Notes under the pieces: model-generated
Databases searched by the model: none
The model's input: the letters and a program-made list of their open reading frames with translations, nothing else
Told to the model about the DNA's origin: nothing
Position numbers and translations under genes: made by a program
Shown here: positions 1 to 64,000 of the stretch, piece by piece
Position numbering within the stretch: position 1 is the first letter of the stretch
How the letters are laid out: every line of letters starts with the position of its first letter
Origin: Pleurocapsa sp. PCC 7319
GTDB lineage: Bacteria > Cyanobacteriota > Cyanobacteriia > Cyanobacteriales > Xenococcaceae
Length of the DNA stretch: 64,000 nt
Direction of reading: 5' to 3'
Assembly: GCF_000332195.1 (NCBI RefSeq)
Contig: NZ_KB235919.1
Location: 273,038 to 337,037, forward strand

Positions 1-2
1 AA

Positions 3-3000
3 AAAGGAACACCAGTTCAAATCATAGCTTCTTCCATACCTTATAAATTACCCATAATAGACCTATTAAACCTTTCAGAAGCTGAACTTAATTCGGAAAT
101 TAAAAGATTATTTAGTGAAGAATCGCAAAAACCTTTTAATTTAGCCCAAGAACCCTCCTGGCGAGTAAAATTGTTACGGATTAAAGCAGAAAAATATGTA
201 ATGCTGCTATCAATGCACCACATTGTCTATGATGGCTGGTGTTTAAGTCTCTTTTTTCGGGAATTAGTCAAGCTTTACCAAGCTTTTAATTACAATAAAT
301 CTTCTCCATTACCTGAACTGCCAATTCAATATGCTGATTTTGCCTACTGGCAGAGAGAATGGCTTAAAGATAACGTCTTAAAATCTCAACTAACTTATTG
401 GAAAACAAAATTAGGTGGTTCCTTACCCATCTTACAACTACCAACAGATCGTCCTCGTCCAGCAATTCAAACCTATAGAGGTGCATCTCAATATCTCGCT
501 TTTCCTCAAGATTTAACCAATTCAATTAAATCTCTAACTCAGCAAGAATGTACAACTCTGTTCGTAACTCTTTTAACAGCATTTAAAGTCTTACTTTATC
601 GCTATACGGGACAGAAAGATATTATTGTGGGGACTCCCGTAGCCAATCGCAATCGAGCTGAAATTCAAGAAATCATCGGATTTTTTGCGAATACATTAGC
701 ATTAAGAACTGACTTATCAGGAAATCCTACTTTCAGACAGTTATTAAATCGAGTTCGTCAAGGGCAACAAGAAGCCTTAGCCCATCAAGATTTACCCTTT
801 GAGAAACTGATAGCGGAAATACAACCTGAAAGAGATTTAAGTCGTAATCCCCTGTTCCAAGTAATGTTGGTTTTCACTAACACTCCTACTTCACTGGCAG
901 CATCAGAACTATCAGATTTGATTGTGCGAACGATTGGTATTCCCAAAAAAACAGCCAAATTCGATCTCACTTTCTTCCTAACAGATACACCTCAAGGATT
1001 AAGAGGAATATTAGAATACCCCACTGACTTATTTGATGCTAGTACTATTACCAGATTGTTAGAGCATTTTCAGATTTTACTAGAAGGGATAGTTGCCAAT
1101 CCCGATCGCCCTATATCTGAATTACCGCTCCTGGGAAGAATGGAGCGTCAGCAATTATTGATAGATTGGAACAATACCAAGACTGAGTATGCTCAAGATT
1201 TATCCATCCAGCAACTTTTTGAAACCCAAGTAGCCAAAACTCCCAAGGCGATCGCAGTCAGATTTCAAGATCAACAGCTTACCTACCAACAACTCAATAA
1301 CCGTGCTAATCAACTAGCTCGTTATCTGCAAAAACTAGGAGTAAAGCCAGAAAGATTAGTTGGGATATTTGTCGAACGTTCCCTCGATGGAATAGTAGGT
1401 ATATTAGGAATCATCAAAGCTGGTGCAGCTTATGTTCCCTTAGATCCATCTTATCCTCAAGAACGTCTGAGTTTTATACTCAAGGATGCTCAAATAAGTA
1501 TCTTGGTAACTCAAAAGAATCTAATTGCTAAGTTACCAGCTCATTCTTGCCATCTAGTTTGTTTAGATGAGGATTGGACTGAGATTGAACGAGAACTGCC
1601 AGAAAATGTATCAACTGGAATTCTATCTGACAACCTAGCTTATATAATTTATACTTCTGGCTCGACAGGAAAACCTAAAGGAGTTGCCTTAGAACATCGA
1701 ACTCTGACTAATCTTATCTCTTGGCAATTAGAAAATACGACAATATCTCAAACTGATAAAACATTACAATTTGCTCCCATCAGCTTTGATGTGTCTTTGC
1801 AAGAAATCTGGGCAACTTTGTGTAGCGGGGGAACCTTAGTTCTAATCACAACCGAATGGCGACGAGATACGAATGTCTTACTAGAGCTGCTAGAACAAGA
1901 AAAGATCGACAGAATCTTTTTACCTTTTGTTGCCCTCCAACAACTAGCAGAAGTAGCTCAAAGTAGAGAATTTGTTCCCACCAATCTACGGGAAATTATT
2001 ACTGCTGGCGAGCAACTACAAATAACTCCCGCAATTAAAAGCTTATTTGAGCAACTTCCTCAATGTACTCTATACAATCACTATGGACCCTCAGAAACTC
2101 ATGTAGCTACTTGCTTTAAACTTCCGAGCCTAACCAAAGACTGGTCTAATCTTCCATCTATTGGTCGTCCCATAGCTAATACCAAAATATATATCCTCGA
2201 TTCTGATCTTCAATCCGTACCCATTGGTGTCCCTGGTGAGATCTATATTCAGGGCATGGGAGTAGCTAGAGGCTATCTCAATCTGACTCAACTAACTGCT
2301 GGAAAATTTATTCTTAGTCCCTTTAACTCTAAAGAAAAACTCTACAAAACAGGTGACTTAGCTCGTTATTTACCTGATGGCAAAATTGAATATATAGGTC
2401 GTTTAGACAATCAAGTCAAAATTCGAGGTTATCGTGTCGAATTAGGCGAAATAGAAGCTAATTTGGCTCAACACCCTGGGATAAAGGAAACAGCAGTTAT
2501 TGTAAATCTAATTTCAATTACAGAGAATGTTCCAGACGAAAAGCGTTTAGTAGCCTATGTTGTTTTAGAAGCTGATCGACAAACTTCTAAAACCGAACTC
2601 AGAGAATTTCTCAAACAAAGATTACCAGAATACGCAGTACCAGCTACATTTATTATTCTCGATAAACTACCCTTAATTCCTAGTGGAAAAGTAGACCGTC
2701 GTCTTTTAGAAACTGTCCCTTTAACTTCTGAAGGTCAAATCGAATTAAATGCTATTCCCCTGTCAGATTGGCATTTATCTAAACAGGAGCAACAACTATT
2801 TTATCCTCAAAATCTAACTCAGGAACTGCTGGCAAGAATTTGGATCGAAGCTTTAGGAATTGAAGATTTTAATCGAGGAAAAACTGAGATTAATATTTTG
2901 GATAACTTCTTTGAAATAGGCGGTCATTCTTTAGCAGCAACTCGGATTATCAATCGGATCGAAGAAGTTTTTCAGCTAAGATTGCCCCTACGCTATTTGT

Positions 3001-6000
3001 TTGAAAACCCTACTATTGTGCAACTAGCAACCAAAATTGACAGTGAACTACAAACTCAATCCGATCGCGCTGTCAAAACCTGGTCTCCTTTAGTAGCAAT
3101 TCAAAAAGGGGGCAACAAAATACCCTGCTTTATCGTTCCTGGGGGAGCTGGTGGGGAAAATGAATTAATGATTTATGCCAAACTCATTTACCTCCTAGGA
3201 CAGTCGCAACCAGTTTATGGATTACAAATTTATGGTTTTGAAGAGAGTGGTTGGCAGGGAGAACATGGCTTTCATCCTAACGTTGAGAGTTTAGCCGCAG
3301 CTTATCTCCAAGAAATTCGTCAAGTTCAACCCCATAGTCCTTACATTATCGTCGGGGAATGCGCGGGTGGAGTTATCGCTTTTGAAATCGCGCAACAACT
3401 TTTTCAACTGGGAGAAGAAGTGTCTTTAATTCTAATGGATACTTTGTGTCCTATAAGGAAGAATACTAAGCCTATTTCTCTCGTCTCGCAAAAGTATTTT
3501 GAAGCAATCAATGTGAGTATAAGGAATAAAAGTAACGCTCAACTGATCAGAGAAGCTCATGAAAATTACAAAGCGATAATTAGAAATTATCAACCTCAAG
3601 ATTATCAGGGGAAAATGAGCTTAATAGTTTCTCGGGACGATCCTAATCAAGAGTTAGTTAAAAACTGGCAATCTTTAGCCAAAGAATGCGAAATTTATGA
3701 AGTCTCAGGAAACCATGACTCTTATCTGGGTGAGTTTGTGTCAACTACTGCTCGACAACTAAAAGCCTGTTTAGATTCAGCTCTACCAAACAGTAATTAT
3801 TTAGAGATAAATCAAACAGAAGTCTGGGATGATTTAGTTTCACAGCAGCAAAGAGAAACTGATAGTAGCAATCTAGTTAAACTAGAGACAGCAACACAGA
3901 GTAATTATGCTGAGCTGCTAGGAAAAAATCACTTCTGGCATTTTTTAAACCCACAAGAACGGATAGACGCAGTTTACCAAAAGGCTTTTGATTTGCAACC
4001 TAATAATCCTTCGGTTTATTGTGCCTTAGCTGCAACTCAACGCCGAAGAAAACAATTTACTCAGGCGATCGCTGCTTATCAAAAAGCGATCGCCTTAGAT
4101 CCTTATCATTTTGAAGCTTATCGAGGTCTGGGGAATACCCTTTGTGAGCAAGAAAAACTAGATGAAGCTTTGATTGTCTTTGAGCAAGCGTTAAACTTAG
4201 ATCCATTTCATCCCGGAGTTTATACTGACTTAGGGGAATATCAAATCAAAAAAAATGATCGAGAAGAAGCTTTAAAATACTGCCAAAAATCCTTAGAATT
4301 GCTCAAACTAAATCCTCGAATCAGTTGGGGAAATTATAATAAACTGGCACGAGTATTTAGAGAATTACAAAAATACCCTGAAGCAATTTCTATCTATCAA
4401 AAAGCATTAGAGATCTACCCGCAACAACTAAATATTTATGTTCTATTAGGCTCTACTCAAAAAGAACAAGGAAATTTAGCAGCAGCAATATCTAGTTATC
4501 AACAAGCAATTAAATTAAATACTCAGCAGCCATTTAGAGTATATAGAGACTTGGCTGAGGCTTTGATTGAAGCTGGAGAAATAGAGCAAGCAATCGTGAT
4601 CTATCAACAAGCTGTTAATTTATATCCCAATCGAGCTAACGGCTATCGATTATTAGGAAATGCACTGCGCCAAGCAGGACAAATAGAAGCAGCCATTGTT
4701 AACTATCAGCAGGCAATTGAACTTAGTCCCCAACAGTCTTTCCATACTTACAAACATTTAGGAGCTATATTTACCCAGCAAGAAAAACTAGAGCAAGCGA
4801 TTGAGAGCTATCAAAAAGCGATCGCTCTTAATTCAAATCAATCTGGTGCTATTTATCAGAAGTTAGCGGAAATTTTTGGTCAACAGCAAAAATTCAGAGC
4901 AGCGATTAATAACTTACAAGAAGCTCTCAAATTACAACCTAAAAATTCAGAAATTCGCCGTCAATTAAATTTATATCAAGCCGAGCTGAAGTGGATTCAA
5001 GCTAAGAAATTTAGACAAGCAGGTAATCTAGAGCGAGCAATAAAACTATATAAATCTGGATTAGATATCGATCCTCATAATGAGCCTGCCTGGAGGCAAC
5101 TTGCTCAAATTTTGCTCAAACAAGGCAATTGGAGCCAAGCAATTGACTGCTACCGAAAAGCACTGAAGTTACGACCAGATTATCCTCATCTGTATCGTCT
5201 TTTGGGTTCTGCTTTTCACGAGCAAGGAAATTTGTCAGCAGCAGTCAAACAATACCAAAAAGCGATTGAATTAGAACCTAAACATGTTGAAAGTCATTTA
5301 ATTTGTGGCAATATTTTACAGCAATCTCACCAACTGGATGCAGCCATTGATTGTTATCAACAAGCGATTGAGTTAAATCCTAATAAGCCCAGAAATTATC
5401 GTCTTTTGGGTCATTGTTGGCGTAAACAAGGAGAGTTGGAAAAAGCGATCGCTGCTTATCAACAAGCGATCGAGTTAAATCCTGCTCAATCTGTTGAAGT
5501 ATATAGAAATCTTGGCAATAGTTTGAAGCAACTAGAGCTTCTAGATAAAGCGGTTGAGAGCTATCAGAAAGCGATCGCATTATATCCAGACGATCCTCAT
5601 CTCTACCACGGTTTAGGGAATGTTTGGATCACCAAAGGAAATCTGTCAGCTGCGGAGCAAGCATACCATCAAGCTCTGGAGATTAATCCAGAATTGACTC
5701 AAGTTGAAAGTAAAATTTCTGCTTTAATTTTTAATCAAGCTGTACCATTGTGGTCTCAAGGAAATATCGAAGCAGCTCGAGAAAAATTCCAAACAATTAA
5801 TTTAGCCGGTAAACAAGAAGAAATTCAATTACTATGGCCAAGTATTGATAGTATTGAATGGCCAGGGCGATCGTTTAACTTAGCAGATATCTTTGAAACC
5901 ATGAAACCCCGAGAAATGTCATGGCCCAAGATAACTGTCGTCACACCATCATTTAATCATCAAGAATATATCGAAGACACAATTCGCTCGGTAATTTATC

Positions 6001-7676
6001 AGGAATACCCAAATCTGGAATACGTTATCGTTGACGGAGAATCTACTGATGGAACCCGGGAAATTCTGGACAGATATCAAGAACAGGTATCAGAAATTAT
6101 TATCGAACCCGATCAAGGACAGTCTGATGCTATTAATAAGGGTTTTAGTCGCACTACTGGAGAGCTAATTACTTGGATCAACAGTGATGATATGCTCGCG
6201 CCAGGAGCTTTGCACATGGCAGCCTTAACTTATTTAAATCATGACTGCGATGTAGTTGCGGGTATTGCCATAACCCATGAGGATTCCCAAAACCCCGAAG
6301 AGTTTAGAAGCATTAGGGTCAAAAAACCTAGGGTGAGACAGCATGACTTTACCGTTGAAACTCTTGCTGACTGTTGTCATTATTGGTTTAAAGGTCATTT
6401 CTTCATTCAGCCAGAAGCAATATTTACTCGCCAAGCTTGGAATCAAGCCGGAGGAAAGTTAGATGAAGAGCTGGAATATACTATGGATTGCGATTTCTGG
6501 TTTAGGATGGCTCAAATCTGCGCGCGTCTGGAGGTAATTAGCTGGCCCATAGCTTTTTATCGTAATCATCCAGGTCAAAAAACTGCCAATCGTATAGTCT
6601 CTGTACGAGAACATTTAAAGCTGAGAAATAAATACCACTTAATTGCACCCAGACCAGAGCGCAAACTAGAGATCTTAGATAAGATTAGTTCTTTTCTTAC
6701 CTCACTTCAGAGAAGGGTACTAGTAATCAGTAAACAAGCTGACTGTTGTTTTTCTGAGCATACCGAATCACAGTTACATAACTTTTTCGCTAAACGTAAC
6801 TACCATATTTCTTTTTGTAGAAATCTCAAGCACATAGAAGTTACTGCATTCGATGTAGTTATCGTACTAGTTCATCTCAAAAAAGAAGTGGAATTGATTA
6901 AAAAGCTTAGAGAACAAGGCTTTTCTGGAACAATTATTGCCTGGTTTTGGCAAAATAATCGCGGTTTCTTCCCTAATATTGAAGTGGCAGATGAAGTAGA
7001 CATTTCTATTCCCGGACACAAATTTATTGGCGAGGTACTAAGAAACTACAGCAGTATTGTAACCCCAGCTATTTCCGTATGTTCGGCAGAATGGACGGTT
7101 TTTCAGGCGCGGAAATTCTTCTCTAGTTGCGGTTATCAAAATCGCTCCGATCAACTTCTAGTAGGTTTTTGGAATTATGAAGTTGTTGAGAAACAGCAAC
7201 ATATGCTGATACCTTATCAAGTAGTTCAATTAGTCGAGCAGCTTAAGGAATCTTTTCTTAATTGTCAGATTTGTTTTGAAGACAAAGCTCAACAAAATGC
7301 TGATTTAGGACTCTCATCACAGCACAGGTTTTCCCATTGGACAAAGTATAAAGTATCTTTGCTGTTGACTCTGGAGCGAGAACTTCCTTTCCGTTTATTC
7401 GATACTTTATTGTGGGGACAAATTCCGATTATTTCTAGTGATATCTTTGATTTAGATCAGGTGATTTCACCACAAGAGCAAGCGCAGTTACCGATTATTC
7501 GACTAGAAAGATACGATTTAGATTGCGTTCGGGATGCTTATCAACAAGCTTTGACTCTATTCGAGCGAGATGGTGCTGAGGGCATTAAGAGAAGACATAA
7601 ATTTGTCAGAAACAACCATATGTTAATTCATCGTCTTAAAACAATATTCAATCTGCTGGAGAACTCAATATACTAA
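3..7676 (+). CDS. NRPS terminal module (C-A-PCP-TE) fused to TPR repeats and glycosyltransferase domains (5' partial)
   Basis: The frame is open to the left edge, so the gene starts outside the window; the TTG at 171 is not a real start. Domains by nucleotide: end of a condensation domain (HHIVYDGW at 216-239); adenylation about 1210-2700 (TSGSTGKPKG, NHYGPSE, YKTGDLARY, RGYRVELGEIE); carrier about 2820-3050 (GGHSLAATR, phosphopantetheine Ser); type I thioesterase about 3100-3780 (GECAGG, LMDT, GNHDS); about 16-17 TPR repeats about 3950-5720; family 2 glycosyltransferase about 5930-6620 (VTPSFNHQEYI, GESTDGT, NSDDM); a C-terminal domain about 6700-7676 with a GT-B/exostosin-like stretch (FRLFDTLLWGQIPIISS). 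The hand-read adenylation code, D-V-Q-F-I-A-H-V-A(-K), resembles proline-type codes. The module should add the last residue and release a peptide; the TPR and GT parts may glycosylate it or a carbohydrate. One ORF with no frameshift. It converges on the next gene with 15 bp between. Confidence 0.9.
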   Translation, partial: KGTPVQIIASSIPYKLPIIDLLNLSEAELNSEIKRLFSEESQKPFNLAQEPSWRVKLLRIKAEKYVMLLSMHHIVYDGWCLSLFFRELVKLYQAFNYNKSSPLPELPIQYADFAYWQREWLKDNVLKSQLTYWKTKLGGSLPILQLPTDRPRPAIQTYRGASQYLAFPQDLTNSIKSLTQQECTTLFVTLLTAFKVLLYRYTGQKDIIVGTPVANRNRAEIQEIIGFFANTLALRTDLSGNPTFRQLLNRVRQGQQEALAHQDLPFEKLIAEIQPERDLSRNPLFQVMLVFTNTPTSLAASELSDLIVRTIGIPKKTAKFDLTFFLTDTPQGLRGILEYPTDLFDASTITRLLEHFQILLEGIVANPDRPISELPLLGRMERQQLLIDWNNTKTEYAQDLSIQQLFETQVAKTPKAIAVRFQDQQLTYQQLNNRANQLARYLQKLGVKPERLVGIFVERSLDGIVGILGIIKAGAAYVPLDPSYPQERLSFILKDAQISILVTQKNLIAKLPAHSCHLVCLDEDWTEIERELPENVSTGILSDNLAYIIYTSGSTGKPKGVALEHRTLTNLISWQLENTTISQTDKTLQFAPISFDVSLQEIWATLCSGGTLVLITTEWRRDTNVLLELLEQEKIDRIFLPFVALQQLAEVAQSREFVPTNLREIITAGEQLQITPAIKSLFEQLPQCTLYNHYGPSETHVATCFKLPSLTKDWSNLPSIGRPIANTKIYILDSDLQSVPIGVPGEIYIQGMGVARGYLNLTQLTAGKFILSPFNSKEKLYKTGDLARYLPDGKIEYIGRLDNQVKIRGYRVELGEIEANLAQHPGIKETAVIVNLISITENVPDEKRLVAYVVLEADRQTSKTELREFLKQRLPEYAVPATFIILDKLPLIPSGKVDRRLLETVPLTSEGQIELNAIPLSDWHLSKQEQQLFYPQNLTQELLARIWIEALGIEDFNRGKTEINILDNFFEIGGHSLAATRIINRIEEVFQLRLPLRYLFENPTIVQLATKIDSELQTQSDRAVKTWSPLVAIQKGGNKIPCFIVPGGAGGENELMIYAKLIYLLGQSQPVYGLQIYGFEESGWQGEHGFHPNVESLAAAYLQEIRQVQPHSPYIIVGECAGGVIAFEIAQQLFQLGEEVSLILMDTLCPIRKNTKPISLVSQKYFEAINVSIRNKSNAQLIREAHENYKAIIRNYQPQDYQGKMSLIVSRDDPNQELVKNWQSLAKECEIYEVSGNHDSYLGEFVSTTARQLKACLDSALPNSNYLEINQTEVWDDLVSQQQRETDSSNLVKLETATQSNYAELLGKNHFWHFLNPQERIDAVYQKAFDLQPNNPSVYCALAATQRRRKQFTQAIAAYQKAIALDPYHFEAYRGLGNTLCEQEKLDEALIVFEQALNLDPFHPGVYTDLGEYQIKKNDREEALKYCQKSLELLKLNPRISWGNYNKLARVFRELQKYPEAISIYQKALEIYPQQLNIYVLLGSTQKEQGNLAAAISSYQQAIKLNTQQPFRVYRDLAEALIEAGEIEQAIVIYQQAVNLYPNRANGYRLLGNALRQAGQIEAAIVNYQQAIELSPQQSFHTYKHLGAIFTQQEKLEQAIESYQKAIALNSNQSGAIYQKLAEIFGQQQKFRAAINNLQEALKLQPKNSEIRRQLNLYQAELKWIQAKKFRQAGNLERAIKLYKSGLDIDPHNEPAWRQLAQILLKQGNWSQAIDCYRKALKLRPDYPHLYRLLGSAFHEQGNLSAAVKQYQKAIELEPKHVESHLICGNILQQSHQLDAAIDCYQQAIELNPNKPRNYRLLGHCWRKQGELEKAIAAYQQAIELNPAQSVEVYRNLGNSLKQLELLDKAVESYQKAIALYPDDPHLYHGLGNVWITKGNLSAAEQAYHQALEINPELTQVESKISALIFNQAVPLWSQGNIEAAREKFQTINLAGKQEEIQLLWPSIDSIEWPGRSFNLADIFETMKPREMSWPKITVVTPSFNHQEYIEDTIRSVIYQEYPNLEYVIVDGESTDGTREILDRYQEQVSEIIIEPDQGQSDAINKGFSRTTGELITWINSDDMLAPGALHMAALTYLNHDCDVVAGIAITHEDSQNPEEFRSIRVKKPRVRQHDFTVETLADCCHYWFKGHFFIQPEAIFTRQAWNQAGGKLDEELEYTMDCDFWFRMAQICARLEVISWPIAFYRNHPGQKTANRIVSVREHLKLRNKYHLIAPRPERKLEILDKISSFLTSLQRRVLVISKQADCCFSEHTESQLHNFFAKRNYHISFCRNLKHIEVTAFDVVIVLVHLKKEVELIKKLREQGFSGTIIAWFWQNNRGFFPNIEVADEVDISIPGHKFIGEVLRNYSSIVTPAISVCSAEWTVFQARKFFSSCGYQNRSDQLLVGFWNYEVVEKQQHMLIPYQVVQLVEQLKESFLNCQICFEDKAQQNADLGLSSQHRFSHWTKYKVSLLLTLERELPFRLFDTLLWGQIPIISSDIFDLDQVISPQEQAQLPIIRLERYDLDCVRDAYQQALTLFERDGAEGIKRRHKFVRNNHMLIHRLKTIFNLLENSIY

Positions 7677-7691
7677 ACTCGATTCCTAAAG

Positions 7692-9110
7692 TTATAGTAT
7701 TGGTGCTAACAGGCGAAATACTCTAGCTGATAATTTGAACCAAAAAGGTTTTTGCTGATAAGCATTCAAATTAACTGAGCGCGAAAGATTTAAGTCTTCT
7801 TGGAGCATGGATTCCACGTTATTAATGAATTTTTCTGCAATTGAAAAAGTCATTACTTCAAAATTTAAGAAGAATGAACGATTATCGAGATTCGTCGTAC
7901 CTACTCCAGCTATATCGCGATCAATCAGGATAACTTTTTGGTGCATAAATCCCGAACGATAACGATATAGTTTGATCCCCAATGCTTGAAGTTCAGTGTA
8001 GTAAGAAAAAGAACAGAGATATACTGACAAATGATCGGGACGATTGGGTAAAATAATTCGCACATCTACACCCCTTAGAGCAGCTAATTTTAAAGCATTA
8101 AGAATCGAATTATTGGGTACAAAATAAGGACTGGCAATCCAGATTCGGCTTTGCGATCGCTCGATTAAGCTCAAAAAAAATAAATTACAATTATCAAATT
8201 TATCAGCAGGTCCTGTTGGTAAGATCAAAGCTGTTTGATGATACTTTGTTGATTCTTTTACCTCCCAGGAAACTTGAGGGATTTCTCTAGTTACCCAATA
8301 CCAATCCCCTAAAAAGACGCTTTGAAGGCATTGTACCGCAGTACCTCGAATTTTCAGATGAGTATCTCGCCAGGAGCCAAAACGAGGGTTTTTCCCTAAA
8401 TATTCATCACCAATATTTAAACCCCCCATAAAAGCTATTTCTCCATCGACAATTAAAATTTTCCGATGGTTGCGAAAGTTGATTTGAAAACGATTACCTT
8501 TTCTTCTGGTACTGCCAAAACCTTTGACTTGAATGCCATGCTGTCGCAGAGATTTAAGATAATTACGGGATAGTTGGCGTGAGCCGATTTTATCGTAGAG
8601 TAAATTGATTCTAACTCCCTGGTTGGCTTTATCTATCAAGGCCTGTTTAAACTCATTCCCTATGCGATCATCATTGATAATGTAGGATTGCAGCAAAATA
8701 TAGTCTTGAGCTTGAGCGATCGCCCGCAACATTTCTCGATAGGTTTGCTGACCATCGATTAACAATTCAATCTCATTGCCTATGGTAAAAGGAAGAGACG
8801 TAAATACCGCCGCAAGTTTTTCTAAGGCGCAGAATTTGCCTGGTAATTCGGCTTTAAATTCGTTTATGGTGCTATAAACTTGACTGACTAGTTTATGGTG
8901 TTCGAGATAAGCATTTTGTAGGGCTACTGCATATTCCTGAAACTCATTTTTGCCTAAAATCCAATAGAGGGGAATCGCTAACCAGGGAAATGTGATTAAA
9001 GAAATTCCCCAGGCGATCGCACCACGAGATGAACGCACAACCATCACTACACCATGAATAATTAGGGTTAATACACTAAAAATAGAGACAAGGTTAATCC
9101 CTGATAGCAT
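7692..9110 (-). CDS. cls: Phospholipase D-family cardiolipin synthase
   Basis: A 472-residue protein of the usual length for bacterial cardiolipin synthases. Two N-terminal hydrophobic segments (about residues 5-25 and 33-52, ending in a PLYWILGK-type motif) anchor it in the membrane. Two PLD active-site motifs are complete: HRKILIVD near residue 215 followed by GGLN, and HQKVILID near residue 395 followed by TTNLDNRS. The family condenses two phosphatidylglycerol molecules, or a related donor, into cardiolipin. It lies 8 bp downstream of the EEP-family gene on the same strand, so the two are probably co-transcribed. The exact substrate is inferred from family resemblance; another PLD-type phospholipid synthase is possible. 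Confidence 0.88.
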   Translation of the reverse strand: MLSGINLVSIFSVLTLIIHGVVMVVRSSRGAIAWGISLITFPWLAIPLYWILGKNEFQEYAVALQNAYLEHHKLVSQVYSTINEFKAELPGKFCALEKLAAVFTSLPFTIGNEIELLIDGQQTYREMLRAIAQAQDYILLQSYIINDDRIGNEFKQALIDKANQGVRINLLYDKIGSRQLSRNYLKSLRQHGIQVKGFGSTRRKGNRFQINFRNHRKILIVDGEIAFMGGLNIGDEYLGKNPRFGSWRDTHLKIRGTAVQCLQSVFLGDWYWVTREIPQVSWEVKESTKYHQTALILPTGPADKFDNCNLFFLSLIERSQSRIWIASPYFVPNNSILNALKLAALRGVDVRIILPNRPDHLSVYLCSFSYYTELQALGIKLYRYRSGFMHQKVILIDRDIAGVGTTNLDNRSFFLNFEVMTFSIAEKFINNVESMLQEDLNLSRSVNLNAYQQKPFWFKLSARVFRLLAPIL

Positions 9111-9118
9111 TTATTTCC

Positions 9119-9949
9119 TCAAATATAAAGCTCTACAAATAGAGGATTATGATCCGAGGAAGAGATACTATCGATAACCATAGCACTAGCATTTTTTTGT
9201 TTAAATCCTCGATAAAAAATATAGTCTAAAGGAGGTGACAACAAAAAACGTTTAATTTTGAGTGCTTCGAGCGGGGGAAAAGTAACAGGGGTCAAGCCCA
9301 ATTTAGCAGTCATTTGTAAGAGTAGTAGCCAACGAGAACGATTCCATGTATTAAAGTCACCTGAGAAAATTACTGCTCCCTGATGCTGAGCAATCATGGC
9401 TTCTATTTCTTGTAATTGAGCTTGAAATTTACTGGTTTCGACAAAATTAATTAAATGAGTATTAACTGCTAAGAGAGTTTCACCATTACTACCAAGAGAA
9501 TATTCAACAAACAGAGAAACTTTAGGGGTTCCTGTAACTGGTTCTTGGTGTTTGGTAATTTTAGCTTGACTGTTAAGGCGATCTGTCTTGGTCGCAGTTA
9601 AAACCCCCGAATAGGTATTGTCAAAAGTATCAATTAAGTTAGGAGCAAAACTCCAACCCATTGAGGCTAATTCCGGAATTTTTTGTTTGATGGTGCAGAG
9701 GCGAACTTCCTGTAAAAAAATTTTATCCGGTTGATATTGTTCGATAATGGTCAAAAAATCTTGACTCCAGTTGCGGTTGTGGTTATTTTTGGCGATGTTC
9801 CAACTGAGAACTTTAATTGAGTCGTGATTGAGGAAAGAGGGACGAGGATGAGTATTGTCAATAGTTGTTTCGGCAACTTGACCAAATCTATGGGTTGGAC
9901 TGAATTGTTTCAGATAAGATAATGGACTTTGTTCTTGTAACTCGAACAT
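9119..9949 (-). CDS. Endonuclease/exonuclease/phosphatase (EEP) family protein
   Basis: A 276-residue protein with the EEP fold signatures in order: SWNIAKNN (metal-binding Asn), FLQEVR (catalytic Glu), NTHLINF, SGDFNTWNRS (Asp/Asn pair) and the terminal SSDHNPLFVE (catalytic Asp-His). No signal peptide is evident. The family includes DNA repair nucleases, phospholipases and inositol phosphatases, and the motifs do not tell these apart. The position directly upstream of a cardiolipin synthase, with 8 bp between, suggests a role in phospholipid metabolism, but that is inference. It is divergent from the alpha/beta hydrolase gene. Confidence 0.85.
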   Translation of the reverse strand: MFELQEQSPLSYLKQFSPTHRFGQVAETTIDNTHPRPSFLNHDSIKVLSWNIAKNNHNRNWSQDFLTIIEQYQPDKIFLQEVRLCTIKQKIPELASMGWSFAPNLIDTFDNTYSGVLTATKTDRLNSQAKITKHQEPVTGTPKVSLFVEYSLGSNGETLLAVNTHLINFVETSKFQAQLQEIEAMIAQHQGAVIFSGDFNTWNRSRWLLLLQMTAKLGLTPVTFPPLEALKIKRFLLSPPLDYIFYRGFKQKNASAMVIDSISSSDHNPLFVELYI

Positions 9950-10008
9950 TGATTAACAGTTATTTGATATAAGCTAGTTTAACATTTAGGAAATTAAGAC
10001 GATTGAGT

Positions 10009-10944
10009 ATGACACGCCATTCCTTTCAACATGGAGGGATTGAAATTTCTTATTTAGAATGGAACGATCCCATAGAAAGACTATCAGAGGAAAAAAGCTT
10101 TAATCAGAATGATTACACTCCCCCCTCAAGGACTAACTTCGCGTCGCCTACTGCTAGAGGCAATCGCCCAAAAAATCATCTCTTACTTTTACATGGTTTG
10201 GCTGATTCTGCTATGGTCTGGTCTAGCTTGGCAGAATTTTTAGCTAATGGTTATCACATTGTTGCTCCTGATTTACGGGGACACGGAGAAACTAGCAAAC
10301 CTGAACATGGCTATACTTCTACAGATATTATTGCCGATTTAGAAGCTTTGATGGCACATTTAGGCTGGACTCAGGCTCATATCGTAGGTCATTCTTGGGG
10401 AGGAAAACTGGCTACTATTTGGGCAACTCATAATCCACAGCTTTTTTCCAGTCTGATTTTAGTCGATCCTTTTTATGTCGATAAATTACCCAGTTGGTTC
10501 AAATACACCTTTCCTTTGCTATATCGAGTATTACCATTTCTGCAGGGTATGGGACCTTTTGCCAGTGAAGCAGCAGCCGAACAATTAGCTCAAAACCTCA
10601 AACAATATCGTCAATGGACTCCTCTCCAACAAAAAGCTTTTCGTGCCAGTATTGAACCCAAGAATGATGGGACTTGGGGAAGTAAGTTTACAGTAGCAGC
10701 TCGCAACGAAATTTTTGTCGATGTAATGCTGCAGTCTGGCTTGACTAAGCCTTTAGAGATTCCCAGTTTATTTATCCAACCCACTAAAGGTCTGAATCGC
10801 ACTCAATGGCAACTCAAAACTTATCACCGTTATTTATCTAATCTGGAGATTCAGCAAGTTTCAGGCAATCACTGGGTATTTTTAGTTAATCCTGATGAAT
10901 TTAATTTAGCAGTGGCTAATTTTCTAACTAAACACAATAGTTGA
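10009..10944 (+). CDS. Alpha/beta hydrolase fold protein
   Basis: About 311 residues. It shows the oxyanion-hole LLLHGLADS segment, DLRGHGETSKP, the nucleophile elbow GHSWGG, and the catalytic His in SGNHWVFL. ATG at 10009 is preferred over the TTG at 10003; no strong ribosome binding site precedes either. Residues about 30-55 (nt 10100-10180) form a low-complexity Ser/Thr/Arg/Pro stretch before the conserved fold, and the DNA there looks like an in-frame insertion of a small cyanobacterial repeat. The substrate is unknown; esterases, haloalkane dehalogenase-like enzymes and epoxide hydrolase-like enzymes share these motifs. Confidence 0.88.
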   Translation: MTRHSFQHGGIEISYLEWNDPIERLSEEKSFNQNDYTPPSRTNFASPTARGNRPKNHLLLLHGLADSAMVWSSLAEFLANGYHIVAPDLRGHGETSKPEHGYTSTDIIADLEALMAHLGWTQAHIVGHSWGGKLATIWATHNPQLFSSLILVDPFYVDKLPSWFKYTFPLLYRVLPFLQGMGPFASEAAAEQLAQNLKQYRQWTPLQQKAFRASIEPKNDGTWGSKFTVAARNEIFVDVMLQSGLTKPLEIPSLFIQPTKGLNRTQWQLKTYHRYLSNLEIQQVSGNHWVFLVNPDEFNLAVANFLTKHNS

Positions 10945-11004
10945 TTATTACAACCTTCTTCTCTAACTCCTAACTTCTAACTCCGAATTCCGAACTCATT
11001 TTAA

Positions 11005-11202
11005 CTAAGTTGCTAAATTGCATTTTTTTGGTTTAACTGGCGATCGCGCAATCTCCCCTTCACAGTAACCCAAGTCATACATACTTGCTGCCTGAGGATC
11101 GTGTTCAGGAGTTTGTTTGGATTTTCCCGACCAGGCATCGGCTTTGCCTTGGTTAATCCAGTCTTCGTCAGTCATAAAGGTAGTAGGGATCTCAGTCATC
11201 AT
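11005..11202 (-). CDS. Small conserved-looking hypothetical protein
   Basis: A 65-residue soluble protein beginning MMTEIPTTF. A purine-rich GAGAGG lies about 8 bases before the ATG at 11202. It has an A-x-x-G spacing (GKADAWSG) and a terminal YDLGYCEGEI block, the sort of pattern seen in small nucleic-acid-binding or ribosome-associated proteins, but I do not recognise a family with confidence. It stands alone between the hydrolase and CBS genes. The good ribosome binding site and compositional structure favour a real gene. Confidence 0.6.
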   Translation of the reverse strand: MMTEIPTTFMTDEDWINQGKADAWSGKSKQTPEHDPQAASMYDLGYCEGEIARSPVKPKKCNLAT

Positions 11203-11425
11203 TACTTACCTCTCATTTTTGGATGTCTTTATCCTTGTTGTATCAGCTTTTATCTTTAGTAAATACTAATTGCAACTATTTGATAACATTTAGCCTTTTG
11301 TTCTTCACAAGTTTCTCAAATTAGTAGTCTATAAGTTGAATTAGAGTCATTGGTTAGTACCAACTGATAAATCGATTATTTTGCTGGGAATTTGTTTGAG
11401 GTAATCAGCTGAACGAGGAAAGACC

Positions 11426-11944
11426 ATGAAAGCCGCCGACATCATGACTACAAAAGTATTCACAATTCATAGTTTAGCTACTGTAGCTGATGCGATCGCC
11501 AAGATACAAGATAAAAGAGTACATTCTCTGATCGTTGAACCTAGTAGTAGTGATGATGCTTACGGAATTATCACTGAAACCGACATTATTTACAAAGTGA
11601 TGGCACAGGACAGAGATCCTGAATCAGTAATGGTCTATCAAATTATGACTAAACCCTGCATTGTAGTCAATCCAGATCTTAAATTAGAAGATGTAGCCCG
11701 ATTGTTTGCTGCGACTGGAATTCAAAGAGCTCCGGTAATTCAAAACCAACTCTTAGGAATTATTTCTTTGACTGATTTGATAATGAAGTCAAAAGTATTG
11801 CCTCAATCTGCTTCAGACGAATTATCATCGAAAATTTATAAAACCATTCTGCACAACCCAGTAGCTTCTGACCTACAAACACAAATCGATCAAGATTGTG
11901 AAGTTGCCTGGGATGTAGTTGAAACATTAGAGATTGAACCTTAA
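11426..11944 (+). CDS. CBS-domain pair protein
   Basis: A 172-residue protein made of two CBS domains: MKAADIMTTKVFTIHSLATVADA at the start, then MVYQIMTKPCIVVNPDLKLEDVARLF and GIQRAPVIQNQLLGIISLTDLI. Such stand-alone pairs bind adenosine nucleotides and act as energy sensors or regulators of partner proteins. GAGGA lies 8 bases before the ATG and decides the start. The C-terminal 40 residues are acidic and outside the fold. The partner is not evident from its neighbours. Confidence 0.9.
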   Translation: MKAADIMTTKVFTIHSLATVADAIAKIQDKRVHSLIVEPSSSDDAYGIITETDIIYKVMAQDRDPESVMVYQIMTKPCIVVNPDLKLEDVARLFAATGIQRAPVIQNQLLGIISLTDLIMKSKVLPQSASDELSSKIYKTILHNPVASDLQTQIDQDCEVAWDVVETLEIEP

Positions 11945-12454
11945 TCTTCTATGTCTTGCTATCCCAAGCATGATTGAAAAAATCTGGGAATATGGAGATA
12001 GGAGTTTTTTAGCTTAAATTAGAGTCGAGATTAAACATTTAAATTATGGTTCATCAAATCTTTACATAGCATAGGTTTTAGCTATTATATAATCATCTGG
12101 CGCGAGACAACAAAAGTAATATCTCCGCTTAAATTAAGCTAATTAGAGTGTTTACCTGATGGCTTTGCTTTATAGTCAACTGGTAACTAGAAGCTCTATA
12201 TTAGTCTTAATCGATTAGTTACTGGCATGATGCTGAATTCTAGATTCAGTATTGAAACAAAAAAGTATAGATTTCTGGCTAGAAACAACAAATTTCAGCG
12301 GTGCAAAAAACTTGTGTCGTCAGATTCGGCTGGAAAACTTCTATCTCAATTAAGGTTTTGGATTTAGTATGGAGCGGTTTGTCGTGCGGAGTGTTGGAAA
12401 TCAACTGCTCATCATAGCGATCGCCAAGTAACTAATGGTAATTAATTAATTTTT
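11945..12454. other. Intergenic region with a short palindrome
   Basis: No credible gene. A perfect 17-base inverted repeat (CTGAAT-TCTAG-ATTCAG) lies at 12233-12249. A HIP1 core occurs near 12420. The last 100 bases should hold the promoter of the SGNH/RTX gene; no convincing ribosome binding site precedes its ATG. Confidence 0.6.
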
Positions 12455-14038
12455 ATGTTTAATTTAGATGATATAACTCAGATTGTCGGCTTCGGAGATA
12501 GTCTATCTGATTCTGGTAATTCTTTTGCCCTCACTATGGGAGCAATTCCTCCTCCTCCATATTTTTTCGGTAGGTTTTCTAATGGTCCAGTAGCCATTGA
12601 ATACTTAGCTGATGATCTAGAACTTACTTTAGATCCTTACTATGATGACCTGACAGGCAATAACTTTGCCGTAGGTGGAGCAGGAACTGGAAGTACTAAT
12701 TCTAATAATGATGATATTGCTCCCTTTTTACCTGGTGTAACTTTGCCAGGATTAGCAAACCAAATTGATGTTTTTATCAGCAGTCTTGATGGTGACAATG
12801 CAGATTCCGATGCTCTTTATTTAGTCTGGGCAGGACCCAACGATTTTCTCGATTATCTTGGCGGTAGTATCCCGGCAGATCCCGCAGCATTAATCGAACA
12901 GGGATTTAACAACATTGTCGATGGTGTTACTCGTCTGGCAGATTTAGGGGCGAAAAATTTTGTTGTGCCCAATATGCCATCTTTAGGTCGCTTACCTTTT
13001 AGTCAAGCTTTTCGGGATGAAGCCACTGCAATTAGTATTGCTTTAAATGGCGGTTTATCGCTTGCATTAGATAATCTGGAATTTTCTTCTAATGCTCCTG
13101 AAATTGTAGAAGTCGATTTATTTTCTGCCAATGAGAACATAGCAGCTAACCCAGAGCAATTTGGCTTTAGTAATGTAACCGACCCTTTGTTATTTTCGGG
13201 ATTGCCATTGCCGACAGATCCAACTGTAGCAACAGGATTTTTCTTCTGGGATCTCTTTCATCCAACCACAGAAGCACATGCTTTATTAGCAGAGACTATT
13301 TCGCAAACTGCTACTGGAGCAATACCCCAACCCAATTTTAATGAAATTGTTGGTACGGCACGAAGAGATTTACTGGTGGGCACTTCAGCAGCAGATAATG
13401 TTAGAGGCTTGGCTGGTAATGATTTTATTTTGGGCTGGAATGGAAACGATCGCATTCAAGGTGGTACAGGTCATGATCTGCTCGGAGGACATCAAGGTAA
13501 TGATACTCTCGATGGTGGAAGTGGTCGAGATTTCATTCGAGGTGGTTCTGGAGACGATTTAATATTTGGTGGCAATGACAATGACCGACTGTTAGGAAAT
13601 GCAGGTCAGGATATCGTTATTGGAGGTAGCGGTCGAGATTTCATTCGAGGTGGTTTGCAAGATGATTATCTCTTAGGTGGAGATGATGATGACTTTCTAC
13701 GGGGTGATCGAGGAGATGATACTCTTAATGGCGGTGATGGTAATGATACTGTCCAAGGTAATCAGGGAGAAGATTTAATTGACGGTGGAGCAGGAAATGA
13801 CATCCTAATTGGTGGTCTTGGGGCAGATATATTTGAGTTAACTTCAGATTTTGGCACAGATAAAATCATCGACTTTCAAGTTGGTAGCGATCGCCTTATG
13901 CTCTCTGGTGGTCTAACCTTTGGTGATTTGTCTTTTGTGGACCAACAGATTTCTGTCACTACTACTGGTGAAACTTTAGCAATTTTACCGAGGGTCGATA
14001 CTACTGCTCTAAGCGAAAGAGATTTTGTGGCGACTTAG
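12455..14038 (+). CDS. SGNH/GDSL-type hydrolase with C-terminal RTX calcium-binding repeats
   Basis: A 527-residue protein. Residues 1-290 are an SGNH/GDSL esterase-lipase: block I FGDSLSDSGN near residue 13, block III GPND (WAGPNDFLDYL), and block V DLFHPTTEAH with the catalytic Asp and His. Residues about 300-480 hold around nine glycine/aspartate nonapeptides of the RTX type (GGxGxDxLxGG: GLAGNDFILG, GGSGDDLIFGG, GGDGNDTVQGN). There is no N-terminal signal peptide, which with RTX repeats and the terminal hydrophobic FATS-like tail points to type I secretion and calcium-dependent folding outside the cell. The secretion partner is not adjacent; a TolC gene lies about 21 kb downstream. Confidence 0.93.
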   Translation: MFNLDDITQIVGFGDSLSDSGNSFALTMGAIPPPPYFFGRFSNGPVAIEYLADDLELTLDPYYDDLTGNNFAVGGAGTGSTNSNNDDIAPFLPGVTLPGLANQIDVFISSLDGDNADSDALYLVWAGPNDFLDYLGGSIPADPAALIEQGFNNIVDGVTRLADLGAKNFVVPNMPSLGRLPFSQAFRDEATAISIALNGGLSLALDNLEFSSNAPEIVEVDLFSANENIAANPEQFGFSNVTDPLLFSGLPLPTDPTVATGFFFWDLFHPTTEAHALLAETISQTATGAIPQPNFNEIVGTARRDLLVGTSAADNVRGLAGNDFILGWNGNDRIQGGTGHDLLGGHQGNDTLDGGSGRDFIRGGSGDDLIFGGNDNDRLLGNAGQDIVIGGSGRDFIRGGLQDDYLLGGDDDDFLRGDRGDDTLNGGDGNDTVQGNQGEDLIDGGAGNDILIGGLGADIFELTSDFGTDKIIDFQVGSDRLMLSGGLTFGDLSFVDQQISVTTTGETLAILPRVDTTALSERDFVAT

Positions 14039-14221
14039 GTGGTTAACCTGACGTGAGTTAAATACTGCTTTCTTTTCCCTATGATGCTCTAAATTAAGAA
14101 CTTTATTTATGGAAAATTTACATGAAAAGCTAAGTTTTTCATCATAAATTTACCAGTTTAATTAATAACTGGGTAATTATGGAGTTGGCAAATTAAAAAA
14201 ATAAATAAATCAACTACTTTT

Positions 14222-14971
14222 ATGCGTATATTTAATGTTTATACAGCCCTAGTAACTACTGTGTTAATGACAGCTGGTTCGGCTCAAGCTTTTGAATTAC
14301 TAACAGCAGAAGATCTTAATTACAACGGTTTAAATACTCGTGCTGCACTAAATCTTACTCAACAAAAAGAACAGCAGTTTTTAAGTAATTTTGACAGTAG
14401 TATTGGTACGGAAGAATTTGAAAGTTTTAGTGATTTAACTTCCGCCAACATGGATTTAAGTTTCCCAGGAGCTGGAACTGCCACCTTTAGTGGAAATGGA
14501 GTAATTCATAATATCACTAATACTGCTAATCCCGATATTGCTTACGATCTTGAACAGGGTCTTTATCCAGCATCAGGAAATCAATATTTATACACGGAAG
14601 CTACCCCCAATGCTGATGGAACTTTTACTATTAACTTTAGTGAAGAGATTGCTGGTTTTGGATTTTATGCCTATGATTTAGGTGATTGGGGAGCAGAACT
14701 TTCTCTGAAACTATATCATGACGAGCAATTAGTAGATACAGTTAGTAATTTACACACAACACAACTTGATGGCAGTACAACAGGTTCAGTAATTTATGTT
14801 GGGATTTTAGGCGAACTTCAACCAGATGATACCCGCCAAGTATTTAATCGAGTAGAATTCACTACAGCAGGAAACAATATAGTTAATACTAATCACGATA
14901 TTTTTGCTTTCGATAATATGACGATAGCTACTGCTAATCAGATTATTACTAGTAATATTTTTGCTGATTAG
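14222..14971 (+). CDS. Exported protein of unknown function
   Basis: A 249-residue protein with an N-terminal signal peptide (hydrophobic TALVTTVLMTAGSAQAF, cleavage likely after AQA). The mature part is rich in beta-forming and Asn/Thr residues, with a conserved-looking core (GFGFYAYDLGDWGAELSLKL, then FAFDNMTIA) like that of many PEP-CTERM-class extracellular cyanobacterial proteins. It has no C-terminal PEP motif, membrane helix or basic tail, so it would be released rather than sorted by exosortase. It lies 183 bp downstream of the SGNH/RTX gene on the same strand. No enzymatic motif is visible. Confidence 0.8.
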   Translation: MRIFNVYTALVTTVLMTAGSAQAFELLTAEDLNYNGLNTRAALNLTQQKEQQFLSNFDSSIGTEEFESFSDLTSANMDLSFPGAGTATFSGNGVIHNITNTANPDIAYDLEQGLYPASGNQYLYTEATPNADGTFTINFSEEIAGFGFYAYDLGDWGAELSLKLYHDEQLVDTVSNLHTTQLDGSTTGSVIYVGILGELQPDDTRQVFNRVEFTTAGNNIVNTNHDIFAFDNMTIATANQIITSNIFAD

Positions 14972-15047
14972 TATCGATCTTTAAGAACTTACTAAGATAA
15001 TCCTGAGTAGCTATCGGCTATTTCACATCAAGTGTCTAGCACGCAAA

Positions 15048-15070
15048 AGCTGATAGCTGATAGCTGATAG
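15048..15070. repeat. Short tandem repeat, 8-base unit
   Basis: Nearly three copies of AGCTGATA in the intergenic region after the exported-protein gene. The following 80 bases are also low-complexity (GGGGTTAG-like words). Confidence 0.8.
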
Positions 15071-15245
15071 GTAGATCCACTTTATTAAACATGGAATGGT
15101 TAAGATCGGGGTTAGATGATAGGGGTTAGGGACTAGGGAGAATCATCTTCAATTTTTTTACTGTTCTATTAGACGTTTTATTAGGTGGAGCTACTTAGCT
15201 AATCCAATAAAATTACCTTAACTCAAAGCAAAGTTAGTTAAATTG

Positions 15246-16232
15246 TTAACCTACAACCAATACCGCAGCACCATTAATCTTACCATTGCGCAAAGCCTCT
15301 AAAGCCTCATTGGCTTTGGATAGAGGAAAAGCAGTAACTTCGGTGTGAATGGGAATCTGTGGGGCTAAAGCCAAAAACTCTTCCCCGTCTCGGCGAGTAA
15401 GATTAGCAACAGAACGTAAGACTCGTTCTGACCACAAAATTTGGTAAGAAAAGCTAGGAATATCACTCATATGGATTCCAGCACATACTACTATGCCACC
15501 TTTAACCGTAGCTTTTAAAGCTGCGGGGACTAATTTACCAACTGGGGCAAAGATAATTGCAGCATCTAACTCTTCTGGGGGTAACTCTTCTGACCCCCCA
15601 GCCCAGACTGCACCAAGGTTACGAGCAAACTGTTGTCCTTGAGTATCCCCTGAACGAGTAAAAGCATATACCTGCTTGCCTTGATGATTCGCTACTTGAA
15701 TTAAAATATGTGCTGCCGCACCAAAGCCATAAAAGCCAATTTTCTTTGCATCTTCTGTCATTCGATAGGAACGATAACCAATCAATCCAGCACATAGTAG
15801 GGGAGCTGCCTGTAAGTCGGGAAAGCCTTCGGGAATAGGAAAGCAAAAACTTTCATCAGCAACTGTATATTCAGCATAACCTCCAGGGCGATCATATCCT
15901 GTAAACAAAGCGCGATCGCAAAGGTTTTCTTTACCAGCTAAACAAAAACGGCAAAATTTGCAAGTATGACCCAGCCACGGTATACCTACACGTGTACCTA
16001 GGGGATATTTAGTAGCCTTATTTCCAGCTCCGACCACTGTACCGACAATTTGATGACCTAATACCAAAGGAAGTTTTGGTTTGGCTAGTTCGCCATCAAC
16101 TATGTGTAAATCGGTACGGCATACTCCGCAGACGTGAACCTTGAGTAATACTTGTTCGGGTTTTGGTTCAGGCAGAGGTAGTTCTCCCTTACGCAAAGCT
16201 TGTCCTGCCCGATCTAAAATCATGGCACGCAT
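15246..16232 (-). CDS. Zinc-dependent alcohol dehydrogenase, medium-chain family
   Basis: A 328-residue MDR-family protein. The catalytic zinc site is in GVCRTDLH and LGHQIVGTVVGAG; the structural zinc site CKFCRFCLAGKENLC is intact; the Rossmann loop YGFGAAAH is near residue 170. This is the AdhP/AdhA-like class that reduces aldehydes or oxidises primary alcohols with NAD(P)H. The C-terminal half ends KINGAAVLVVG, typical for the family. It is divergent from the phosphoribosyltransferase gene across a 200-bp gap. Cofactor preference cannot be read safely because the loop lacks a canonical GxGxxG. Confidence 0.92.
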   Translation of the reverse strand: MRAMILDRAGQALRKGELPLPEPKPEQVLLKVHVCGVCRTDLHIVDGELAKPKLPLVLGHQIVGTVVGAGNKATKYPLGTRVGIPWLGHTCKFCRFCLAGKENLCDRALFTGYDRPGGYAEYTVADESFCFPIPEGFPDLQAAPLLCAGLIGYRSYRMTEDAKKIGFYGFGAAAHILIQVANHQGKQVYAFTRSGDTQGQQFARNLGAVWAGGSEELPPEELDAAIIFAPVGKLVPAALKATVKGGIVVCAGIHMSDIPSFSYQILWSERVLRSVANLTRRDGEEFLALAPQIPIHTEVTAFPLSKANEALEALRNGKINGAAVLVVG

Positions 16233-16303
16233 ATCAGTTAACCAAGATGAATTGATAATTTAACCATAGCGAAATACTAATCAACAATGAAGCCATCATC
16301 AAC

Positions 16304-16358
16304 TATAGCCGTACAAAGTTACGTTAGGACAAGTTTATTTGATTGCTCGTAAGTAATG
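16304..16358. repeat. 55-bp dispersed repeat, copy 1
   Basis: This segment is identical over 55 bases to 51013-51067, in the same orientation. It lies between divergent genes, about 75 bases upstream of the phosphoribosyltransferase ATG. It has no terminal inverted repeat or coding potential that I can see. Confidence 0.9.
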
Positions 16359-16431
16359 TTTCTACAATTCTCACAACTTCCTCAAACTTAAGATTTATCT
16401 TAATAATTAGAGTTTAAGGCAAGTAAATATA

Positions 16432-17121
16432 ATGAACGCAGTTTTTCCTAACCGGCGAGAAGCAGGAAAAAAATTAGCCAAAAACCTAACCGTTTATGCC
16501 AATCATCCTCAGGCAACGGTTTTAGGATTACCTCGTGGTGGTGTACCAGTGGCTTATGAAATTGCCAAAAATCTGAATCTTCCTTTTGATGTTTGTTTAG
16601 TTAAAAAACTAGGTCTTCCCGATCATTCGGAAACAGCAATGGGAGCGATCGCCGAAGATGCTTTATTTCATGATTACAGTGGCAACATAACTATCATTGA
16701 CGAAGATACAACTCAATATTTCGGTGTTGACGAAGAACAAATCAAAGCGATCGCAGCTAGGGTAAAAGCAGAATTAAGATGGCTTGCTTGTTGCTATCGA
16801 CACTTTCGTCCTATGCACAAAATTCGTAATCAGATCGTGATTGTTGCTGATGATGGTATTGCCACTAGTTTAACTATGCACGCTGCGGTGAATGTTTTAC
16901 GTCAACATCAGCCCCAGAAAATTATTATTGCTACACCAGTCGCATCTCTAAAAGCAATTCAACAACTGAAAGCTATGGCTGATGAGATCACTTGCTTGAA
17001 TACTCCCAGGTCTTTGAGTGCTGTGGGTTTCTGGTATGAAGATTTTAGTCAGATAACCGATCAAGAAGTTTGCGAATTGCTTGCTCAAGAGACTCATCAA
17101 ACTCTAGCAGAGTCTTGTTAA
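16432..17121 (+). CDS. Phosphoribosyltransferase-family protein
   Basis: A 229-residue type I PRTase fold protein. It starts FPNRREAGKKLAKNL, has the family LGLPRGGVPVAYEIA segment, and carries the PRPP loop VIVADDGIATSLTMHAA near residue 140. This subfamily is a stand-alone PRTase-like protein in many bacteria and is often found beside stress or dienelactone hydrolase-type genes; no substrate is established. It ends 32 bp before ftsH on the same strand, so co-transcription is likely. Confidence 0.88.
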   Translation: MNAVFPNRREAGKKLAKNLTVYANHPQATVLGLPRGGVPVAYEIAKNLNLPFDVCLVKKLGLPDHSETAMGAIAEDALFHDYSGNITIIDEDTTQYFGVDEEQIKAIAARVKAELRWLACCYRHFRPMHKIRNQIVIVADDGIATSLTMHAAVNVLRQHQPQKIIIATPVASLKAIQQLKAMADEITCLNTPRSLSAVGFWYEDFSQITDQEVCELLAQETHQTLAESC

Positions 17122-17152
17122 CGGAAAAGCCGCATTAAAGGGAGAAATATTG

Positions 17153-19105
17153 ATGCCCAAACGCCAAAACCCTACTAAGACACCACAATCGAATCCCATG
17201 GGATGGAGCTTGATTGTAACTGCAATCTGTCTAATTTTATTTAGCCTATTTTTACCTGTAAACTCTCCCCATAAATCTCAACCCTATAGTCAGTTTATTG
17301 ATTTAGTAGAGAGCGATCGGGTAGAGAGTGTGACTATCGGCTCTAGTCATATTGAATATATTCTTAAATCTGAATCAGTTGGTAATGAATCAAAGCAGGT
17401 ATTTACTACAGTTGCAGTAACTCAAGATACAGAGTTGCCACAATTACTTCGTCAACATCAGGTAGAGTTTTCGGCAATTCCTGCCACTAGCAGTGATGGG
17501 TTTTGGGGTTTTATCAAATTCTTATTTTTCTTCTTTTTAATTATTAATCTCAGCGCCCTATTATTCAATCGTAGTCAAGAAGGAGGAAAAAGTCCTTTTG
17601 CCATTGGTCGTAGTAATGCCCGGATCTACTCCGAAGGGACAATGGACATAACTTTTGATGATGTTGCCGGGGTAGACGAGGCCAAAGCAGAACTATATGA
17701 AATTGTTGATTTTCTACAACATGGGGCTAAATATATTCTTTTAGGGGCAAAAATCCCCAAAGGAGTTTTGTTGGTTGGTCCTCCTGGTACCGGTAAGACT
17801 TTATTGGCTAAAGCGATCGCTGGTGAAGCAAAAGTTCCTTTTTTTAGTATTTCTGGTTCCGAATTTATTGAAATGTTTGTTGGGGTAGGTGCGTCCCGAG
17901 TACGAGATTTATTTGAACGTGCCAAAAAACAAGCTCCTGCCATTGTCTTTATCGATGAATTAGATGCCCTAGGTAAGTCTCGTGCTGCATCGGGAACTTT
18001 GATGGGTGGTAATGATGAACGGGAACAAACTCTCAATCAGTTATTGGCGGAAATGGATGGGTTTGAACCCAATGCAGGAGTAATTCTGCTGGCAGCTACT
18101 AATCGTCCCGAAGTCCTCGATCCTGCCTTATTGCGTCCTGGTCGTTTTGATCGTCGTATTGTAGTAGATCGCCCTGATAAGTTGGGAAGACTGGCAATTT
18201 TAGAAGTCCATGCCAGAAATGTCAGATTAGATAACAATGTTGATTTAAACAAACTAGCAGCCAGAACTCCGGGCTTTGCTGGTGCAGATTTAGCTAACCT
18301 AATTAATGAAGCCGCGTTGCTTGCTGCCCGTCAAAATAATACTGCTGTAACTATGGAGGATTTTAATGAAGCGACAGAAAGAATCCTCACGGGATTAGAG
18401 AAGAAATCACGGGTACTTAACGAGACTGAAAAGAAAACCGTAGCGTATCACGAAGTTGGTCATGCCATTGTTGGCTCTCTAATGCCTGGAACGGATAAGG
18501 TAGAGAAGATTTCTATTGTCCCTCGTGGTATTGGAGCATTAGGCTATACATTGCAACTACCAGAAGAAGATCGTTTTTTAATGATTGAAGACGAAATTCG
18601 TGGTCGTATTGCCACTTTATTGGGAGGACGAGCTGCTGAAGAATTGATATTTGGTAAGGTATCTACAGGTGCCAGTGATGATATCCAAAAAGCTACCGAT
18701 CTGGCTGAAAGATATGTCACTCTTTATGGCATGAGCGATCGCCTAGGACCAATTGCCTATGAAAAGATCCAGCAGCAGTTTTTAGAAGGGATTACCAATC
18801 CTCGTCGTCAAGTAAGTCCTCACCTCGCGGCAGAAATTGATCGTGAAGTGAAAGCGGTAATCGAAAATGCTCACCACATTGCCCAAGAAATTCTCCAAGA
18901 AAATCAACAACTATTAGTAACATTGGCTCAAATTCTCTTAGAACAAGAAATCTTAGAAGGAGAACAACTGCGATCGCATCTCGCTCAAGCTCAGAAAACA
19001 GTCGCCATTGAAAAATGGTTGCAAACGGGAAAGCCAACACGAAATAATTTGCTTGCTCCTCAACTTACTCACAATGGCAAACCAGCAAAATTATCTAAGC
19101 TTTGA
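17153..19105 (+). CDS. ftsH: ATP-dependent zinc metalloprotease FtsH
   Basis: About 650 residues, full length. Two membrane segments (about residues 18-37 and 120-140) flank a periplasmic or lumenal domain. Walker A GPPGTGKT near residue 208, Walker [11 protein letters not shown], the second region of homology ([11 protein letters not shown]), and the protease zinc site HEVGH near residue 434 are all intact. Walker B reads DELD where most FtsH have DEID. It degrades membrane proteins such as damaged photosystem II subunits. ATG 17153 is chosen over TTG 17150 because GGGAG sits 8 bases upstream. The C-terminal tail ([12 protein letters not shown]) is longer than the minimal family form. Confidence 0.96.
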
Positions 19106-19192
19106 CGCATTCAAACTGCATCCCCAGATTTTGCGAAAGGCAATAGGCATTGGTGACAAGTTAAGGGTGTGTGTTGTTTGTCAACTAGTTTT

Positions 19193-19223
19193 GAGTAACG
19201 AGTAACGAGTAACGAGTAACGAG
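19193..19223. repeat. Heptamer tandem repeat (GAGTAAC)
   Basis: Four and a half copies of a 7-base unit, of the short tandemly repeated repetitive kind common in cyanobacteria. The same heptamer follows the 55-bp repeat near 51065. Confidence 0.85.
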
Positions 19224-19405
19224 TTTTGTCACTAAAATAGTCTTTTTGTACTATGAATTATTCTCTAACCTTGAATCTACATATAGTTCTAAAAAATAAA
19301 TAAGACACTATATATAGTAGTTGACTTAATGCAAATTAGCTTAACTTGTCACGGTTGGGCAATAGGCAATAGGCAACCTAGGTGAATCTAAGCTTCAACT
19401 TCAGG

Positions 19406-19440
19406 AGTAATCAGTAATCAGTAATCAGTAATCAGTAATC
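19406..19440. repeat. Heptamer tandem repeat (AGTAATC)
   Basis: Five copies of a second 7-base unit, 180 bp from the GAGTAAC array and just before the stop codon of the DUF3102 gene. A further partial AATCAGTAAC copy follows. Confidence 0.85.
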
Positions 19441-19462
19441 AATCAGTAACTTCAGCTCTAGA

Positions 19463-20458
19463 TTATGCTAATTTTGGAAAGCTTAACTCCTTGACGCAAA
19501 ATCCTACTTTTGAGAGCGCCTTTTGACAGCGTTCAGGACTAGGATCTCCAGCAACAATTCTTCTATTGAGGCGGCTGGCGATCGCCAGCATCTCTTGATC
19601 GGGTAGCCAGGGCAAAATTATAGTGTCTCCTTCTGCTGACAACAGAGATATTATTTGTTCGATTAGCCCATTACGAAGAGAGGATTCTGGAAGCAAAATT
19701 AAATTGTGCGCTTTCTCAATCAACCAATCGTGGTCCCAGTCATTGGAAGTAACTGCTAGAGCCAAAGTTGCTTTTTGCGATCGATGGTAAAATTCCGGTA
19801 AAGCAGTGTCTCCACAAAATAAGACGTTGTTCTCATTGAAAAGATACCAACAGCCCGATTTAATCTCGATTTGAGTTGGTGTCATGATTGCTTCAGATCT
19901 CGAAGATATATCCAGCTGCTCAATCGCAGTTGTTGATATTTCTGCTGCCTTGGGAATGATTTGCAGGACTTTTTGCGAAACTGGGAGAATTGACTGCGGT
20001 TTTTTGACTAGATCAGAATTTTTGGTGGCTGTCAGCGCCTGACTAATTTCTCTGTGAGTGATTTTTTTACCTTGTTGAGCTTTGGCTAAAAATTCGTGAC
20101 GGATTGACTTGGGAGTTGAGGGTGCTGCTAACTTATAAAGGGCAGAGGTAGCAATATCCAGTTGATAAAAATTGGTAGTTTCACTAAAAGCTTCATAGAC
20201 ATTGATAAAGTTATAAGCAGTACGCCGACTCCAACCAAATTCTGCTGACAACCAACCTTCAAATTGACCATGTTCCAGTTGCGCACGAACTTGAGTCAAT
20301 TTCTGTCCAACTTCCCAGACATCTTGAGCTGTGCGGCGCAAACGCTCCTTAATCTCCCCTGTGTATTGTAAAATAACGGCTCTTTGTTGGCGAGATAAAA
20401 TTTGATAGTTAAAACCAGCAACTGAATGTGTGCTTTTTTGATTAGATATCAACACCAT
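19463..20458 (-). CDS. DUF3102-like protein with methyltransferase-like C-terminal half
   Basis: A 331-residue protein. Residues about 20-100 match the DUF3102 pattern (VWEVGQKLTQVRAQLEHGQF, W-S-R-R-T-A-Y-N-F-I-NV), a domain common on plasmids, integrative elements and phages. The C-terminal half begins GCWYLFNENNVLFCGDTALPEF, which recalls the FCGD start of ParB-linked DNA methylases, but the expected DPPY/NPPY catalytic motif is missing: the equivalent place reads VTSNDWDHDW. If related to a methylase it is catalytically degenerate. It may be a regulatory or accessory protein of a mobile region, as a recombinase gene lies 3 kb away. Confidence 0.7.
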   Translation of the reverse strand: MVLISNQKSTHSVAGFNYQILSRQQRAVILQYTGEIKERLRRTAQDVWEVGQKLTQVRAQLEHGQFEGWLSAEFGWSRRTAYNFINVYEAFSETTNFYQLDIATSALYKLAAPSTPKSIRHEFLAKAQQGKKITHREISQALTATKNSDLVKKPQSILPVSQKVLQIIPKAAEISTTAIEQLDISSRSEAIMTPTQIEIKSGCWYLFNENNVLFCGDTALPEFYHRSQKATLALAVTSNDWDHDWLIEKAHNLILLPESSLRNGLIEQIISLLSAEGDTIILPWLPDQEMLAIASRLNRRIVAGDPSPERCQKALSKVGFCVKELSFPKLA

Positions 20459-20811
20459 GTGATCAGATTATTTTTGTTCGTGTGAGTGAAAAACTGGGAT
20501 TTAATGTGTAAGTCTGATTAACTTATCTATTTTAATATTTGTCTATTACGTTTTACTCTGTCAATAGCCATACTTCATCAGTAGTACTACTTAATTTATC
20601 AAGGGATAATTAATTAATTTAGTTTAATACTTCTTCATTAATGAAAAAAGAACTAAAAAGCTTCCCTTAATTCAATAACTCGATTTAGTATGAGTATGCT
20701 GGACAAAGGCTTGAGATAACTTCTATATTTTATGCCTCTTGAAGGATAAAATGGTTTTTTCTCAAATTTCTTAAGCTTAACAGTTAAAACAAATATTTAA
20801 AATAAGACTAA
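20459..20811. other. Divergent intergenic region
   Basis: No gene seen. AT-rich, with a 12-base perfect palindrome AGTAGTACTACT at 20580-20591 and an AATTAATTAATT run near 20605. It presumably carries promoters for the DUF3102 and phosphoesterase genes. Confidence 0.6.
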
Positions 20812-22392
20812 ATGAAATTTGTCTCAGATCCTGATATATCCGTCAAAATTGAATTAATGAAACGTCGGATACGTTGGCAAGAACCCGCAATTAAAGCCAG
20901 AAAAATTGCTCAAACTAAATTAGTAATTAATGACAACAATAGCGATAATCCGGAATTTTCTTTTTTAATTATTGGTGATAGTGGCTGTGGCTCGCACCTT
21001 AAACATCATCCTCAACGAAAAATAGCCGAGATGATGTTGCAGCATCAATCAGACTCCAGTTTTATTCTTCATACTGGAGATGTTGTTTATCAGGTAGGTT
21101 CGAGTGAATACTATCAGCAAAATTTTATCGATCCTTATCGTGAGTTTTTAGTTGGTAGTGAGCATCCCCAGCAGCTTGAATACGATCAGTTAACTTTCAA
21201 ATTACCTTTTTTTCTGGTTCCTGGCAATCATGATTATTACGATTTGCCTCTAATTTATGGTATTTTGGCCCAAGCAACTTGGCTACCCCGTCGTTTTTTG
21301 AGGGGTCGAATCGATTTAGATGTGGGTTGGCATGGTTCTCATAAAGGAGAAACCTATGCTAGAGCTTTTTTAGATTACTTAATTGATCTTAAAGTAAAAG
21401 CTAATTTAGAACAGTATTTAGATACACACTATACTGCGACTTATAATGGCGATCGCTGCTTAGACTATCAGCCAGGTAAATTTACCCGTTTACCCAATCG
21501 TTACTATACTTTTCGCTATGGTGGCATTGATTTCTTTGCCTTGGATTCCAATACTTTTAATCAACCCTTAGCCATACCTGATACAGCAGAGGGAGAAACT
21601 CAAAAAGCCAAATTATTAGAGCGTCAAAGTGAATTAGAAAATCGAGAACAGCAGATTCAGGAAGCGATAGACAAACTAAATCGTGAAAAACCCGAAGAGG
21701 CCGACCAAATAGACGATTATTATGCCAAATTAGAGCATATTGCCGAAAGTCAACAAGATATTAATAAACAGTTGAATCAACAGTCAGAAACAACTGATTG
21801 GGAACAATTAGAATGGCTTAAAGACAGTTTAGTAGCTTCCTGGCAAGATCCAGCAGCCCGGGGCAGAATTATTTTTTTACACCATCCCCCTTACGTAACC
21901 GAAACTACGAAATGGAATCAAGGGCAGACTTTGGCAATCCGCGATCGCTTGCGTCAAGTATTTAATGATGCAGTTAAAGAAATAGGTAAATTACCTGAAG
22001 GACGTTCGGTAGTGGATCTAGTTTTATCAGGTCATGCTCACTGTCTGGAGCATCTTTACACCAAAGATACTGGAGCTGCCGATTCTTATACCAACTGGAT
22101 TATTTGTGGTGGTAGCGGTCACAGTTTGCGTCGTCAGCGAAGAGAAGGCACAGTATTATTTCAAAATGCTGATTTAAATTCTCAACCCATTGGTCAATCA
22201 CACTTGTATGTTGGACGTTATGGTAAGGGGAAAGAGCGAAAACGTCCCTATTCTTATTTAAGTATTAAAGTTCAGGCTGGCGATCGACCTCAATATATCG
22301 TCAATCCCTATATCGCTGAATGGTATAAACGTCAATGGAATGAATACGCCCTCGATCCTTTTACAATCGGAGGTATGCCAGAAAAAAGTTAG
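20812..22392 (+). CDS. Calcineurin-like metallophosphoesterase with coiled-coil insertion
   Basis: A 526-residue protein with the metallophosphatase signature blocks: IIGDSGCG, HTGDVVYQVG, VPGNHDYYD, FLHHPPYVTE and SGHAHCLEH, giving the two-metal site. Between GNHD and the FLHHPP block there is a charged, glutamine-rich coiled-coil insertion (about residues 260-325, KLLERQSELENREQQIQEAI), which is unusual and could mediate dimerisation. No signal peptide, so probably cytoplasmic. The substrate (phosphoprotein, nucleotide or other phosphoester) cannot be told. It converges with the next minus-strand gene, 2 bp apart. Confidence 0.87.
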   Translation: MKFVSDPDISVKIELMKRRIRWQEPAIKARKIAQTKLVINDNNSDNPEFSFLIIGDSGCGSHLKHHPQRKIAEMMLQHQSDSSFILHTGDVVYQVGSSEYYQQNFIDPYREFLVGSEHPQQLEYDQLTFKLPFFLVPGNHDYYDLPLIYGILAQATWLPRRFLRGRIDLDVGWHGSHKGETYARAFLDYLIDLKVKANLEQYLDTHYTATYNGDRCLDYQPGKFTRLPNRYYTFRYGGIDFFALDSNTFNQPLAIPDTAEGETQKAKLLERQSELENREQQIQEAIDKLNREKPEEADQIDDYYAKLEHIAESQQDINKQLNQQSETTDWEQLEWLKDSLVASWQDPAARGRIIFLHHPPYVTETTKWNQGQTLAIRDRLRQVFNDAVKEIGKLPEGRSVVDLVLSGHAHCLEHLYTKDTGAADSYTNWIICGGSGHSLRRQRREGTVLFQNADLNSQPIGQSHLYVGRYGKGKERKRPYSYLSIKVQAGDRPQYIVNPYIAEWYKRQWNEYALDPFTIGGMPEKS

Positions 22393-22394
22393 TG

Positions 22395-23249
22395 TCAAGA
22401 ATTAACAGCATACTCTTCCTCTAATAGCTCTAGTAGCTTTTCTTCTAAGGTAGTTAGATAAGGTCGGTTTAATTTAGCTAGTCCATTGAGAATCCAGAAG
22501 GCAGCTTGGTCTAGAGAACCTGTTTCATATAACTTAGTCATCCGTACACCTATGTTTTCCAGTGCTTGATATTGTTGAGCGTCAAAGCCTAAAGATTCCA
22601 AATTCTCAATTGGTACTTCAAACTCATCTGACCAGGTATTAACCGTACAACTAGAGAGATATACTTGGTCGACAATACACCAACACCCTCCTTTGCCTTT
22701 GAGTTGTGAATTATCTCGAACCACGAGGCGACAAATTTCACCTGAAGTAAAAGGGTTGACTAAATTTTGCTCCGCGGCTTGATGAAGACGCACAGCTTGG
22801 GCAACAATGGAGCTTGTAGGAACTTGATTGTGGGCTAAATCAACTGCTTCTTGCCAAACTTGAACTTGTACATCATCCTTTAGCTTGGCTTTGATGATGG
22901 GACGTAATTGTCGTTGACGAGTTGGCAGGGGTACTTGCCGACCATTGGTCGGCAGATTATCAAGTAAGTTCTGATAAACTTGGGCTGCTGTCATTTTGAG
23001 ATAGGCATAATCTCGACTATAGCCAAATACATCTTGACAAAACTCTTCAAAGCTGAGGTGAGTGCTTCTATAGAGCCGTAGTTCCTTCAGTTGAGTTAAT
23101 GCCATCCCGGCAGTATAAAAGGCACTTCTAACTTGATTTTCTAGTTGAGAACGTAAATCTAATTCTGGTGAACTCAAAGGAGTGAAAACGGGAATTGTCC
23201 CCACATAATAGTTGGTGGAGGTAGATTGGCGTTGTCTCGATTTACTCAC
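22395..23249 (-). CDS. DUF3102-like/plasmid-type hypothetical protein
   Basis: The open frame extends to an ATG at 23411, but that would overlap the recombinase gene head to head by 57 bp; a GTG at 23249 gives a 284-residue product and no overlap, so I list that and leave the start open. Residues of the core (ALTQLKELRLYRSTHLSFEE, then FGYSRDYAYLKMTAAQVYQN) follow the same helical pattern as the DUF3102-like protein at 19463-20458. The rest is helical and charged, with a Leu/Glu-rich tail. Such proteins are typical cargo or regulators of cyanobacterial plasmids and integrated elements. No catalytic motif. Confidence 0.65.
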   Translation of the reverse strand: MSKSRQRQSTSTNYYVGTIPVFTPLSSPELDLRSQLENQVRSAFYTAGMALTQLKELRLYRSTHLSFEEFCQDVFGYSRDYAYLKMTAAQVYQNLLDNLPTNGRQVPLPTRQRQLRPIIKAKLKDDVQVQVWQEAVDLAHNQVPTSSIVAQAVRLHQAAEQNLVNPFTSGEICRLVVRDNSQLKGKGGCWCIVDQVYLSSCTVNTWSDEFEVPIENLESLGFDAQQYQALENIGVRMTKLYETGSLDQAAFWILNGLAKLNRPYLTTLEEKLLELLEEEYAVNS

Positions 23250-23354
23250 GATTGTCTTACCAAAGAAAAACCTATTTGAGCTAATTGTACCGTTTTTGCT
23301 GCCGGAAACTAGTCTTCTCGGCAGTAAAATATTCTTAGTATCCCATATTGTTTT

Positions 23355-24404
23355 ATGCCGATTATCAAACGGAATTACCATTATCCCGGAAGTAGCCATA
23401 AACCTCCTCAATTATCTCGGTCTAACAGTAAAACTAAATTTAAAGCCCTGACTTTACCGACCACAGAGGCGATGAAGCAATGTTTTCGGCGATATCTGGA
23501 ATTAGAAGTAGCAAATGGTAATGCTTGCCCTGATACCGTAGTGACTTATCAACGTCGAATTGATCGCTATCTAATCTGGTGTAGCGATCGCAATTTATCT
23601 CCAGCCTTAGTCAGTCGAGAGGAAATTTTAATCTACCGACGATATTTGATAGAAGTACGTCAGCTAAAGTCTTCTACTATTGCTCTGGCATTAGTAGTAA
23701 TGCGCTCTTTTTATCATGCTTGTCTTCAACAAAATCTGATCAAAGAAAATCCTGTAGTCGGCGTTAATCCTCCCAGAGCCAAGGTTGATGTGGTCGAGCA
23801 AATAACCTTTCTTACTTTGGAGCAATTACAACATTTACTATCTTTGATTAGTAACGATAACTCAGTTAAATCATTGCGCGATCGCTTTTTGCTCAGTCTC
23901 ATGGCATTAGAAGGATTGAGGACTGTAGAACTCAATCGAGCCAATCTTGGCAATATTAGAGGAAGTAAAAGTTCTACTTGCTCTCTTTCTGTTGAAGGAA
24001 AAGGAAAAATTAGAACTGTTCCCTTGCGCTCCGATCTGGCAGAGTTAATGTGGCGTTATTTAGAGGCCAGATTAGTAGCAGGAGAACAACAAACACCAAA
24101 TTCTAGTTTATTTATTTCTCTCTCAAATCGTTTTTATGGTCGTAGATTATCCCGTCGAGGTATCCGCTACATAGTTGATGGTTATCTAGAACTTGCTCGA
24201 TTAAAAGAAATCGACTCGGAGTCATCTCGGTCTTGTCATAGTCTGCGTCATACCGCAGGAACCTTAGGATTAGCTGGTGGCGCAAGTCTCAGACAAGTTC
24301 AAGAGCTTTTGGGACATAGCGATCCTAAAACTACAGCAATTTACGCTCATGTTCTAGAACGACATGAGAATAATCCCGCACTTTGTATCGATGTAAAAAT
24401 TTGA
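23355..24404 (+). CDS. Tyrosine recombinase/integrase
   Basis: A 349-residue phage-integrase-family protein. The N-terminal SAM-like DNA-binding domain spans about residues 35-130; the catalytic domain has Arg in GLRTVEL, Lys in GKGKIRTVPL, HSLRHT, LGHSD and the nucleophile in TAIYAH. All catalytic residues are present, so it may be active. XerC/D-like length. The first 35 residues are basic and Ser-rich. It faces a DUF3102-like gene and lies within 5 kb of another, suggesting an old integrative element. I saw no att-site repeats around it. Confidence 0.92.
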   Translation: MPIIKRNYHYPGSSHKPPQLSRSNSKTKFKALTLPTTEAMKQCFRRYLELEVANGNACPDTVVTYQRRIDRYLIWCSDRNLSPALVSREEILIYRRYLIEVRQLKSSTIALALVVMRSFYHACLQQNLIKENPVVGVNPPRAKVDVVEQITFLTLEQLQHLLSLISNDNSVKSLRDRFLLSLMALEGLRTVELNRANLGNIRGSKSSTCSLSVEGKGKIRTVPLRSDLAELMWRYLEARLVAGEQQTPNSSLFISLSNRFYGRRLSRRGIRYIVDGYLELARLKEIDSESSRSCHSLRHTAGTLGLAGGASLRQVQELLGHSDPKTTAIYAHVLERHENNPALCIDVKI

Positions 24405-24630
24405 ACCTGACCAAGTAATAACTGATGTCGTATATTGCAAAGTTTTGTAACAACTTGCGTGATCGCTAGGATTGTAATCGGAATAACTAGTAGAAGAGAA
24501 CTTTACTTTTTGCCAGCTAAAGAAAAATTGATACTATCGTTCAATTTTTCTCGCAACAGCAGAAGTACTGTAGCAGTATTGATGTTTTACATCTTAGCGA
24601 TCGCATTTTGTTGTTCAAATAAGGAATTTT

Positions 24631-25179
24631 ATGCTAAGTAACCAATCAAATAAAACAGATGTCAATCAACATATAACTAATTACCAAGAATATTCTAGTT
24701 TCAGTTTTTCTGACCACAAGCAAAGAGTAGAAACTAGTAATAGAGCTGATTATAACCTTAATCTTGAACTAATTATCTACACTTTAGATCTTTTATTCTT
24801 TGAGATGTGCGATCAGTCTCTTGGTACAGCAGAAGTATTGATACTCAAAGGTGTATGGCAAAATAAAACTTATAGTCAAATTGCCATAGAAAACAATTAT
24901 AGTGCTGATTATTTTACTAATGTGGCAGCTCCAAAGTTATTTAAAAAGCTTTCTAAATTAATTAAATGTCGTATTACCAAAAAAAACTGTCGCTCTTTAA
25001 TTACTAAATATATCCTTGAATATATATCTACTAATCAGGAAAGCTCTTTAGCTCCAGGAACACAAATTAAAAAAAGTTCGAAGATGATGTCTAAGTATTA
25101 TTCTAACTTCAAGCAAAAGAATAATCTTTTAAACTCTTCCTTTTTGAAGGATGCTATTTTCTTAGCGCAGGTTATTTAG
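24631..25179 (+). CDS. Stand-alone HTH-domain protein (vMAP-N/NB-ARC-associated HTH type)
   Basis: A 182-residue protein. Residues about 50-125 hold a helix-turn-helix like those at the N-terminus of cyanobacterial NB-ARC/WD40 and vWA-MoxR-associated proteins (LGTAEVLILKGVWQNKTYSQ, then YSADYFTNVAAPKLFKKLSK). Here the protein stops soon after the HTH: no ATPase or repeat domain follows, and the tail is basic and Ser/Lys-rich. It is either a genuine short regulator or the decayed front of a larger gene. AAGGA lies 6 bases before the ATG. The next gene encodes a sigma-like factor on the same strand. Confidence 0.65.
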   Translation: MLSNQSNKTDVNQHITNYQEYSSFSFSDHKQRVETSNRADYNLNLELIIYTLDLLFFEMCDQSLGTAEVLILKGVWQNKTYSQIAIENNYSADYFTNVAAPKLFKKLSKLIKCRITKKNCRSLITKYILEYISTNQESSLAPGTQIKKSSKMMSKYYSNFKQKNNLLNSSFLKDAIFLAQVI

Positions 25180-25307
25180 AAAGTAGGTAAAAATAAGCAA
25201 TTTGCCTAATAGTTTAAATCAATTTAAATTTAAGTTGTTAATTTAAATTTAGCTATAAGATCTATAGGATTGTAGATAAACTGAAAGTCCCTAAGGAAGT
25301 ATCAACG

Positions 25308-25991
25308 GTGAATGAGTTTTCAGGTGATGATTTAAATAATAAAGATTATGAAGAATACCTTAGAAAATTGGCAGTTGAAGCTCAAAGATATCCATCTCGT
25401 AGTAGTCAAAGACAGCTAGCTATTAGTCGCTTGGTGAATGAAATTTGCCACTCACCTAAATTAGGTCATCCTCAACAAGGTTCTTGGGCATTCAATTTTT
25501 ACGAAGATATTTATCATGAGGCATTACAAAAAACTCTACTAGAAGTTTGTCATCGTATCGAGCTTTATAATCCTCAAAATCCCGTAATGGCTTGGGTCAA
25601 TTTTCGCTTGCAAAAACAGTTTATTAATGTAGTTAATGATTATCGTAAAAAAGGGATCACTAATATTCCCAAGGCTCAGCAAAAGGAGATGATTTGTCTT
25701 CCGAATTTAGATAATTTAGATAATTATTTGTCGGTTTCAGACTTGTCTAATGATGAAGAATTATTGCGACAATTTATTGAAAATGATCCAGAAAGATTAA
25801 TGGGAGCTGAATTTGTCAAAAATCGACCATTTGTGACTTTTCAAGTATTAGCTAAAGCCAGGTTGATTGATAATCGTAGTTGGGCCGAAATTGCTAGTGA
25901 ATTTGATATTGCATCAACAACACTTTGTAGTTTTTTTAGTCGTCGCTTAAAAAAATTGATGCCCTATTTCAAAAAGTATTTACAAGCATAA
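25308..25991 (+). CDS. Sigma-70-like (ECF-type) transcription factor
   Basis: A 227-residue protein with a GTG start at 25308, set by AAGGAAG 7 bases upstream. A region-2-like helical segment (YEDIYHEALQKTLLEVCHRI, then PVMAWVNFRLQKQFINVVNDY) and a C-terminal HTH (RSWAEIASEFDIASTTLCSF followed by FSRRLKKLMPYF) give the layout of small cyanobacterial sigma-like factors. These are often encoded next to a DUF1822 protein, as here, which supports the call. The -35 recognition helix is divergent from classic ECF factors. Confidence 0.75.
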   Translation: MNEFSGDDLNNKDYEEYLRKLAVEAQRYPSRSSQRQLAISRLVNEICHSPKLGHPQQGSWAFNFYEDIYHEALQKTLLEVCHRIELYNPQNPVMAWVNFRLQKQFINVVNDYRKKGITNIPKAQQKEMICLPNLDNLDNYLSVSDLSNDEELLRQFIENDPERLMGAEFVKNRPFVTFQVLAKARLIDNRSWAEIASEFDIASTTLCSFFSRRLKKLMPYFKKYLQA

Positions 25992-26062
25992 TTATATGTT
26001 TGTACCCTTGAGCGAACAATTATGAATAAGTATTATCTTTAATTTTCCAACAATAATCAAAC

Positions 26063-27022
26063 ATGAAAGAGCTAACTTCAACTTGTACCTTCACCGTTTC
26101 TCTAGGTTATGCCGAACACAATCTAGCGCAGAAATATAGTCAGCTGCAAAATAGTGTCTCCAAAGCGAAGCAGGTGTATTTAAATATCTTAGCTATATGT
26201 GCAGTCAACTTTTATCTTCATTGCTTATCTATTGAAACTAGTTTGCTGGAAAGTGATAGTTTTAATCCTCTATTAGTTAAATTTATGGACGTAGCGGATA
26301 TATCGTTACCACAATTAGGTCAGGTAGAATGTCGCCCAGTATTACCAGATGCAGAAAATTTAGATATTCCTCCAGATGTCCACTCAGATAGAATTGGCTA
26401 TATTGCTGTCAGACTAGAACATTCTCTCAAACAAGCTGTAATTTTAGGATTCACTACTGCTGCATCTGCACACATCCCGCTAGCTAAGCTACGCTCCTTA
26501 GAAGAATTTCCTTCCTATTTAGCTCAGCTTAAACAGAGTTCATCTAGTTCGCAGTCGTCTTTAGTTTCTAATCAGCCACCTATTCAACTTCATAACTGGT
26601 TTGAGGGAGTCGTGGAAACCGGTTGGCAAATGATCGAAACCTTAATACAAGTTAAGTCCGCTCAACCAATAGTAGTGAGGGATATAGAGCAACTAGAAAA
26701 AAAGGTTAAACGGGCTAAAGCGATCAATCTAGGAATAGAATTAGACGATTATTCAGTGGTGTTGGCGTTAGTGCTAACTACTCAACCAGATGAAATGATT
26801 AATATTTTGGTGCAAGTGTATCCTCGCGCTGGAATACAGTATCTACCCAGTAATCTTCAATTAAAGATGCTTGACCCCTCAGGGAAAATACTTCAAGAAA
26901 CTGTTTCTGGTAGTCTTCATAACTATGCTCAACTACGTAGATTTAGCGGTCATCAGGGCGATCGCTTTAGTATCGAAATCACTCTTAATCGGGTAACAGT
27001 TAAAGAAAATTTTGTCTTGTAG
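26063..27022 (+). CDS. DUF1822-family protein
   Basis: A 319-residue protein of the cyanobacterial DUF1822 family: N-terminal KAKQVYLNILAICAVNFYL, acidic middle with Gly/Tyr IGYIAVRLEHSLKQAVILGF, and C-terminal VLVQVYPRAGIQYLPSNLQL. In many cyanobacteria this family follows a small sigma-like gene and precedes a CHASE2 or CHAT-type gene. Here the sigma partner is present 71 bp upstream but no CHAT/CHASE2 gene follows, so the usual set is incomplete. Function unknown. Confidence 0.8.
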   Translation: MKELTSTCTFTVSLGYAEHNLAQKYSQLQNSVSKAKQVYLNILAICAVNFYLHCLSIETSLLESDSFNPLLVKFMDVADISLPQLGQVECRPVLPDAENLDIPPDVHSDRIGYIAVRLEHSLKQAVILGFTTAASAHIPLAKLRSLEEFPSYLAQLKQSSSSSQSSLVSNQPPIQLHNWFEGVVETGWQMIETLIQVKSAQPIVVRDIEQLEKKVKRAKAINLGIELDDYSVVLALVLTTQPDEMINILVQVYPRAGIQYLPSNLQLKMLDPSGKILQETVSGSLHNYAQLRRFSGHQGDRFSIEITLNRVTVKENFVL

Positions 27023-27132
27023 CTGCTGTTCTCATATTTGAGAAGGAGTTGGATTGTTCACAATATGGCTGTGGCAAGAGTACAGCTGGGGACTAAGCTG
27101 GTCAACATCAAATTTTTCGGTTGAGACTGATA

Positions 27133-27157
27133 GGGAGATGGGGAGATGGGGAGAGGG
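27133..27157. repeat. G-run tandem repeat (GGGAGATG), possible G-quadruplex
   Basis: Three 8-base units with four runs of three or four G separated by 3-4 bases on the plus strand. It lies in the 190-bp gap between the convergent DUF1822 and DUF1206 genes. Confidence 0.75.
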
Positions 27158-27214
27158 TTGTAAGGTCTGGTTCCTAATTAATAAATATGCAAGTTAAATG
27201 TGGATTAGCTTAGC

Positions 27215-27997
27215 TTAGTTGATTTTAATTCGACCATAACGCGCTTGTACCAATAGACTTACAGCATAGGCTATTAATCCCAAAGCCATCAAAGCTAATA
27301 AAACTTTTCCATAAGGTTGCTGGGTTAAGGTCAATAATGCGCCATCTAGTCCTTTGACTTTATTGGGATTAAATTGGTGAGCAGCTTGCAAAACAAAAAA
27401 GCCAATCATGATAAAAACAACTCCTCTGGCAGCAATACCAAAACGACAAATATTAATCAACCAGTCTTTATATTGCCAACTCAGCTCACTCAAATCGAGT
27501 TTCTTACGAAATTTAATCTTGTAAGCCTCATAAAGTCTCCAAAAACCAATTCCAATAACTACTGCACCAACTAGACCCACTAACCATCTTCCTAAAGGTT
27601 GCTCCATGACCATCGCAGTCCAGTCTTGCTTAGAGTTACCGCCACTACCACTATTGCTGGAACCGATAGCTAATAAAGCGGCATTAGCAGCTACCCCTGC
27701 ATAGCTGACCCCACTAAGAACATAACCTAAGCGAGTGATTATTCCTTTAGCATCTGTACCTTTGTTTTGGGGATCATTAATAGCTTGGACTAAACGCCAC
27801 ATAACGTATCCGACTAAACCAAAGGCGATCAAAGCTAATAATATTTTTCCAAAAGGTTGGGTGGCGATCTCTTCTAAAGCTCCCGTAGTATCAGTAGTTT
27901 CTCCACCAATACCAAATGCTGCCAGTAGTGCCAAAATGCCGATAGCACTATAGACAAAACCTTTAGCTGTATAGCCAAATCTGGCAAATGTTTCCAT
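27215..27997 (-). CDS. DUF1206 membrane protein
   Basis: A 260-residue membrane protein with six predicted helices in three two-helix repeats; each repeat starts with an RxGYxxxGxVY-like motif (FARFGYTAKGFVYSAIG, TRLGYVLSGVSYAGVA, CRFGIAARGVVFIMIG) and ends with a QPFGKILLALIAFGL-like motif. This triplication is the DUF1206 signature. No transport or catalytic residue is known for the family. Confidence 0.9.
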   Translation of the reverse strand: METFARFGYTAKGFVYSAIGILALLAAFGIGGETTDTTGALEEIATQPFGKILLALIAFGLVGYVMWRLVQAINDPQNKGTDAKGIITRLGYVLSGVSYAGVAANAALLAIGSSNSGSGGNSKQDWTAMVMEQPLGRWLVGLVGAVVIGIGFWRLYEAYKIKFRKKLDLSELSWQYKDWLINICRFGIAARGVVFIMIGFFVLQAAHQFNPNKVKGLDGALLTLTQQPYGKVLLALMALGLIAYAVSLLVQARYGRIKIN

Positions 27998-28071
27998 ACT
28001 GAATAAATCACAAATTCATTATTCAGCTTATTGAATAAGTGTCTTATTTTTATCTATCTAAGTATGTAAGA

Positions 28072-29589
28072 TTATCCCAAATTACTTTTAAGATGATCGC
28101 TTACTCGTAAAGCATTAGCGATAATAGTCAGAGTAGGATTGACCGCACCCATACTGGGAAAGAAGCTACCATCAACAACATAGAGATTTTCTACGTCATG
28201 AGTACGACAGTTAAGATCGAGAACGGTAGTTTCAGGGTCTGAGCCAAACTTACAAGTACCTACCTGATGCCATACTGCTTTCAGAGGCACTTTTTTGACC
28301 ATAAACATAAAAAAGCCCACTTTTCTTAGATATCCTTGCCACATATTGACAAAATTTTCATGGGTTTTGGTGTTGTTAGGGGTAAAATTAACTTTTATTT
28401 CGCCTGATTCGGTTAAGGTGATGCAATTATCGGGATTGGGTAAGTCTTCACTAGTTAACCACCAATCAACGGAATGTTCTGCTAAATATTCTAATGTGGT
28501 TTTGGGTACGGAGTCGGGAGAAAACTCTGCTAATCGATTCCATTTAGATTTACCTGTCATTTGAATTTGTCCTAAGGGATAATCATGTTCGGGACTGCCG
28601 AAATAGAAATCATTAAAACCGAGGGTTTTTTGAAAAACGGTAGGATTTGGTTTGTCGGCGATCGCCATAATTGCTGAATGATTGTGTAGCATTAAGTTAC
28701 GCCCTACCATACCCGAAGAGTTGGCTAATCCATCAAGATGCTTTTCGTTAGCAGATTTTAATAGCAATGCAGCAGAATTAATTGAACCACATGACAAGAC
28801 AAAAGTATCAGCGGTATATTGTTCCTTATTCCCGCAAATTTCTACTTCGACAGCTTTAATTTTATCGCCACTACTATCAGTAATTAATCTTGTTACTAAA
28901 GCATTAATTTTTAACTCTACGTTGTCATATTCTATTGCTGGATCGACACAGGCTTTTTGAGCGTCCATTTTGGCATCGATTTTACAGGGATAAGGATCGC
29001 AGGTAGCACATCGAATACAGGGACTGTTATCAGTATCTTCCGTATTGCGATCGACTGCTAATGTCAAATGATGAGGATGTAAACCTAATCTTTGTAAGTC
29101 ATCTGCAACTTCTTGTAATCTTGATTCATGAGGCAGAGGTGGAAAAGGATATTCCGCAGTCATAGGTGGTTCAGTGGGATCTTCTCCTTTTTGTCCGTGG
29201 ATCTTAAAAATACTTTCAGCACGAGTATAATAGGGTTCGATATCCTGATAGCTTAATTCCCACGCAGGAGAAATACCCTCCTGATGTTTTACTTCTCCAA
29301 AATCAGCTTCTCGCATTCGTTGCAAAGCCGCACCATAAACTTTAGTATTACCTCCCACGTTATAAAAAGCTTGAGGTAAAAAACCATTGTTATCTTTATC
29401 GAACCATTTCTCTTGTATTTGATATTTTCTGCCCTGAAAAATTGCGTCAGGATTCCAGTTATCATCTTCTTTAGGCAGGTATCCGCCTCTTTCTAAGATT
29501 AGGATCCGTTTACCTGTGGAAGCAACGGAATAGGCAACAGTACCGCCACCTGCGCCTGCACCAATAATAATTATGTCGTAGTGATTCAT
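28072..29589 (-). CDS. GMC-family oxidoreductase
   Basis: A 505-residue FAD enzyme. N-terminal dinucleotide-binding GAGAGGGTVAYSVASTG and the ERGG motif; substrate-side VGGNTKVYGAALQR; C-terminal GMC signature HQVGTCKFGSDPETTVLDLN and PTLTIIANALR. A Cys-rich CIRCATCDPYPCK segment near residue 195 is of the kind seen in some cyanobacterial and plant members and could hold a metal. It oxidises an alcohol or similar group. It lies 5 bp downstream of the Rieske/FAD gene, so the two are surely one operon; the partner could pass electrons. Confidence 0.9.
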   Translation of the reverse strand: MNHYDIIIIGAGAGGGTVAYSVASTGKRILILERGGYLPKEDDNWNPDAIFQGRKYQIQEKWFDKDNNGFLPQAFYNVGGNTKVYGAALQRMREADFGEVKHQEGISPAWELSYQDIEPYYTRAESIFKIHGQKGEDPTEPPMTAEYPFPPLPHESRLQEVADDLQRLGLHPHHLTLAVDRNTEDTDNSPCIRCATCDPYPCKIDAKMDAQKACVDPAIEYDNVELKINALVTRLITDSSGDKIKAVEVEICGNKEQYTADTFVLSCGSINSAALLLKSANEKHLDGLANSSGMVGRNLMLHNHSAIMAIADKPNPTVFQKTLGFNDFYFGSPEHDYPLGQIQMTGKSKWNRLAEFSPDSVPKTTLEYLAEHSVDWWLTSEDLPNPDNCITLTESGEIKVNFTPNNTKTHENFVNMWQGYLRKVGFFMFMVKKVPLKAVWHQVGTCKFGSDPETTVLDLNCRTHDVENLYVVDGSFFPSMGAVNPTLTIIANALRVSDHLKSNLG

Positions 29590-29594
29590 TTTAA

Positions 29595-31196
29595 TTACTG
29601 ATTACTGATTTGTCTAACCCAGTTGATTGCCTGATCTTTAACAGTTGCTGCATCAGGCATTTTTTGCAGACGCATCAATTCAGAAATAGCAGCAATATCT
29701 CGATCTCTGTTTACTCCTGCGATCGCCATAATCTTGTTATTTTGAAGATAAAACGCGAGGAATTCTGCTCGATCTAGATCGCCATCAATATGTATTTCAT
29801 CCCATTTTTCTGCGTGTCCTACATATCGTAGTTTTAAGTCGTATTGACCAGACCAAAAGAAAGGAACAATCTGACTTACAGTCAGTCGATTATCAGTATC
29901 TTGATGCAACATATTCTCTGCTGCAATCCGTCCCTGTTGTGCTGCTAGTCGCCAATGTTCAATGCGGGTTGATTCTCCCATCGGTGCATAGGGAAAATGA
30001 GCTATATCCCCTGCTGCGTAAATGTCTTTAATCTCAGTTTGTAAATATTCATTAACAGGAATACTGTGATCTTGTTCAACAAGTTTGATTCCTTCAAGAT
30101 AGCTAGTATTAGGCTCGACACCAATACCGACAATAACTAAATCAGTGGCAATTTTGGCACCATTATCTAGAACTGCGTGTTTAACTTTATTTTCACCAGT
30201 AAATTCAACTACCTTGGAGCCAAATTTAAAGGTTACGCCATGTTTCTCATGCAGTTTTTGGAACATTTTTCCCAACTTATCCCCCAATACTTTTTCAAAT
30301 GGGACATTGCTAGGAGAAACGACAGTAACTTCTAATCCCTGTTGGGTTAAACTAGCTGCTGTTTCCATACCGATAAAGCTAGAACCAATTACTAGAACTT
30401 TTTGAATATCTTTAATTACATCTAAAATGGAGTTGACATCTTCTGGCTGACGTAAAGTAAATATATTCTCTAAATCTACCCCTGGGACATCAAGATTTCT
30501 AGCTTTTCCGCCAGTAGCCAATAGTAGAGAGTCATATTCAAGAACAGATTCATCTTCAAAAGTAAGAGACTTTTTCAGTGCATCTACTTTAGTTACTGCA
30601 TTACCAAAACGCAATTCGATGTCGTGTTGAGCGTAAAATTCGCAACTACGCAAGGACAAAGAATTTTCCTTGGCTTTACCTTGAAGATAATTCTTACTCA
30701 ATTTAGTACGGTCATAAGGTAACTTTTCTTCAGCACTAATTAAAACTATTTGACCCTGAAAACCTTTCTGACGTAACACTTCTACAGCACTTATGCCAGC
30801 AGCACCCGCCCCTAAAACAATAAAAGTGCGATCATCAGTATTAGGAATACATTTAGCCATTTCCAAAGTTCGTTGTTGAGGGATCTCTGGAGGTAACTTA
30901 ACTAATACTTGTTCCCCTTCTACCCTTGTAGCGAAAGTTGCTAAAGAATCTAGTCCTGGAGGTTCTTGTTGCTGTCCGGCGATCGCATTAAAACAAGCAT
31001 TATGCCATGGACAAACAATTTTTTCTCCACATAATATTCCTGTCTCTAGTGGTGCACCGTAGTGAGTACAGAATGCACTGGTGGCATAGAATCGATCATT
31101 AATCTTAGATAACAAAATTTGCGAATCTTCTACAGCTATCTGCTGCATTTGTCCGTTTTGTAAATCGTTTACCTTGGCTACAGCTATTTCTTTCAT
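29595..31196 (-). CDS. Rieske ferredoxin-FAD/NAD(P)H oxidoreductase fusion (AIF-like)
   Basis: A 533-residue protein. Residues 1-105 form a Rieske [2Fe-2S] domain with CTH (near residue 43) and CPWH. Residues 125-440 are a pyridine nucleotide-disulphide reductase-type module: VLGAGAAGISAVEVLRQKGF for FAD, VIGSSFIGMETAASL for NAD(P)H, and YAAGDIAHFPY. The C-terminal domain is of the reductase type in AIFM3-like proteins. It should move electrons from NAD(P)H to an oxygenase or other acceptor. First gene of the operon with the GMC oxidoreductase. Confidence 0.92.
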   Translation of the reverse strand: MKEIAVAKVNDLQNGQMQQIAVEDSQILLSKINDRFYATSAFCTHYGAPLETGILCGEKIVCPWHNACFNAIAGQQQEPPGLDSLATFATRVEGEQVLVKLPPEIPQQRTLEMAKCIPNTDDRTFIVLGAGAAGISAVEVLRQKGFQGQIVLISAEEKLPYDRTKLSKNYLQGKAKENSLSLRSCEFYAQHDIELRFGNAVTKVDALKKSLTFEDESVLEYDSLLLATGGKARNLDVPGVDLENIFTLRQPEDVNSILDVIKDIQKVLVIGSSFIGMETAASLTQQGLEVTVVSPSNVPFEKVLGDKLGKMFQKLHEKHGVTFKFGSKVVEFTGENKVKHAVLDNGAKIATDLVIVGIGVEPNTSYLEGIKLVEQDHSIPVNEYLQTEIKDIYAAGDIAHFPYAPMGESTRIEHWRLAAQQGRIAAENMLHQDTDNRLTVSQIVPFFWSGQYDLKLRYVGHAEKWDEIHIDGDLDRAEFLAFYLQNNKIMAIAGVNRDRDIAAISELMRLQKMPDAATVKDQAINWVRQISNQ

Positions 31197-31583
31197 TTAT
31201 TGTTAACTATCAAACATCTAATTTATCAACTACGGCTGTTATCTTTAAGTAATTTTCAGTTCGATAAGTTCTATCGACACGATTAATCAGCTGTAACTTT
31301 TTGACTTGAAAACCATCGCCTGCATATTCTACTTAATCAGAATCGCAGTAAGTCAGAGGTATTTCAGTTACTATTTTCGGTAAATAAAATTTTTTTAGTA
31401 TCTAACTTTAGTCTTAAATAATTTGACAAGTCTCGATAAAAGAATTTCTTTTCAAGATTTTATAACCTTTATCACTTATTTTTGGGTTCTAAAAGGCTAA
31501 ACCATATATCTAACTCTAGGAAGATAGAAATAAAGAGTTTTTACTTTAGCATCTAAATATTAAGAATTAGGAGACAATAGGCT
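31197..31583. other. Divergent intergenic region
   Basis: No gene seen; AT-rich. It should hold the promoter of the Rieske/FAD operon at its left end and of the CsbD-like gene at its right. AGGAG lies about 15 bases before the CsbD-like ATG. Confidence 0.55.
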
Positions 31584-31973
31584 ATGTTCAGTTCGACATC
31601 TAGCATATTTAAGTTTTATGCCAAAAAACTAACTATTATTATTAGTGCAGTTACCATAGTAATTCTCGCTTGGACAAATTGCTTTGCCAATGTCAATTTA
31701 AATGCTAATGCTGCAACCATTAGTGATTTACATCTTGCTGCTACTGTAGAAGGAATCAGCGATAAGGTAGAAGGAAAAGTAGAAAAAGATATTGGTACTG
31801 TCAAGCGAAATGTTGGTAAAGTAACAGGTCAAACTGAAGGTGCATTAGAACAGGCAAAGGGTAAAGCTAAGCAAGATATTGGCACTACCAAAAACAAATT
31901 AGATGAAGCGGGAGATCAAATAGAAGATACATCGGAAAACTTGATTGATTCTGTCAAAAATTTCTTTGAGTAA
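31584..31973 (+). CDS. Exported CsbD-like protein
   Basis: A 129-residue protein. Residues 1-45 contain a long signal-like hydrophobic segment (LTIIISAVTIVILAWTNCFA). The mature part is charged and helical with CsbD-like repeats (SDKVEGKVEKDIGTVKRNVG, then KGKAKQDIGTTKNKLDEAGD). CsbD-family proteins are abundant general-stress proteins of unknown mechanism; a secreted or membrane-anchored form is common in cyanobacteria. It resembles the lipoprotein at 50011-50484 in design. Confidence 0.82.
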   Translation: MFSSTSSIFKFYAKKLTIIISAVTIVILAWTNCFANVNLNANAATISDLHLAATVEGISDKVEGKVEKDIGTVKRNVGKVTGQTEGALEQAKGKAKQDIGTTKNKLDEAGDQIEDTSENLIDSVKNFFE

Positions 31974-32287
31974 TTACCTAGTTTTAGTGGTAGAAAGTCT
32001 GACATTTAACCAATTTAAAGAAAATAAGTAAACTGGTGATAGTTTAGATAATTATTTAAGATCGACTTAGATTATTTTAAAATAATCTAAGTCGATTATT
32101 TATTCTATTGTTCGTATTTCCTATGTCTTTTGATGGAGAACATATTATACTTAGATAGTATTTCAGTCTTGGCTCTAATTTGTAGTAGGTATTTAGCTTC
32201 TTAAGATCTCAATCATCGGTCAGATTAAATTGGAAAAGCAACCGCAATATATTGGAGATCAATATTATATTTATATTGCCAAAAACT
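31974..32287. other. Intergenic region between CsbD-like and glucosidase genes
   Basis: About 310 bases without a gene. Its main content is the 36-base perfect palindrome listed separately. The remainder, with TAGATAGT-like words, presumably holds the glucosidase promoter. Confidence 0.6.
32061..32096. terminator. Perfect 36-base palindrome, probable terminator of the CsbD-like gene
   Basis: Each arm is 18 bases (ATCGACTTAGATTATTTT and its exact reverse complement) with no spacer. It starts about 87 bases after the CsbD-like stop. The stem is AT-rich and followed by TATTTATTCTATT, so it would be a moderate terminator at best; a cruciform or protein-binding site is possible. Confidence 0.6.
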
Positions 32288-34957
32288 ATGTCTGAACCTC
32301 AAAAACTTACCCAAGAAGAACTAAGATTACAAGAGGATAGAGAACGTGAAGCGTATTGGCGTAGATGGGGTTGTTATTTAAGTAATCGTCAGTGGGGAAC
32401 CGTACGGGAAGACTATAGTGCAGATGGTTCGGCATGGGATTATTTTAGTTTTGAACAATCGCACTATCGAGCATATCGTTGGGGAGAAGACGGCATTGCA
32501 GGTATTTCGGATAATCATCAACGGGTATGTTTCTCATTGGCGATGTGGAATGAAAACGATCCCTTTTTGAAAGAAAGATTGTATGGTTTGACTAACAGTC
32601 AGGGTAATCACGGAGAGGATGTCAAAGAGTATTATTTTCATCTCGATAATACACCAACTCATTCTTACATGAAGTTTCTTTATAAATATCCACAGAAAGC
32701 TTTTCCCTATTGGCAATTAGAACATGAAAATAAGAAACGAACTTTAAAAGACAGAGAATTTGAGTTAATTGATACAGGTATCTTTGATAACAACCAATAT
32801 TTTGATGTCACTGTGGAATATGCCAAAGCCGATGATGAAGATATTTTGATATTTATTCAGGTGGCAAATCGTGCTGAGGAAACTGCAACCATTCACTTAC
32901 TTCCTACTCTTTGGTTCCGTAATATATGGTCTTGGGGTTATGATGTCGAAAAACCACAACTAAAAATATATAATCAGGCAAAACAATATAGTGTTATCGA
33001 AGCGCAACATCCTGATTTGGGCAAAAGATGGTTATATTGCGCCCAACAACCAAAGTTATTATTTACAGAAAATGATACTAATTTTCAAAAACTATCCTGT
33101 CAAGAAAATGTTTCTTATGTCAAAGATGCTTTTCATAAATATGTAGTAGATGGAAAACATGATGCAGTTAATTCAGATAAAATTGGTACGAAATTTGCAG
33201 CTTACTATACACTAGAAATCGGTGCCGGAGAAACCACTGGTATACAGTTAAGACTCTGCAACAAACCAGATTTAGATATTCCTTTCGGACAACCATTCAA
33301 TGATATTTTTCAGGTAAGGCAACAAGAAGCAGATGAATTTTATCAGCGTGTTTCTCCTTACTCAAAAAGCCTAGAATTACAGAATGTAGAACGTCAGGCT
33401 TTTGCGGGAATGTTATGGAACAAACAATATTATCATTACGTAATTGATACTTGGTTAGAAGGAGATCCTGCCCTACCCAAACCACCTGAGCAACGCAAAC
33501 AGGGAAAAAATAGTGGTTGGATACATCTTCATACCGATGATGTTATCTCTATGCCTGATAAATGGGAATATCCCTATTTTGCAGCTTGGGATCTGGCTTT
33601 TCATATGATTCCCTTAGCGGTAATTGACCCAGATTTTGCTAAAAAACAATTAGAACGTCTTACTCGAGAATGGTATATGCATCCCAACGGGAAAATGCCA
33701 GCTTATGAATGGGATTTTGACGGTGTCAACCCTCCAGTTCATGCCTGGGCTGTGTGGCGAGTTTACACTATAGAACAGAAGATTTATGGACGATCCGATA
33801 AAAAGTTTTTAGAAAGAGTCTTTCAAAAGCTACTGTTTAACTTTACTTGGTGGGTAAATCAACACGATAACAACAATAACAATGTCTTTCAAGGTGGCTT
33901 TTTGGGTTTAGATAACATCGGTGTATTTAATCGTGGTGGCGAATTACCGACAGGGGGTAAATTATCTCAATCCGATGGTACTAGTTGGATGGCAATGTAT
34001 TGTTTAGATTTACTTACTATTGCTCTAGAGTTGGCACAAGATAATGATGTTTACGAAGATATCGCCACTAAATTCTTTGAACATTTTCTTTACATAGTTG
34101 ATGCCATGAATCATATGAGTTCAGAAGGTACAGACTTATGGAATGAAGAAGACGGTTTTTATTATGATGTCTTGCATCTACCCAATGGCGAAAATATCGA
34201 TCTCAAAGTGCGATCGCTGGTAGGTTTGATTCCTCTATTTGCAGTGACCACCATCGAACAAAAAACTCTCGATAAACTACCTAGATTCAAAAAAAGAGTT
34301 GAATGGTTTATCAATCAACGCCCTCAACTAAGTCGTAATTTAGCCTGTATGGAGGGATGTGATAATAACTCTCGTCGTTTATTAGCAGTAGTAAATGAGG
34401 ATAAATTACATCTTCTACTGCAAAAGATGCTCGATGAAATGGAATTTTTTAGCGATTATGGTATTCGCTCTGTTTCTAAATATCATCAAGAACATCCCTA
34501 TATTTTTGAAACAAATGATGAAACTTACGATGTAACCTATGAACCTGCTGAATCGCCCACTAAGATGTTTGGTGGTAACTCTAACTGGCGAGGTCCTATA
34601 TGGTTTCCAATTAATTATCTGCTAATCGAGACATTACAGAAATTTGACTATTACTACGATGGTGATTTTAAAGTAGAATGTCCTACTGGTTCAGGTAAGA
34701 TGATGACTCTCTGGGAAGTATCAACTGAATTAGAAAGACGTTTAATTAATATCTTTCTACCGCAAGAAAACGGAACTCGACCATTATACGGTGACTTTAC
34801 CAAATTCCAATCTGATTCTAACTGGAAGGACTTGCTACTATTTAATGAATATTTTCATGGTGACAACGGTGCAGGTTTAGGTGCATCTCACCAAACTGGT
34901 TGGACTGGTTTAGTTGCTAAGCTGATTATGCAAAGAAGCGAATATAGTAATAACTAA
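32288..34957 (+). CDS. GH63-type glucosidase
   Basis: About 889 residues. Large (alpha/alpha)6-type carbohydrase with the cyanobacterial/yeast Ymr196w-like pattern: AYWRRWGCYLSNRQWGTVRE at the start, ADGSAWDYF, HTDDVISMPDKWEYPYFAAW and TEW-type acidic residues in the core (PAYEWDFDGVNPPVHAWAVW). Family members cleave alpha-glucosidic linkages in oligosaccharides; the substrate here is unknown. ATG 32288 is preferred over TTG 32252, which would add a short hydrophobic segment. No signal peptide, so cytoplasmic. Alone in its transcription unit. Confidence 0.85.
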   Translation: MSEPQKLTQEELRLQEDREREAYWRRWGCYLSNRQWGTVREDYSADGSAWDYFSFEQSHYRAYRWGEDGIAGISDNHQRVCFSLAMWNENDPFLKERLYGLTNSQGNHGEDVKEYYFHLDNTPTHSYMKFLYKYPQKAFPYWQLEHENKKRTLKDREFELIDTGIFDNNQYFDVTVEYAKADDEDILIFIQVANRAEETATIHLLPTLWFRNIWSWGYDVEKPQLKIYNQAKQYSVIEAQHPDLGKRWLYCAQQPKLLFTENDTNFQKLSCQENVSYVKDAFHKYVVDGKHDAVNSDKIGTKFAAYYTLEIGAGETTGIQLRLCNKPDLDIPFGQPFNDIFQVRQQEADEFYQRVSPYSKSLELQNVERQAFAGMLWNKQYYHYVIDTWLEGDPALPKPPEQRKQGKNSGWIHLHTDDVISMPDKWEYPYFAAWDLAFHMIPLAVIDPDFAKKQLERLTREWYMHPNGKMPAYEWDFDGVNPPVHAWAVWRVYTIEQKIYGRSDKKFLERVFQKLLFNFTWWVNQHDNNNNNVFQGGFLGLDNIGVFNRGGELPTGGKLSQSDGTSWMAMYCLDLLTIALELAQDNDVYEDIATKFFEHFLYIVDAMNHMSSEGTDLWNEEDGFYYDVLHLPNGENIDLKVRSLVGLIPLFAVTTIEQKTLDKLPRFKKRVEWFINQRPQLSRNLACMEGCDNNSRRLLAVVNEDKLHLLLQKMLDEMEFFSDYGIRSVSKYHQEHPYIFETNDETYDVTYEPAESPTKMFGGNSNWRGPIWFPINYLLIETLQKFDYYYDGDFKVECPTGSGKMMTLWEVSTELERRLINIFLPQENGTRPLYGDFTKFQSDSNWKDLLLFNEYFHGDNGAGLGASHQTGWTGLVAKLIMQRSEYSNN

Positions 34958-35021
34958 TTGATTTGAGCTACTTGGAGACTGGGTAGTAGGTAATTACTTA
35001 TCACTCAACTAAGCATTGCCA

Positions 35022-36635
35022 CTACACTTTCTTATCTGGCAAGTTAGTGACCGCTCGATCTAACTCATTTAAAGACTGATTATAATTAATAATCGCTTGA
35101 AGATAGTTAGCTTTTGCACTTGTCAATCTAGTTTGAGCTTGGATTACATCTGTTTGTGTACCTACTCCTGATTGAAACCGAAGTCTTGCTAAACTCAAAC
35201 CCTCATCAGCTAATTTCACTGCTTGTTTTGAGGTTGTAATATTTTTTTGACTGGCGGTAAGAGCGTAATAACCTTGCTCTACTTCAAAACGAATTTGATT
35301 ACGTTGATTGGCAAATTCTGTCTCATTTATTTTAATGTCTGTTTCTGATTGTTTTGCTCTAGCTCTAGCTCCACCCCCATCAAATAAAGTCCAATTTAAT
35401 CTTGCTCCAATGGTGTAACCATCACTTAGACCTACGTCATCATCATGAACATCAAGAAGATTGTAACTAGCAACAAAACTTACTTGAGGTCTAACACTAG
35501 CTAACTCAATTTGCTTTTGTTTTTCATTAATTTCTCTTTGTACTAAAAATTGTTCTAGTTCAGCACGATTTTTATATGCTGTAATAATTGTTTCTTCAAG
35601 AGAAAGTTGCCAATCACCGGCTAGTTTAATCGGATCGGCAGTTTTTAGTTCTACTTGTTGTCCCACACTTAAAGTTGTTGCTAGTTGTCTTCTAGCTTCT
35701 TTTTGCTCTGCCTTAGCTGTAGTTAGTCTTTGTTGAGCATCTGCTAATTCTACTTCGGCACTTAACACATCAAATTTGGTTCCTAACCCTGCTTGTTGTA
35801 GCAATTGAGCATCTTTGAGGGTTTGCTGTGCATCCTCTACCGCTGATTGTTCTATTTCTACCTGAGAGTCGGTATTTTGCAAACTATAATAGTCTCTAAC
35901 AGTTTCAAAACGGGTTTCGAAATTAATTTCTTCTAATTCTAATTCACTTAAGCGAACTTGGTTTTTCGCCCGTTTAATATCTGCACCTCTTCCTCCTCCT
36001 GTATAAAGATCGTAAGTAAAATTCAATCTACCATCGAAAGAACTATTACTTGTGTCTTCATCAATATTTTCTATCTCTTGTTGTCGAGCTAATTCTAATT
36101 CTATTTCCGATTCAGCAGTATTAGCTTCAGATAAATTTAGTTGGGTATCAAAAGTAGGAAAAAGTGCTGCTTTGGCTTCTCTTAATTCTCGTTGAGAGCG
36201 TTCTAGATTTAGTCGGGCTATCTGCAAATTTTGATTATTGCGAATTGCTATCTCTATAGCTTTTTCTAAAGTAATTGGTTGGTTGGTTTCAATTTGTACT
36301 TCCTGAGTTTTAGCGGGAATTTGTAAGGGATTAGCACTAGAGTTAAGATTATTAAAGGTAGAAGCTGAGTCTACTTGTGACTGAGTTAATGACTTGGCAA
36401 TCAGAGATGAATCATCATTTTCAACCTTAGCTTGATTAACTGTAAGAGGTGGAATGCTATGGGTCAAATCTTGTGCCGTATTGGATTGAAACTTGACTAT
36501 TTTCTGGTTATTTTGCTCATGATTGATATCAACCACATCTTCTGCCTTAGTTGGAGTTTCAGTACATAAAATAATCGGTACACCAATAGCAATAGCTTTA
36601 ACTCCTCTAACAGTATCATTCATTCTCATCTCCAT
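35022..36635 (-). CDS. TolC-family outer membrane channel
   Basis: A 537-residue protein. N-terminal signal-like hydrophobic segment (about residues 11-27), a low-complexity Asn/Gln/Ser region to residue 115, then a duplicated OEP fold: AIEIAIRNNQNLQIARLNLE and SLARLRFQSGVGTQTDVIQA are typical of the two halves. It forms the outer-membrane duct for type I secretion or drug efflux. No inner-membrane ABC or HlyD partner is next to it. It faces away from the Nif11-type peptide gene, 405 bp apart, so export of that peptide or of the RTX protein at 12455 is possible but unproven. Confidence 0.9.
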   Translation of the reverse strand: MEMRMNDTVRGVKAIAIGVPIILCTETPTKAEDVVDINHEQNNQKIVKFQSNTAQDLTHSIPPLTVNQAKVENDDSSLIAKSLTQSQVDSASTFNNLNSSANPLQIPAKTQEVQIETNQPITLEKAIEIAIRNNQNLQIARLNLERSQRELREAKAALFPTFDTQLNLSEANTAESEIELELARQQEIENIDEDTSNSSFDGRLNFTYDLYTGGGRGADIKRAKNQVRLSELELEEINFETRFETVRDYYSLQNTDSQVEIEQSAVEDAQQTLKDAQLLQQAGLGTKFDVLSAEVELADAQQRLTTAKAEQKEARRQLATTLSVGQQVELKTADPIKLAGDWQLSLEETIITAYKNRAELEQFLVQREINEKQKQIELASVRPQVSFVASYNLLDVHDDDVGLSDGYTIGARLNWTLFDGGGARARAKQSETDIKINETEFANQRNQIRFEVEQGYYALTASQKNITTSKQAVKLADEGLSLARLRFQSGVGTQTDVIQAQTRLTSAKANYLQAIINYNQSLNELDRAVTNLPDKKV

Positions 36636-37040
36636 TTTTCTAGAAAAGTTTTTAAAATAAATAAAATCAATATACTTTAATAAGTTGTTTCAAAAACAAT
36701 TAATATAATTCAATATAACTTTTTTGTTTTTTTGATTTTCAAGTTTCCTCTATTTAAAATAACTATCCTGATAATAAGCAATATTTAATAAAAATTTAAT
36801 TAACAAAATTTAGTTATAAATTGCTTTTTCTTATTTTCTTAGAATATTTAAAACAATCAAAAAAAGTAATTTACTAGTTAAAAAAATAGTTTGTTTTAAA
36901 AATATATTAATTCTATAGTTTAAAGCTAAGAGGGGTAGATTGTTTTCAAACTAATAAGTAAAACTTGTATATGTCTCAATTAGGACATACGTATTGATTT
37001 AGCCTCAACAGTAATTAAATAATTAACAAGTAACAATAAT
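36636..37040. other. AT-rich divergent intergenic region
   Basis: No gene. Very AT-rich with runs of A and T. It must contain promoters for tolC (minus) and for the Nif11-type peptide (plus). No clear hairpin was found. Confidence 0.55.
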
Positions 37041-37325
37041 ATGTCTATTCAAAACGCCAAAGCACTGTATAGTCGTCTTTTAGTAGATGAAAAATTTAGA
37101 AAACAATTGGAACAAGCAGCTAATTATCAGCAACGTTATCAAATTTTGCAGGCTGCAGGATTTTCATGCACTCATACAGAATTAAAAATTGCTAAAAATG
37201 AGCTTTTAAATTCTACGACTAAAAATCAAGAGTTAAGTGAGATTGAACAACAAGATATAATTGGAGGTAGTTCAGTTCAATCTCTACTCGATCGCTTTGA
37301 CTGTTATCTGTTCAAGGAAAAATAA
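37041..37325 (+). CDS. Nif11-type leader peptide, putative RiPP precursor
   Basis: A 94-residue protein. The first about 60 residues follow the Nif11-like leader pattern (NAKALYSRLLVDEKFRKQLE, then a helix and GFSCTHTELKIAKNEL), then an acidic linker LSEIEQQDIIGG with a Gly-Gly cleavage site at residues 75-76. The predicted core is SSVQSLLDRFDCYLFKEK: 18 residues, one Cys, three Ser. No modifying enzyme adjoins it. The stop overlaps the 3' end of the opposing response regulator gene by 22 bp. Homologous leaders occur at 56927 (same superfamily). Confidence 0.8.
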   Translation: MSIQNAKALYSRLLVDEKFRKQLEQAANYQQRYQILQAAGFSCTHTELKIAKNELLNSTTKNQELSEIEQQDIIGGSSVQSLLDRFDCYLFKEK

Positions 37326-38113
37326 GATTGACAATTTGCTTTGCGCCAAGCTTTAGGACTAGTTCCATAATATTGACGAAACTGGCGAAAAAAATGATTG
37401 ATACTTTGATAACCTACTGCTTCAGCAATTTGCTCTACTGATTTTTCTGTTTCCAATAATAAAGTTCGTGCCGCTGTGACCCGACGTTTAATAATCCAGC
37501 GATTGAGGGGCTCACCTGTGTGTTTTTTGACTAATCCGGTTAAATAAGCAGGGCAAAAACCAAGGTGTTTGGCTACATCTCGTAAGCTAATTGATTCATG
37601 ATAGTGCGTATTAATAAAGTCATAAACTTTTTTTAGATGTTCACAAGAAGTAAACAGCGAAGAAAATTGAACGAATTCATCAATTTCTGGTTCAGGCGAT
37701 TGTGCGATAACTTGAGATTTAACAGCAAACCATTGCTTAAATAGAGTTCTTTGTTTTAGTTGAGCTAAAATTGCTCTCAGTAATTCTTCTGGAGTAAAAG
37801 GTTTAATCAGGTAGTCATTTGCGCCTAACTCCATACCTTTTCTGACTTCTTGTTGAGTATTTTTTCCTGTCAGAAAAATTAGGGGAATAATTGCTGTATC
37901 AAGATTTTGACGTAGTGTTTTAAGAACTCCATAGCCATCTAATTTTGGCATCGCGATGTCACAGATAGTGATATCCGGTAAATATTCATGAGCTTTTTCT
38001 ACTCCAATCAAACCATTTGCGGCGTTAATTGTTTCAAATCCTTCTATCTCTAAATATTCGGTTAGCAGTTCTCTGGTCTGTTGTTCATTTTCGATTACTA
38101 GTACTTTAGTCAT
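37304..38113 (-). CDS. Response regulator with AraC-type DNA-binding output
   Basis: About 269 residues. Receiver domain with VIENEQQTRELL, the phospho-acceptor Asp in PDITICDIAMPKLDG and the Lys in LIKPFTPEEL; then an AraC-type double HTH (FINTHYHESISLRDVAKHLG, CPAYLTGLVKKHTGEPLNRW, then SINHFFRQFRQYYGTSPKAW). ATG 38113 follows GGAG by 6-7 bases and is preferred to the upstream GTG at 38125. It is 17 bp downstream of the kinase gene. Its 3' end overlaps the Nif11-type gene by 22 bp on the other strand. Confidence 0.92.
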   Translation of the reverse strand: MTKVLVIENEQQTRELLTEYLEIEGFETINAANGLIGVEKAHEYLPDITICDIAMPKLDGYGVLKTLRQNLDTAIIPLIFLTGKNTQQEVRKGMELGANDYLIKPFTPEELLRAILAQLKQRTLFKQWFAVKSQVIAQSPEPEIDEFVQFSSLFTSCEHLKKVYDFINTHYHESISLRDVAKHLGFCPAYLTGLVKKHTGEPLNRWIIKRRVTAARTLLLETEKSVEQIAEAVGYQSINHFFRQFRQYYGTSPKAWRKANCQSYFSLNR

Positions 38114-38142
38114 TTCACACTCCACGTTTCACACTCAAGGTT

Positions 38143-39246
38143 TTAATTACAAACTTGTTTAGTCTCATTAGGTAAAGAAAGTACAAATTCTGTTCCTACT
38201 CCAATCTCACTTTCGATGGCAATTTGACCACCAAGAACATCTACTAGCTTTTTGACTACAGCTAATCCCAAACCATTGCCTGGTAGTTGTTCAACATTTT
38301 TTCCTCGATAAAATGGTTCAAATAATTGATCAAGGTCACTTTGCGGAATTCCGTAACCTTGGTCTTTAATACTAAAAGTAGTGTGTTTAAAACTACAAGA
38401 GACTACAAAATAAATCTCGCGACCATCAGGAGAATACTTGATTGCATTCTCTAATAAATTAGTCAGAATAAGCTGTAGTATTCGGCGATCTACATTGATT
38501 GACGAACAATCCCCTTGAAGAACAAAATTAATTTGCTGTATGTGGCGATCGCCTGACTCGAGGTCGGATAATAGATTATGACAAAATCGCTCAAGATTAA
38601 GTGGTTGAGGGTCAAACTTTAGATTTTCACTCTCAGCTTTACCTAGAATTAACCAATCGTCGATTAACATATTGAGAGTATCAATACCTCTTTGAAGTCT
38701 ATCGAGATATTTTTTAACCTTTGATGGCTTCCAGCGATCGCTATAGCGACTCAACAATCGCGAAGAAAATGAAATGATATTTAAAGGAGTCCGCAACTCA
38801 TGTGAAACCATCGAGATAAGTTTTTTGTTCTGTTCAAGAATTTGTGCACTTTTGTTTGCTGCTTGTTTATATTTAGTAACATCTACCGCTGTTAAAAAGA
38901 TCGCTGGTTTTTCAGCAAACTGAATTTTCTTAATTGAACAATCTAGCCAGCATTGTTTACCATTTTTAGTTAATAATTTGACTTGTTGGTGTTGCGAGTC
39001 AATGTAATTAACAAATTCCGAATTTTGTAATTTTTGTTGAAGTTCAAGTTGCCTTAATAAATCTGTTTTAACTGCTAATTCTTCTTTTGAATAACCAGTT
39101 AAAACTTTAGTCATTGGATTTACATAGTAAATTTGATTGTCTTGAAAAATTAATATCATTGCATTGATGTTTTTAAGCAAAAACTGAAATTCAATTAATT
39201 GCTCCTCTCTTTTTTCTTGATTTATTTGATCGTCTAGCATAGTCAT
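38143..39246 (-). CDS. PAS-domain sensor histidine kinase
   Basis: A 367-residue soluble kinase. PAS domain (LLKNINAMILIFQDNQIYYV, about residues 25-135), HisKA with SMVSHELRTPLNIISF (phospho-His near residue 152), and HATPase_c with N-box NLLENAIKYSPDG, G1 KDQGYGIPQSD and G2 GNGLGLAVVKKLV. No membrane helix, so it senses an internal signal. It pairs with the response regulator directly downstream. Confidence 0.94.
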   Translation of the reverse strand: MTMLDDQINQEKREEQLIEFQFLLKNINAMILIFQDNQIYYVNPMTKVLTGYSKEELAVKTDLLRQLELQQKLQNSEFVNYIDSQHQQVKLLTKNGKQCWLDCSIKKIQFAEKPAIFLTAVDVTKYKQAANKSAQILEQNKKLISMVSHELRTPLNIISFSSRLLSRYSDRWKPSKVKKYLDRLQRGIDTLNMLIDDWLILGKAESENLKFDPQPLNLERFCHNLLSDLESGDRHIQQINFVLQGDCSSINVDRRILQLILTNLLENAIKYSPDGREIYFVVSCSFKHTTFSIKDQGYGIPQSDLDQLFEPFYRGKNVEQLPGNGLGLAVVKKLVDVLGGQIAIESEIGVGTEFVLSLPNETKQVCN

Positions 39247-39924
39247 ATTTTTCGAATTCTAAAACTAGAGATATATAGATTGTAATTGGTCCACTTCTAA
39301 AATATTTATAGACAAAAAATAATAAAACTTGAATTTGATATTTTATTATTTATACTCAAATACTTTGTCTTTTAGAATTAGATAAAAATTTTCAGTTGGG
39401 TATAAATCATTATTTAATATTTTTTTTTAATGCATATTTTTCTTAAATTACTATTTTTATCTTGGCAAAAAGCTTAATTTAATACAACTAACAAAACTAA
39501 TAAAACGTTATTACTTTAAGTGTAATACTATAAAATCTGATTTATACAGTAAATAAAATAAAGGCGAGAAATATTATTAGATTCAATAAAAAACTATCTT
39601 TTAGTCAATCAGCACTTAAGTCTTAAAATTTAAAAATTTTAGAATAAATTAAAATTTTTGAAATAAAAAGTAGCTTACTTCAAGTAAGCTACTTTAAAAC
39701 TACTATGTGATTATATGAATTACAATAAAATAAATTTGGTAAAAAATAACTTTTCTTAAGATTGATCTTTTTGTAAAACAACAAGAAAATGAATTTTTAT
39801 ATTAAAAAAATGAATTTTATTTAAGACAAAATAAAAGTATCTTTAATATGAAGACGTAGGTAATAAACAAAATTTTTCAAAATTTAGTATTAGTACCATT
39901 TTCTATTAAAAATAACTCAATGAG
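39247..39924. other. Long AT-rich divergent intergenic region
   Basis: Nearly 680 bases of very AT-rich DNA without a credible ORF. It separates the kinase gene from the start of the Cache-HAMP cluster and holds one strong hairpin (listed separately). Length and divergence suggest elaborate regulation or a small RNA; neither can be shown by eye. Confidence 0.55.
39667..39695. terminator. Strong hairpin in the 39.2-39.9 kb gap
   Basis: A 14-base perfect stem (AAAGTAGCTTACTT and its complement) with a single-base loop. On the minus strand the right side reads TTTATTTC, which would suit a weak terminator, but no minus-strand gene starts upstream of it. It may end a small transcript. Confidence 0.5.
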
Positions 39925-41367
39925 ATGCCGCAGAAAATTACTGAATTTAGTAACTATATCAGACGAATTAGTCCTTTCTATTGGTCAATTTCTGCCAAAC
40001 TATTAATTGTTATTTTTTTAGCAGCAACTATACCAATGAGCTTGACTGCTTATAACAATCTTAAATTAGGTTTGGAAAATTTGGTCCAAAGTGAATCTGA
40101 TAAATTAGAGGTTATTGCTGTTAGTAATGCTAACCGTCTTGACCAATTTATTCTTGATAATCGTTTAATCATTAATCAAGTCTCTAGAAATGCCGATATA
40201 GTTAAATTCTTAACTGTTAACTCTATACTAAGTGAAGAACTTTTCTCTAAGGTTGAAAAAGGCTTAGAAATAATCTTGCGCTCTAGTTCTGACTACGATG
40301 CTGTCTTTATTATAGATAAGGATGGTATTTGTCGTGTTTCTACAGATCCAACTTGTATTGGTCAAAATCAGAGTTTTTACGACTACTTCAAAAAAGCAAT
40401 TCAGAGTGAAGCTGGAGCATCCATTAGCTTTTTGGTAGAAGCAGCCAGCGGACGACCTGGATTATTTTTTGCTCATCCGATTCGTTCTGACAGAGGAGAA
40501 ACTCTGGGTGTAGCAGTATTAAAAATACAAGGTCCTGATGTGTGGAAGGTGATTAACTCCATCAGGGTCGATTCTCACGTTCAAGCTTTTTTAGTAGATG
40601 AGCGGGGAGTAGTCATTGCTCATCCAAATAATTCATTTCTTTATCGTAGTCTAAATAAACTACCTTCAGATACTCAAAAAGAGCTGAAAGCCAAAAATTC
40701 TTATGGTCGAGACAAAATTGGTAGCCTAAATCTCCCTGAACTAGCAGAGGTAATGGTGGGAGCAAGACAAATAGGTCATGTCAGCTATTATTCCCCTATT
40801 GAGAAAACTCATCAAATAGCTGGTTTTGCGCCACTGGAGACTCAATCTTGGGTACTGGGAGTTAATAAACCAAAAGCCATTTTTGAAGCTCCTATGCGGG
40901 CGATGATTTGGCAAAATGGCTTATTTGTTTTGATTGTAGGAGGGTTTGCCGTCATAGCTTCTCTTTTACTTTCTAACCAATTAATTAAATCGATTCGTGC
41001 CTTAATTAAAGCAGGAAAAGCATTACAAAGAGGTGAGTTTAAGCCTGAATCGTTGGTAAAAATAGCTCGTTCTCAAGATGACCTAGGTAGACTAGCTGGT
41101 GTTTTTCTCAAGATGGCTGAAGAAATAAATAATCGGGAACAATATTTAAAGTCACAAGTGCAAAACTTGCGAGTAGAAATTGATGAAACTAAAAAAGAAC
41201 GTCAGATATCAGAGATCACCGGAACAGAATATTTTAAAGACCTGCAAAAAAAGGCTCTACGGTTAAAAAATCGCGTCAACGCAGAAGCACAAACAGAGGA
41301 AGAATACTTCCAAAAATTACACAAAAAAGCCGAAGATCAAAAAACTCGTTTTGTAGCCAATCTTTGA
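39925..41367 (+). CDS. Cache-HAMP membrane sensor without an output domain
   Basis: A 480-residue protein. First membrane helix about residues 22-42 (LLIVIFLAATIPMSLTAYNN), a double-Cache extracellular domain to about 320 (DAVFIIDKDGICRVSTDPTC, FLVDERGVVIAHPN), second helix about 330-350, HAMP (SIRALIKAGKALQRGEFKPE) and a helical coil ending KKAEDQKTRFVANL. No kinase, cyclase, GGDEF or methyl-accepting signalling helix is seen, so the signal must pass to a partner protein. It heads the five-gene cluster and ends 75 bp before the next gene. Confidence 0.9.
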   Translation: MPQKITEFSNYIRRISPFYWSISAKLLIVIFLAATIPMSLTAYNNLKLGLENLVQSESDKLEVIAVSNANRLDQFILDNRLIINQVSRNADIVKFLTVNSILSEELFSKVEKGLEIILRSSSDYDAVFIIDKDGICRVSTDPTCIGQNQSFYDYFKKAIQSEAGASISFLVEAASGRPGLFFAHPIRSDRGETLGVAVLKIQGPDVWKVINSIRVDSHVQAFLVDERGVVIAHPNNSFLYRSLNKLPSDTQKELKAKNSYGRDKIGSLNLPELAEVMVGARQIGHVSYYSPIEKTHQIAGFAPLETQSWVLGVNKPKAIFEAPMRAMIWQNGLFVLIVGGFAVIASLLLSNQLIKSIRALIKAGKALQRGEFKPESLVKIARSQDDLGRLAGVFLKMAEEINNREQYLKSQVQNLRVEIDETKKERQISEITGTEYFKDLQKKALRLKNRVNAEAQTEEEYFQKLHKKAEDQKTRFVANL

Positions 41368-41441
41368 CAGTTAACAGTTAGGAGTTTTGTGATGTCAAAC
41401 TCAAATATTGAATTGAATGGTTGTTGAGAGAGGTAGCAAAG

Positions 41442-44060
41442 ATGTCGTTAAATGAATTAATTTCTCAAGAAGAATTGTTGGCAGGAATGTCTGCTAAACA
41501 GTCTAAAACTTTACTTTTTTTGATTGAGAAACAAACAGCATTATTAGCAGCAAGATCGCGGGTGGATTTTACTCTGACTGATTCGGGTGAGAGCGATCGC
41601 GAGTTAGCTTTTCTCCAAGCTTTTGCCATCGATAATTCTAAAATGGAGCGACCGAGAATTCAGCAATTGGAGCGTTTTGCGAGGGACTGGTCAGTATTAG
41701 TTCCCGACAATCCTCAACGAAAAGCAGCGTTACTTAAGGCTTTAGGAGAGAAATACAAATTTACTGAATTACTGATACCCAATATACGTCAGGTTTTAGG
41801 CTGTGAACAAATACAGTTCCACCAAGCTTTTTACAGACTTTATCAAAAACCTCTAAAAGATGCATTTATCTCTGAAATGTCATTAGTAGATAAATATCAT
41901 TGGTTGATGTTTGTGATCGCCAAAAGAATTGAATCATTACCATCTTTTTGGTTAGCTACTTTAGTGACGATTGCTTTGGGACTTCCCCAAGCTTTCTTAG
42001 CATTACCTATTGCTACCGCTGAGTTGGGGTCTTCAGTAACGGTTATTTTATTAATTGTGTTAGGGGGGATTAACATCCTGACCATGATTTGTATGGCGGA
42101 AGCAATTAGTCGTAGTCAAGATTTTCGTTCTGGTAAAACCTTTTTTAAACAACTAGCAGCTAATTACTTAGGTAAGACAGGTTCAATGATTCTAGTTATT
42201 GCTGTCAGTATTCGAGTCTTTTTAATTGTACTTGCCTGTTATATTGGCTTGTCGACAACAATAGCCACCTTTACGACTTTACCAGCTACTATCTGGGCAG
42301 GAATACTATTTTTGCTGGGGTTATATGTGGTCTCTCATCAGTCATTCCATTTAACTCTCGGGGTCACAATTTTATTGGCATTTCTTAATGTTGGCGTGCT
42401 GTTGTTATTCTCTTTGCTCTGTTTTAATCATTGGCAACTAGATAACTTAGATAACCTACTATACCTAGACTGGAATTGGCTGCAAGGAAACTCTTTTAAA
42501 CCTCAGATCCTAAAGCGAGTTTTTGGTGTTACTCTGATGCTTTACTTTGGACACGTATATGTCGGCGAATGTGCCAAAATTGTGTTGCCCAGAGATCCCA
42601 GCGCTAATTCTTTGATTGGGGGAAGTATAGCCGGAACAACTTGTTTAACCTTTCTTTTTTGTCTCTGGGTGGTGGCTGTTGATGGCACGATTGCACCTAA
42701 TATATTGGCTAGTCAGACCGGGACAGTTTTAGAGCCACTAATCGAAGAAATTGGCTCGCAGGGTCAATTTTTAGGTACAGTACTAGTTACTTTACTATTG
42801 GGAATGTCTTGGTTGAGGAGTTCTAGTTCTCTAGTTAATTTGTCTAGAAAGTTGCTTCCCGATCAAAGACAATCTATTGTCACTTTATCTCATCAACAGG
42901 AGAGACTGATTTTACAAACTCGCGATCGCTATGATTGCTGTTTAATCGGAATAACTTATCTGAAATTTGACGATAGTAAATTAACCTTTCGTCTCGATTT
43001 ACAGTTGCAAGGAACGATTTATCAACAAGATATTGAGGTTGATAAAGATTGGGACATTAAAGAACTATTTGCTCAATATCCCCAACTCAATCTTCAGGGA
43101 GTTGACCTTAATTTAGAAATTCAATCAGCTAATCGCGATCGAGTCTGTTTAAAAGTTATTTCTTCTATGGCAATGTCTGAACGAGGAAATTGGGACAAAA
43201 ATGGGTTAAAATCCGATTTTTGGGGTCCAAAACCCCAAAAAACCCCAAAAAACCCCAAAAAACCCCAATATTTAGCTAACCAACGTCCTTTTTTGCTTTC
43301 TTTGATTCCCCTTTTCTTAGTTTTTTTATTAACTGAAGGACTTCTACTGGCTGATAAACAATCATTTACCAATGTCGTGGGATTTGCTGGAGTGCTGGGT
43401 AACTCTGTTATTGGAGGTATCTTCCCCGTCCTGCTGTTAATTTCTAGTCGGCGTAAAGGCGAACTTTTACCAGGTAGGGTAGTTAAACTGCTTAATTATC
43501 CTTGGTTACTAGGAAGTATATATTGCTTCTCTTTACTAGTTATTGTCGCTCATGGTTTATTCATTTGGGAACATCCCTTAGCCCGTATCAGTGCTTTGAG
43601 TGTTACGGTGTTGTCTTTAACCGCTACTTGGGTAATGTTGTCAACGGGAGCTTTCATTTCTCGTACTGTAATCGAGTTAGAGGAAAATCAGGGAACCGAA
43701 GGACAAAGCCTACTTAAAATTACCGCAGGTGGAAAACCAAAAACAGCCAAGATTAAGCTGGGATATATAGAAGGGGAACAAAATCATCAAGCTGCTGTTG
43801 TCGAAATTTCTACTCTATCATCCTTGCGCTACGCCATCTTGGAATTATCAACTAAACAACTGGAGGAATTGAGGGTATGGGGACATAGTAATAACCATAA
43901 AATTGGCTCAGTCAATTTGCCTTCAATGCTCGAAATATATCAAGAAAATAACAAGATGCGGTTTGATCTCAAACTATTCGGAGATAAAGTTCTATTGCCT
44001 CTGAATTCCCAAAAATGCTGGTGCAAGTTGGAATTTCCAGCAGCCAGACAAACTGTATGA
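41442..44060 (+). CDS. Permease-like membrane protein with cytoplasmic N-terminal domain
   Basis: About 872 residues. A roughly 150-residue helical N-terminal domain, an amino-acid-permease-like helical block (about residues 165-460: WLATLVTIALGLPQAFLALP, ILTMICMAEAISRSQDF, LYFGHVYVGECAKIVLP), a soluble domain (about 490-600), a Pro/Lys linker encoded by the C4 repeat, a second helical block (about 630-760) and a soluble C-terminal domain. ATG 41442 follows GAGAGG by about 9 bases; the TTG at 41421 is not needed. The permease type is recalled only by pattern; the N- and C-terminal domains are unfamiliar. It may be a transceptor paired with the sensor upstream. Confidence 0.8.
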   Translation: MSLNELISQEELLAGMSAKQSKTLLFLIEKQTALLAARSRVDFTLTDSGESDRELAFLQAFAIDNSKMERPRIQQLERFARDWSVLVPDNPQRKAALLKALGEKYKFTELLIPNIRQVLGCEQIQFHQAFYRLYQKPLKDAFISEMSLVDKYHWLMFVIAKRIESLPSFWLATLVTIALGLPQAFLALPIATAELGSSVTVILLIVLGGINILTMICMAEAISRSQDFRSGKTFFKQLAANYLGKTGSMILVIAVSIRVFLIVLACYIGLSTTIATFTTLPATIWAGILFLLGLYVVSHQSFHLTLGVTILLAFLNVGVLLLFSLLCFNHWQLDNLDNLLYLDWNWLQGNSFKPQILKRVFGVTLMLYFGHVYVGECAKIVLPRDPSANSLIGGSIAGTTCLTFLFCLWVVAVDGTIAPNILASQTGTVLEPLIEEIGSQGQFLGTVLVTLLLGMSWLRSSSSLVNLSRKLLPDQRQSIVTLSHQQERLILQTRDRYDCCLIGITYLKFDDSKLTFRLDLQLQGTIYQQDIEVDKDWDIKELFAQYPQLNLQGVDLNLEIQSANRDRVCLKVISSMAMSERGNWDKNGLKSDFWGPKPQKTPKNPKKPQYLANQRPFLLSLIPLFLVFLLTEGLLLADKQSFTNVVGFAGVLGNSVIGGIFPVLLLISSRRKGELLPGRVVKLLNYPWLLGSIYCFSLLVIVAHGLFIWEHPLARISALSVTVLSLTATWVMLSTGAFISRTVIELEENQGTEGQSLLKITAGGKPKTAKIKLGYIEGEQNHQAAVVEISTLSSLRYAILELSTKQLEELRVWGHSNNHKIGSVNLPSMLEIYQENNKMRFDLKLFGDKVLLPLNSQKCWCKLEFPAARQTV
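43231..43268. repeat. 10-base tandem repeat (AACCCCAAAA) inside a coding region
   Basis: Three full copies and a partial fourth, with CCCC runs at 43233, 43243, 43253 and 43263. It encodes the linker PKPQKTPKNPKKPQ. The minus strand reads (GGGGTTTTTT)n, a strong G-quadruplex candidate. Because 10 is not a multiple of 3, gain or loss of one unit shifts the frame. Confidence 0.92.
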
Positions 44061-44121
44061 GTTGAAATTCTGAAATTCAATTTTAATTACTTTTAATTAC
44101 CAAATCTGGAGCAATATTATT

Positions 44122-44907
44122 ATGTGTCAAATTATTTCCGTTCATTCATTTCGTGGTGGTACAGGTAAATCCAATTTAACTGCTAACCTGGCTGCAAGTA
44201 TGGCATTACAAGGGCAAAGAGTAGGTGTTGTCGATACAGATATTCAATCTCCTGGAATTCACATTATTTTTGGTCTAGACGAAGACCACATGAATTATTC
44301 CTTAAATGATTACCTTTGGGGTAATTGTCAGATTAAGGATACTGCTTACGATGTCAGTCATGTCTTAAAAACAGCAAAAACAAGTGGTAGTCTTTATCTT
44401 ATTCCTTCTAGTATTAAAGCTGGTCAAATCGCTCGAATTTTGCGAGAGGGATATGATGTAGCTCACTTGAATGATGGCTTAAATGAACTGATTCGAGCCT
44501 TAGACTTAGATTATTTGCTGATTGATACTCATCCTGGTCTTAACGAAGAGACTTTACTGTCGATCGCCATAAGCGATCGCTTGGTGGTGATTTTACGTCC
44601 AGATCAACAAGATTTTCAGGGAACTGCCGTAACTTTAGAAGTTGCCCGTAAGTTAGATATGTCCAATATCATGCTGGTTGTGAATAAAGCACTATCTAGT
44701 TCCAATCTTGATGCTTTACAACACAATATGGAAATGACTTACAAAACTCCAGTGGTCGGAATTGTTCCTCTATCCGAAGAGATTGCACAGCTTGGTAGTA
44801 GAGATATTTTTTGTTTGAACTATCCTAACCATCCTCTCAGTTTGACAGTAGCCAATATTACGGCACAGATAGTCCAAGAAAAATATATGTTAGCAGTAGG
44901 AGGCTAG
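44122..44907 (+). CDS. ParA/MinD-type P-loop ATPase
   Basis: A 261-residue protein. Deviant Walker A FRGGTGKSNLTANLAAS near residue 10, VGVVDTDIQSPGIHIIFGL (Walker A'), LLIDTHPGLNEE (Walker B) and LVVNKALSSSN. The family members polarise or position partner complexes, or partition DNA, by ATP-dependent dimerisation. CTGGAG lies about 9 bases before the ATG. It ends 1 bp before the next gene; translational coupling is likely. In this cluster it may organise the membrane sensor/permease rather than chromosome partition; no ParB-like gene is present. Confidence 0.9.
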   Translation: MCQIISVHSFRGGTGKSNLTANLAASMALQGQRVGVVDTDIQSPGIHIIFGLDEDHMNYSLNDYLWGNCQIKDTAYDVSHVLKTAKTSGSLYLIPSSIKAGQIARILREGYDVAHLNDGLNELIRALDLDYLLIDTHPGLNEETLLSIAISDRLVVILRPDQQDFQGTAVTLEVARKLDMSNIMLVVNKALSSSNLDALQHNMEMTYKTPVVGIVPLSEEIAQLGSRDIFCLNYPNHPLSLTVANITAQIVQEKYMLAVGG

Positions 44908-44908
44908 G

Positions 44909-46090
44909 ATGATATCAAAACTACCAGAATTTGAATCTAGTGTTTTAGGGACTTATGGTGCCACAGCAACTGAAATCGAGGAGCTATCTGCCTACAATCA
45001 AAATGTTTTTGACCATAGTAACTGGCAATCATCTCTTCAGTTTCCTTTGGAACCCGAACCTTATGTAGCGATTTGGTCAGAGTATCTTAATATTTCTGAG
45101 GAAATAGGTGTTTGGTCGACTCTGAAAAATGTCTTGGTTCAGTTACATTTTCCTATTGCTGAAGGTATTAGCCAAACAGAAGCTTATCGCGCTGCTACTC
45201 TAAGGGGAGCCGATCCACATACTATACCTGAGGCTACGGGTCTCAAGCTAAAACAACCAGAAAAACTTGATTTGAAAATTTATCCTAGTTTAGCTGGGGC
45301 AATTCCCATTCTACTTCCTGGTAATAGAGAAGATTTTGTAACTTTAGTACAGGCTTTAACTAAACGCAACGAACCTCAAGCCATTCCCCTTTCTATGGGA
45401 GCTTGCATGATAGCTGGTTACAATAATTGGTCACGGATTCGTAGATATCGTCAGCAATGGGAGCAAGAAAATTCAGCTAACTCTGGGGATATGGCTTGGA
45501 AACAAGAGTTTATGAAGTTAATTCCCTTAAAAAATCTTTATCATGACCGTTTTATTATTCTTAGCGATGGATTTTATAGTAATGTTGCCCCTCAGGATAT
45601 AGAATTAACAGAATCCGAGTGGCGCCAGTTATCTTTGACAATTCGTTTAGAACACGAATGCACTCATTATTTTACTCGTCGTCTGTTTAACTCAATGCAG
45701 AATAATCTACTCGACGAACTAATCGCTGATTATCGAGGTATTGTTGCTGCTATTGGACATTACCGCGCTGACTGGTTTTTGCGCTTTATGGGTTTAGAAT
45801 CATTCCCTAAGTATCGAGAAGAGGGTAGATTACAAAACTACCGAGGTCAGTCACCACTTTCAGATCGAGCTTTTAAAATTTTACAAGCTTTGGTTGTAGC
45901 TGCCGCCAAAAATTTAGAGCATTTTGATCGCAAGTATGCCAAGGAGTTAAAACTAAGTTCAAATCAACCTTTAATGTTGATGGCTTTGACCCATTTGACC
46001 TTAGAAGAATTAGCTTCTGACCAGGCTGTTGTAAGACTCGAGACAATCTTTCACCGATTGCAAAATAAAACCAAACTATCCAACACCTAA
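44909..46090 (+). CDS. HExxH protein, putative zinc-dependent hydrolase of unknown family
   Basis: A 393-residue soluble protein that I do not recognise beyond its cyanobacterial look. It carries a consensus metalloprotease motif in a helix (IRLEHECTHYFTRRLF, near residue 250) followed about 25 residues on by LLDELIADYRGIV, which could give the third ligand of a gluzincin-type site. No signal peptide, so cytosolic. It lies one base after the ParA-like gene and 23 bp before the next, so it is part of the cluster. Confidence 0.7.
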   Translation: MISKLPEFESSVLGTYGATATEIEELSAYNQNVFDHSNWQSSLQFPLEPEPYVAIWSEYLNISEEIGVWSTLKNVLVQLHFPIAEGISQTEAYRAATLRGADPHTIPEATGLKLKQPEKLDLKIYPSLAGAIPILLPGNREDFVTLVQALTKRNEPQAIPLSMGACMIAGYNNWSRIRRYRQQWEQENSANSGDMAWKQEFMKLIPLKNLYHDRFIILSDGFYSNVAPQDIELTESEWRQLSLTIRLEHECTHYFTRRLFNSMQNNLLDELIADYRGIVAAIGHYRADWFLRFMGLESFPKYREEGRLQNYRGQSPLSDRAFKILQALVVAAAKNLEHFDRKYAKELKLSSNQPLMLMALTHLTLEELASDQAVVRLETIFHRLQNKTKLSNT

Positions 46091-46113
46091 TACCTATTGA
46101 TGGGTACAAAACA

Positions 46114-47208
46114 ATGACAGAAGTTATATTACAAGAATTAAATAATAGTGATATTGATTGGATAATCACCACAGGGAAACAACAAGAAATTCTCCCAGAT
46201 ACTTTACTAATGCGTGAGGGAAATACTTTTAATAATTTTTATCTTCTTTTAGAAGGAACAGCCACTGCAATACTCTCGCAAAAGCACAATAATCCCTTAG
46301 CTCACGCTTTTGCCACTCTAGAAGGTACAAATATTCCTGGAATCGAGATTATGTGCTTATCTCGTGGAGAAATAGTAGGTGAAAATACTTTTACAAACTT
46401 TAATTCTCGAGCTATTACTATTAGAGCCTCAGAAAGATGTTTAGTAATGTCTCTGCCTTTGGCAGAAATGAAACATAAGTTAGACCAAGATAAAGGATTT
46501 GCTGCTCGCTTTTACCGAGCGAGCGCCATTTTATATTTAAATAGATTACAACATTTGCTCAATCGTCTTGGTCGTAGAAACTTTGCTAAGTCTCAGCCTG
46601 TTAGAGATGTACTACATATTTTTGGGCAATTACACGATAGCGATCTCGATTGGGCGATCGCTAATGGAACTCTGGAGAAAATTTCTGCTCAAACTACTTT
46701 AATTCGTCAGGGAGGACCAGTTGAAGCTTTATACTTGGTTTTGGATGGACAAATGGCAGTCTCTCTGGAAAGCGATCAAAGCAATCCTTTAACTAATATA
46801 TTTGCCACTTTAGAAGGGGTAGAATCCTCTGGACGGGAAATCGCCAAGTTGCATAAAGGGGAAATTATCGGCGAAACCTCTTTTATTGATGGTCGTTTGC
46901 CTTACGCTACAGTGACTGCAGTCGAAGATTCTTTAGTACTTTCTCTAGCCCGACCGACACTAATCGCCAAACTACAACAGGATATCGGTTTTGCTGCTCG
47001 TTTTTATCAGGCGATCGTAATATTATTAGCTGATAAATTACAGGGAATAATCAGTAGACTCAGCGTTGGTAGACGCACTTATGTCCAAGGTAAATCTCTA
47101 AATGACCAAATTCAATATGAGGATGAACTAGATGCTAAGACTCTTGAACAAATGTCTTTAGCAGCAACTAGATTTGATTGGATGCTCGAAAGATTAAAGG
47201 TAAGTTGA
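46114..47208 (+). CDS. Twin cyclic-nucleotide-binding-fold protein
   Basis: A 364-residue protein with two cNMP-binding beta-barrels. First: LPDTLLMREGNTFNNFYLLL with GEIVGENTFTNFNSRAITIRA; second: TTLIRQGGPVEALYLVLDGQ with GEIIGETSFIDGRLPYATVTA. The first keeps an Arg-Ala pair in the phosphate cassette; the second has Pro-Tyr-Ala, which often means no cAMP binding. No HTH or other output domain. Each barrel ends in the same helix (KGFAARFYRASAILYLNRLQ and IGFAARFYQAIVILLADKLQ), so the gene arose by duplication. It closes the five-gene cluster. Confidence 0.9.
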   Translation: MTEVILQELNNSDIDWIITTGKQQEILPDTLLMREGNTFNNFYLLLEGTATAILSQKHNNPLAHAFATLEGTNIPGIEIMCLSRGEIVGENTFTNFNSRAITIRASERCLVMSLPLAEMKHKLDQDKGFAARFYRASAILYLNRLQHLLNRLGRRNFAKSQPVRDVLHIFGQLHDSDLDWAIANGTLEKISAQTTLIRQGGPVEALYLVLDGQMAVSLESDQSNPLTNIFATLEGVESSGREIAKLHKGEIIGETSFIDGRLPYATVTAVEDSLVLSLARPTLIAKLQQDIGFAARFYQAIVILLADKLQGIISRLSVGRRTYVQGKSLNDQIQYEDELDAKTLEQMSLAATRFDWMLERLKVS

Positions 47209-47375
47209 GCGGAAATTTTGGTTCTGTTGCCAAAAAATTCAAACGGGCAGAAAACTCGATTAACCTGAGTTCGATCTTCTCTTCTTCGGCTTACCTCGCC
47301 CATCATTTCCCAATTGACGACCAGTATCAAATATGCAATCTTCTCAAGATTTGGTAATTGTTTAGAATAAAGCCA

Positions 47376-47813
47376 CTAATTAGAAGTTGAAAGGCGATCG
47401 CTGTGGTTGTCAGGGCGAGTTAACCACCAAGCCCAAGCAATTAACACAAATTGAAACGGTAATCTAATAGCTTGAAACCAATTACTATCAGGGATATTGG
47501 CAATCTGAATATGATTAACTGCCATATTAATATTCGCTGGATATACTGCTATGAATAGTAAAACCAAACCCCAAGCTGCAATTTGACTCACAGTAGGAAT
47601 TAACAAACTAATTCCTGCAATAATTTCTAAGGAACCACTAAGATAAACCAATGCGCCTGGATAAGGTAGCAGATTAGGAACAATTTTGATAAACGGTTCG
47701 GGAAAGACGAAATGTAATAATCCCGCCACTATCATACAAACTGCTAGTATGCCTCGGAAAATTTGTTTATTTTTTAGAATAAGGATTTGGAATAAATTTT
47801 GAATTATTTTCAT
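47376..47813 (-). CDS. DoxX-family membrane protein
   Basis: A 145-residue protein with four membrane helices: GILAVCMIVAGLLHFVFPEP, then YPGALVYLSGSLEIIAGISL, WGLVLLFIAVYPANINMAVN and FQFVLIAWAWWLTR. The layout fits DoxX/DoxD-type small membrane proteins of redox or stress function. A decayed copy of its last codons lies near 53.5 kb. Confidence 0.85.
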   Translation of the reverse strand: MKIIQNLFQILILKNKQIFRGILAVCMIVAGLLHFVFPEPFIKIVPNLLPYPGALVYLSGSLEIIAGISLLIPTVSQIAAWGLVLLFIAVYPANINMAVNHIQIANIPDSNWFQAIRLPFQFVLIAWAWWLTRPDNHSDRLSTSN

Positions 47814-48057
47814 GATTTATGGTCATCGTTCTACAATTAGACGTAGCTTTTAGATCGTATTAGGTTATTGTTAATTTAAAAAGAAATAGTCAATATAAAA
47901 TGGGTCATAAGTTAGATTTAAATATTTCAAAGCAATTATTCATTACTAGGTTCTATCGATGGTAAGAGTATACCTATAACTAAAGATAGTTAAATCTAGA
48001 CAGTGACAAATAGTATGCTGTAGTTTAATCAACTTATGTTTTAGGAGAAAATTTAAA

Positions 48058-48246
48058 ATGGAGTTTTACGTACCTACTTTAGATAGTTCAGAAGCTAGTG
48101 AAAAGCTAAAAGAAACTATATTGACTTCCGAACCAAACGCTAAGGTTAATATCGATCTCGATAACAAAAAAGTAACAATAGAATCTAAGGCATCTGCTGA
48201 AACTTTTAAGCAACTAATTGTAGCATCAGGAAATAAATTGGATTGA
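48058..48246 (+). CDS. HMA-like small protein lacking CxxC
   Basis: A 62-residue protein with the beta-alpha-beta pattern of heavy-metal-associated domains (MEFYVPTLDSSEASEKLKET, then KVNIDLDNKKVTIES and ASAETFKQLIVASG). The Cys-x-x-Cys metal motif is replaced by Ser-Ser, so it should not bind copper in the usual way. AGGAGA lies 9 bases before the ATG. Confidence 0.8.
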   Translation: MEFYVPTLDSSEASEKLKETILTSEPNAKVNIDLDNKKVTIESKASAETFKQLIVASGNKLD

Positions 48247-48318
48247 TTAAATTTATTTTGATTACACTTTTTCTAAATTAAATTAAGTCAAGAAAGATAA
48301 TTAGCCAAACAACTAGTC

Positions 48319-48942
48319 ATGCAAATAGCTCCAGAAATCACATACCGTAATATTGAAAAAACAGATGCGATTGATTCTTTAATTCGAGAAAAAATTACTA
48401 AGTTAGAAAAGTTTTGTGACTATATGAATAGCTGTCGAGTAGTTGTCGAAAAAGCTCACAAGCATCCCGACAGTGGTTCTCCTTATAAAGTTAGTATTGA
48501 TATTACCATTCCCCATGGTCGAGAAATAGCAGTAAGTCATAATCCTGATCGAGGAAAACAATATCCACCTCTAGAAGTAGTAATTCGGGATGCTTTTGAA
48601 GCAGCACGCCGTCAAGTAGTGGGACTTTCTACCGAACAAAAGGGAATTAGGAAAACACACCCCGAACAGGAAATAAGTGCCGTCATCACTAAATTGTTTC
48701 CCGAACAAGGTTATGGTTTTCTTAAAGCAATCGATACAGGTGAAGAAGTTTACTTTCATCGAAACAGTGTAGTCAATGAAGATTTTGCCCAATTAGAAGT
48801 TGGTAATGGCATTAGATTTAAGGCAACTCAGGGTGAAATGGGTCTTCAAGCCACTACTGTACAGATTATTGATCGCCAAAGTTCTGCTTCAAGAAGTGAA
48901 TTTGTACCCGAATCAGCCGAAAAACCAATGGGCTGGAATTAG
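48319..48942 (+). CDS. HPF/RaiA-like protein with C-terminal cold-shock domain
   Basis: A 207-residue protein. Residues 1-100 are HPF/YfiA-like (MQIAPEITYRNIEKTDAIDS, VVVEKAHKHPDSGSPYKVSI, DAFEAARRQV). Residues about 120-180 are a cold-shock domain with RNA-binding motifs GYGFLKAIDTGEEVYFHRNS. The pairing suggests a ribosome- or RNA-linked stress protein. It precedes the DUF2945/DUF3140 gene by 33 bp. Confidence 0.92.
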   Translation: MQIAPEITYRNIEKTDAIDSLIREKITKLEKFCDYMNSCRVVVEKAHKHPDSGSPYKVSIDITIPHGREIAVSHNPDRGKQYPPLEVVIRDAFEAARRQVVGLSTEQKGIRKTHPEQEISAVITKLFPEQGYGFLKAIDTGEEVYFHRNSVVNEDFAQLEVGNGIRFKATQGEMGLQATTVQIIDRQSSASRSEFVPESAEKPMGWN

Positions 48943-48975
48943 TAATTCAATCGAAATTCTTTTTTAGTAACTAAA

Positions 48976-49527
48976 ATGATACCAAGATTTAATAAAGGCG
49001 ATCACGTTAAATGGAATAGCGGTGGTGGTCAAGCTACAGGAAAAATTACTAAAAAGATCACTCAGCCAACTGAAGTCGAAGGAAAAAAAATAGACGCTAC
49101 TCAAGAAAGTCCTCGTTATCTAGTCAAAAATGACAATACGAAGACATTAACAGGGCACAAGGCAGAATCTCTTTCCTTAATAAATGAAAATCTTACCAAA
49201 GAACAACAGGAAATTCTGCAAGATTTTCAAGAAGCAGTTAATATGTCTTCCCGAGACTTACAACAGTGGTTAAAAACTGAGCAAAGTAAATCTGTTGGGC
49301 AAAAAAAAGACGAAGATAGTGAAGCGATCGGACATAAATCTGGTAAACAAATCGTAGAAATTCTTGAGCGTCATCAATCGAATTATACCGATAGTGACTT
49401 CAGCCATATGAAAAGGGTAATCAGCTACGTTCACCGTCACCTAGCGCAAAAACCATCTGGAAATATCGACGATAGTCGCTGGCGTTATTCTCTAATGAAT
49501 TGGGGTCACGATCCTCTCAAAGACTAG
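48976..49527 (+). CDS. DUF2945 (HVA1/Tudor-like) - DUF3140 fusion
   Basis: A 183-residue protein. Residues 1-70 match the DUF2945 pattern (FNKGDHVKWNSGGGQATGKI, YLVKNDNTKTLTGHKAESLS); residues about 85-183 match DUF3140 (FQEAVNMSSRDLQQWLKTEQ, GHKSGKQIVEILE, then SHMKRVISYVHRHLAQKPSG). Both domains are usually separate, adjacent genes in bacteria; here they are joined. Function unknown, often stress-linked. Confidence 0.85.
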   Translation: MIPRFNKGDHVKWNSGGGQATGKITKKITQPTEVEGKKIDATQESPRYLVKNDNTKTLTGHKAESLSLINENLTKEQQEILQDFQEAVNMSSRDLQQWLKTEQSKSVGQKKDEDSEAIGHKSGKQIVEILERHQSNYTDSDFSHMKRVISYVHRHLAQKPSGNIDDSRWRYSLMNWGHDPLKD

Positions 49528-50010
49528 ATTGCTAAATTGAGATTGACTATAAGTAATTGCTTATAGCTTTTGTAATTAAACCAATGTCAAATTACTATAT
49601 AAGCTTAAGCTAGTTCTTCATAACCTTGAATGTACTCAGGCTCAAATTTATACAACAATTAAGTAGCCTGAGGAATCAAACTATCGTTACCTTTGGTGAT
49701 AATAATATATTTATCCACATTAAGTTAAGGTAATCCTTAAAAGCAGTCATTGAATATTAATTGATACATGGTAACAATGTTTTGAGCTCATTTTATAAAT
49801 TTGAGAATATATCAAAAACTATAATTTTATTTTTAAGCAAATTGATTAATTAAAGATCATAAGTATTTGAAGACCAAATATTCGTAATATATTAGAGTAA
49901 TTTTATATAATCTATAACTATTAATATAGTCCTATACTTTACCTTTGATAGAAGTAATATTGTTTTGCTTTTTTTATGATTTTAGATAAGTAAACACTGA
50001 AGGATAAATA
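49528..50010. other. AT-rich intergenic region with a weak terminator-like hairpin
   Basis: No gene seen. A 7-base stem hairpin (CTATAAG, 6-base loop, CTTATAG) at 49547-49566 followed by CTTTTG lies 20 bp after the DUF2945/DUF3140 stop and may end that transcript. The rest, almost all A/T, should hold the promoter of the lipoprotein gene. Confidence 0.55.
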
Positions 50011-50484
50011 ATGCACAATCTAATCCAAATCATTAAATCTATAAATATAAGATCAGTACTAACAGTATTTTTAGCAAGTTGTTTATTGATAATTAATACA
50101 GCTTGTAGCCAAGGTAACATTGCGCAGACTGGAGGGCAAGCATATACAGAAACGGCCAAAAGAGCTATGTCTGATACTTATGATGATTATGATGCCAATC
50201 AAGATTTCAAAGGTGGTATGAATGGATATAACGATGATCGCAGATATGATGCGGAAACTTCTGCTAAGACAAAAGCACTAATAGATAGAGCTGAAAGCCG
50301 TCAAAATGATAATTTAGGTGATTATGTTGAAGGTATTAGCGATCGCGTTAATGATAAAATCGAGACAGCGAAAAAAGCGTTTGATGAAGCTACGGATACG
50401 GCTCAAGATACTATAGAAGATGCTACCCAGGCTGGTAAAAGAACAGCTAAGGAAATCAAAGGTAACTTCCAAGATTTAACTTAA
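50011..50484 (+). CDS. Lipoprotein with CsbD-like helical tail
   Basis: A 157-residue protein. Signal II peptide with lipobox LIINTAC (Cys near residue 33) after a hydrophobic run; residues about 45-90 are Asp/Tyr-rich (YDDYDANQDFKGGMNGYNDD); the tail is a charged amphipathic helix (SDRVNDKIETAKKAFDEATD, then DAT-rich) like the CsbD-type protein at 31584. Probably a membrane-anchored stress protein. A terminator follows at once. Confidence 0.85.
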   Translation: MHNLIQIIKSINIRSVLTVFLASCLLIINTACSQGNIAQTGGQAYTETAKRAMSDTYDDYDANQDFKGGMNGYNDDRRYDAETSAKTKALIDRAESRQNDNLGDYVEGISDRVNDKIETAKKAFDEATDTAQDTIEDATQAGKRTAKEIKGNFQDLT

Positions 50485-50495
50485 GCAAGCTCAGT

Positions 50496-50520
50496 AAAGC
50501 GCGTACTATCGCGCTTTTTT
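50496..50520 (+). terminator. Rho-independent terminator
   Basis: GC-rich stem AAAGCGCG/CGCGCTTT with the loop TACTAT, followed by further T. It begins 11 bp after the lipoprotein stop. It abuts the ATG of the DUF4385 gene at 50523, which must therefore have its own promoter or rely on read-through. Confidence 0.9.
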
Positions 50521-50522
50521 CT

Positions 50523-51017
50523 ATGAATAAATTTGATTATTCTCTAGATTATGAAAACTTAAATTTTCGCGATCGCCCCGATCTTTATCAGGTGGGAAAA
50601 GGGGAACAGGGAGTATTGTTAGTCCAGCCTTATAAATCTGAAATTTTACCTCACTGGAGATTTAAGAACCCTGAAATAGCAACTGAATCAAGTAACAAAA
50701 TCTATCAAATGTTCTTGGAATATTTAGAAAAAAAAGATTTTGTTGGTGCAGATATGGCGCGAAAATTCTTACAGATGGGATACACGCGATCGCGAAGATA
50801 CGCCAATCATAAAAGTGGAAGGAAATATCGTACTAATCCTCAAAAGGCAAAATCCAAAGCAGCAGAAAAAGAACTCCGAAAAGAAATTTTATCTTTGGAT
50901 ATAGACCCTATAAAAGCCAGGTCAGCAGAAATTTTTAAAGCTAAGTGGCAAAAAGCCAAAAATAATCATAAATACCAGCAATTATTAAAAATCCATAAGC
51001 AAAAATACGAAATATAG
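50523..51017 (+). CDS. DUF4385-family protein
   Basis: A 164-residue protein with the DUF4385 pattern: VGKGEQGVLLVQPYKSEILP, HWRFKNPEIA, FVGADMARKFLQMGYTRSRR and YANHKSGRKY. A conserved basic surface suggests nucleic-acid contact, but no function is established. Its ATG starts two bases after a terminator. The stop codon lies inside the start of the second copy of the 55-bp repeat. Confidence 0.92.
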   Translation: MNKFDYSLDYENLNFRDRPDLYQVGKGEQGVLLVQPYKSEILPHWRFKNPEIATESSNKIYQMFLEYLEKKDFVGADMARKFLQMGYTRSRRYANHKSGRKYRTNPQKAKSKAAEKELRKEILSLDIDPIKARSAEIFKAKWQKAKNNHKYQQLLKIHKQKYEI

Positions 51018-51067
51018 CCGTACAAAGTTACGTTAGGACAAGTTTATTTGATTGCTCGTAAGTAATG
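51013..51067. repeat. 55-bp dispersed repeat, copy 2
   Basis: Identical to 16304-16358. Its first bases include the DUF4385 stop codon. A heptamer array (GAGTAAC/GAGTAAT) follows to about 51091, whereas copy 1 is not followed by one. Confidence 0.9.
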
Positions 51068-51123
51068 AGTAACGAGTAACGAGTAATGAGTATCCTAATA
51101 AAAGTTCGTATTGCTATAAATAA

Positions 51124-53106
51124 CTAAAAATTACACTCAAACTTTTGAGCTGCAGCGTTTAAATAGAGTTTCCTATTATTAATAATTAACGAAGGTTTAC
51201 CAACTCCTTGGGGTAGATTTCGATTTTCAGGGTCATCAAGATCATTAAATTGACGCAGAAAATCAGTAATAAATACTACCGGGCGATCGCTATTCCAATA
51301 ACTTTGTAATTGCTGTCGATCAATTAAATAAGCAGGAGGAGATCCTGGAAAATTTGGAGGTATACGATTTTTACCTCCATCAGACAATACCATCACATGG
51401 CGGTAAATTCTGCCTGAATTGCCTTTTTCCCATCCAGTATCATGATGCTCAGCAATGTCTTTAGCATTATAATTTTGACCCTGATTTAGATAATAACTTA
51501 TTGCCCCAGCTGTGCCAATCTCTCGCGAGCCTTCAAATATCCATAGAGTATCGATATTTAAACAAGAATCAGCTGCACGGATCAACGTCTTAGAAGAACG
51601 AACATCTTGATAGGCAATAAAACCTTGTACCACAGAAATATAAGTAACAATTAAAGCCAAAAAAACTGGCAGCAAAGCAAAGCGAGATTGTCTTACAATG
51701 CCGATGCCAGATATAATCCAACCCAGTCCCAAAGTGATTGGTACAATGAACATCAATAATTTGGTATCTGAATTATTAATAACCGGCGGTAATGATTGAA
51801 CTATCAAAGAGTGAAAAAAAAGCGTGCTGACAAAACAAATTCCCAGACAGATAGCTATTGCACTATAAATAGTAACAACCTTATTCCGTTTCTTCTCCCT
51901 AAAATTTGCTGGTAAATAAGATTGCTTGATACTAATGGCGAGAGGCTGATCGCTTTGCTCTTCACTAACTGAAGTTTGATACCTACTATACCAACCCCCA
52001 AAAAGGATAACATAGGGTGGAATGGCAGGAATACCATAGTAAATAAGCCGAGAAGAAAAAGGTAAGAAGAAGATAACGGGCAAAATTGCGGCGATCGCCA
52101 GTAATAAAATACCATCGCTATACTGCCTTTCTAAAGTCGAGGCCCGATCTCTAAATCCCTGACGCCACTCTTGCCAAGTAAATTTAAGTACTGAAGGCAA
52201 AAATAAAATACCAGGAAAACACCATAGGGCAGTAATTATCAAGTAGCCAAAGGCACTAATTTGAGAGACTTCGTAATCCGGAGGAAAACGACGATCTAGT
52301 AAACGATCTAAATGTTCATTAACTACAAAATAATGCCAAAATCCAGGATTAGCCTGTTCCACCGCGATAAACCAAGGTAGAATCAAAGCCAATACTAATA
52401 ATGATCCTCTAAATAGACGGAGCCTCCTAATTAGCTTCCTATCTTGCCGAACCAATCCCAAAACCAGAAACCCAAGTAAGGGGAATACAATACCTATTAA
52501 TCCCTTAGTTAATAGGCATAAGCCAAGGGAAATATAAGCTGCCCACCAATAAACCCAAGATTGAGGCTGATAAATTACTCGCCATAAAAAATAGTTGCTA
52601 GCAAGTAACAAAGTGCTGAGTAACACATCAATTAAGATTTGATGGGTAAATAAAAACCATCCGACCGTCACTGAAAGCATTAATGCAGCAATCCGACTAG
52701 CACTAACTCCCCATAGTTGCCTAGTCCATTTCCAAGCTATGAGAATTCCCAACCAACCAGCTAATCCAATTGGTAAACGAGCAGCAAATTCATGAGCACC
52801 AAAAACTTTAGTCGAGAAAGCAATTAACCAATATAACAAAGGGGGTTTATTAAGATAAGGTGAGCCATTTAAATGAGGAGTTATCCAGTTTCCTTGAAAT
52901 ATCATCTCTTGACCAACCATAGCAAAATGACCTTCATGAGGTTCATATAAGCCGTAGTCGCCAATGCCGAACACCATAATCATTAGTGTCACAGCGAAAA
53001 GCGACAAATCTATCCAAGATAAAGTTTTGAATGGAAATTGTGTCCGAGCAACTAACAAATCTTTGTGCAGAGATTTACTGTTGTCGAATCTTATAAAAGT
53101 TTTCAA
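51124..53106 (-). CDS. GT39/ArnT-like membrane glycosyltransferase
   Basis: A 660-residue integral membrane protein with about 11-12 helices. N-terminal catalytic loop YEPHEGHFAMVGQEMIFQGN and the family block LNKPPLLYWLIAFSTKVFGA, HEFAARLPIGLAG are typical of PMT/ArnT-like enzymes that use lipid-linked sugars. The C-terminal about 180 residues form a soluble periplasmic domain. The acceptor (lipid A, protein or polysaccharide) is unknown. Stands alone, convergent with the 55-bp repeat region. Confidence 0.88.
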   Translation of the reverse strand: MKTFIRFDNSKSLHKDLLVARTQFPFKTLSWIDLSLFAVTLMIMVFGIGDYGLYEPHEGHFAMVGQEMIFQGNWITPHLNGSPYLNKPPLLYWLIAFSTKVFGAHEFAARLPIGLAGWLGILIAWKWTRQLWGVSASRIAALMLSVTVGWFLFTHQILIDVLLSTLLLASNYFLWRVIYQPQSWVYWWAAYISLGLCLLTKGLIGIVFPLLGFLVLGLVRQDRKLIRRLRLFRGSLLVLALILPWFIAVEQANPGFWHYFVVNEHLDRLLDRRFPPDYEVSQISAFGYLIITALWCFPGILFLPSVLKFTWQEWRQGFRDRASTLERQYSDGILLLAIAAILPVIFFLPFSSRLIYYGIPAIPPYVILFGGWYSRYQTSVSEEQSDQPLAISIKQSYLPANFREKKRNKVVTIYSAIAICLGICFVSTLFFHSLIVQSLPPVINNSDTKLLMFIVPITLGLGWIISGIGIVRQSRFALLPVFLALIVTYISVVQGFIAYQDVRSSKTLIRAADSCLNIDTLWIFEGSREIGTAGAISYYLNQGQNYNAKDIAEHHDTGWEKGNSGRIYRHVMVLSDGGKNRIPPNFPGSPPAYLIDRQQLQSYWNSDRPVVFITDFLRQFNDLDDPENRNLPQGVGKPSLIINNRKLYLNAAAQKFECNF

Positions 53107-53511
53107 TACAAGATAATTCCGTATCTAATCGGTTTTTTCCTATTTATATCCTATAATTTTCAGTTTATATTTTTTAGATTAGAGTTATAAGATAAGCCAA
53201 ACATTTTCGGCAGAAAATTAAAATACATAATACATAATATAATTTATGTGCTGGCAAAATAAATTTAACCGACCACAGTGATTTTGGGCTAGTAAATTAG
53301 TTAACAAATGATGTAGATTTATATACTTCTGCTTAGTATAGGACTAAAAAGTCCTGATATTCAGAAATGTTTCGAGATGTTCGTGTTGTACACTTATCGA
53401 AACCTTACTGTAATCATCTATCTCTCTGCTGTTGAGCTATTGTTTAAAACATATGTTCTACTAAATTGGTTACTTTCCTCAAAAGTGTGACCCAGGTTCA
53501 AACAAAGTCAT
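53107..53511. other. Intergenic region, no gene seen
   Basis: About 400 bases with no supported feature; AT-rich first half. It leads into the fragments of decayed genes listed next. Confidence 0.5.
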
Positions 53512-53580
53512 TAATAGCAAGTTGAGAGGCGATCGCCTTAATTGTCAGGAATAGTTAGCTACCAAGCCCAAGCTATAAAA
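53512..53580 (-). pseudogene. Decayed fragment of a DoxX-family gene
   Basis: On the minus strand it aligns with the last about 22 codons of the DoxX gene at 47376-47813: IAWAW, then a stop in place of Trp, then LT, PD, a second stop, GDRLST. The DNA around AGGCGATCGC and CCAAGCCCAAGC is shared. Two in-frame stops and a one-base deletion show it is dead. The upstream part of the gene is missing. Confidence 0.75.
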
Positions 53581-53625
53581 TAAACAATTATGTTTTAAAA
53601 AAGTAAGAATTCAGGTGTCAGGAAT

Positions 53626-53735
53626 CTAGGGAAGTTGTTCTCCAACTTCAGCATTAATATTCAGAACAAAGGCGAAAAAATCCACCACGGAGCGACCTTG
53701 AAAACGAAAGGTTTGTATCGCATTCAGGTTATTGT
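53626..53735 (-). pseudogene. Possible transposase C-terminal remnant
   Basis: A minus-strand open stretch without a start codon reads NAIQTFRFQGRSVVDFFAFV and about 14 further residues to a stop. The R/K-x-QGRS-x-x-x-F-F pattern recalls transposase C-termini, but I cannot name the family. The adjacent decayed DoxX fragment supports a region of rearrangement. Confidence 0.35.
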
Positions 53736-53737
53736 CT

Positions 53738-53908
53738 CTATTTTATGACTTTGGTCCTTTGTTTGAGCTTGGCGATCGCTTTATCTAAATCTGTAATTAC
53801 TTCTTTGAGAGAAATATCTAGTCTATTGTACTCGTTAGTAGAAATTAAATAGATAATTGCATCCAGTTTATAAAAAGTTTTTTCTAAGTTTTTGAGTACA
53901 TAAGACAT
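53738..53908 (-). CDS. Small hypothetical protein (56 residues)
   Basis: A short ORF, ATG at 53908, giving MSYVLKNLEKTFYKLDAIIY and a charged helical tail that ends KLKQRTKVIK. It lies 53 bp after the stop of the Asp/Asn hydroxylase-type gene, same strand. The upstream GAG is a weak ribosome binding site. A helical, Lys/Glu/Asp-patterned sequence favours a real protein; coding status is uncertain. Confidence 0.45.
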   Translation of the reverse strand: MSYVLKNLEKTFYKLDAIIYLISTNEYNRLDISLKEVITDLDKAIAKLKQRTKVIK

Positions 53909-53961
53909 GATAATAATCTCGATTTAATAATCATCAATAACTATTAAGTTGAAATTGGTTT

Positions 53962-54894
53962 TTACCAATAAAGTTGCCAACTTCCTTCTCCAAAGATACC
54001 GTGTCCCTGTAGAGTAATGCGAGCTTCTTTTGGCTGAGCTTTGATTGGCGCAACTTGATGATAGTGTAAACCTGAATGCAGTATCATATTTCCGGTTTTG
54101 TAGGGATGAAGTTTTTTGGTTCTAGACTTAAACAAATTCATTATTGAACTTAGATATTTCTGTTTTTCAAAATTAGAAATCCAGTTCCGAAGCACTTCTT
54201 GAATATAAGGATCGTGAGTTATGATGAATTCAAATTCGCGAATTTCGGCATCAGTCAAATCAGGATGATACAAGTCAAACAAGAGAATAATTCTGGTAAA
54301 GTCACTATTATTCCAAGCCTCGTGAACAAAACTATCGTCAAAAATCAATAGTTTACCTTCAACAAGCTTTCTAGATTTATGTGCGACACAAAGCTCGCAG
54401 TTAGCTGGAACTATTAATGGAAGTTGGCAACGCAAAATAAAATTAAATGGACCACAATGAGGAGGAATATGGCTTCTTTTGGTTAAAGCTGAAAAATGTA
54501 CCATTCCTGTAATTCGAGGAATAGACTGAAGAATTTTTGTCGTTACAGGGCATAAGTCACAATTTTCTTGAAACTTTTTACCGTATAGAGAAAAAGGAAA
54601 AGTCTGCCAATCATCACCATCATAATTACCAATAGAATCAGGAAAAAAGTCTTTAGGTTCTTGGTAGGGAATAAATCTATTTTTATCTGCCAAACAAGAG
54701 TCTAATAACTCTTGTTGAATCAATTGATATTTTTCTTCCAGTTGTTGAACCCATGCGAAATTTTGCGGTTCGTACCAAGGTTGAGCTGCTAAACCCGGTA
54801 TGTAGACGTTGGTTGGTCTTTGAAAAGGTTCTTGGGAACGTAATAAAGGTTCTACTTTGGTAAAAACTTTGAACAAGTATTCGATTCGATTCAT
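53962..54894 (-). CDS. Asp/Asn beta-hydroxylase-type dioxygenase with C-terminal extension
   Basis: A 310-residue protein. The core (about residues 85-220) has the aspartyl/asparaginyl beta-hydroxylase motifs: HIPPHCGPFNFILRCQLPL (first metal His), DDSFVHEAWNNSDFTRIILL (second His and the 2-oxoglutarate Arg). It shares FGKKxQENCxLCPxTT with the protein at 57513. An extra C-terminal part (about 250-310: HPYKTGNMILHSGLHYHQVA, ARITLQGHG) resembles the end of another Fe/2OG dioxygenase-like domain. The likely target is a peptide side chain, given the neighbouring RiPP precursor with several Asn; this is inference. Last gene of a three-gene operon, 20 bp after the GNAT gene. Confidence 0.85.
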   Translation of the reverse strand: MNRIEYLFKVFTKVEPLLRSQEPFQRPTNVYIPGLAAQPWYEPQNFAWVQQLEEKYQLIQQELLDSCLADKNRFIPYQEPKDFFPDSIGNYDGDDWQTFPFSLYGKKFQENCDLCPVTTKILQSIPRITGMVHFSALTKRSHIPPHCGPFNFILRCQLPLIVPANCELCVAHKSRKLVEGKLLIFDDSFVHEAWNNSDFTRIILLFDLYHPDLTDAEIREFEFIITHDPYIQEVLRNWISNFEKQKYLSSIMNLFKSRTKKLHPYKTGNMILHSGLHYHQVAPIKAQPKEARITLQGHGIFGEGSWQLYW

Positions 54895-54914
54895 AATTAT
54901 TTAGAGTATAAAAG

Positions 54915-55847
54915 TTATCGATTTGCCATACTTTCAACACATCTATGCAAACCTAATTCTTGATCGGAAAACAGCAACTTTGACGCTCCTTTAGTCTCTT
55001 GGAGATATATTGAGTATGGTTTCATGTGTTTTTTGGCAAAATTAACCATAGAAGTATGTTCTAGGGGAATAGTCCAAATGCCGAAGGGAATGTTAGCTGC
55101 TGCTTGAAGCTGAACTGCTTTGATGTAAAGGAACGTAATTCGACCCAGCTTTTGCAAATCTGGTCGGATATAGCTACAGCTATAGCGGATAGTATCAGGA
55201 GCAGTACGATGATTAATTAGCCAACCAACAACCTGTCCTTTATAACGCAGTCCCACGCTGTTGATAGGCTCTAAACCTTCTTCATATTTAAATGGGATTA
55301 AATCTGGATGAATCCATGACTTTACTTCTTGTTCCTGTATCAAAGATCGTTCTCTAGGTGTAATTTTTACCCAAGGAAAAATAGAGTAGGAGGCAGGCAG
55401 TTGCCAACGACGACGCATCCAAGGTGCATTGCTCATTTCATGAGTAGATGCTTTGCAGATTACTCTTCGCGGTTGAGGAGACGACCAACCACATTTATCT
55501 AGTAAATGTTCCACAGTAGAAGTAGTCGTTTGACCAGTCGTATAAACAAATTCTACGCTTTTACAACCTTCTAAATATAGTTCCTGTTCTAAACGAGTAA
55601 GTAAAGCGGTACCAAATCCTTGATGACGATAAGCTTGTGCCACGAACAGAGAAAGAACTTGAGCTGATTTATCTGCTTGAGTTTCAGCTATCCCCAAACC
55701 AATTGGTTTTCCTGCAATAGAGATACCTATGGCCACAGTATTCTCATCTGAGCTTATATTTTGTAACCGAGGACGATACGTAGGATAGGTCAAGGGGCTA
55801 TAAAGTAATGCTTCACCAAAAGTAGTGAGACGAGTCAAACTATGCAT
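54915..55847 (-). CDS. Tandem GNAT acetyltransferase
   Basis: A 310-residue protein. The N-terminal GNAT fold shows the acetyl-CoA loop VLSLFVAQAYRHQGFGTALL (Q-x-x-G-x-G). A second, more divergent GNAT-like half (about residues 165-300: NSVGLRYKGQVVGWLINHRT, SYIRPDLQKLGRITFLYIKA) follows. It could acetylate the peptide, an amine or a polyamine. Second in a three-gene operon after the kinase (16 bp). Confidence 0.85.
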   Translation of the reverse strand: MHSLTRLTTFGEALLYSPLTYPTYRPRLQNISSDENTVAIGISIAGKPIGLGIAETQADKSAQVLSLFVAQAYRHQGFGTALLTRLEQELYLEGCKSVEFVYTTGQTTTSTVEHLLDKCGWSSPQPRRVICKASTHEMSNAPWMRRRWQLPASYSIFPWVKITPRERSLIQEQEVKSWIHPDLIPFKYEEGLEPINSVGLRYKGQVVGWLINHRTAPDTIRYSCSYIRPDLQKLGRITFLYIKAVQLQAAANIPFGIWTIPLEHTSMVNFAKKHMKPYSIYLQETKGASKLLFSDQELGLHRCVESMANR

Positions 55848-55863
55848 AATTATTAATGATGTA

Positions 55864-56682
55864 TTAATCTCTAAGTAGCTTTTCGATGATGAATAACAAA
55901 GATTTTTGCTCTTGCTCGGATGAGCAATAGCTTAACCATGCTGCTGCTTCTGGCACTAACCAAGGTTGAATCTGTTTCCAAGTAATCTGATTCAGTTTCA
56001 AATAACGTTGGAGATATACAGCGCAAAATAAAATTCGCAGAAACAACCAAAAAAATGAAGTTAAATTAGTTGGTTCTTCACCAACAAGCAGCATTAATAA
56101 AGTTAGAGCTACATCAGCCTGAGAATTACCCTGTAAAGCATTAGACCAGTCAATAACAGTGGATTTAGAAGCTGAAAGTATAATATTACCAGGATGAAAA
56201 TCTCCGTGACAGAGCGATCGCCCCGTAGGCAATTGGTCGAGTAGATCTAATATTGTTTGTTGTTTGTTTTCTGGTAATACTTGTGCTGCTCTAATTTGCA
56301 GTTTTCTTTGCTTTTGCAAAGAGAGAAGTTTGGGAACATGACATCGGTGAATTTCGGTTTGTAGCTCTGCCAGTAATCTGGCGAAATGGAATATTTTCCA
56401 AGGTTTTAAACGAATATTATTCAACATAGAATCGCCCTCAATCCGTTCGATGACGATTCCCTTCTGACCATCTACTTCGGTAATGCCTTCTACTTCAGGA
56501 ACAGCTAACCCTGCTTGATATACAATTCGACTAACTTGGGTTTCATATTCTATCCAAGCTGTCGAAATATTCGGATAAAATAATTTAATTACTTGATTAT
56601 TTCTCCAACAGAATACCTGCGCCGACTTTCCTACTCCAATTTTTTTACCTATATTCATTATACAAATACTGCTATGACTCAT
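55864..56682 (-). CDS. APH-type phosphotransferase
   Basis: A protein of 272 residues, or 264 from the Met at 56658. Kinase-like fold of the aminoglycoside phosphotransferase/choline kinase group: glycine-rich IGVGKSAQVFCW, Lys in VIKLFYP, catalytic CHGDFHPGNIIL, metal Asp in VIDWSNA. Substrates range from antibiotics to small metabolites, and proteins are possible. Heads the operon with the GNAT and hydroxylase genes; a tailoring or self-protection role is possible but unproven. Confidence 0.88.
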   Translation of the reverse strand: MSHSSICIMNIGKKIGVGKSAQVFCWRNNQVIKLFYPNISTAWIEYETQVSRIVYQAGLAVPEVEGITEVDGQKGIVIERIEGDSMLNNIRLKPWKIFHFARLLAELQTEIHRCHVPKLLSLQKQRKLQIRAAQVLPENKQQTILDLLDQLPTGRSLCHGDFHPGNIILSASKSTVIDWSNALQGNSQADVALTLLMLLVGEEPTNLTSFFWLFLRILFCAVYLQRYLKLNQITWKQIQPWLVPEAAAWLSYCSSEQEQKSLLFIIEKLLRD

Positions 56683-56869
56683 AAAGATGTTTTATGGCGT
56701 TTGTTTGATTTGTTAGGTACATCTTATGTTGTGGTAAATTCAAGATTTGTAGAGACGTGCGCTGGTTCGTCCATACAGGATTAAGAAAATAATGAAAGTA
56801 ATAATGTCAGATTTAATATTAATAATGTGTTAATAAAACCCTGACCTAAATAGTGCGATAAATAATAAA

Positions 56870-56920
56870 AAATAATGTATCTACATGGTTTTTAAAACCT
56901 ACTGTGTAGATACATTATTT
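56870..56920 (-). terminator. Long-stem terminator after the Nif11-type precursor
   Basis: A perfect 16-base stem (AAATAATGTATCTACA with its complement) closes a 19-base loop that itself can form GGTTT/AAACC. It starts 7 bp after the stop codon of the precursor on the minus strand, and the minus-strand right flank reads TTTTATTATTT. It should separate the precursor transcript from the kinase operon. Confidence 0.8.
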
Positions 56921-56926
56921 AGTTTT

Positions 56927-57196
56927 TTAATGGTTATGAGTACCACCATTAAAACTAGTTTTATTTCCTTTACCACCACCAGCAACAGATTCTAACTGCT
57001 CTTCAGAAAGCTCTTCTCCAAAAGAAAGCTGCTTTTCTTGCATTACACTAAGTAGTTCTTCTTCGGTAAACTCATAACCTTTTTCTGAGGCAATAGTTAA
57101 GATAGCTTCTGGTCCTTCTGCTGATTGTAGTTGCTGACGTAAAACAGCATCAGTTTTAGAAGTTTCGATCATTGTACGTACTGATTCAATTGACAT
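56927..57196 (-). CDS. Nif11-type RiPP precursor peptide
   Basis: An 89-residue protein. Leader: MSIESVRTMIETSKTDAVLR, GPEAILTIASEKGYEFTEEE, then the acidic helix and LSEEQLESVAGG. Cleavage after Gly-Gly would leave the core GKGNKTSFNGGTHNH (15 residues; Asn 3, Gly 4, His 2, Thr 2, Ser 1, no Cys). The leader is typical of Nif11-class precursors. The core cannot form lanthionines; its Asn and other residues are possible targets of the two Asp/Asn hydroxylase-type proteins in the flanking operons. GAGAG lies 6-7 bases before the ATG. Hairpins isolate it on both sides. Confidence 0.87.
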   Translation of the reverse strand: MSIESVRTMIETSKTDAVLRQQLQSAEGPEAILTIASEKGYEFTEEELLSVMQEKQLSFGEELSEEQLESVAGGGKGNKTSFNGGTHNH

Positions 57197-57512
57197 TTTT
57201 TCTCTCTGAATAATTTACTTTTGGTTTATTTATTTCAACAATTAAATAATAGCAATTGCAGATAAGGTAATCTAGTAATATTTTTAATATAAAATGTACT
57301 TTTTTATTGTTTCGATATCCAAATAACGTACAAAAAAATATCTTAGAGCAAAATAAATAAGGAGTTCTAAGATATTTTTTATAAAGCAGATACTTTTTTA
57401 AAAGTAGTAATAATTTCAACAAAAATTATTATATCTAATATATTTTATGGCAAGTTATATTATTCGAGTATATTTTTATCATTACCAGCAACAAAATTAA
57501 GCTTAAAAAATG
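57197..57512. other. AT-rich leader region of the precursor
   Basis: About 315 bases upstream of the precursor ATG without a gene. It contains the strong hairpin at 57333-57380 and presumably an internal promoter downstream of it. A 78-residue ORF across it is a low-complexity chance frame. Confidence 0.6.
57333..57380 (-). terminator. Hairpin between the hydroxylase gene and the precursor
   Basis: A 14-base perfect stem (AAAAAATATCTTAG/CTAAGATATTTTTT) with a 20-base loop, ending in a U-run on the minus-strand transcript. It lies about 133 bp after the stop of the 57513-58064 gene and 136 bp before the precursor ATG, so it can terminate or attenuate the upstream operon. Confidence 0.75.
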
Positions 57513-58064
57513 CTACATATGGCTCATGACATCGATTAGTGGCTTGGGACAATTAAGCTGAGATAAATCTGTCAACTTGTGACCTGGTTTTAAGAAATCG
57601 ATTAACAAGACAATGCGATCGCTCTTGCCCAAATTCCAGGCTTCATGTTCTAAAGTATCATCAAAAATAAAACACTTACCTTCTTGCCAACTTTTTGTTT
57701 GACTACCAACCCGCAAAGCGCAACGATCTGGCACAATTAGACCTAAATGACAACGAAGTACCCTATCAGAACATCCAACATGAGGAGTAATCTTAGTACC
57801 TGATGCTAGACGGGAAAATCCAACTGTAGTTATGCCTGGGATGGTTTCGGTCAGTCGTGTTGTTTGGGGGCATAATTGGCAATTTTCTTGAAGTTTCTTG
57901 CCAAATGAATACAAGCCAAATATTTTCCAACCTTGATTATATATATTTTTTTCAGGCCAATCTATCAATTTTTCGGATTTTAACTGCTCAAATTCTTGTT
58001 TGATTAATAACCAATTTGTTTCCAAGACTGAAAGAAAGGGAAAATTACTTGATTCAAAAAACAT
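57513..58064 (-). CDS. Asp/Asn beta-hydroxylase-type dioxygenase (short form)
   Basis: A 183-residue protein, essentially only the hydroxylase core: FGKKLQENCQLCPQTTR, then KITPHVGCSDRVLRCHLGLI (first metal His), FDDTLEHEAWNLGKSDRIVL (second His and the 2OG-binding Arg). It lacks the N-terminal 80 and C-terminal 60 residues present in the protein at 53962. The likely reaction is beta-hydroxylation of Asp or Asn in a peptide. Last gene of the five-gene operon upstream of the precursor, 44 bp after the 2OG oxygenase gene. Confidence 0.88.
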   Translation of the reverse strand: MFFESSNFPFLSVLETNWLLIKQEFEQLKSEKLIDWPEKNIYNQGWKIFGLYSFGKKLQENCQLCPQTTRLTETIPGITTVGFSRLASGTKITPHVGCSDRVLRCHLGLIVPDRCALRVGSQTKSWQEGKCFIFDDTLEHEAWNLGKSDRIVLLIDFLKPGHKLTDLSQLNCPKPLIDVMSHM

Positions 58065-58108
58065 AATTATTTTTCTGATGATGAGAGTATTTCTGTTTTT
58101 ACCTATTG

Positions 58109-58717
58109 CTACACTGCATAGGCTTTAGACTCAATCTGAAATTGGGGAATCTGCTGATATTGAGTTAAATCGCCAACATACTGTTCGCAGACTAAACTAA
58201 TACGAGACTGCGAAGTTCTAACTTGATTAACCGAATGGGTTAAACTGCCATGAAAGTATAGTAGGGTGTTTTCTTGGGGTTGAATTTTTCCTACCTGGTT
58301 TCCTTTTCTAGTTAAAATTAATTCTCCACCTTCCATATCTGATGGCACGCGAACATAGAGGACACTGACCATTTTGGGAATAACAGTCTGGTGACAATAT
58401 TGAGCAATACTACAGTCAACGTGGGGCTGGACATATGCTCTTGATTGCACAATCAGAGGATTGAGGTAAAAGACATTGCATTGGGGCATTAATGCTGTTT
58501 GTAAATAAGGCTGAAGAAAAGGAAACTGTTTGGCAACCATCTCAATTCCTGATCGCTGGAATACAATAGAAAACCCCTGAGTTTCTGCAAAATGCTCGCT
58601 TAATTTACTCTCTGCTAGATAAGGCGAAGCAAGTATTTCTTGTTCTAGGGATTTCAAATAATTAGGATTAAAGGCTTTTGAACGTAGAGAATAATATTTG
58701 TTTTGAGTTATTTCCAT
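58109..58717 (-). CDS. 2-oxoglutarate/Fe(II) oxygenase (prolyl-4-hydroxylase/PKHD type)
   Basis: A 202-residue protein. HxD in VQPHVDCSIAQYCHQ, GGELILTRKGN, distal His in FHGSLTHSVNQV and Arg in SRISLVCEQY form the Fe(II) and 2-oxoglutarate site. The fold differs from that of the two beta-hydroxylase-type proteins, so it should act elsewhere on the substrate. Its ATG directly abuts the stop of the MBL gene upstream (TAA-ATG), indicating coupled translation. Confidence 0.87.
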   Translation of the reverse strand: MEITQNKYYSLRSKAFNPNYLKSLEQEILASPYLAESKLSEHFAETQGFSIVFQRSGIEMVAKQFPFLQPYLQTALMPQCNVFYLNPLIVQSRAYVQPHVDCSIAQYCHQTVIPKMVSVLYVRVPSDMEGGELILTRKGNQVGKIQPQENTLLYFHGSLTHSVNQVRTSQSRISLVCEQYVGDLTQYQQIPQFQIESKAYAV

Positions 58718-60223
58718 TTATTTGGCACAGCTAGTTGCTAGATAGGGAAGAGTATCAACAGAAGTACCTATCGAAGTGGTTTTGGTAACTCTAGTGAGGG
58801 TTTTACCAATAGCGATCATGGTTGTTTTGCAGGCTGGCTCAATTGCTTTACTCTCATTAACTTGACCCCATTTTTCAATTTCATAGTCGCGAGCCTTTTG
58901 ATATGCTTCTTTATAAGGAAATTTTTCCTGTAGAGGTTCTTTTATGAAAACACTGGAGCTATCATTAGGCTGAACGATACCATAGGGAGTTGCTTGATAT
59001 AGCTTATGAAAACGACGGTAGTAGCCACCCATCTGTACATAATCCCAACCTTTAATTCCTTGGATTAGACTATAGAATCTAGAAGCTGCGATCGCTGTAA
59101 AGACATTAGCCAAAGGATTACGTCCCACTTGGCATTGAATTTGCTCTTCACTAAAATCAAAATGCCAAGTCTGAGAACCATCAGGAAATACAATTTCTAG
59201 CTGATAAACTGCTTGCCAGTGGCAATATTCTAAAAATAAAGAGTTCTTATTCTGATTTATAAACTGAAGTAAATTAACGCACACTTCTTGCTTAATCGCT
59301 GTCTTCAGTTCGTCGAGATTATACTGCTCTAAATTATCATCGATTAGTCGGCTATCGACATTAACAGGACAGAAATTTAAGCTGTCGAGATCGTCTTCTA
59401 CCATGTTTACAAAGTCAGAGTGTTGAGGTAGGCGATCGCATTGACCCTGCTCGATGGTAACAACATCTCCTGGATTAAAAGCAAATACTTGCTGGGAAAT
59501 TTCGGGACGAGTTTGCTGCACATCCCGACAGAATTGTTCGCGTGTTACAGGAAAAACAATCTGGTTTAACCAAGATGAACCGTTGATAAATTTGAACCCA
59601 TTCGCTCCTGGTGCGATCGCTCTAGGTTGAACTAAATTAACTAGCTTCAATAAGTCACCATAAGCCGAGTAAGGGAAAGAAATACTTTGATTATCTTGAT
59701 ATTGAGTCTCTAGCATTGGTTGCCAGCTAGCCAATAAAAAGTCAACCCCACCATAGCGAGATTTGACCTTGCCTACTGTTTCTGGACTGACTACAGAATC
59801 AACTTGATTCCAAAATACTCCATCATTGTCGGCAATAACCATTCCGAATTCGGGGACGCGATTTTCCGAACGAGTTGTTAGTAAACGAGTCGAACCAATG
59901 CGAACTTCAGTCCAATCTCCGAGAAAATAGATATTTTGATAGCCTAATTTACGCAGACAACTTTTCAGACACTTATCCCTGGGAATCAGGACATCAATAT
60001 GTTTGGGCAAACAAGCCAGAGAACGAATATCAAAATGATCTGTATGTTGATGAGAAATAACTAGAGTATCAAATTTAGGAAGGCGATCGATAATTACTTT
60101 TCTTTGGGGACAAATGTCTTCTATGTCTTCACAATGAGAATCCCATAACACCGGATCGATTAAAATTTTGCAGTCTTGGGTTTCTACAAAAAGAGAAGCA
60201 TGACCAATTAGTTGGATTTGCAT
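58718..60223 (-). CDS. MBL-fold metallohydrolase-like protein, paralogue B
   Basis: A 501-residue protein. N-terminal 280 residues: UlaG-like MBL fold (MQIQLIGHASLFVETQDCKI, HxHxDH in SHQHTDHFD, TTRSENRVPEFGMVIADNDG, APGANGFKF). The C-terminal 200 residues are an additional domain (FLEYCHWQAVYQLEIVFPDG, WDYVQMGGYYRRFHKLYQAT) with no motif I can name. It is nearly colinear with paralogue A upstream. The MBL part could hydrolyse, or with iron oxidise, a substrate. Middle of the five-gene operon. Confidence 0.88.
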   Translation of the reverse strand: MQIQLIGHASLFVETQDCKILIDPVLWDSHCEDIEDICPQRKVIIDRLPKFDTLVISHQHTDHFDIRSLACLPKHIDVLIPRDKCLKSCLRKLGYQNIYFLGDWTEVRIGSTRLLTTRSENRVPEFGMVIADNDGVFWNQVDSVVSPETVGKVKSRYGGVDFLLASWQPMLETQYQDNQSISFPYSAYGDLLKLVNLVQPRAIAPGANGFKFINGSSWLNQIVFPVTREQFCRDVQQTRPEISQQVFAFNPGDVVTIEQGQCDRLPQHSDFVNMVEDDLDSLNFCPVNVDSRLIDDNLEQYNLDELKTAIKQEVCVNLLQFINQNKNSLFLEYCHWQAVYQLEIVFPDGSQTWHFDFSEEQIQCQVGRNPLANVFTAIAASRFYSLIQGIKGWDYVQMGGYYRRFHKLYQATPYGIVQPNDSSSVFIKEPLQEKFPYKEAYQKARDYEIEKWGQVNESKAIEPACKTTMIAIGKTLTRVTKTTSIGTSVDTLPYLATSCAK

Positions 60224-60238
60224 AGTTGTTTTTAGTGA

Positions 60239-61756
60239 TTAATTTACTAGAGAAAGATGCTGAGAATTACCATTAGAATTGGAATTTTGAGCTAAATCTG
60301 GTTTCAGTTTTGCCACTCTAGTTAAAGTCTTGCCAATAATCACTATCGTCGTTGTGTTTTCTGGTTCGATTTCCTGGCTGTTCTCAACTTGACCCCATTT
60401 TTTAGTTTCATAGTTGCGAACTCGCTCGTAAACGCGATCGTAAGGAAACTTGGCATATAGAGGTTGTGGAAATGAAAAATTGGAACTTTCATTAATTGAT
60501 TTAACGATACCGTAGGGTGTTGCTTGGTATAATTTGTGAAAACTACGGTAGAAACCGCCCAAATAAGCATAATCCCAGCCCTTAGTTCCTTGCATAATGC
60601 CATATAGGCTAGAAGCAGTGATCGCGTTAAATAAGTTAGCCAAAGGATTGCGCCCCACTCGGCATTGTATTTGCTTCTCGCTAAAATCGAAATGCCAAAT
60701 CTGAGAACCATCTGGAAAAACTACTTCTAGCTGATAAATTACTTGCCAATGGCAATATTCCAAAAATAAAGAATCTTGATTCTGATTAAAAAACTGAGTT
60801 AAACTAAGGCAAACCTCTTGCTTGATCGCCTTTTTCATCTCATGTAAGTCGTGTCCGTCTAGATTATCGTCAATCAGTCGGCTATCAACATTAACAGGAC
60901 AAAAATCTAAAAGTTCGCGATCATCTTCTACCATCCTTACAAAGTCTGAGCTTTGGGTTAAGTGAGTGCATTCACCTCGATCAATAGTAATGATATCTCC
61001 AGGTTCAAAAGTAAATACTTTATCGGCAATTTCAGGACAGGTTCGCTTGGCATCGCGACAAAACTGTTCTCGCGTTACGGGGAAAACAATTTGATTTAAC
61101 CAAGCTGAACTATTAATAAACTTATAACCATTAGCCCCTGGCGCGATCGCTTTGGGTTTGGTCAAGCTAATGAGTTTTAGTGTTTTGCTATATTCAGAGA
61201 AAGGAAATGATAGATTATCGTTATGCTGATACTGCGTTTCTAACATTGGTTGCCAACCAGCTAATAGAAAGTCGATCTGGGGATAGCGAGACTTAACCTC
61301 GCGAATCGTGTCTGGGTTTATCCTCGAATCAACTTGATTCCAAAACACCCCATCTTCGTCAGCAAAGATCATGCCATATTCAGGGACACGATTTTCCGAA
61401 CGAGTAGTTAGTAGATGAGTTGCACCAAGACGAACTTCACTCCAATCCCTTAAAGTGTAAATATTTTGATAGCCTAATTTACGTAGACAAGTCTCGATTA
61501 ACTTATCCTTGGGAATAAAGACATCAACGTGTTTGGGCAAATAAGCTAGAGAGCGAAGATCGAAGTGATCGATATGTTTATGGGAGATGACTAAAGTATC
61601 GAATTCAGGCAGGTGATTGAGAGCTAGTTCTCGCTTGGGGCAAACATCTTGCATCTCTTCGACTATGGCAGGGTTGAAGAGTAAAGGATCCATCAAAATT
61701 TTGCAATCTTGTGTTTCCACAAAAAGAGAAGCATGACCAATTAGGTGAATTTTCAT
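60239..61756 (-). CDS. MBL-fold metallohydrolase-like protein, paralogue A
   Basis: A 505-residue paralogue of the next gene, alike along its whole length. N-terminal HASLFVETQDCKILMDPLLF, metal motif SHKHIDHFD, TTRSENRVPEYGMIFADEDG; C-terminal domain FLEYCHWQVIYQLEVVFPDG and GWDYAYLGGFYRSFHKLYQA. The two probably work as a heteromer or on sequential steps. 15 bp before paralogue B, 36 bp after the HTH gene. Confidence 0.88.
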   Translation of the reverse strand: MKIHLIGHASLFVETQDCKILMDPLLFNPAIVEEMQDVCPKRELALNHLPEFDTLVISHKHIDHFDLRSLAYLPKHVDVFIPKDKLIETCLRKLGYQNIYTLRDWSEVRLGATHLLTTRSENRVPEYGMIFADEDGVFWNQVDSRINPDTIREVKSRYPQIDFLLAGWQPMLETQYQHNDNLSFPFSEYSKTLKLISLTKPKAIAPGANGYKFINSSAWLNQIVFPVTREQFCRDAKRTCPEIADKVFTFEPGDIITIDRGECTHLTQSSDFVRMVEDDRELLDFCPVNVDSRLIDDNLDGHDLHEMKKAIKQEVCLSLTQFFNQNQDSLFLEYCHWQVIYQLEVVFPDGSQIWHFDFSEKQIQCRVGRNPLANLFNAITASSLYGIMQGTKGWDYAYLGGFYRSFHKLYQATPYGIVKSINESSNFSFPQPLYAKFPYDRVYERVRNYETKKWGQVENSQEIEPENTTTIVIIGKTLTRVAKLKPDLAQNSNSNGNSQHLSLVN

Positions 61757-61791
61757 AGTTGACTTTTAGTGTTGATTAATTTTGGTATTCA

Positions 61792-62328
61792 TTAAACTGT
61801 GTAGCGAGACGAGTAATTTTCCCTTGATGAACTCAGAGCAAAATTCTGGTAATTGCTTGAGTGTCGTTCAAAGAATTTACCATAAAATTTTTGTTGTCGA
61901 AATCTATTTTGTGATTCGCTTGCTAAAAAAATAGACTTAGAACTAGGCACAAGATCTAGTAACAAATTCTTATTTTCTCTAACCATTCCCATTGCTAATA
62001 ATCTCAGTAAATCGGCATAACCAAGATATGTTTCATACTGTTGTTGCTTGTCTGGGGGGATTTTATCGAATTCAACTCCTTTACCCCAACGATGAACAGT
62101 ATTTGGCTTTATCTTTAATACTTTAGCAATCAGGTTAATACATTTTTCTCGATAGCCATGTTCGGATTCTAGTAAGACGATCTCCTTTTCTGTGTAGCGT
62201 GGTCTGCCATTTTCTCTAACATCTTCTAATCCAAACAATCGCCGGCAAAAAATTCTGGGATGCATACTCTGTTCTGAAGCGATACAGGTCTTGATAATTT
62301 TGCGATCGATATTTGTGGTAGAAAACAT
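61792..62328 (-). CDS. HTH DNA-binding protein heading the RiPP operon
   Basis: A 178-residue basic protein. A region about 60-95 looks like an HTH (EKCINLIAKVLKIKPNTVHR followed by WGKG), and it starts with an RRLFGLEDVRENGRPRYTEK block. I do not recognise a named family; the pattern is common in cyanobacterial putative transcriptional regulators near metabolite loci. The tail is Ser/Arg/Tyr-rich. It is divergent from the NHLP precursor gene across 389 bp and could control both sides. Confidence 0.7.
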   Translation of the reverse strand: MFSTTNIDRKIIKTCIASEQSMHPRIFCRRLFGLEDVRENGRPRYTEKEIVLLESEHGYREKCINLIAKVLKIKPNTVHRWGKGVEFDKIPPDKQQQYETYLGYADLLRLLAMGMVRENKNLLLDLVPSSKSIFLASESQNRFRQQKFYGKFFERHSSNYQNFALSSSRENYSSRYTV

Positions 62329-62717
62329 AAACGAAATCTCACTGTAACCTCATCAAAAATAAAAAAAACATTGATTTGACTAATATTTCTTTATTGATGT
62401 AGTCTATAAAATATTTTTTTTGACTACAATGAATTAAATATTGTGGAAAATAACAATTGTTTAGAAATAAGTTGCTATAAACATCTATACATAAACTACC
62501 AATAAAAAGCTAAAATGAAAAAAGTTTACGATCAAATAAAAAAAGTGAGTTGTTTTATTCTCTAGGAATTTTTATAAATTAGATTATAAAGTTTAAATAA
62601 ATAAAAGTTATGCTAAACAGTCGTATTTTTTAAATACGAATAATATTAATCAAGAGTTTAGTAATAAGAATTTATTTGGCTTTATAACTAATATCTAAAA
62701 CTAGGAATTAAAAGCAA
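62329..62717. promoter_or_regulatory. Divergent regulatory region between the two RiPP units
   Basis: Very AT-rich, no gene. It holds an 8-base stem inverted repeat TCGTATTT-TTT-AAATACGA at 62621-62639, about 80 bases upstream of the NHLP ATG, a plausible operator. No sure -35/-10 pair was fixed. Confidence 0.6.
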
Positions 62718-63083
62718 ATGTCAGAACAAAATACTCTCAATCGCAACGAACTTGAAGCGAGAATCATTGCTAAAGCTTGGCAGGATGAAGCTTTTAAGCA
62801 AGAGCTATTAAATAACCCTAAAGCCGTATTCAGTCAAGAAATGGGTCAAAGTATTCCCGATGAAATTGAAATTCAAGTAGTAGAAGAAAATCCTACTACT
62901 CTGTACATGGTACTACCTACAAAGCCCACTATTGCCGATGAAGAAGAAGTTTCTCAAGAACAATTAGAAGCTGTAGCTGGAGGTGGTTTTATGGATGATT
63001 TTGTTGACGGCTTCACACACACAATTCATAAAGGATTAAAAGGATGCGGAGAAGTGCTTATTAACGGTGAGATGCCAGATTGA
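62718..63083 (+). CDS. NHLP-type (nitrile hydratase-like leader) RiPP precursor 1
   Basis: A 121-residue precursor. Leader about 90 residues: ELEARIIAKAWQDEAFKQEL, LNNPKAVFSQEMGQSIPDEI, QVVEENPTTLYMVLP and a QEQLEAVAGG double-Gly site. The core after it (about 31 residues from GFMDDFVDGFTHTIHKG to MPD) has two Thr and one Cys (KGCGEV), enough for a single thioether ring. AGGA precedes the ATG. Paralogue of the next gene; probably co-transcribed toward the LanM-like gene. Confidence 0.9.
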   Translation: MSEQNTLNRNELEARIIAKAWQDEAFKQELLNNPKAVFSQEMGQSIPDEIEIQVVEENPTTLYMVLPTKPTIADEEEVSQEQLEAVAGGGFMDDFVDGFTHTIHKGLKGCGEVLINGEMPD

Positions 63084-63250
63084 TCGGGTATATTAGACAT
63101 TTCTAGCGTATTGCCACCCTATAAGGACGGTGAAGTTTAATTTTCTTTGTGTCTATCTACTTAATCATTGGCAATTTCTTGTCATATTTTCTAACCATAT
63201 AACTTAACGTAAAAAGTCATCACTAACACTTTACCAAGAGATTTCTAAGT

Positions 63251-63583
63251 ATGTCTGAACAAAATACTCTCAATCGCAACGAACTTGAAGCAAAAATTAT
63301 TGCCAAAGCATGGCAAGATGAATTGTTTAAGCAAGAACTACTAAACAATCCTAAAGCTGTATTCAGCCAAGAAACTGGATACAGCATTCCCGAGGAAGTT
63401 GAAATCCAAGTAGTAGAAGAAAGTCCCACTACTCTTTATATGGTACTGCCCGCTAAGCCAGCTATCGTCGATGAAAAAGAAATTTCTCAAGAGCAGTTAG
63501 AAACTGTAGCTGGGGGAACTATCTCGGAGGCGTTTACTTTAATTAAAACAGCTTGGTCGGGGGTAGAAGGTTGCTTTGAATAA
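63251..63583 (+). CDS. NHLP-type RiPP precursor 2
   Basis: A 110-residue precursor with almost the same leader as precursor 1 (starts MSEQNTLNRNELEAKIIAKA; QLETVAGG at the cleavage site). The core is about 21 residues (begins TISEAFTLIKTAWSG, ends GVEGCFE): three Thr, two Ser, one Cys. The cores of the two precursors are unrelated, a hallmark of leader-directed tolerant modification. Confidence 0.9.
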   Translation: MSEQNTLNRNELEAKIIAKAWQDELFKQELLNNPKAVFSQETGYSIPEEVEIQVVEESPTTLYMVLPAKPAIVDEKEISQEQLETVAGGTISEAFTLIKTAWSGVEGCFE

Positions 63584-63901
63584 AGCCAATCGTTGCTGCT
63601 AGCTTCTGAATCAGAATAGCATTAGCTTTCTTTAGCATCTTCAACTAAGTGGGTAGGTGAAGAAAAAAAATGATATGTTTTTTGTTTTAGGCTGTGCTAT
63701 TTGTCGAGAACTCATCTATAGTTTGTGTATATCTATCCACTTTATTATTTTCAATCGAATATTTACTATAACTACAGCTCATGATAGTAGTTTTGATAAG
63801 TATTCGATTGATTGAAGTAACAATTCAGATAATTTAACTTAGAAATTGGTCTGGCAGCTTTTCAAGAAGCAGACTTAATTGACATAAATAAATTACTATA
63901 A
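63584..63901. other. Intergenic region with a long imperfect inverted repeat
   Basis: No gene. A 23-base imperfect inverted repeat with arms 63753-63775 and 63787-63809 (19 of 23 paired, two of the rest G-U) separates the precursors from the following gene. Confidence 0.65.
63753..63809 (+). terminator. Imperfect long hairpin, possible leaky terminator or processing site
   Basis: Arms as in the region entry; loop of 11 bases. There is no strong T-run after it, so it would be a weak terminator that could set the ratio of precursor to enzyme mRNA. Confidence 0.5.
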
Positions 63902-64000
63902 ATGAAAATTTCTCAAGCAGATTTGCTCGCAATTGTCGTACAAGCTAGTACAATTGATGAGCGATTGAGCGATCGCTTTATTCCCGACCCAGAACAAATA
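63902..64000 (+). CDS. Start of a probable LanM-type lanthipeptide synthetase (3' partial)
   Basis: Only 33 codons are in the window: MKISQADLLAIVVQASTIDE followed by RLSDRFIPDPEQI. I recall this pattern (short helix then R-x-x-x-x-F-I-P-D) from the N-termini of cyanobacterial LanM proteins, but so little sequence is not proof. Its place 318 bp after two Cys-, Ser- and Thr-containing NHLP precursors supports the call. The gene continues past 64000. Confidence 0.55.
   Translation, partial: MKISQADLLAIVVQASTIDERLSDRFIPDPEQI

Follow-up and report, generated by a model that had tools for sequence, protein, structure and literature searches.

A Nif11 precursor locus of Pleurocapsa sp. PCC 7319 combining aspartyl hydroxylase-type enzymes with a metallo-beta-lactamase-fold family, possibly iron oxygenases of a new type

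The window analyzed here is a stretch of 64,000 nucleotides from the genome of Pleurocapsa sp. PCC 7319. Nine genes, located between positions 53962 and 62328 and all on the minus strand, include a Nif11-type RiPP precursor gene (Table 1); their open reading frames run exactly between the coordinates listed. Gene identities were obtained from Pfam and NCBIfam scans. As proposed in the initial annotation, the locus encodes a Nif11-type precursor, three Fe/2OG oxygenases (two with Asp_Arg_Hydrox domains and one 2OG-FeII_Oxy_3), twin metallo-beta-lactamase (MBL) proteins, an APH-family kinase and a GNAT. The HTH label given to the 178-aa protein was not sustained (best match E 0.08).

Table 1. 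Features of the locus (window positions).
Feature	Coordinates	Strand	Length and evidence
AspH2, aspartyl/asparaginyl beta-hydroxylase type	53962..54894	-	310 aa; PF05118 5.5e-44, residues 53-211
GNAT, candidate Lys acyltransferase	54915..55847	-	310 aa; Pfam 1.8e-12; loop RHQGFGTA
APH-family kinase	55864..56682	-	272 aa; PF01636 1e-16
Nif11-type RiPP precursor	56927..57196	-	89 aa; PF07862 1.5e-13, TIGR03798 1.1e-17
AspH1, aspartyl/asparaginyl beta-hydroxylase type	57513..58064	-	183 aa; PF05118 (Asp_Arg_Hydrox) 3.9e-49
2OG-Fe(II) oxygenase	58109..58717	-	202 aa; 2OG-FeII_Oxy_3 6e-8
MBL1, N-terminal MBL fold and SCP2-like C-terminal domain	58718..60223	-	PF13483 3.3e-8
MBL2, MBL1 paralogue	60239..61756	-	PF13483 5e-7; 65-67% identical to MBL1
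178-aa protein, earlier labelled HTH	61792..62328	-	no significant family match
NHLP-type RiPP precursor	62718..63083	+	121 aa; TIGR03793 1.1e-31; divergent from the operon
Second NHLP-like precursor	63251..63583	+	110 aa; leader very similar, by eye, to that of 62718-63083
LanM (class II lanthipeptide synthetase), start	63902..64000	+	1094 aa; continues past the window to 67186

Intergenic gaps range from 0 to 44 bp, except for those of 316 and 244 bp that flank the precursor gene. As the genes share one strand and are closely spaced everywhere but around the precursor, they may form a single transcription unit rather than two; the earlier reading of two minus-strand operons is retained for the strand, and the split into two was dropped as a firm statement. 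Beyond the 5' end of the operon, the NHLP precursors start at 0.4 kb and LanM at 1.6 kb. Only the start of LanM (63902-67186; TIGR03897, 1.6e-301) falls inside the window, and a gene for a C39 peptidase-ABC transporter (72768-75026) is located entirely beyond it. The claim that LanM, radical SAM, YcaO and peptidase-transporter genes are missing is hence true within 53962-62328, with LanM and C39 located just outside.

The precursor combines a Nif11 domain, a GG-type leader end (VAGG) and a short putative core of 15 residues, GKGNKTSFNGGTHNH. If the core begins after VAGG, its second residue is a lysine, which we infer to be the site of acylation. The core contains no cysteine, so no lanthionine ring can be formed on it. 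Some other Nif11 proteins encoded in the same genome do not carry the GG leader motif. Core compositions were compared among five precursors, and provide hints only: Asp or Asn is present in both cores from clusters with an AspH versus none of the three from clusters without it, and Lys occupies one of core positions 1-3 in 4/4 precursors of GNAT clusters versus 0/1 without GNAT.

The best PDB match of both AspH1 (1.1e-25) and AspH2 (1.3e-28) is AspH, entry 5apa. Both proteins share with AspH the PF05118 domain and the two histidines of the HxG...H arrangement (in AspH1, those of HVG and EHE), which align with AspH and which we take to be metal ligands. AspH2 carries in addition a C-terminal extension of about 100 aa. 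They differ from AspH in being bacterial and encoded in a RiPP operon, with the Nif11 core as putative substrate. Assignment to the LpxO/OlsC lipid hydroxylases was considered and rejected, as the NCBIfam matches fall far under the cut-off and both the PDB matches and the HxG motif favor AspH. Peptide side-chain beta-hydroxylation within a RiPP has a parallel in DivX, described in a review as responsible for Asp beta-hydroxylation in a divamide-type RiPP; the divamide system differs from the window in being a lanthipeptide whose precursor is of a different class and whose cluster contains other genes. In the 2OG oxygenase, H99-x-D101 and H161 are invariant across five aligned sequences. Relatives of this family occur in 185 of 388 genomes, so its presence by itself is weak evidence. 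The MBL-adjacency of the five best genomes for 2OG profile A2 was set aside as evidence because A2 was built from those same five.

The twin MBL genes, which the initial annotation had left without interpretation, are the most informative of the locus. Among 388 genomes of the order, 21 encode full-length or nearly full-length members of this unnamed family, and 17 of these 21 have a Nif11 or NHLP precursor gene no more than 10 kb away. Leaving out the genome of the window, 16 such cases were seen in the remaining 20, where about 0.5 would be expected by chance, according to a rough hand estimate. Four of the 21 genomes, and all three with distant members, have no precursor within 10 kb. The clusters also carry genes for LanM, YcaO/dehydrogenase, peptide arginase, PoyD epimerase or Trp halogenase. 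A separate protein keeping the CmlA ligand motifs is paired with the MBL protein in five loci, and in a sixth as a fragment. Two plasmids, from Nostoc sp. C057 and Pseudanabaena galeata, encode an MBL protein with a precursor at no more than 10 kb; they are the two of ten matching plasmid records that cover at least 80% of MBL1, and there the proteins bear no annotation beyond "MBL fold metallo-hydrolase" or "hypothetical protein". When genome contigs were scanned for MBL1, no more than four matches came up, all weak, partial and of Verrucomicrobia type; viral contigs gave none, and neither did megablast of the region against plasmids.

The putative metal site of MBL1 consists of H58, H60, D62, H63, E120 and D142, with N208 at the place where a His is usual. 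The HxHxDH motif is kept in all 21 family sequences (from 20 genomes, two of them from the window) and in the three distant ones; the Glu at the E120 position is present in 21/21 and is Asp in the three distant sequences, and the usual last His of the MBL/CmlA site is replaced by Asn (16/21), Gln (5/21) or, in the three distant sequences, Ser. When the 21 MBL sequences were compared with four CmlA-like sequences by hhalign (94.6%, 6.8e-8), E120 paired with the Glu of the GEQ motif of the latter, which in turn pairs with CmlA E377, located via the E377D entry 5kil. The correspondence between E120 and E377 is thus indirect, through the linking CmlA-like family; in pairwise alignments E120 paired with the linking Glu in only 19 of 84, and its placement in the raw MAFFT alignment was likewise inconsistent. 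FrsH and CmlA have been described as oxygenases of carrier-bound amino acids. MBL1 has in common with these diiron beta-hydroxylases the MBL fold, HxHxDH, a Glu at the E377 place and a conserved Asp (D142). It differs from them in the replaced last His, in the absence of the N-terminal domain of CmlA (the MBL domain begins at residue 1-2) and in its SCP2-like C-terminal domain; furthermore, CmlA and FrsH act with an NRPS carrier, whereas the MBL family is linked to ribosomal precursors.

It is possible, but doubtful, that the MBL proteins are instead zinc hydrolases (deacylase, sulfatase, amidase or leader-processing enzyme) which reach an acylated peptide via the SCP2-like domain, leaving the 2OG and AspH enzymes as the only oxygenases. 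In a fold search with the MBL1 model, of modest quality (pLDDT 70), the hydrolases SaxA (6.6e-11) and NAPE-PLD (2.4e-10) precede CmlA (3.3e-10), and in a single-sequence search NAPE-PLD (2.2e-5) and SaxA (0.001) also outrank CmlA (0.0023). The best PDB match of that same search, however, is FrsH (5.1e-7), and when the family profile was used FrsH (5.5e-7) and CmlA (4.6e-6) came out on top, with CmlA above both hydrolases. The 20 best Foldseek matches of the C-terminal domain are SCP2 proteins, with alkylsulfatases among the weaker ones, from 5e-3; this domain has no PDB sequence match, and Pfam SCP2 is detected in 4 of 24 members with a best E of 0.058, which leaves the fold search as the basis for calling it SCP2-like. 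An MBL domain followed by an SCP2-like tail, its two halves matched separately in the fold search, is the layout of the alkylsulfatase SdsA1, the match being weak; SdsA1 is not among the best 50 of 655 fold matches of the full-length model. Alkylsulfatases also use a Glu at the third ligand place. NAPE-PLD and SaxA share with MBL1 the MBL fold. From all three hydrolases MBL1 is set apart by a sequence nearer to FrsH, by the RiPP context and by the missing last His. The family moreover accompanies oxygenases, halogenases and CmlA-like proteins, and for leader processing a C39 peptidase-transporter, which would already take off the leader, is encoded within 10 kb in 8 of the 24 loci (two of them as partial genes). 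On balance, O2-using dinuclear-iron enzymes akin to CmlA and FrsH are a likelier identity for the MBL proteins than ordinary hydrolases. More tentatively, at somewhat below even chances, they could form, among the CmlA/FrsH diiron oxygenases, a separate branch devoted to RiPPs, with a new metal site poor in His and an SCP2-like tail that binds lipids or peptides; this branch would oxidize ribosomal peptides carried on Nif11 or NHLP leaders and serve as a portable tailoring module across cluster types.

The initial annotation had made its proposal dependent on neighbors conserved together, and a survey of the MBL loci bears this out in part. In L045, from a genome of another family, the genes for MBL, 2OG, Nif11, GNAT and AspH (PF05118, 9.6e-21) follow in the order of the window. 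L042 contains MBL-2OG-Nif11-Nif11-GNAT-C39, L043 MBL-2OG-Nif11-FAD oxidase-halogenase-C39, and L044 MBL and 2OG with NHLP precursors and LanM; 2OG and MBL are adjacent in all five loci of this MBL sub-family. An AspH is found in only 1 and a GNAT in 2 of the 23 other MBL loci. For the APH kinase and the 178-aa protein, blastp (E < 1e-5) picked up no relative around the MBL gene in any of these 23 loci; neither is conserved. Proteins of about 600, 390 and 370 aa encoded by the relatives gave no Pfam or NCBIfam match.

The CoA-type loop of the GNAT lies in its N-terminal domain, and the second GNAT half that the RiPP-linked tandem type would have was undetected by Pfam. Among 12 loci of 3.7-3.9 kb with GNAT relatives, 7 have a Nif11 or NHLP precursor by eye, 3 of these 7 being the query's own rows. 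As described in the nostolysamide paper, GNATs of RiPP clusters lie beside Nif11/NHLP precursors, as do the relatives of NpuN, which acylates core Lys1 in nostolysamide. Taking these known GNATs into account, acylation of the lysine by a longer chain appears as likely as acetylation, or likelier. The scheme first proposed, hydroxylation followed by acetylation or phosphorylation, is accordingly modified: several hydroxylases do lie in a RiPP locus, from which hydroxylation is expected, and longer-chain acylation is placed beside acetylation as at least equally likely. The selidamides (phaeornamide, kamptornamide and the nostolysamides) carry a fatty acyl group on a lysine or ornithine of the core, which may also be hydroxylated, the likeness to the window being a GNAT that acylates core Lys/Orn in clusters of NHLP or NHLP/Nif11 type. 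For phaeornamide, a review describes an NHLP precursor with the 2OG hydroxylase PhaI, as in the selidamide-like part of the window, and the GNAT PhaN. We consider it rather unlikely that the locus is a selidamide-type lipopeptide pathway and nothing else, with the 2OG enzyme hydroxylating and the GNAT fatty-acylating Lys, the other genes being accessory or belonging to other clusters of the island. The PhaI/PhaN set, the action of NpuN on Lys1 and the lysine at core position 2 agree with such a pathway, but AspH and MBL keep their position in L045, and of the 24 MBL loci just 3 include this GNAT, whereas precursor linkage of the family extends to 17 of 21 genomes. The window adds two AspH-type enzymes, the twin MBL proteins and the APH kinase to what the selidamides have, its operon includes no arginase and LanM stands apart from it.

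The locus is not a wholly new RiPP class, because its GNAT/2OG part resembles the selidamides. The initial annotation knew of no described family with this set; for part of the set the selidamides provide a described parallel, and what is unexpected is the MBL protein. A literature search, outside which most subscription papers fell, yielded no Nif11 RiPP with an aspartyl 2-oxoglutarate hydroxylase and no RiPP with an MBL-fold or diiron hydroxylase acting on its precursor peptide. Among the papers listed for CmlA together with RiPPs, the subject appeared to be a different one, largely the cmlA resistance gene; among the matches listed in a broader search, none describes this gene set.

The proximity of the NHLP precursors and LanM to the operon, together with L044, where MBL and 2OG are joined to such genes, is compatible with a single lanthipeptide island in which LanM and C39 serve the Nif11 precursor and the oxygenases tailor NHLP peptides. 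This is improbable in view of the Cys-free core and of the location of Nif11 inside the run of oxygenase genes in the window, L042, L043 and L045. A non-RiPP operon, with a housekeeping or regulatory Nif11 protein, as those of this genome devoid of a GG motif would allow, and enzymes making a small molecule, is very improbable indeed given the GG-type leader, the TIGR03798 precursor call, the recurring MBL-precursor linkage and the C39 exporters of some loci.

This partly conserved gene set probably oxidizes and acylates a small ribosomal peptide. We give about even chances to a Nif11-class pathway consisting chiefly of side-chain oxidation and acylation, which would include a CmlA-like MBL family and yield a Lys-acylated, hydroxylated product. 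The Nif11 leader would direct the modifying enzymes to the core of 15 residues. Asn (or His) residues would be beta-hydroxylated by AspH1 and AspH2, and one type of residue, perhaps Lys/Arg, would be the common target of the 2OG oxygenase and the twin MBL proteins. Like NpuN in nostolysamide, the GNAT would acylate the Lys close behind the leader. A newly made hydroxyl may be phosphorylated by the APH kinase, and a C39 transporter would remove the leader and export the product.

In the window, AspH-type hydroxylases occur together with a Nif11 precursor, and the MBL family is a candidate for a new type of iron oxygenase. As a conserved marker of 500 aa leading to diverse Nif11/NHLP clusters, this family offers a handle for genome mining. 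If the MBL proteins oxidize ribosomal peptides, a class of oxygenases of carrier-bound amino acids would extend to genetically encoded, easily redesigned peptides.

The window corresponds to positions 273038-337037 of contig C4, 525 kb long, in a 7.39-Mb genome. The nine open reading frames proposed in the initial annotation were all found where it had placed them, on the minus strand, and family searches agree with its gene labels except for the 178-aa protein, whose designation as an HTH protein could not be confirmed. Intergenic gaps in the nine-gene run are of 0-44 bp, except on the two sides of the Nif11 precursor, where they measure 316 bp (before it) and 244 bp (after it). It had also been claimed that LanM and transporter genes are absent from this part. 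This is true of the nine-gene run itself, but both a LanM and a C39 peptidase-ABC transporter were found beyond two NHLP-type precursors, and the claim is therefore limited to the run. An IS66-type transposase, an HlyD-type protein and a second ABC protein are also located downstream of the NHLP precursors. The NHLP pair followed by LanM makes up a lanthipeptide cluster, separate or shared, that is divergent from the oxygenase operon and has the IS66-type transposase behind it. Elsewhere in the same genome (contig C5, L054:8083-10095), another Nif11 locus has two precursors adjoining a 419-aa protein that appears, by eye, radical SAM maturase-like.

Coordinates of the operon, of its surroundings (window numbering) and of selected proteins from loci of relatives (L numbers)
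Feature	Position	Orientation	Remark
178-aa protein		minus	first in gene order
MBL2	60239-61756	minus	
MBL1	58718-60223	minus	
2OG-Fe(II) oxygenase	58109-58717	minus	
AspH1	57513-58064	minus	
Nif11 precursor	56927-57196	minus	
APH-family kinase	55864-56682	minus	
GNAT	54915-55847	minus	
AspH2	53962-54894	minus	
Two NHLP-type precursors	62718-63583	divergent from operon	family scan made on the first
LanM	63902-67186		runs beyond window end
C39 peptidase-ABC transporter	72768-75026		beyond window end
CmlA-like protein	L050:16212-17678		
CmlA-like protein	L051:1532-2989		
CmlA-like protein	L052:1082-2539		
CmlA-like protein	L085:15686-17140		
CmlA-like protein	L089:15747-17201		
CmlA-like protein	L092:14-196		fragment
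Protein without family match	L050:11411-13252		
Protein without family match	L051:6377-8191		
Protein without family match	L050:13296-14480		
Protein without family match	L047:12854-13963		
Distant MBL relative	L053:10364-12196		extra C-terminal region
Distant MBL relative	L086:8267-10024		extra C-terminal region
Distant MBL relative	L094:9358-11145		extra C-terminal region

Both AspH-type proteins match PF05118 (AspH1 3.9e-49, AspH2 5.5e-44), and for each of them all 11 matches among solved sequences are titled aspartyl/asparaginyl beta-hydroxylase, 5apa being the best for both (1.1e-25 and 1.3e-28, respectively). In both alignments, the HxG motif of AspH and its second His have counterparts in the window protein. 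The third hydroxylase is a PF13640-type 2OG oxygenase (6e-8), in which H99-x-D101 and H161 are invariant across five aligned sequences. As its relatives (E <= 1e-15) occur in 185 of the 388 genomes of the order, and inspection by eye of the ORFs listed for 11 of these loci (L104-L114, 3.6 kb of surrounding sequence, short ORFs shown in part) revealed no precursor, the RiPP-linked enzyme seems to be one branch, recruited to this role, of a widespread enzyme.

We surveyed the conservation of the gene set, on which the initial annotation had made its proposal depend. Locus L045, from another family of the order (genome G044), agrees with the window in the order and strand of its MBL, 2OG, Nif11, GNAT and AspH genes. 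MBL and 2OG genes are accompanied by two Nif11 precursors, GNAT and a C39 transporter in L042, by Nif11, an FAD oxidase, a Trp halogenase and C39 in L043, and by NHLP precursors, a subtilase and LanM in L044. Among the 23 MBL loci other than the window's own, searched up to 10 kb on each side of the MBL gene as far as sequence extended (blastp, E < 1e-5), two have a GNAT and one an AspH, while neither APH nor the 178-aa protein was found in any. The core of the set is thus conserved together, but this does not extend to all of the genes.

The Nif11 precursor has 89 residues, its leader ending in VAGG, followed by the putative core GKGNKTSFNGGTHNH. This core contains no Cys, so a lanthionine ring is impossible there; Lys, Asn, His, Ser and Thr of the precursor could be modification sites. 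Five 2OG-MBL-Nif11 precursors were compared, with core starts of our own assignment. Asp/Asn is present in the core of both precursors with AspH in the cluster and in none of the three without it; Lys is found among core residues 1-3 in 4/4 precursors with GNAT and not in the one without. These pairings are as expected under direct modification, a hint from five precursors, which are too few for evidence. Among the 20 listed Nif11 precursors near the MBL family, 14 end in Trp, often as KxKW or xGW (noted for L043, L046, L051, L052, L085, L087, L089, L090 and L092), and some of these clusters contain a Trp-halogenase-like gene.

Of 388 genomes, 54 contain relatives of the GNAT protein (E <= 1e-20). 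Among 12 GNAT loci, each covering 3.7-3.9 kb of sequence, 7 include a precursor of the Nif11 or NHLP type as recognised by eye; L115-L117 being the query's own rows, the independent count is 4/9. In two of the five other loci (L123 and L124), an NHLP or Nif11 match lies about 1.6 and 2.4 kb away. A paper on nostolysamide (PMC13060382) describes NpuN (WP_012412981.1) as a tandem GNAT with the CoA loop in its N-terminal domain, which acylates core Lys1 and whose relatives adjoin NHLP or Nif11 precursors. The window GNAT, of 310 residues, has an RxxGxG loop (RHQGFG) in its N-terminal domain, and Lys occupies core position 2 of the Nif11 precursor. The likeliest role of the window GNAT would thus be a selidamide-like acylation.

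A profile (A1) built from 13 MBL relatives matched 24 of 388 genomes of the order and 10 of 386 genomes of a phylum sample, the window's own genome being counted in both. Three of the 24 are distant (G077, G471 and G643), none with a precursor within 10 kb. In 17 of the remaining 21, the MBL gene has a Nif11 or NHLP match at most 10 kb away (G000, the window's own, G558, G024, G035, G042, G044, G090, G091, G107, G111, G160, G561, G389, G589, G503, G622 and G656). No such match was found within that distance in the other four: in G568 and G578 the MBL gene sits on contigs of 8.0 and 5.3 kb, in G578 cut by the contig end, and in G041 and G064 a row of Nif11 matches elsewhere in the genome adjoins a 2OG match and an MBL-type match. 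Taking the 194 precursor matches (123 Nif11, 71 NHLP) in about 164 Mb of the 23 other genomes, about 0.026 precursors are expected near a random gene and about 0.5 in 20 genomes, versus 16 observed, by a hand estimate that ignores precursor clustering. Near full-length MBL relatives in named records come from cyanobacterial plasmids, two of which agree with this linkage to precursors. In Nostoc sp. C057 p057_G, the MBL gene adjoins Nif11, NHLP, a TOMM-type protein, a SagB-type dehydrogenase and exporters; this plasmid is very like L084 and may therefore not be independent. In Pseudanabaena galeata pPg_03, the relative ('hypothetical protein') is found with another MBL protein, two 2OG oxygenases, Nif11 and LanM.

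Genes beside the MBL family encode a peptide arginase type UPF0489 (L046; L087 by similarity), YcaO and ThcOx (L084), two PoyD-type epimerases (L047), Trp halogenase (L043, L090 and L091, with weaker similarity in L046 and L087) and LanM or DUF4135 (L044, L050, L051, L052, L089 and L092). Neighbour enzymes thus vary from locus to locus, which points to the MBL protein catalysing a reaction of its own that is used alongside many RiPP chemistries. Proteins of about 600, 390 and 370 aa without Pfam or NCBIfam match were also observed, the first two kinds recurring in several loci. The distant MBL relatives, which carry an additional region at the C-terminus, adjoin Trp-halogenase-like and CmlA-like genes; a scan of the L053 protein gave a TIGR04500 PpiC-related peptide-maturation match in that region. 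They are perhaps part of another peptide-maturation system.

Among solved sequences, a single MBL sequence matched best FrsH (8a90; 5.1e-7), NAPE-PLD (2.2e-5), SaxA (0.001) and CmlA (0.0023), and the family profile matched FrsH (5.5e-7), CmlA (4.6e-6), NAPE-PLD (1.3e-5) and SaxA (0.0046). FrsH and CmlA are, according to PMC7794379, non-heme diiron monooxygenases and hydroxylate amino acids bound to a carrier. We aligned 21 MBL sequences from 20 genomes (the window contributes two and G578 none) and three distant ones. H58, H60, D62, H63 and D142 (MBL1 numbering) are invariant in all of them, and position 120 is Glu in 21/21 and Asp in the three distant sequences. Unlike CmlA, the family lacks the N-terminal CmlA domain, and the last His of such sites is replaced by Asn (16/21), Gln (5/21) or Ser (3/3 distant).

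Five clusters (L050, L051, L052, L085 and L089) contain a second, CmlA-like protein, and L092 a fragment of one. The five intact proteins keep HxHxDH, GEQ, Asp and the last His, the fragment comprising the last part only; matches to CmlA are of 1e-10 (L050) and 1.9e-9 (L085). In alignments, the Glu of GEQ falls on the CmlA residue changed from Glu to Asp in 5kil (title: E377D mutant). These proteins, which sit in Nif11 clusters with 2OG (and FkbM methyltransferase domains in L050), are apparently CmlA-type diiron oxygenases within RiPP clusters. A profile-profile alignment of the MBL and CmlA-like families (94.6%, 6.8e-8) pairs E120 with the GEQ Glu. This pairing is supported, short of certain because only 19 of 84 simple pairwise alignments agree (off by one in 26, off by nine in 14, not aligned in 25).

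The predicted MBL1 model (pLDDT 69.9, pTM 0.72) matched the folds of SaxA (6.6e-11) and NAPE-PLD (2.4e-10), with CmlA (3.3e-10) and FrsH (1.1e-9) next, so the fold is not decisive between hydrolase and oxygenase. When the C-terminal domain was modelled separately (24 sequences, pLDDT 79.4), the best 20 matches were sterol carrier protein 2 folds (top 9.3e-6), and weaker ones, from 5e-3, were alkylsulfatases. Alkylsulfatases combine MBL and SCP2-like domains, and Glu occupies their third ligand position; this makes a hydrolase with an acylated peptide as its substrate a serious rival to an oxygenase.

The observation made in the initial annotation was right, and the core of the gene set is real. 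The pathway does not in itself amount to a new RiPP class: it is a Nif11 pathway that has acylation and the 2OG part in common with selidamides. What seems new, judging from literature searches mostly at the level of titles, is the RiPP-linked MBL-SCP2 family, together with the kinship that it probably has with CmlA-type diiron oxygenases.
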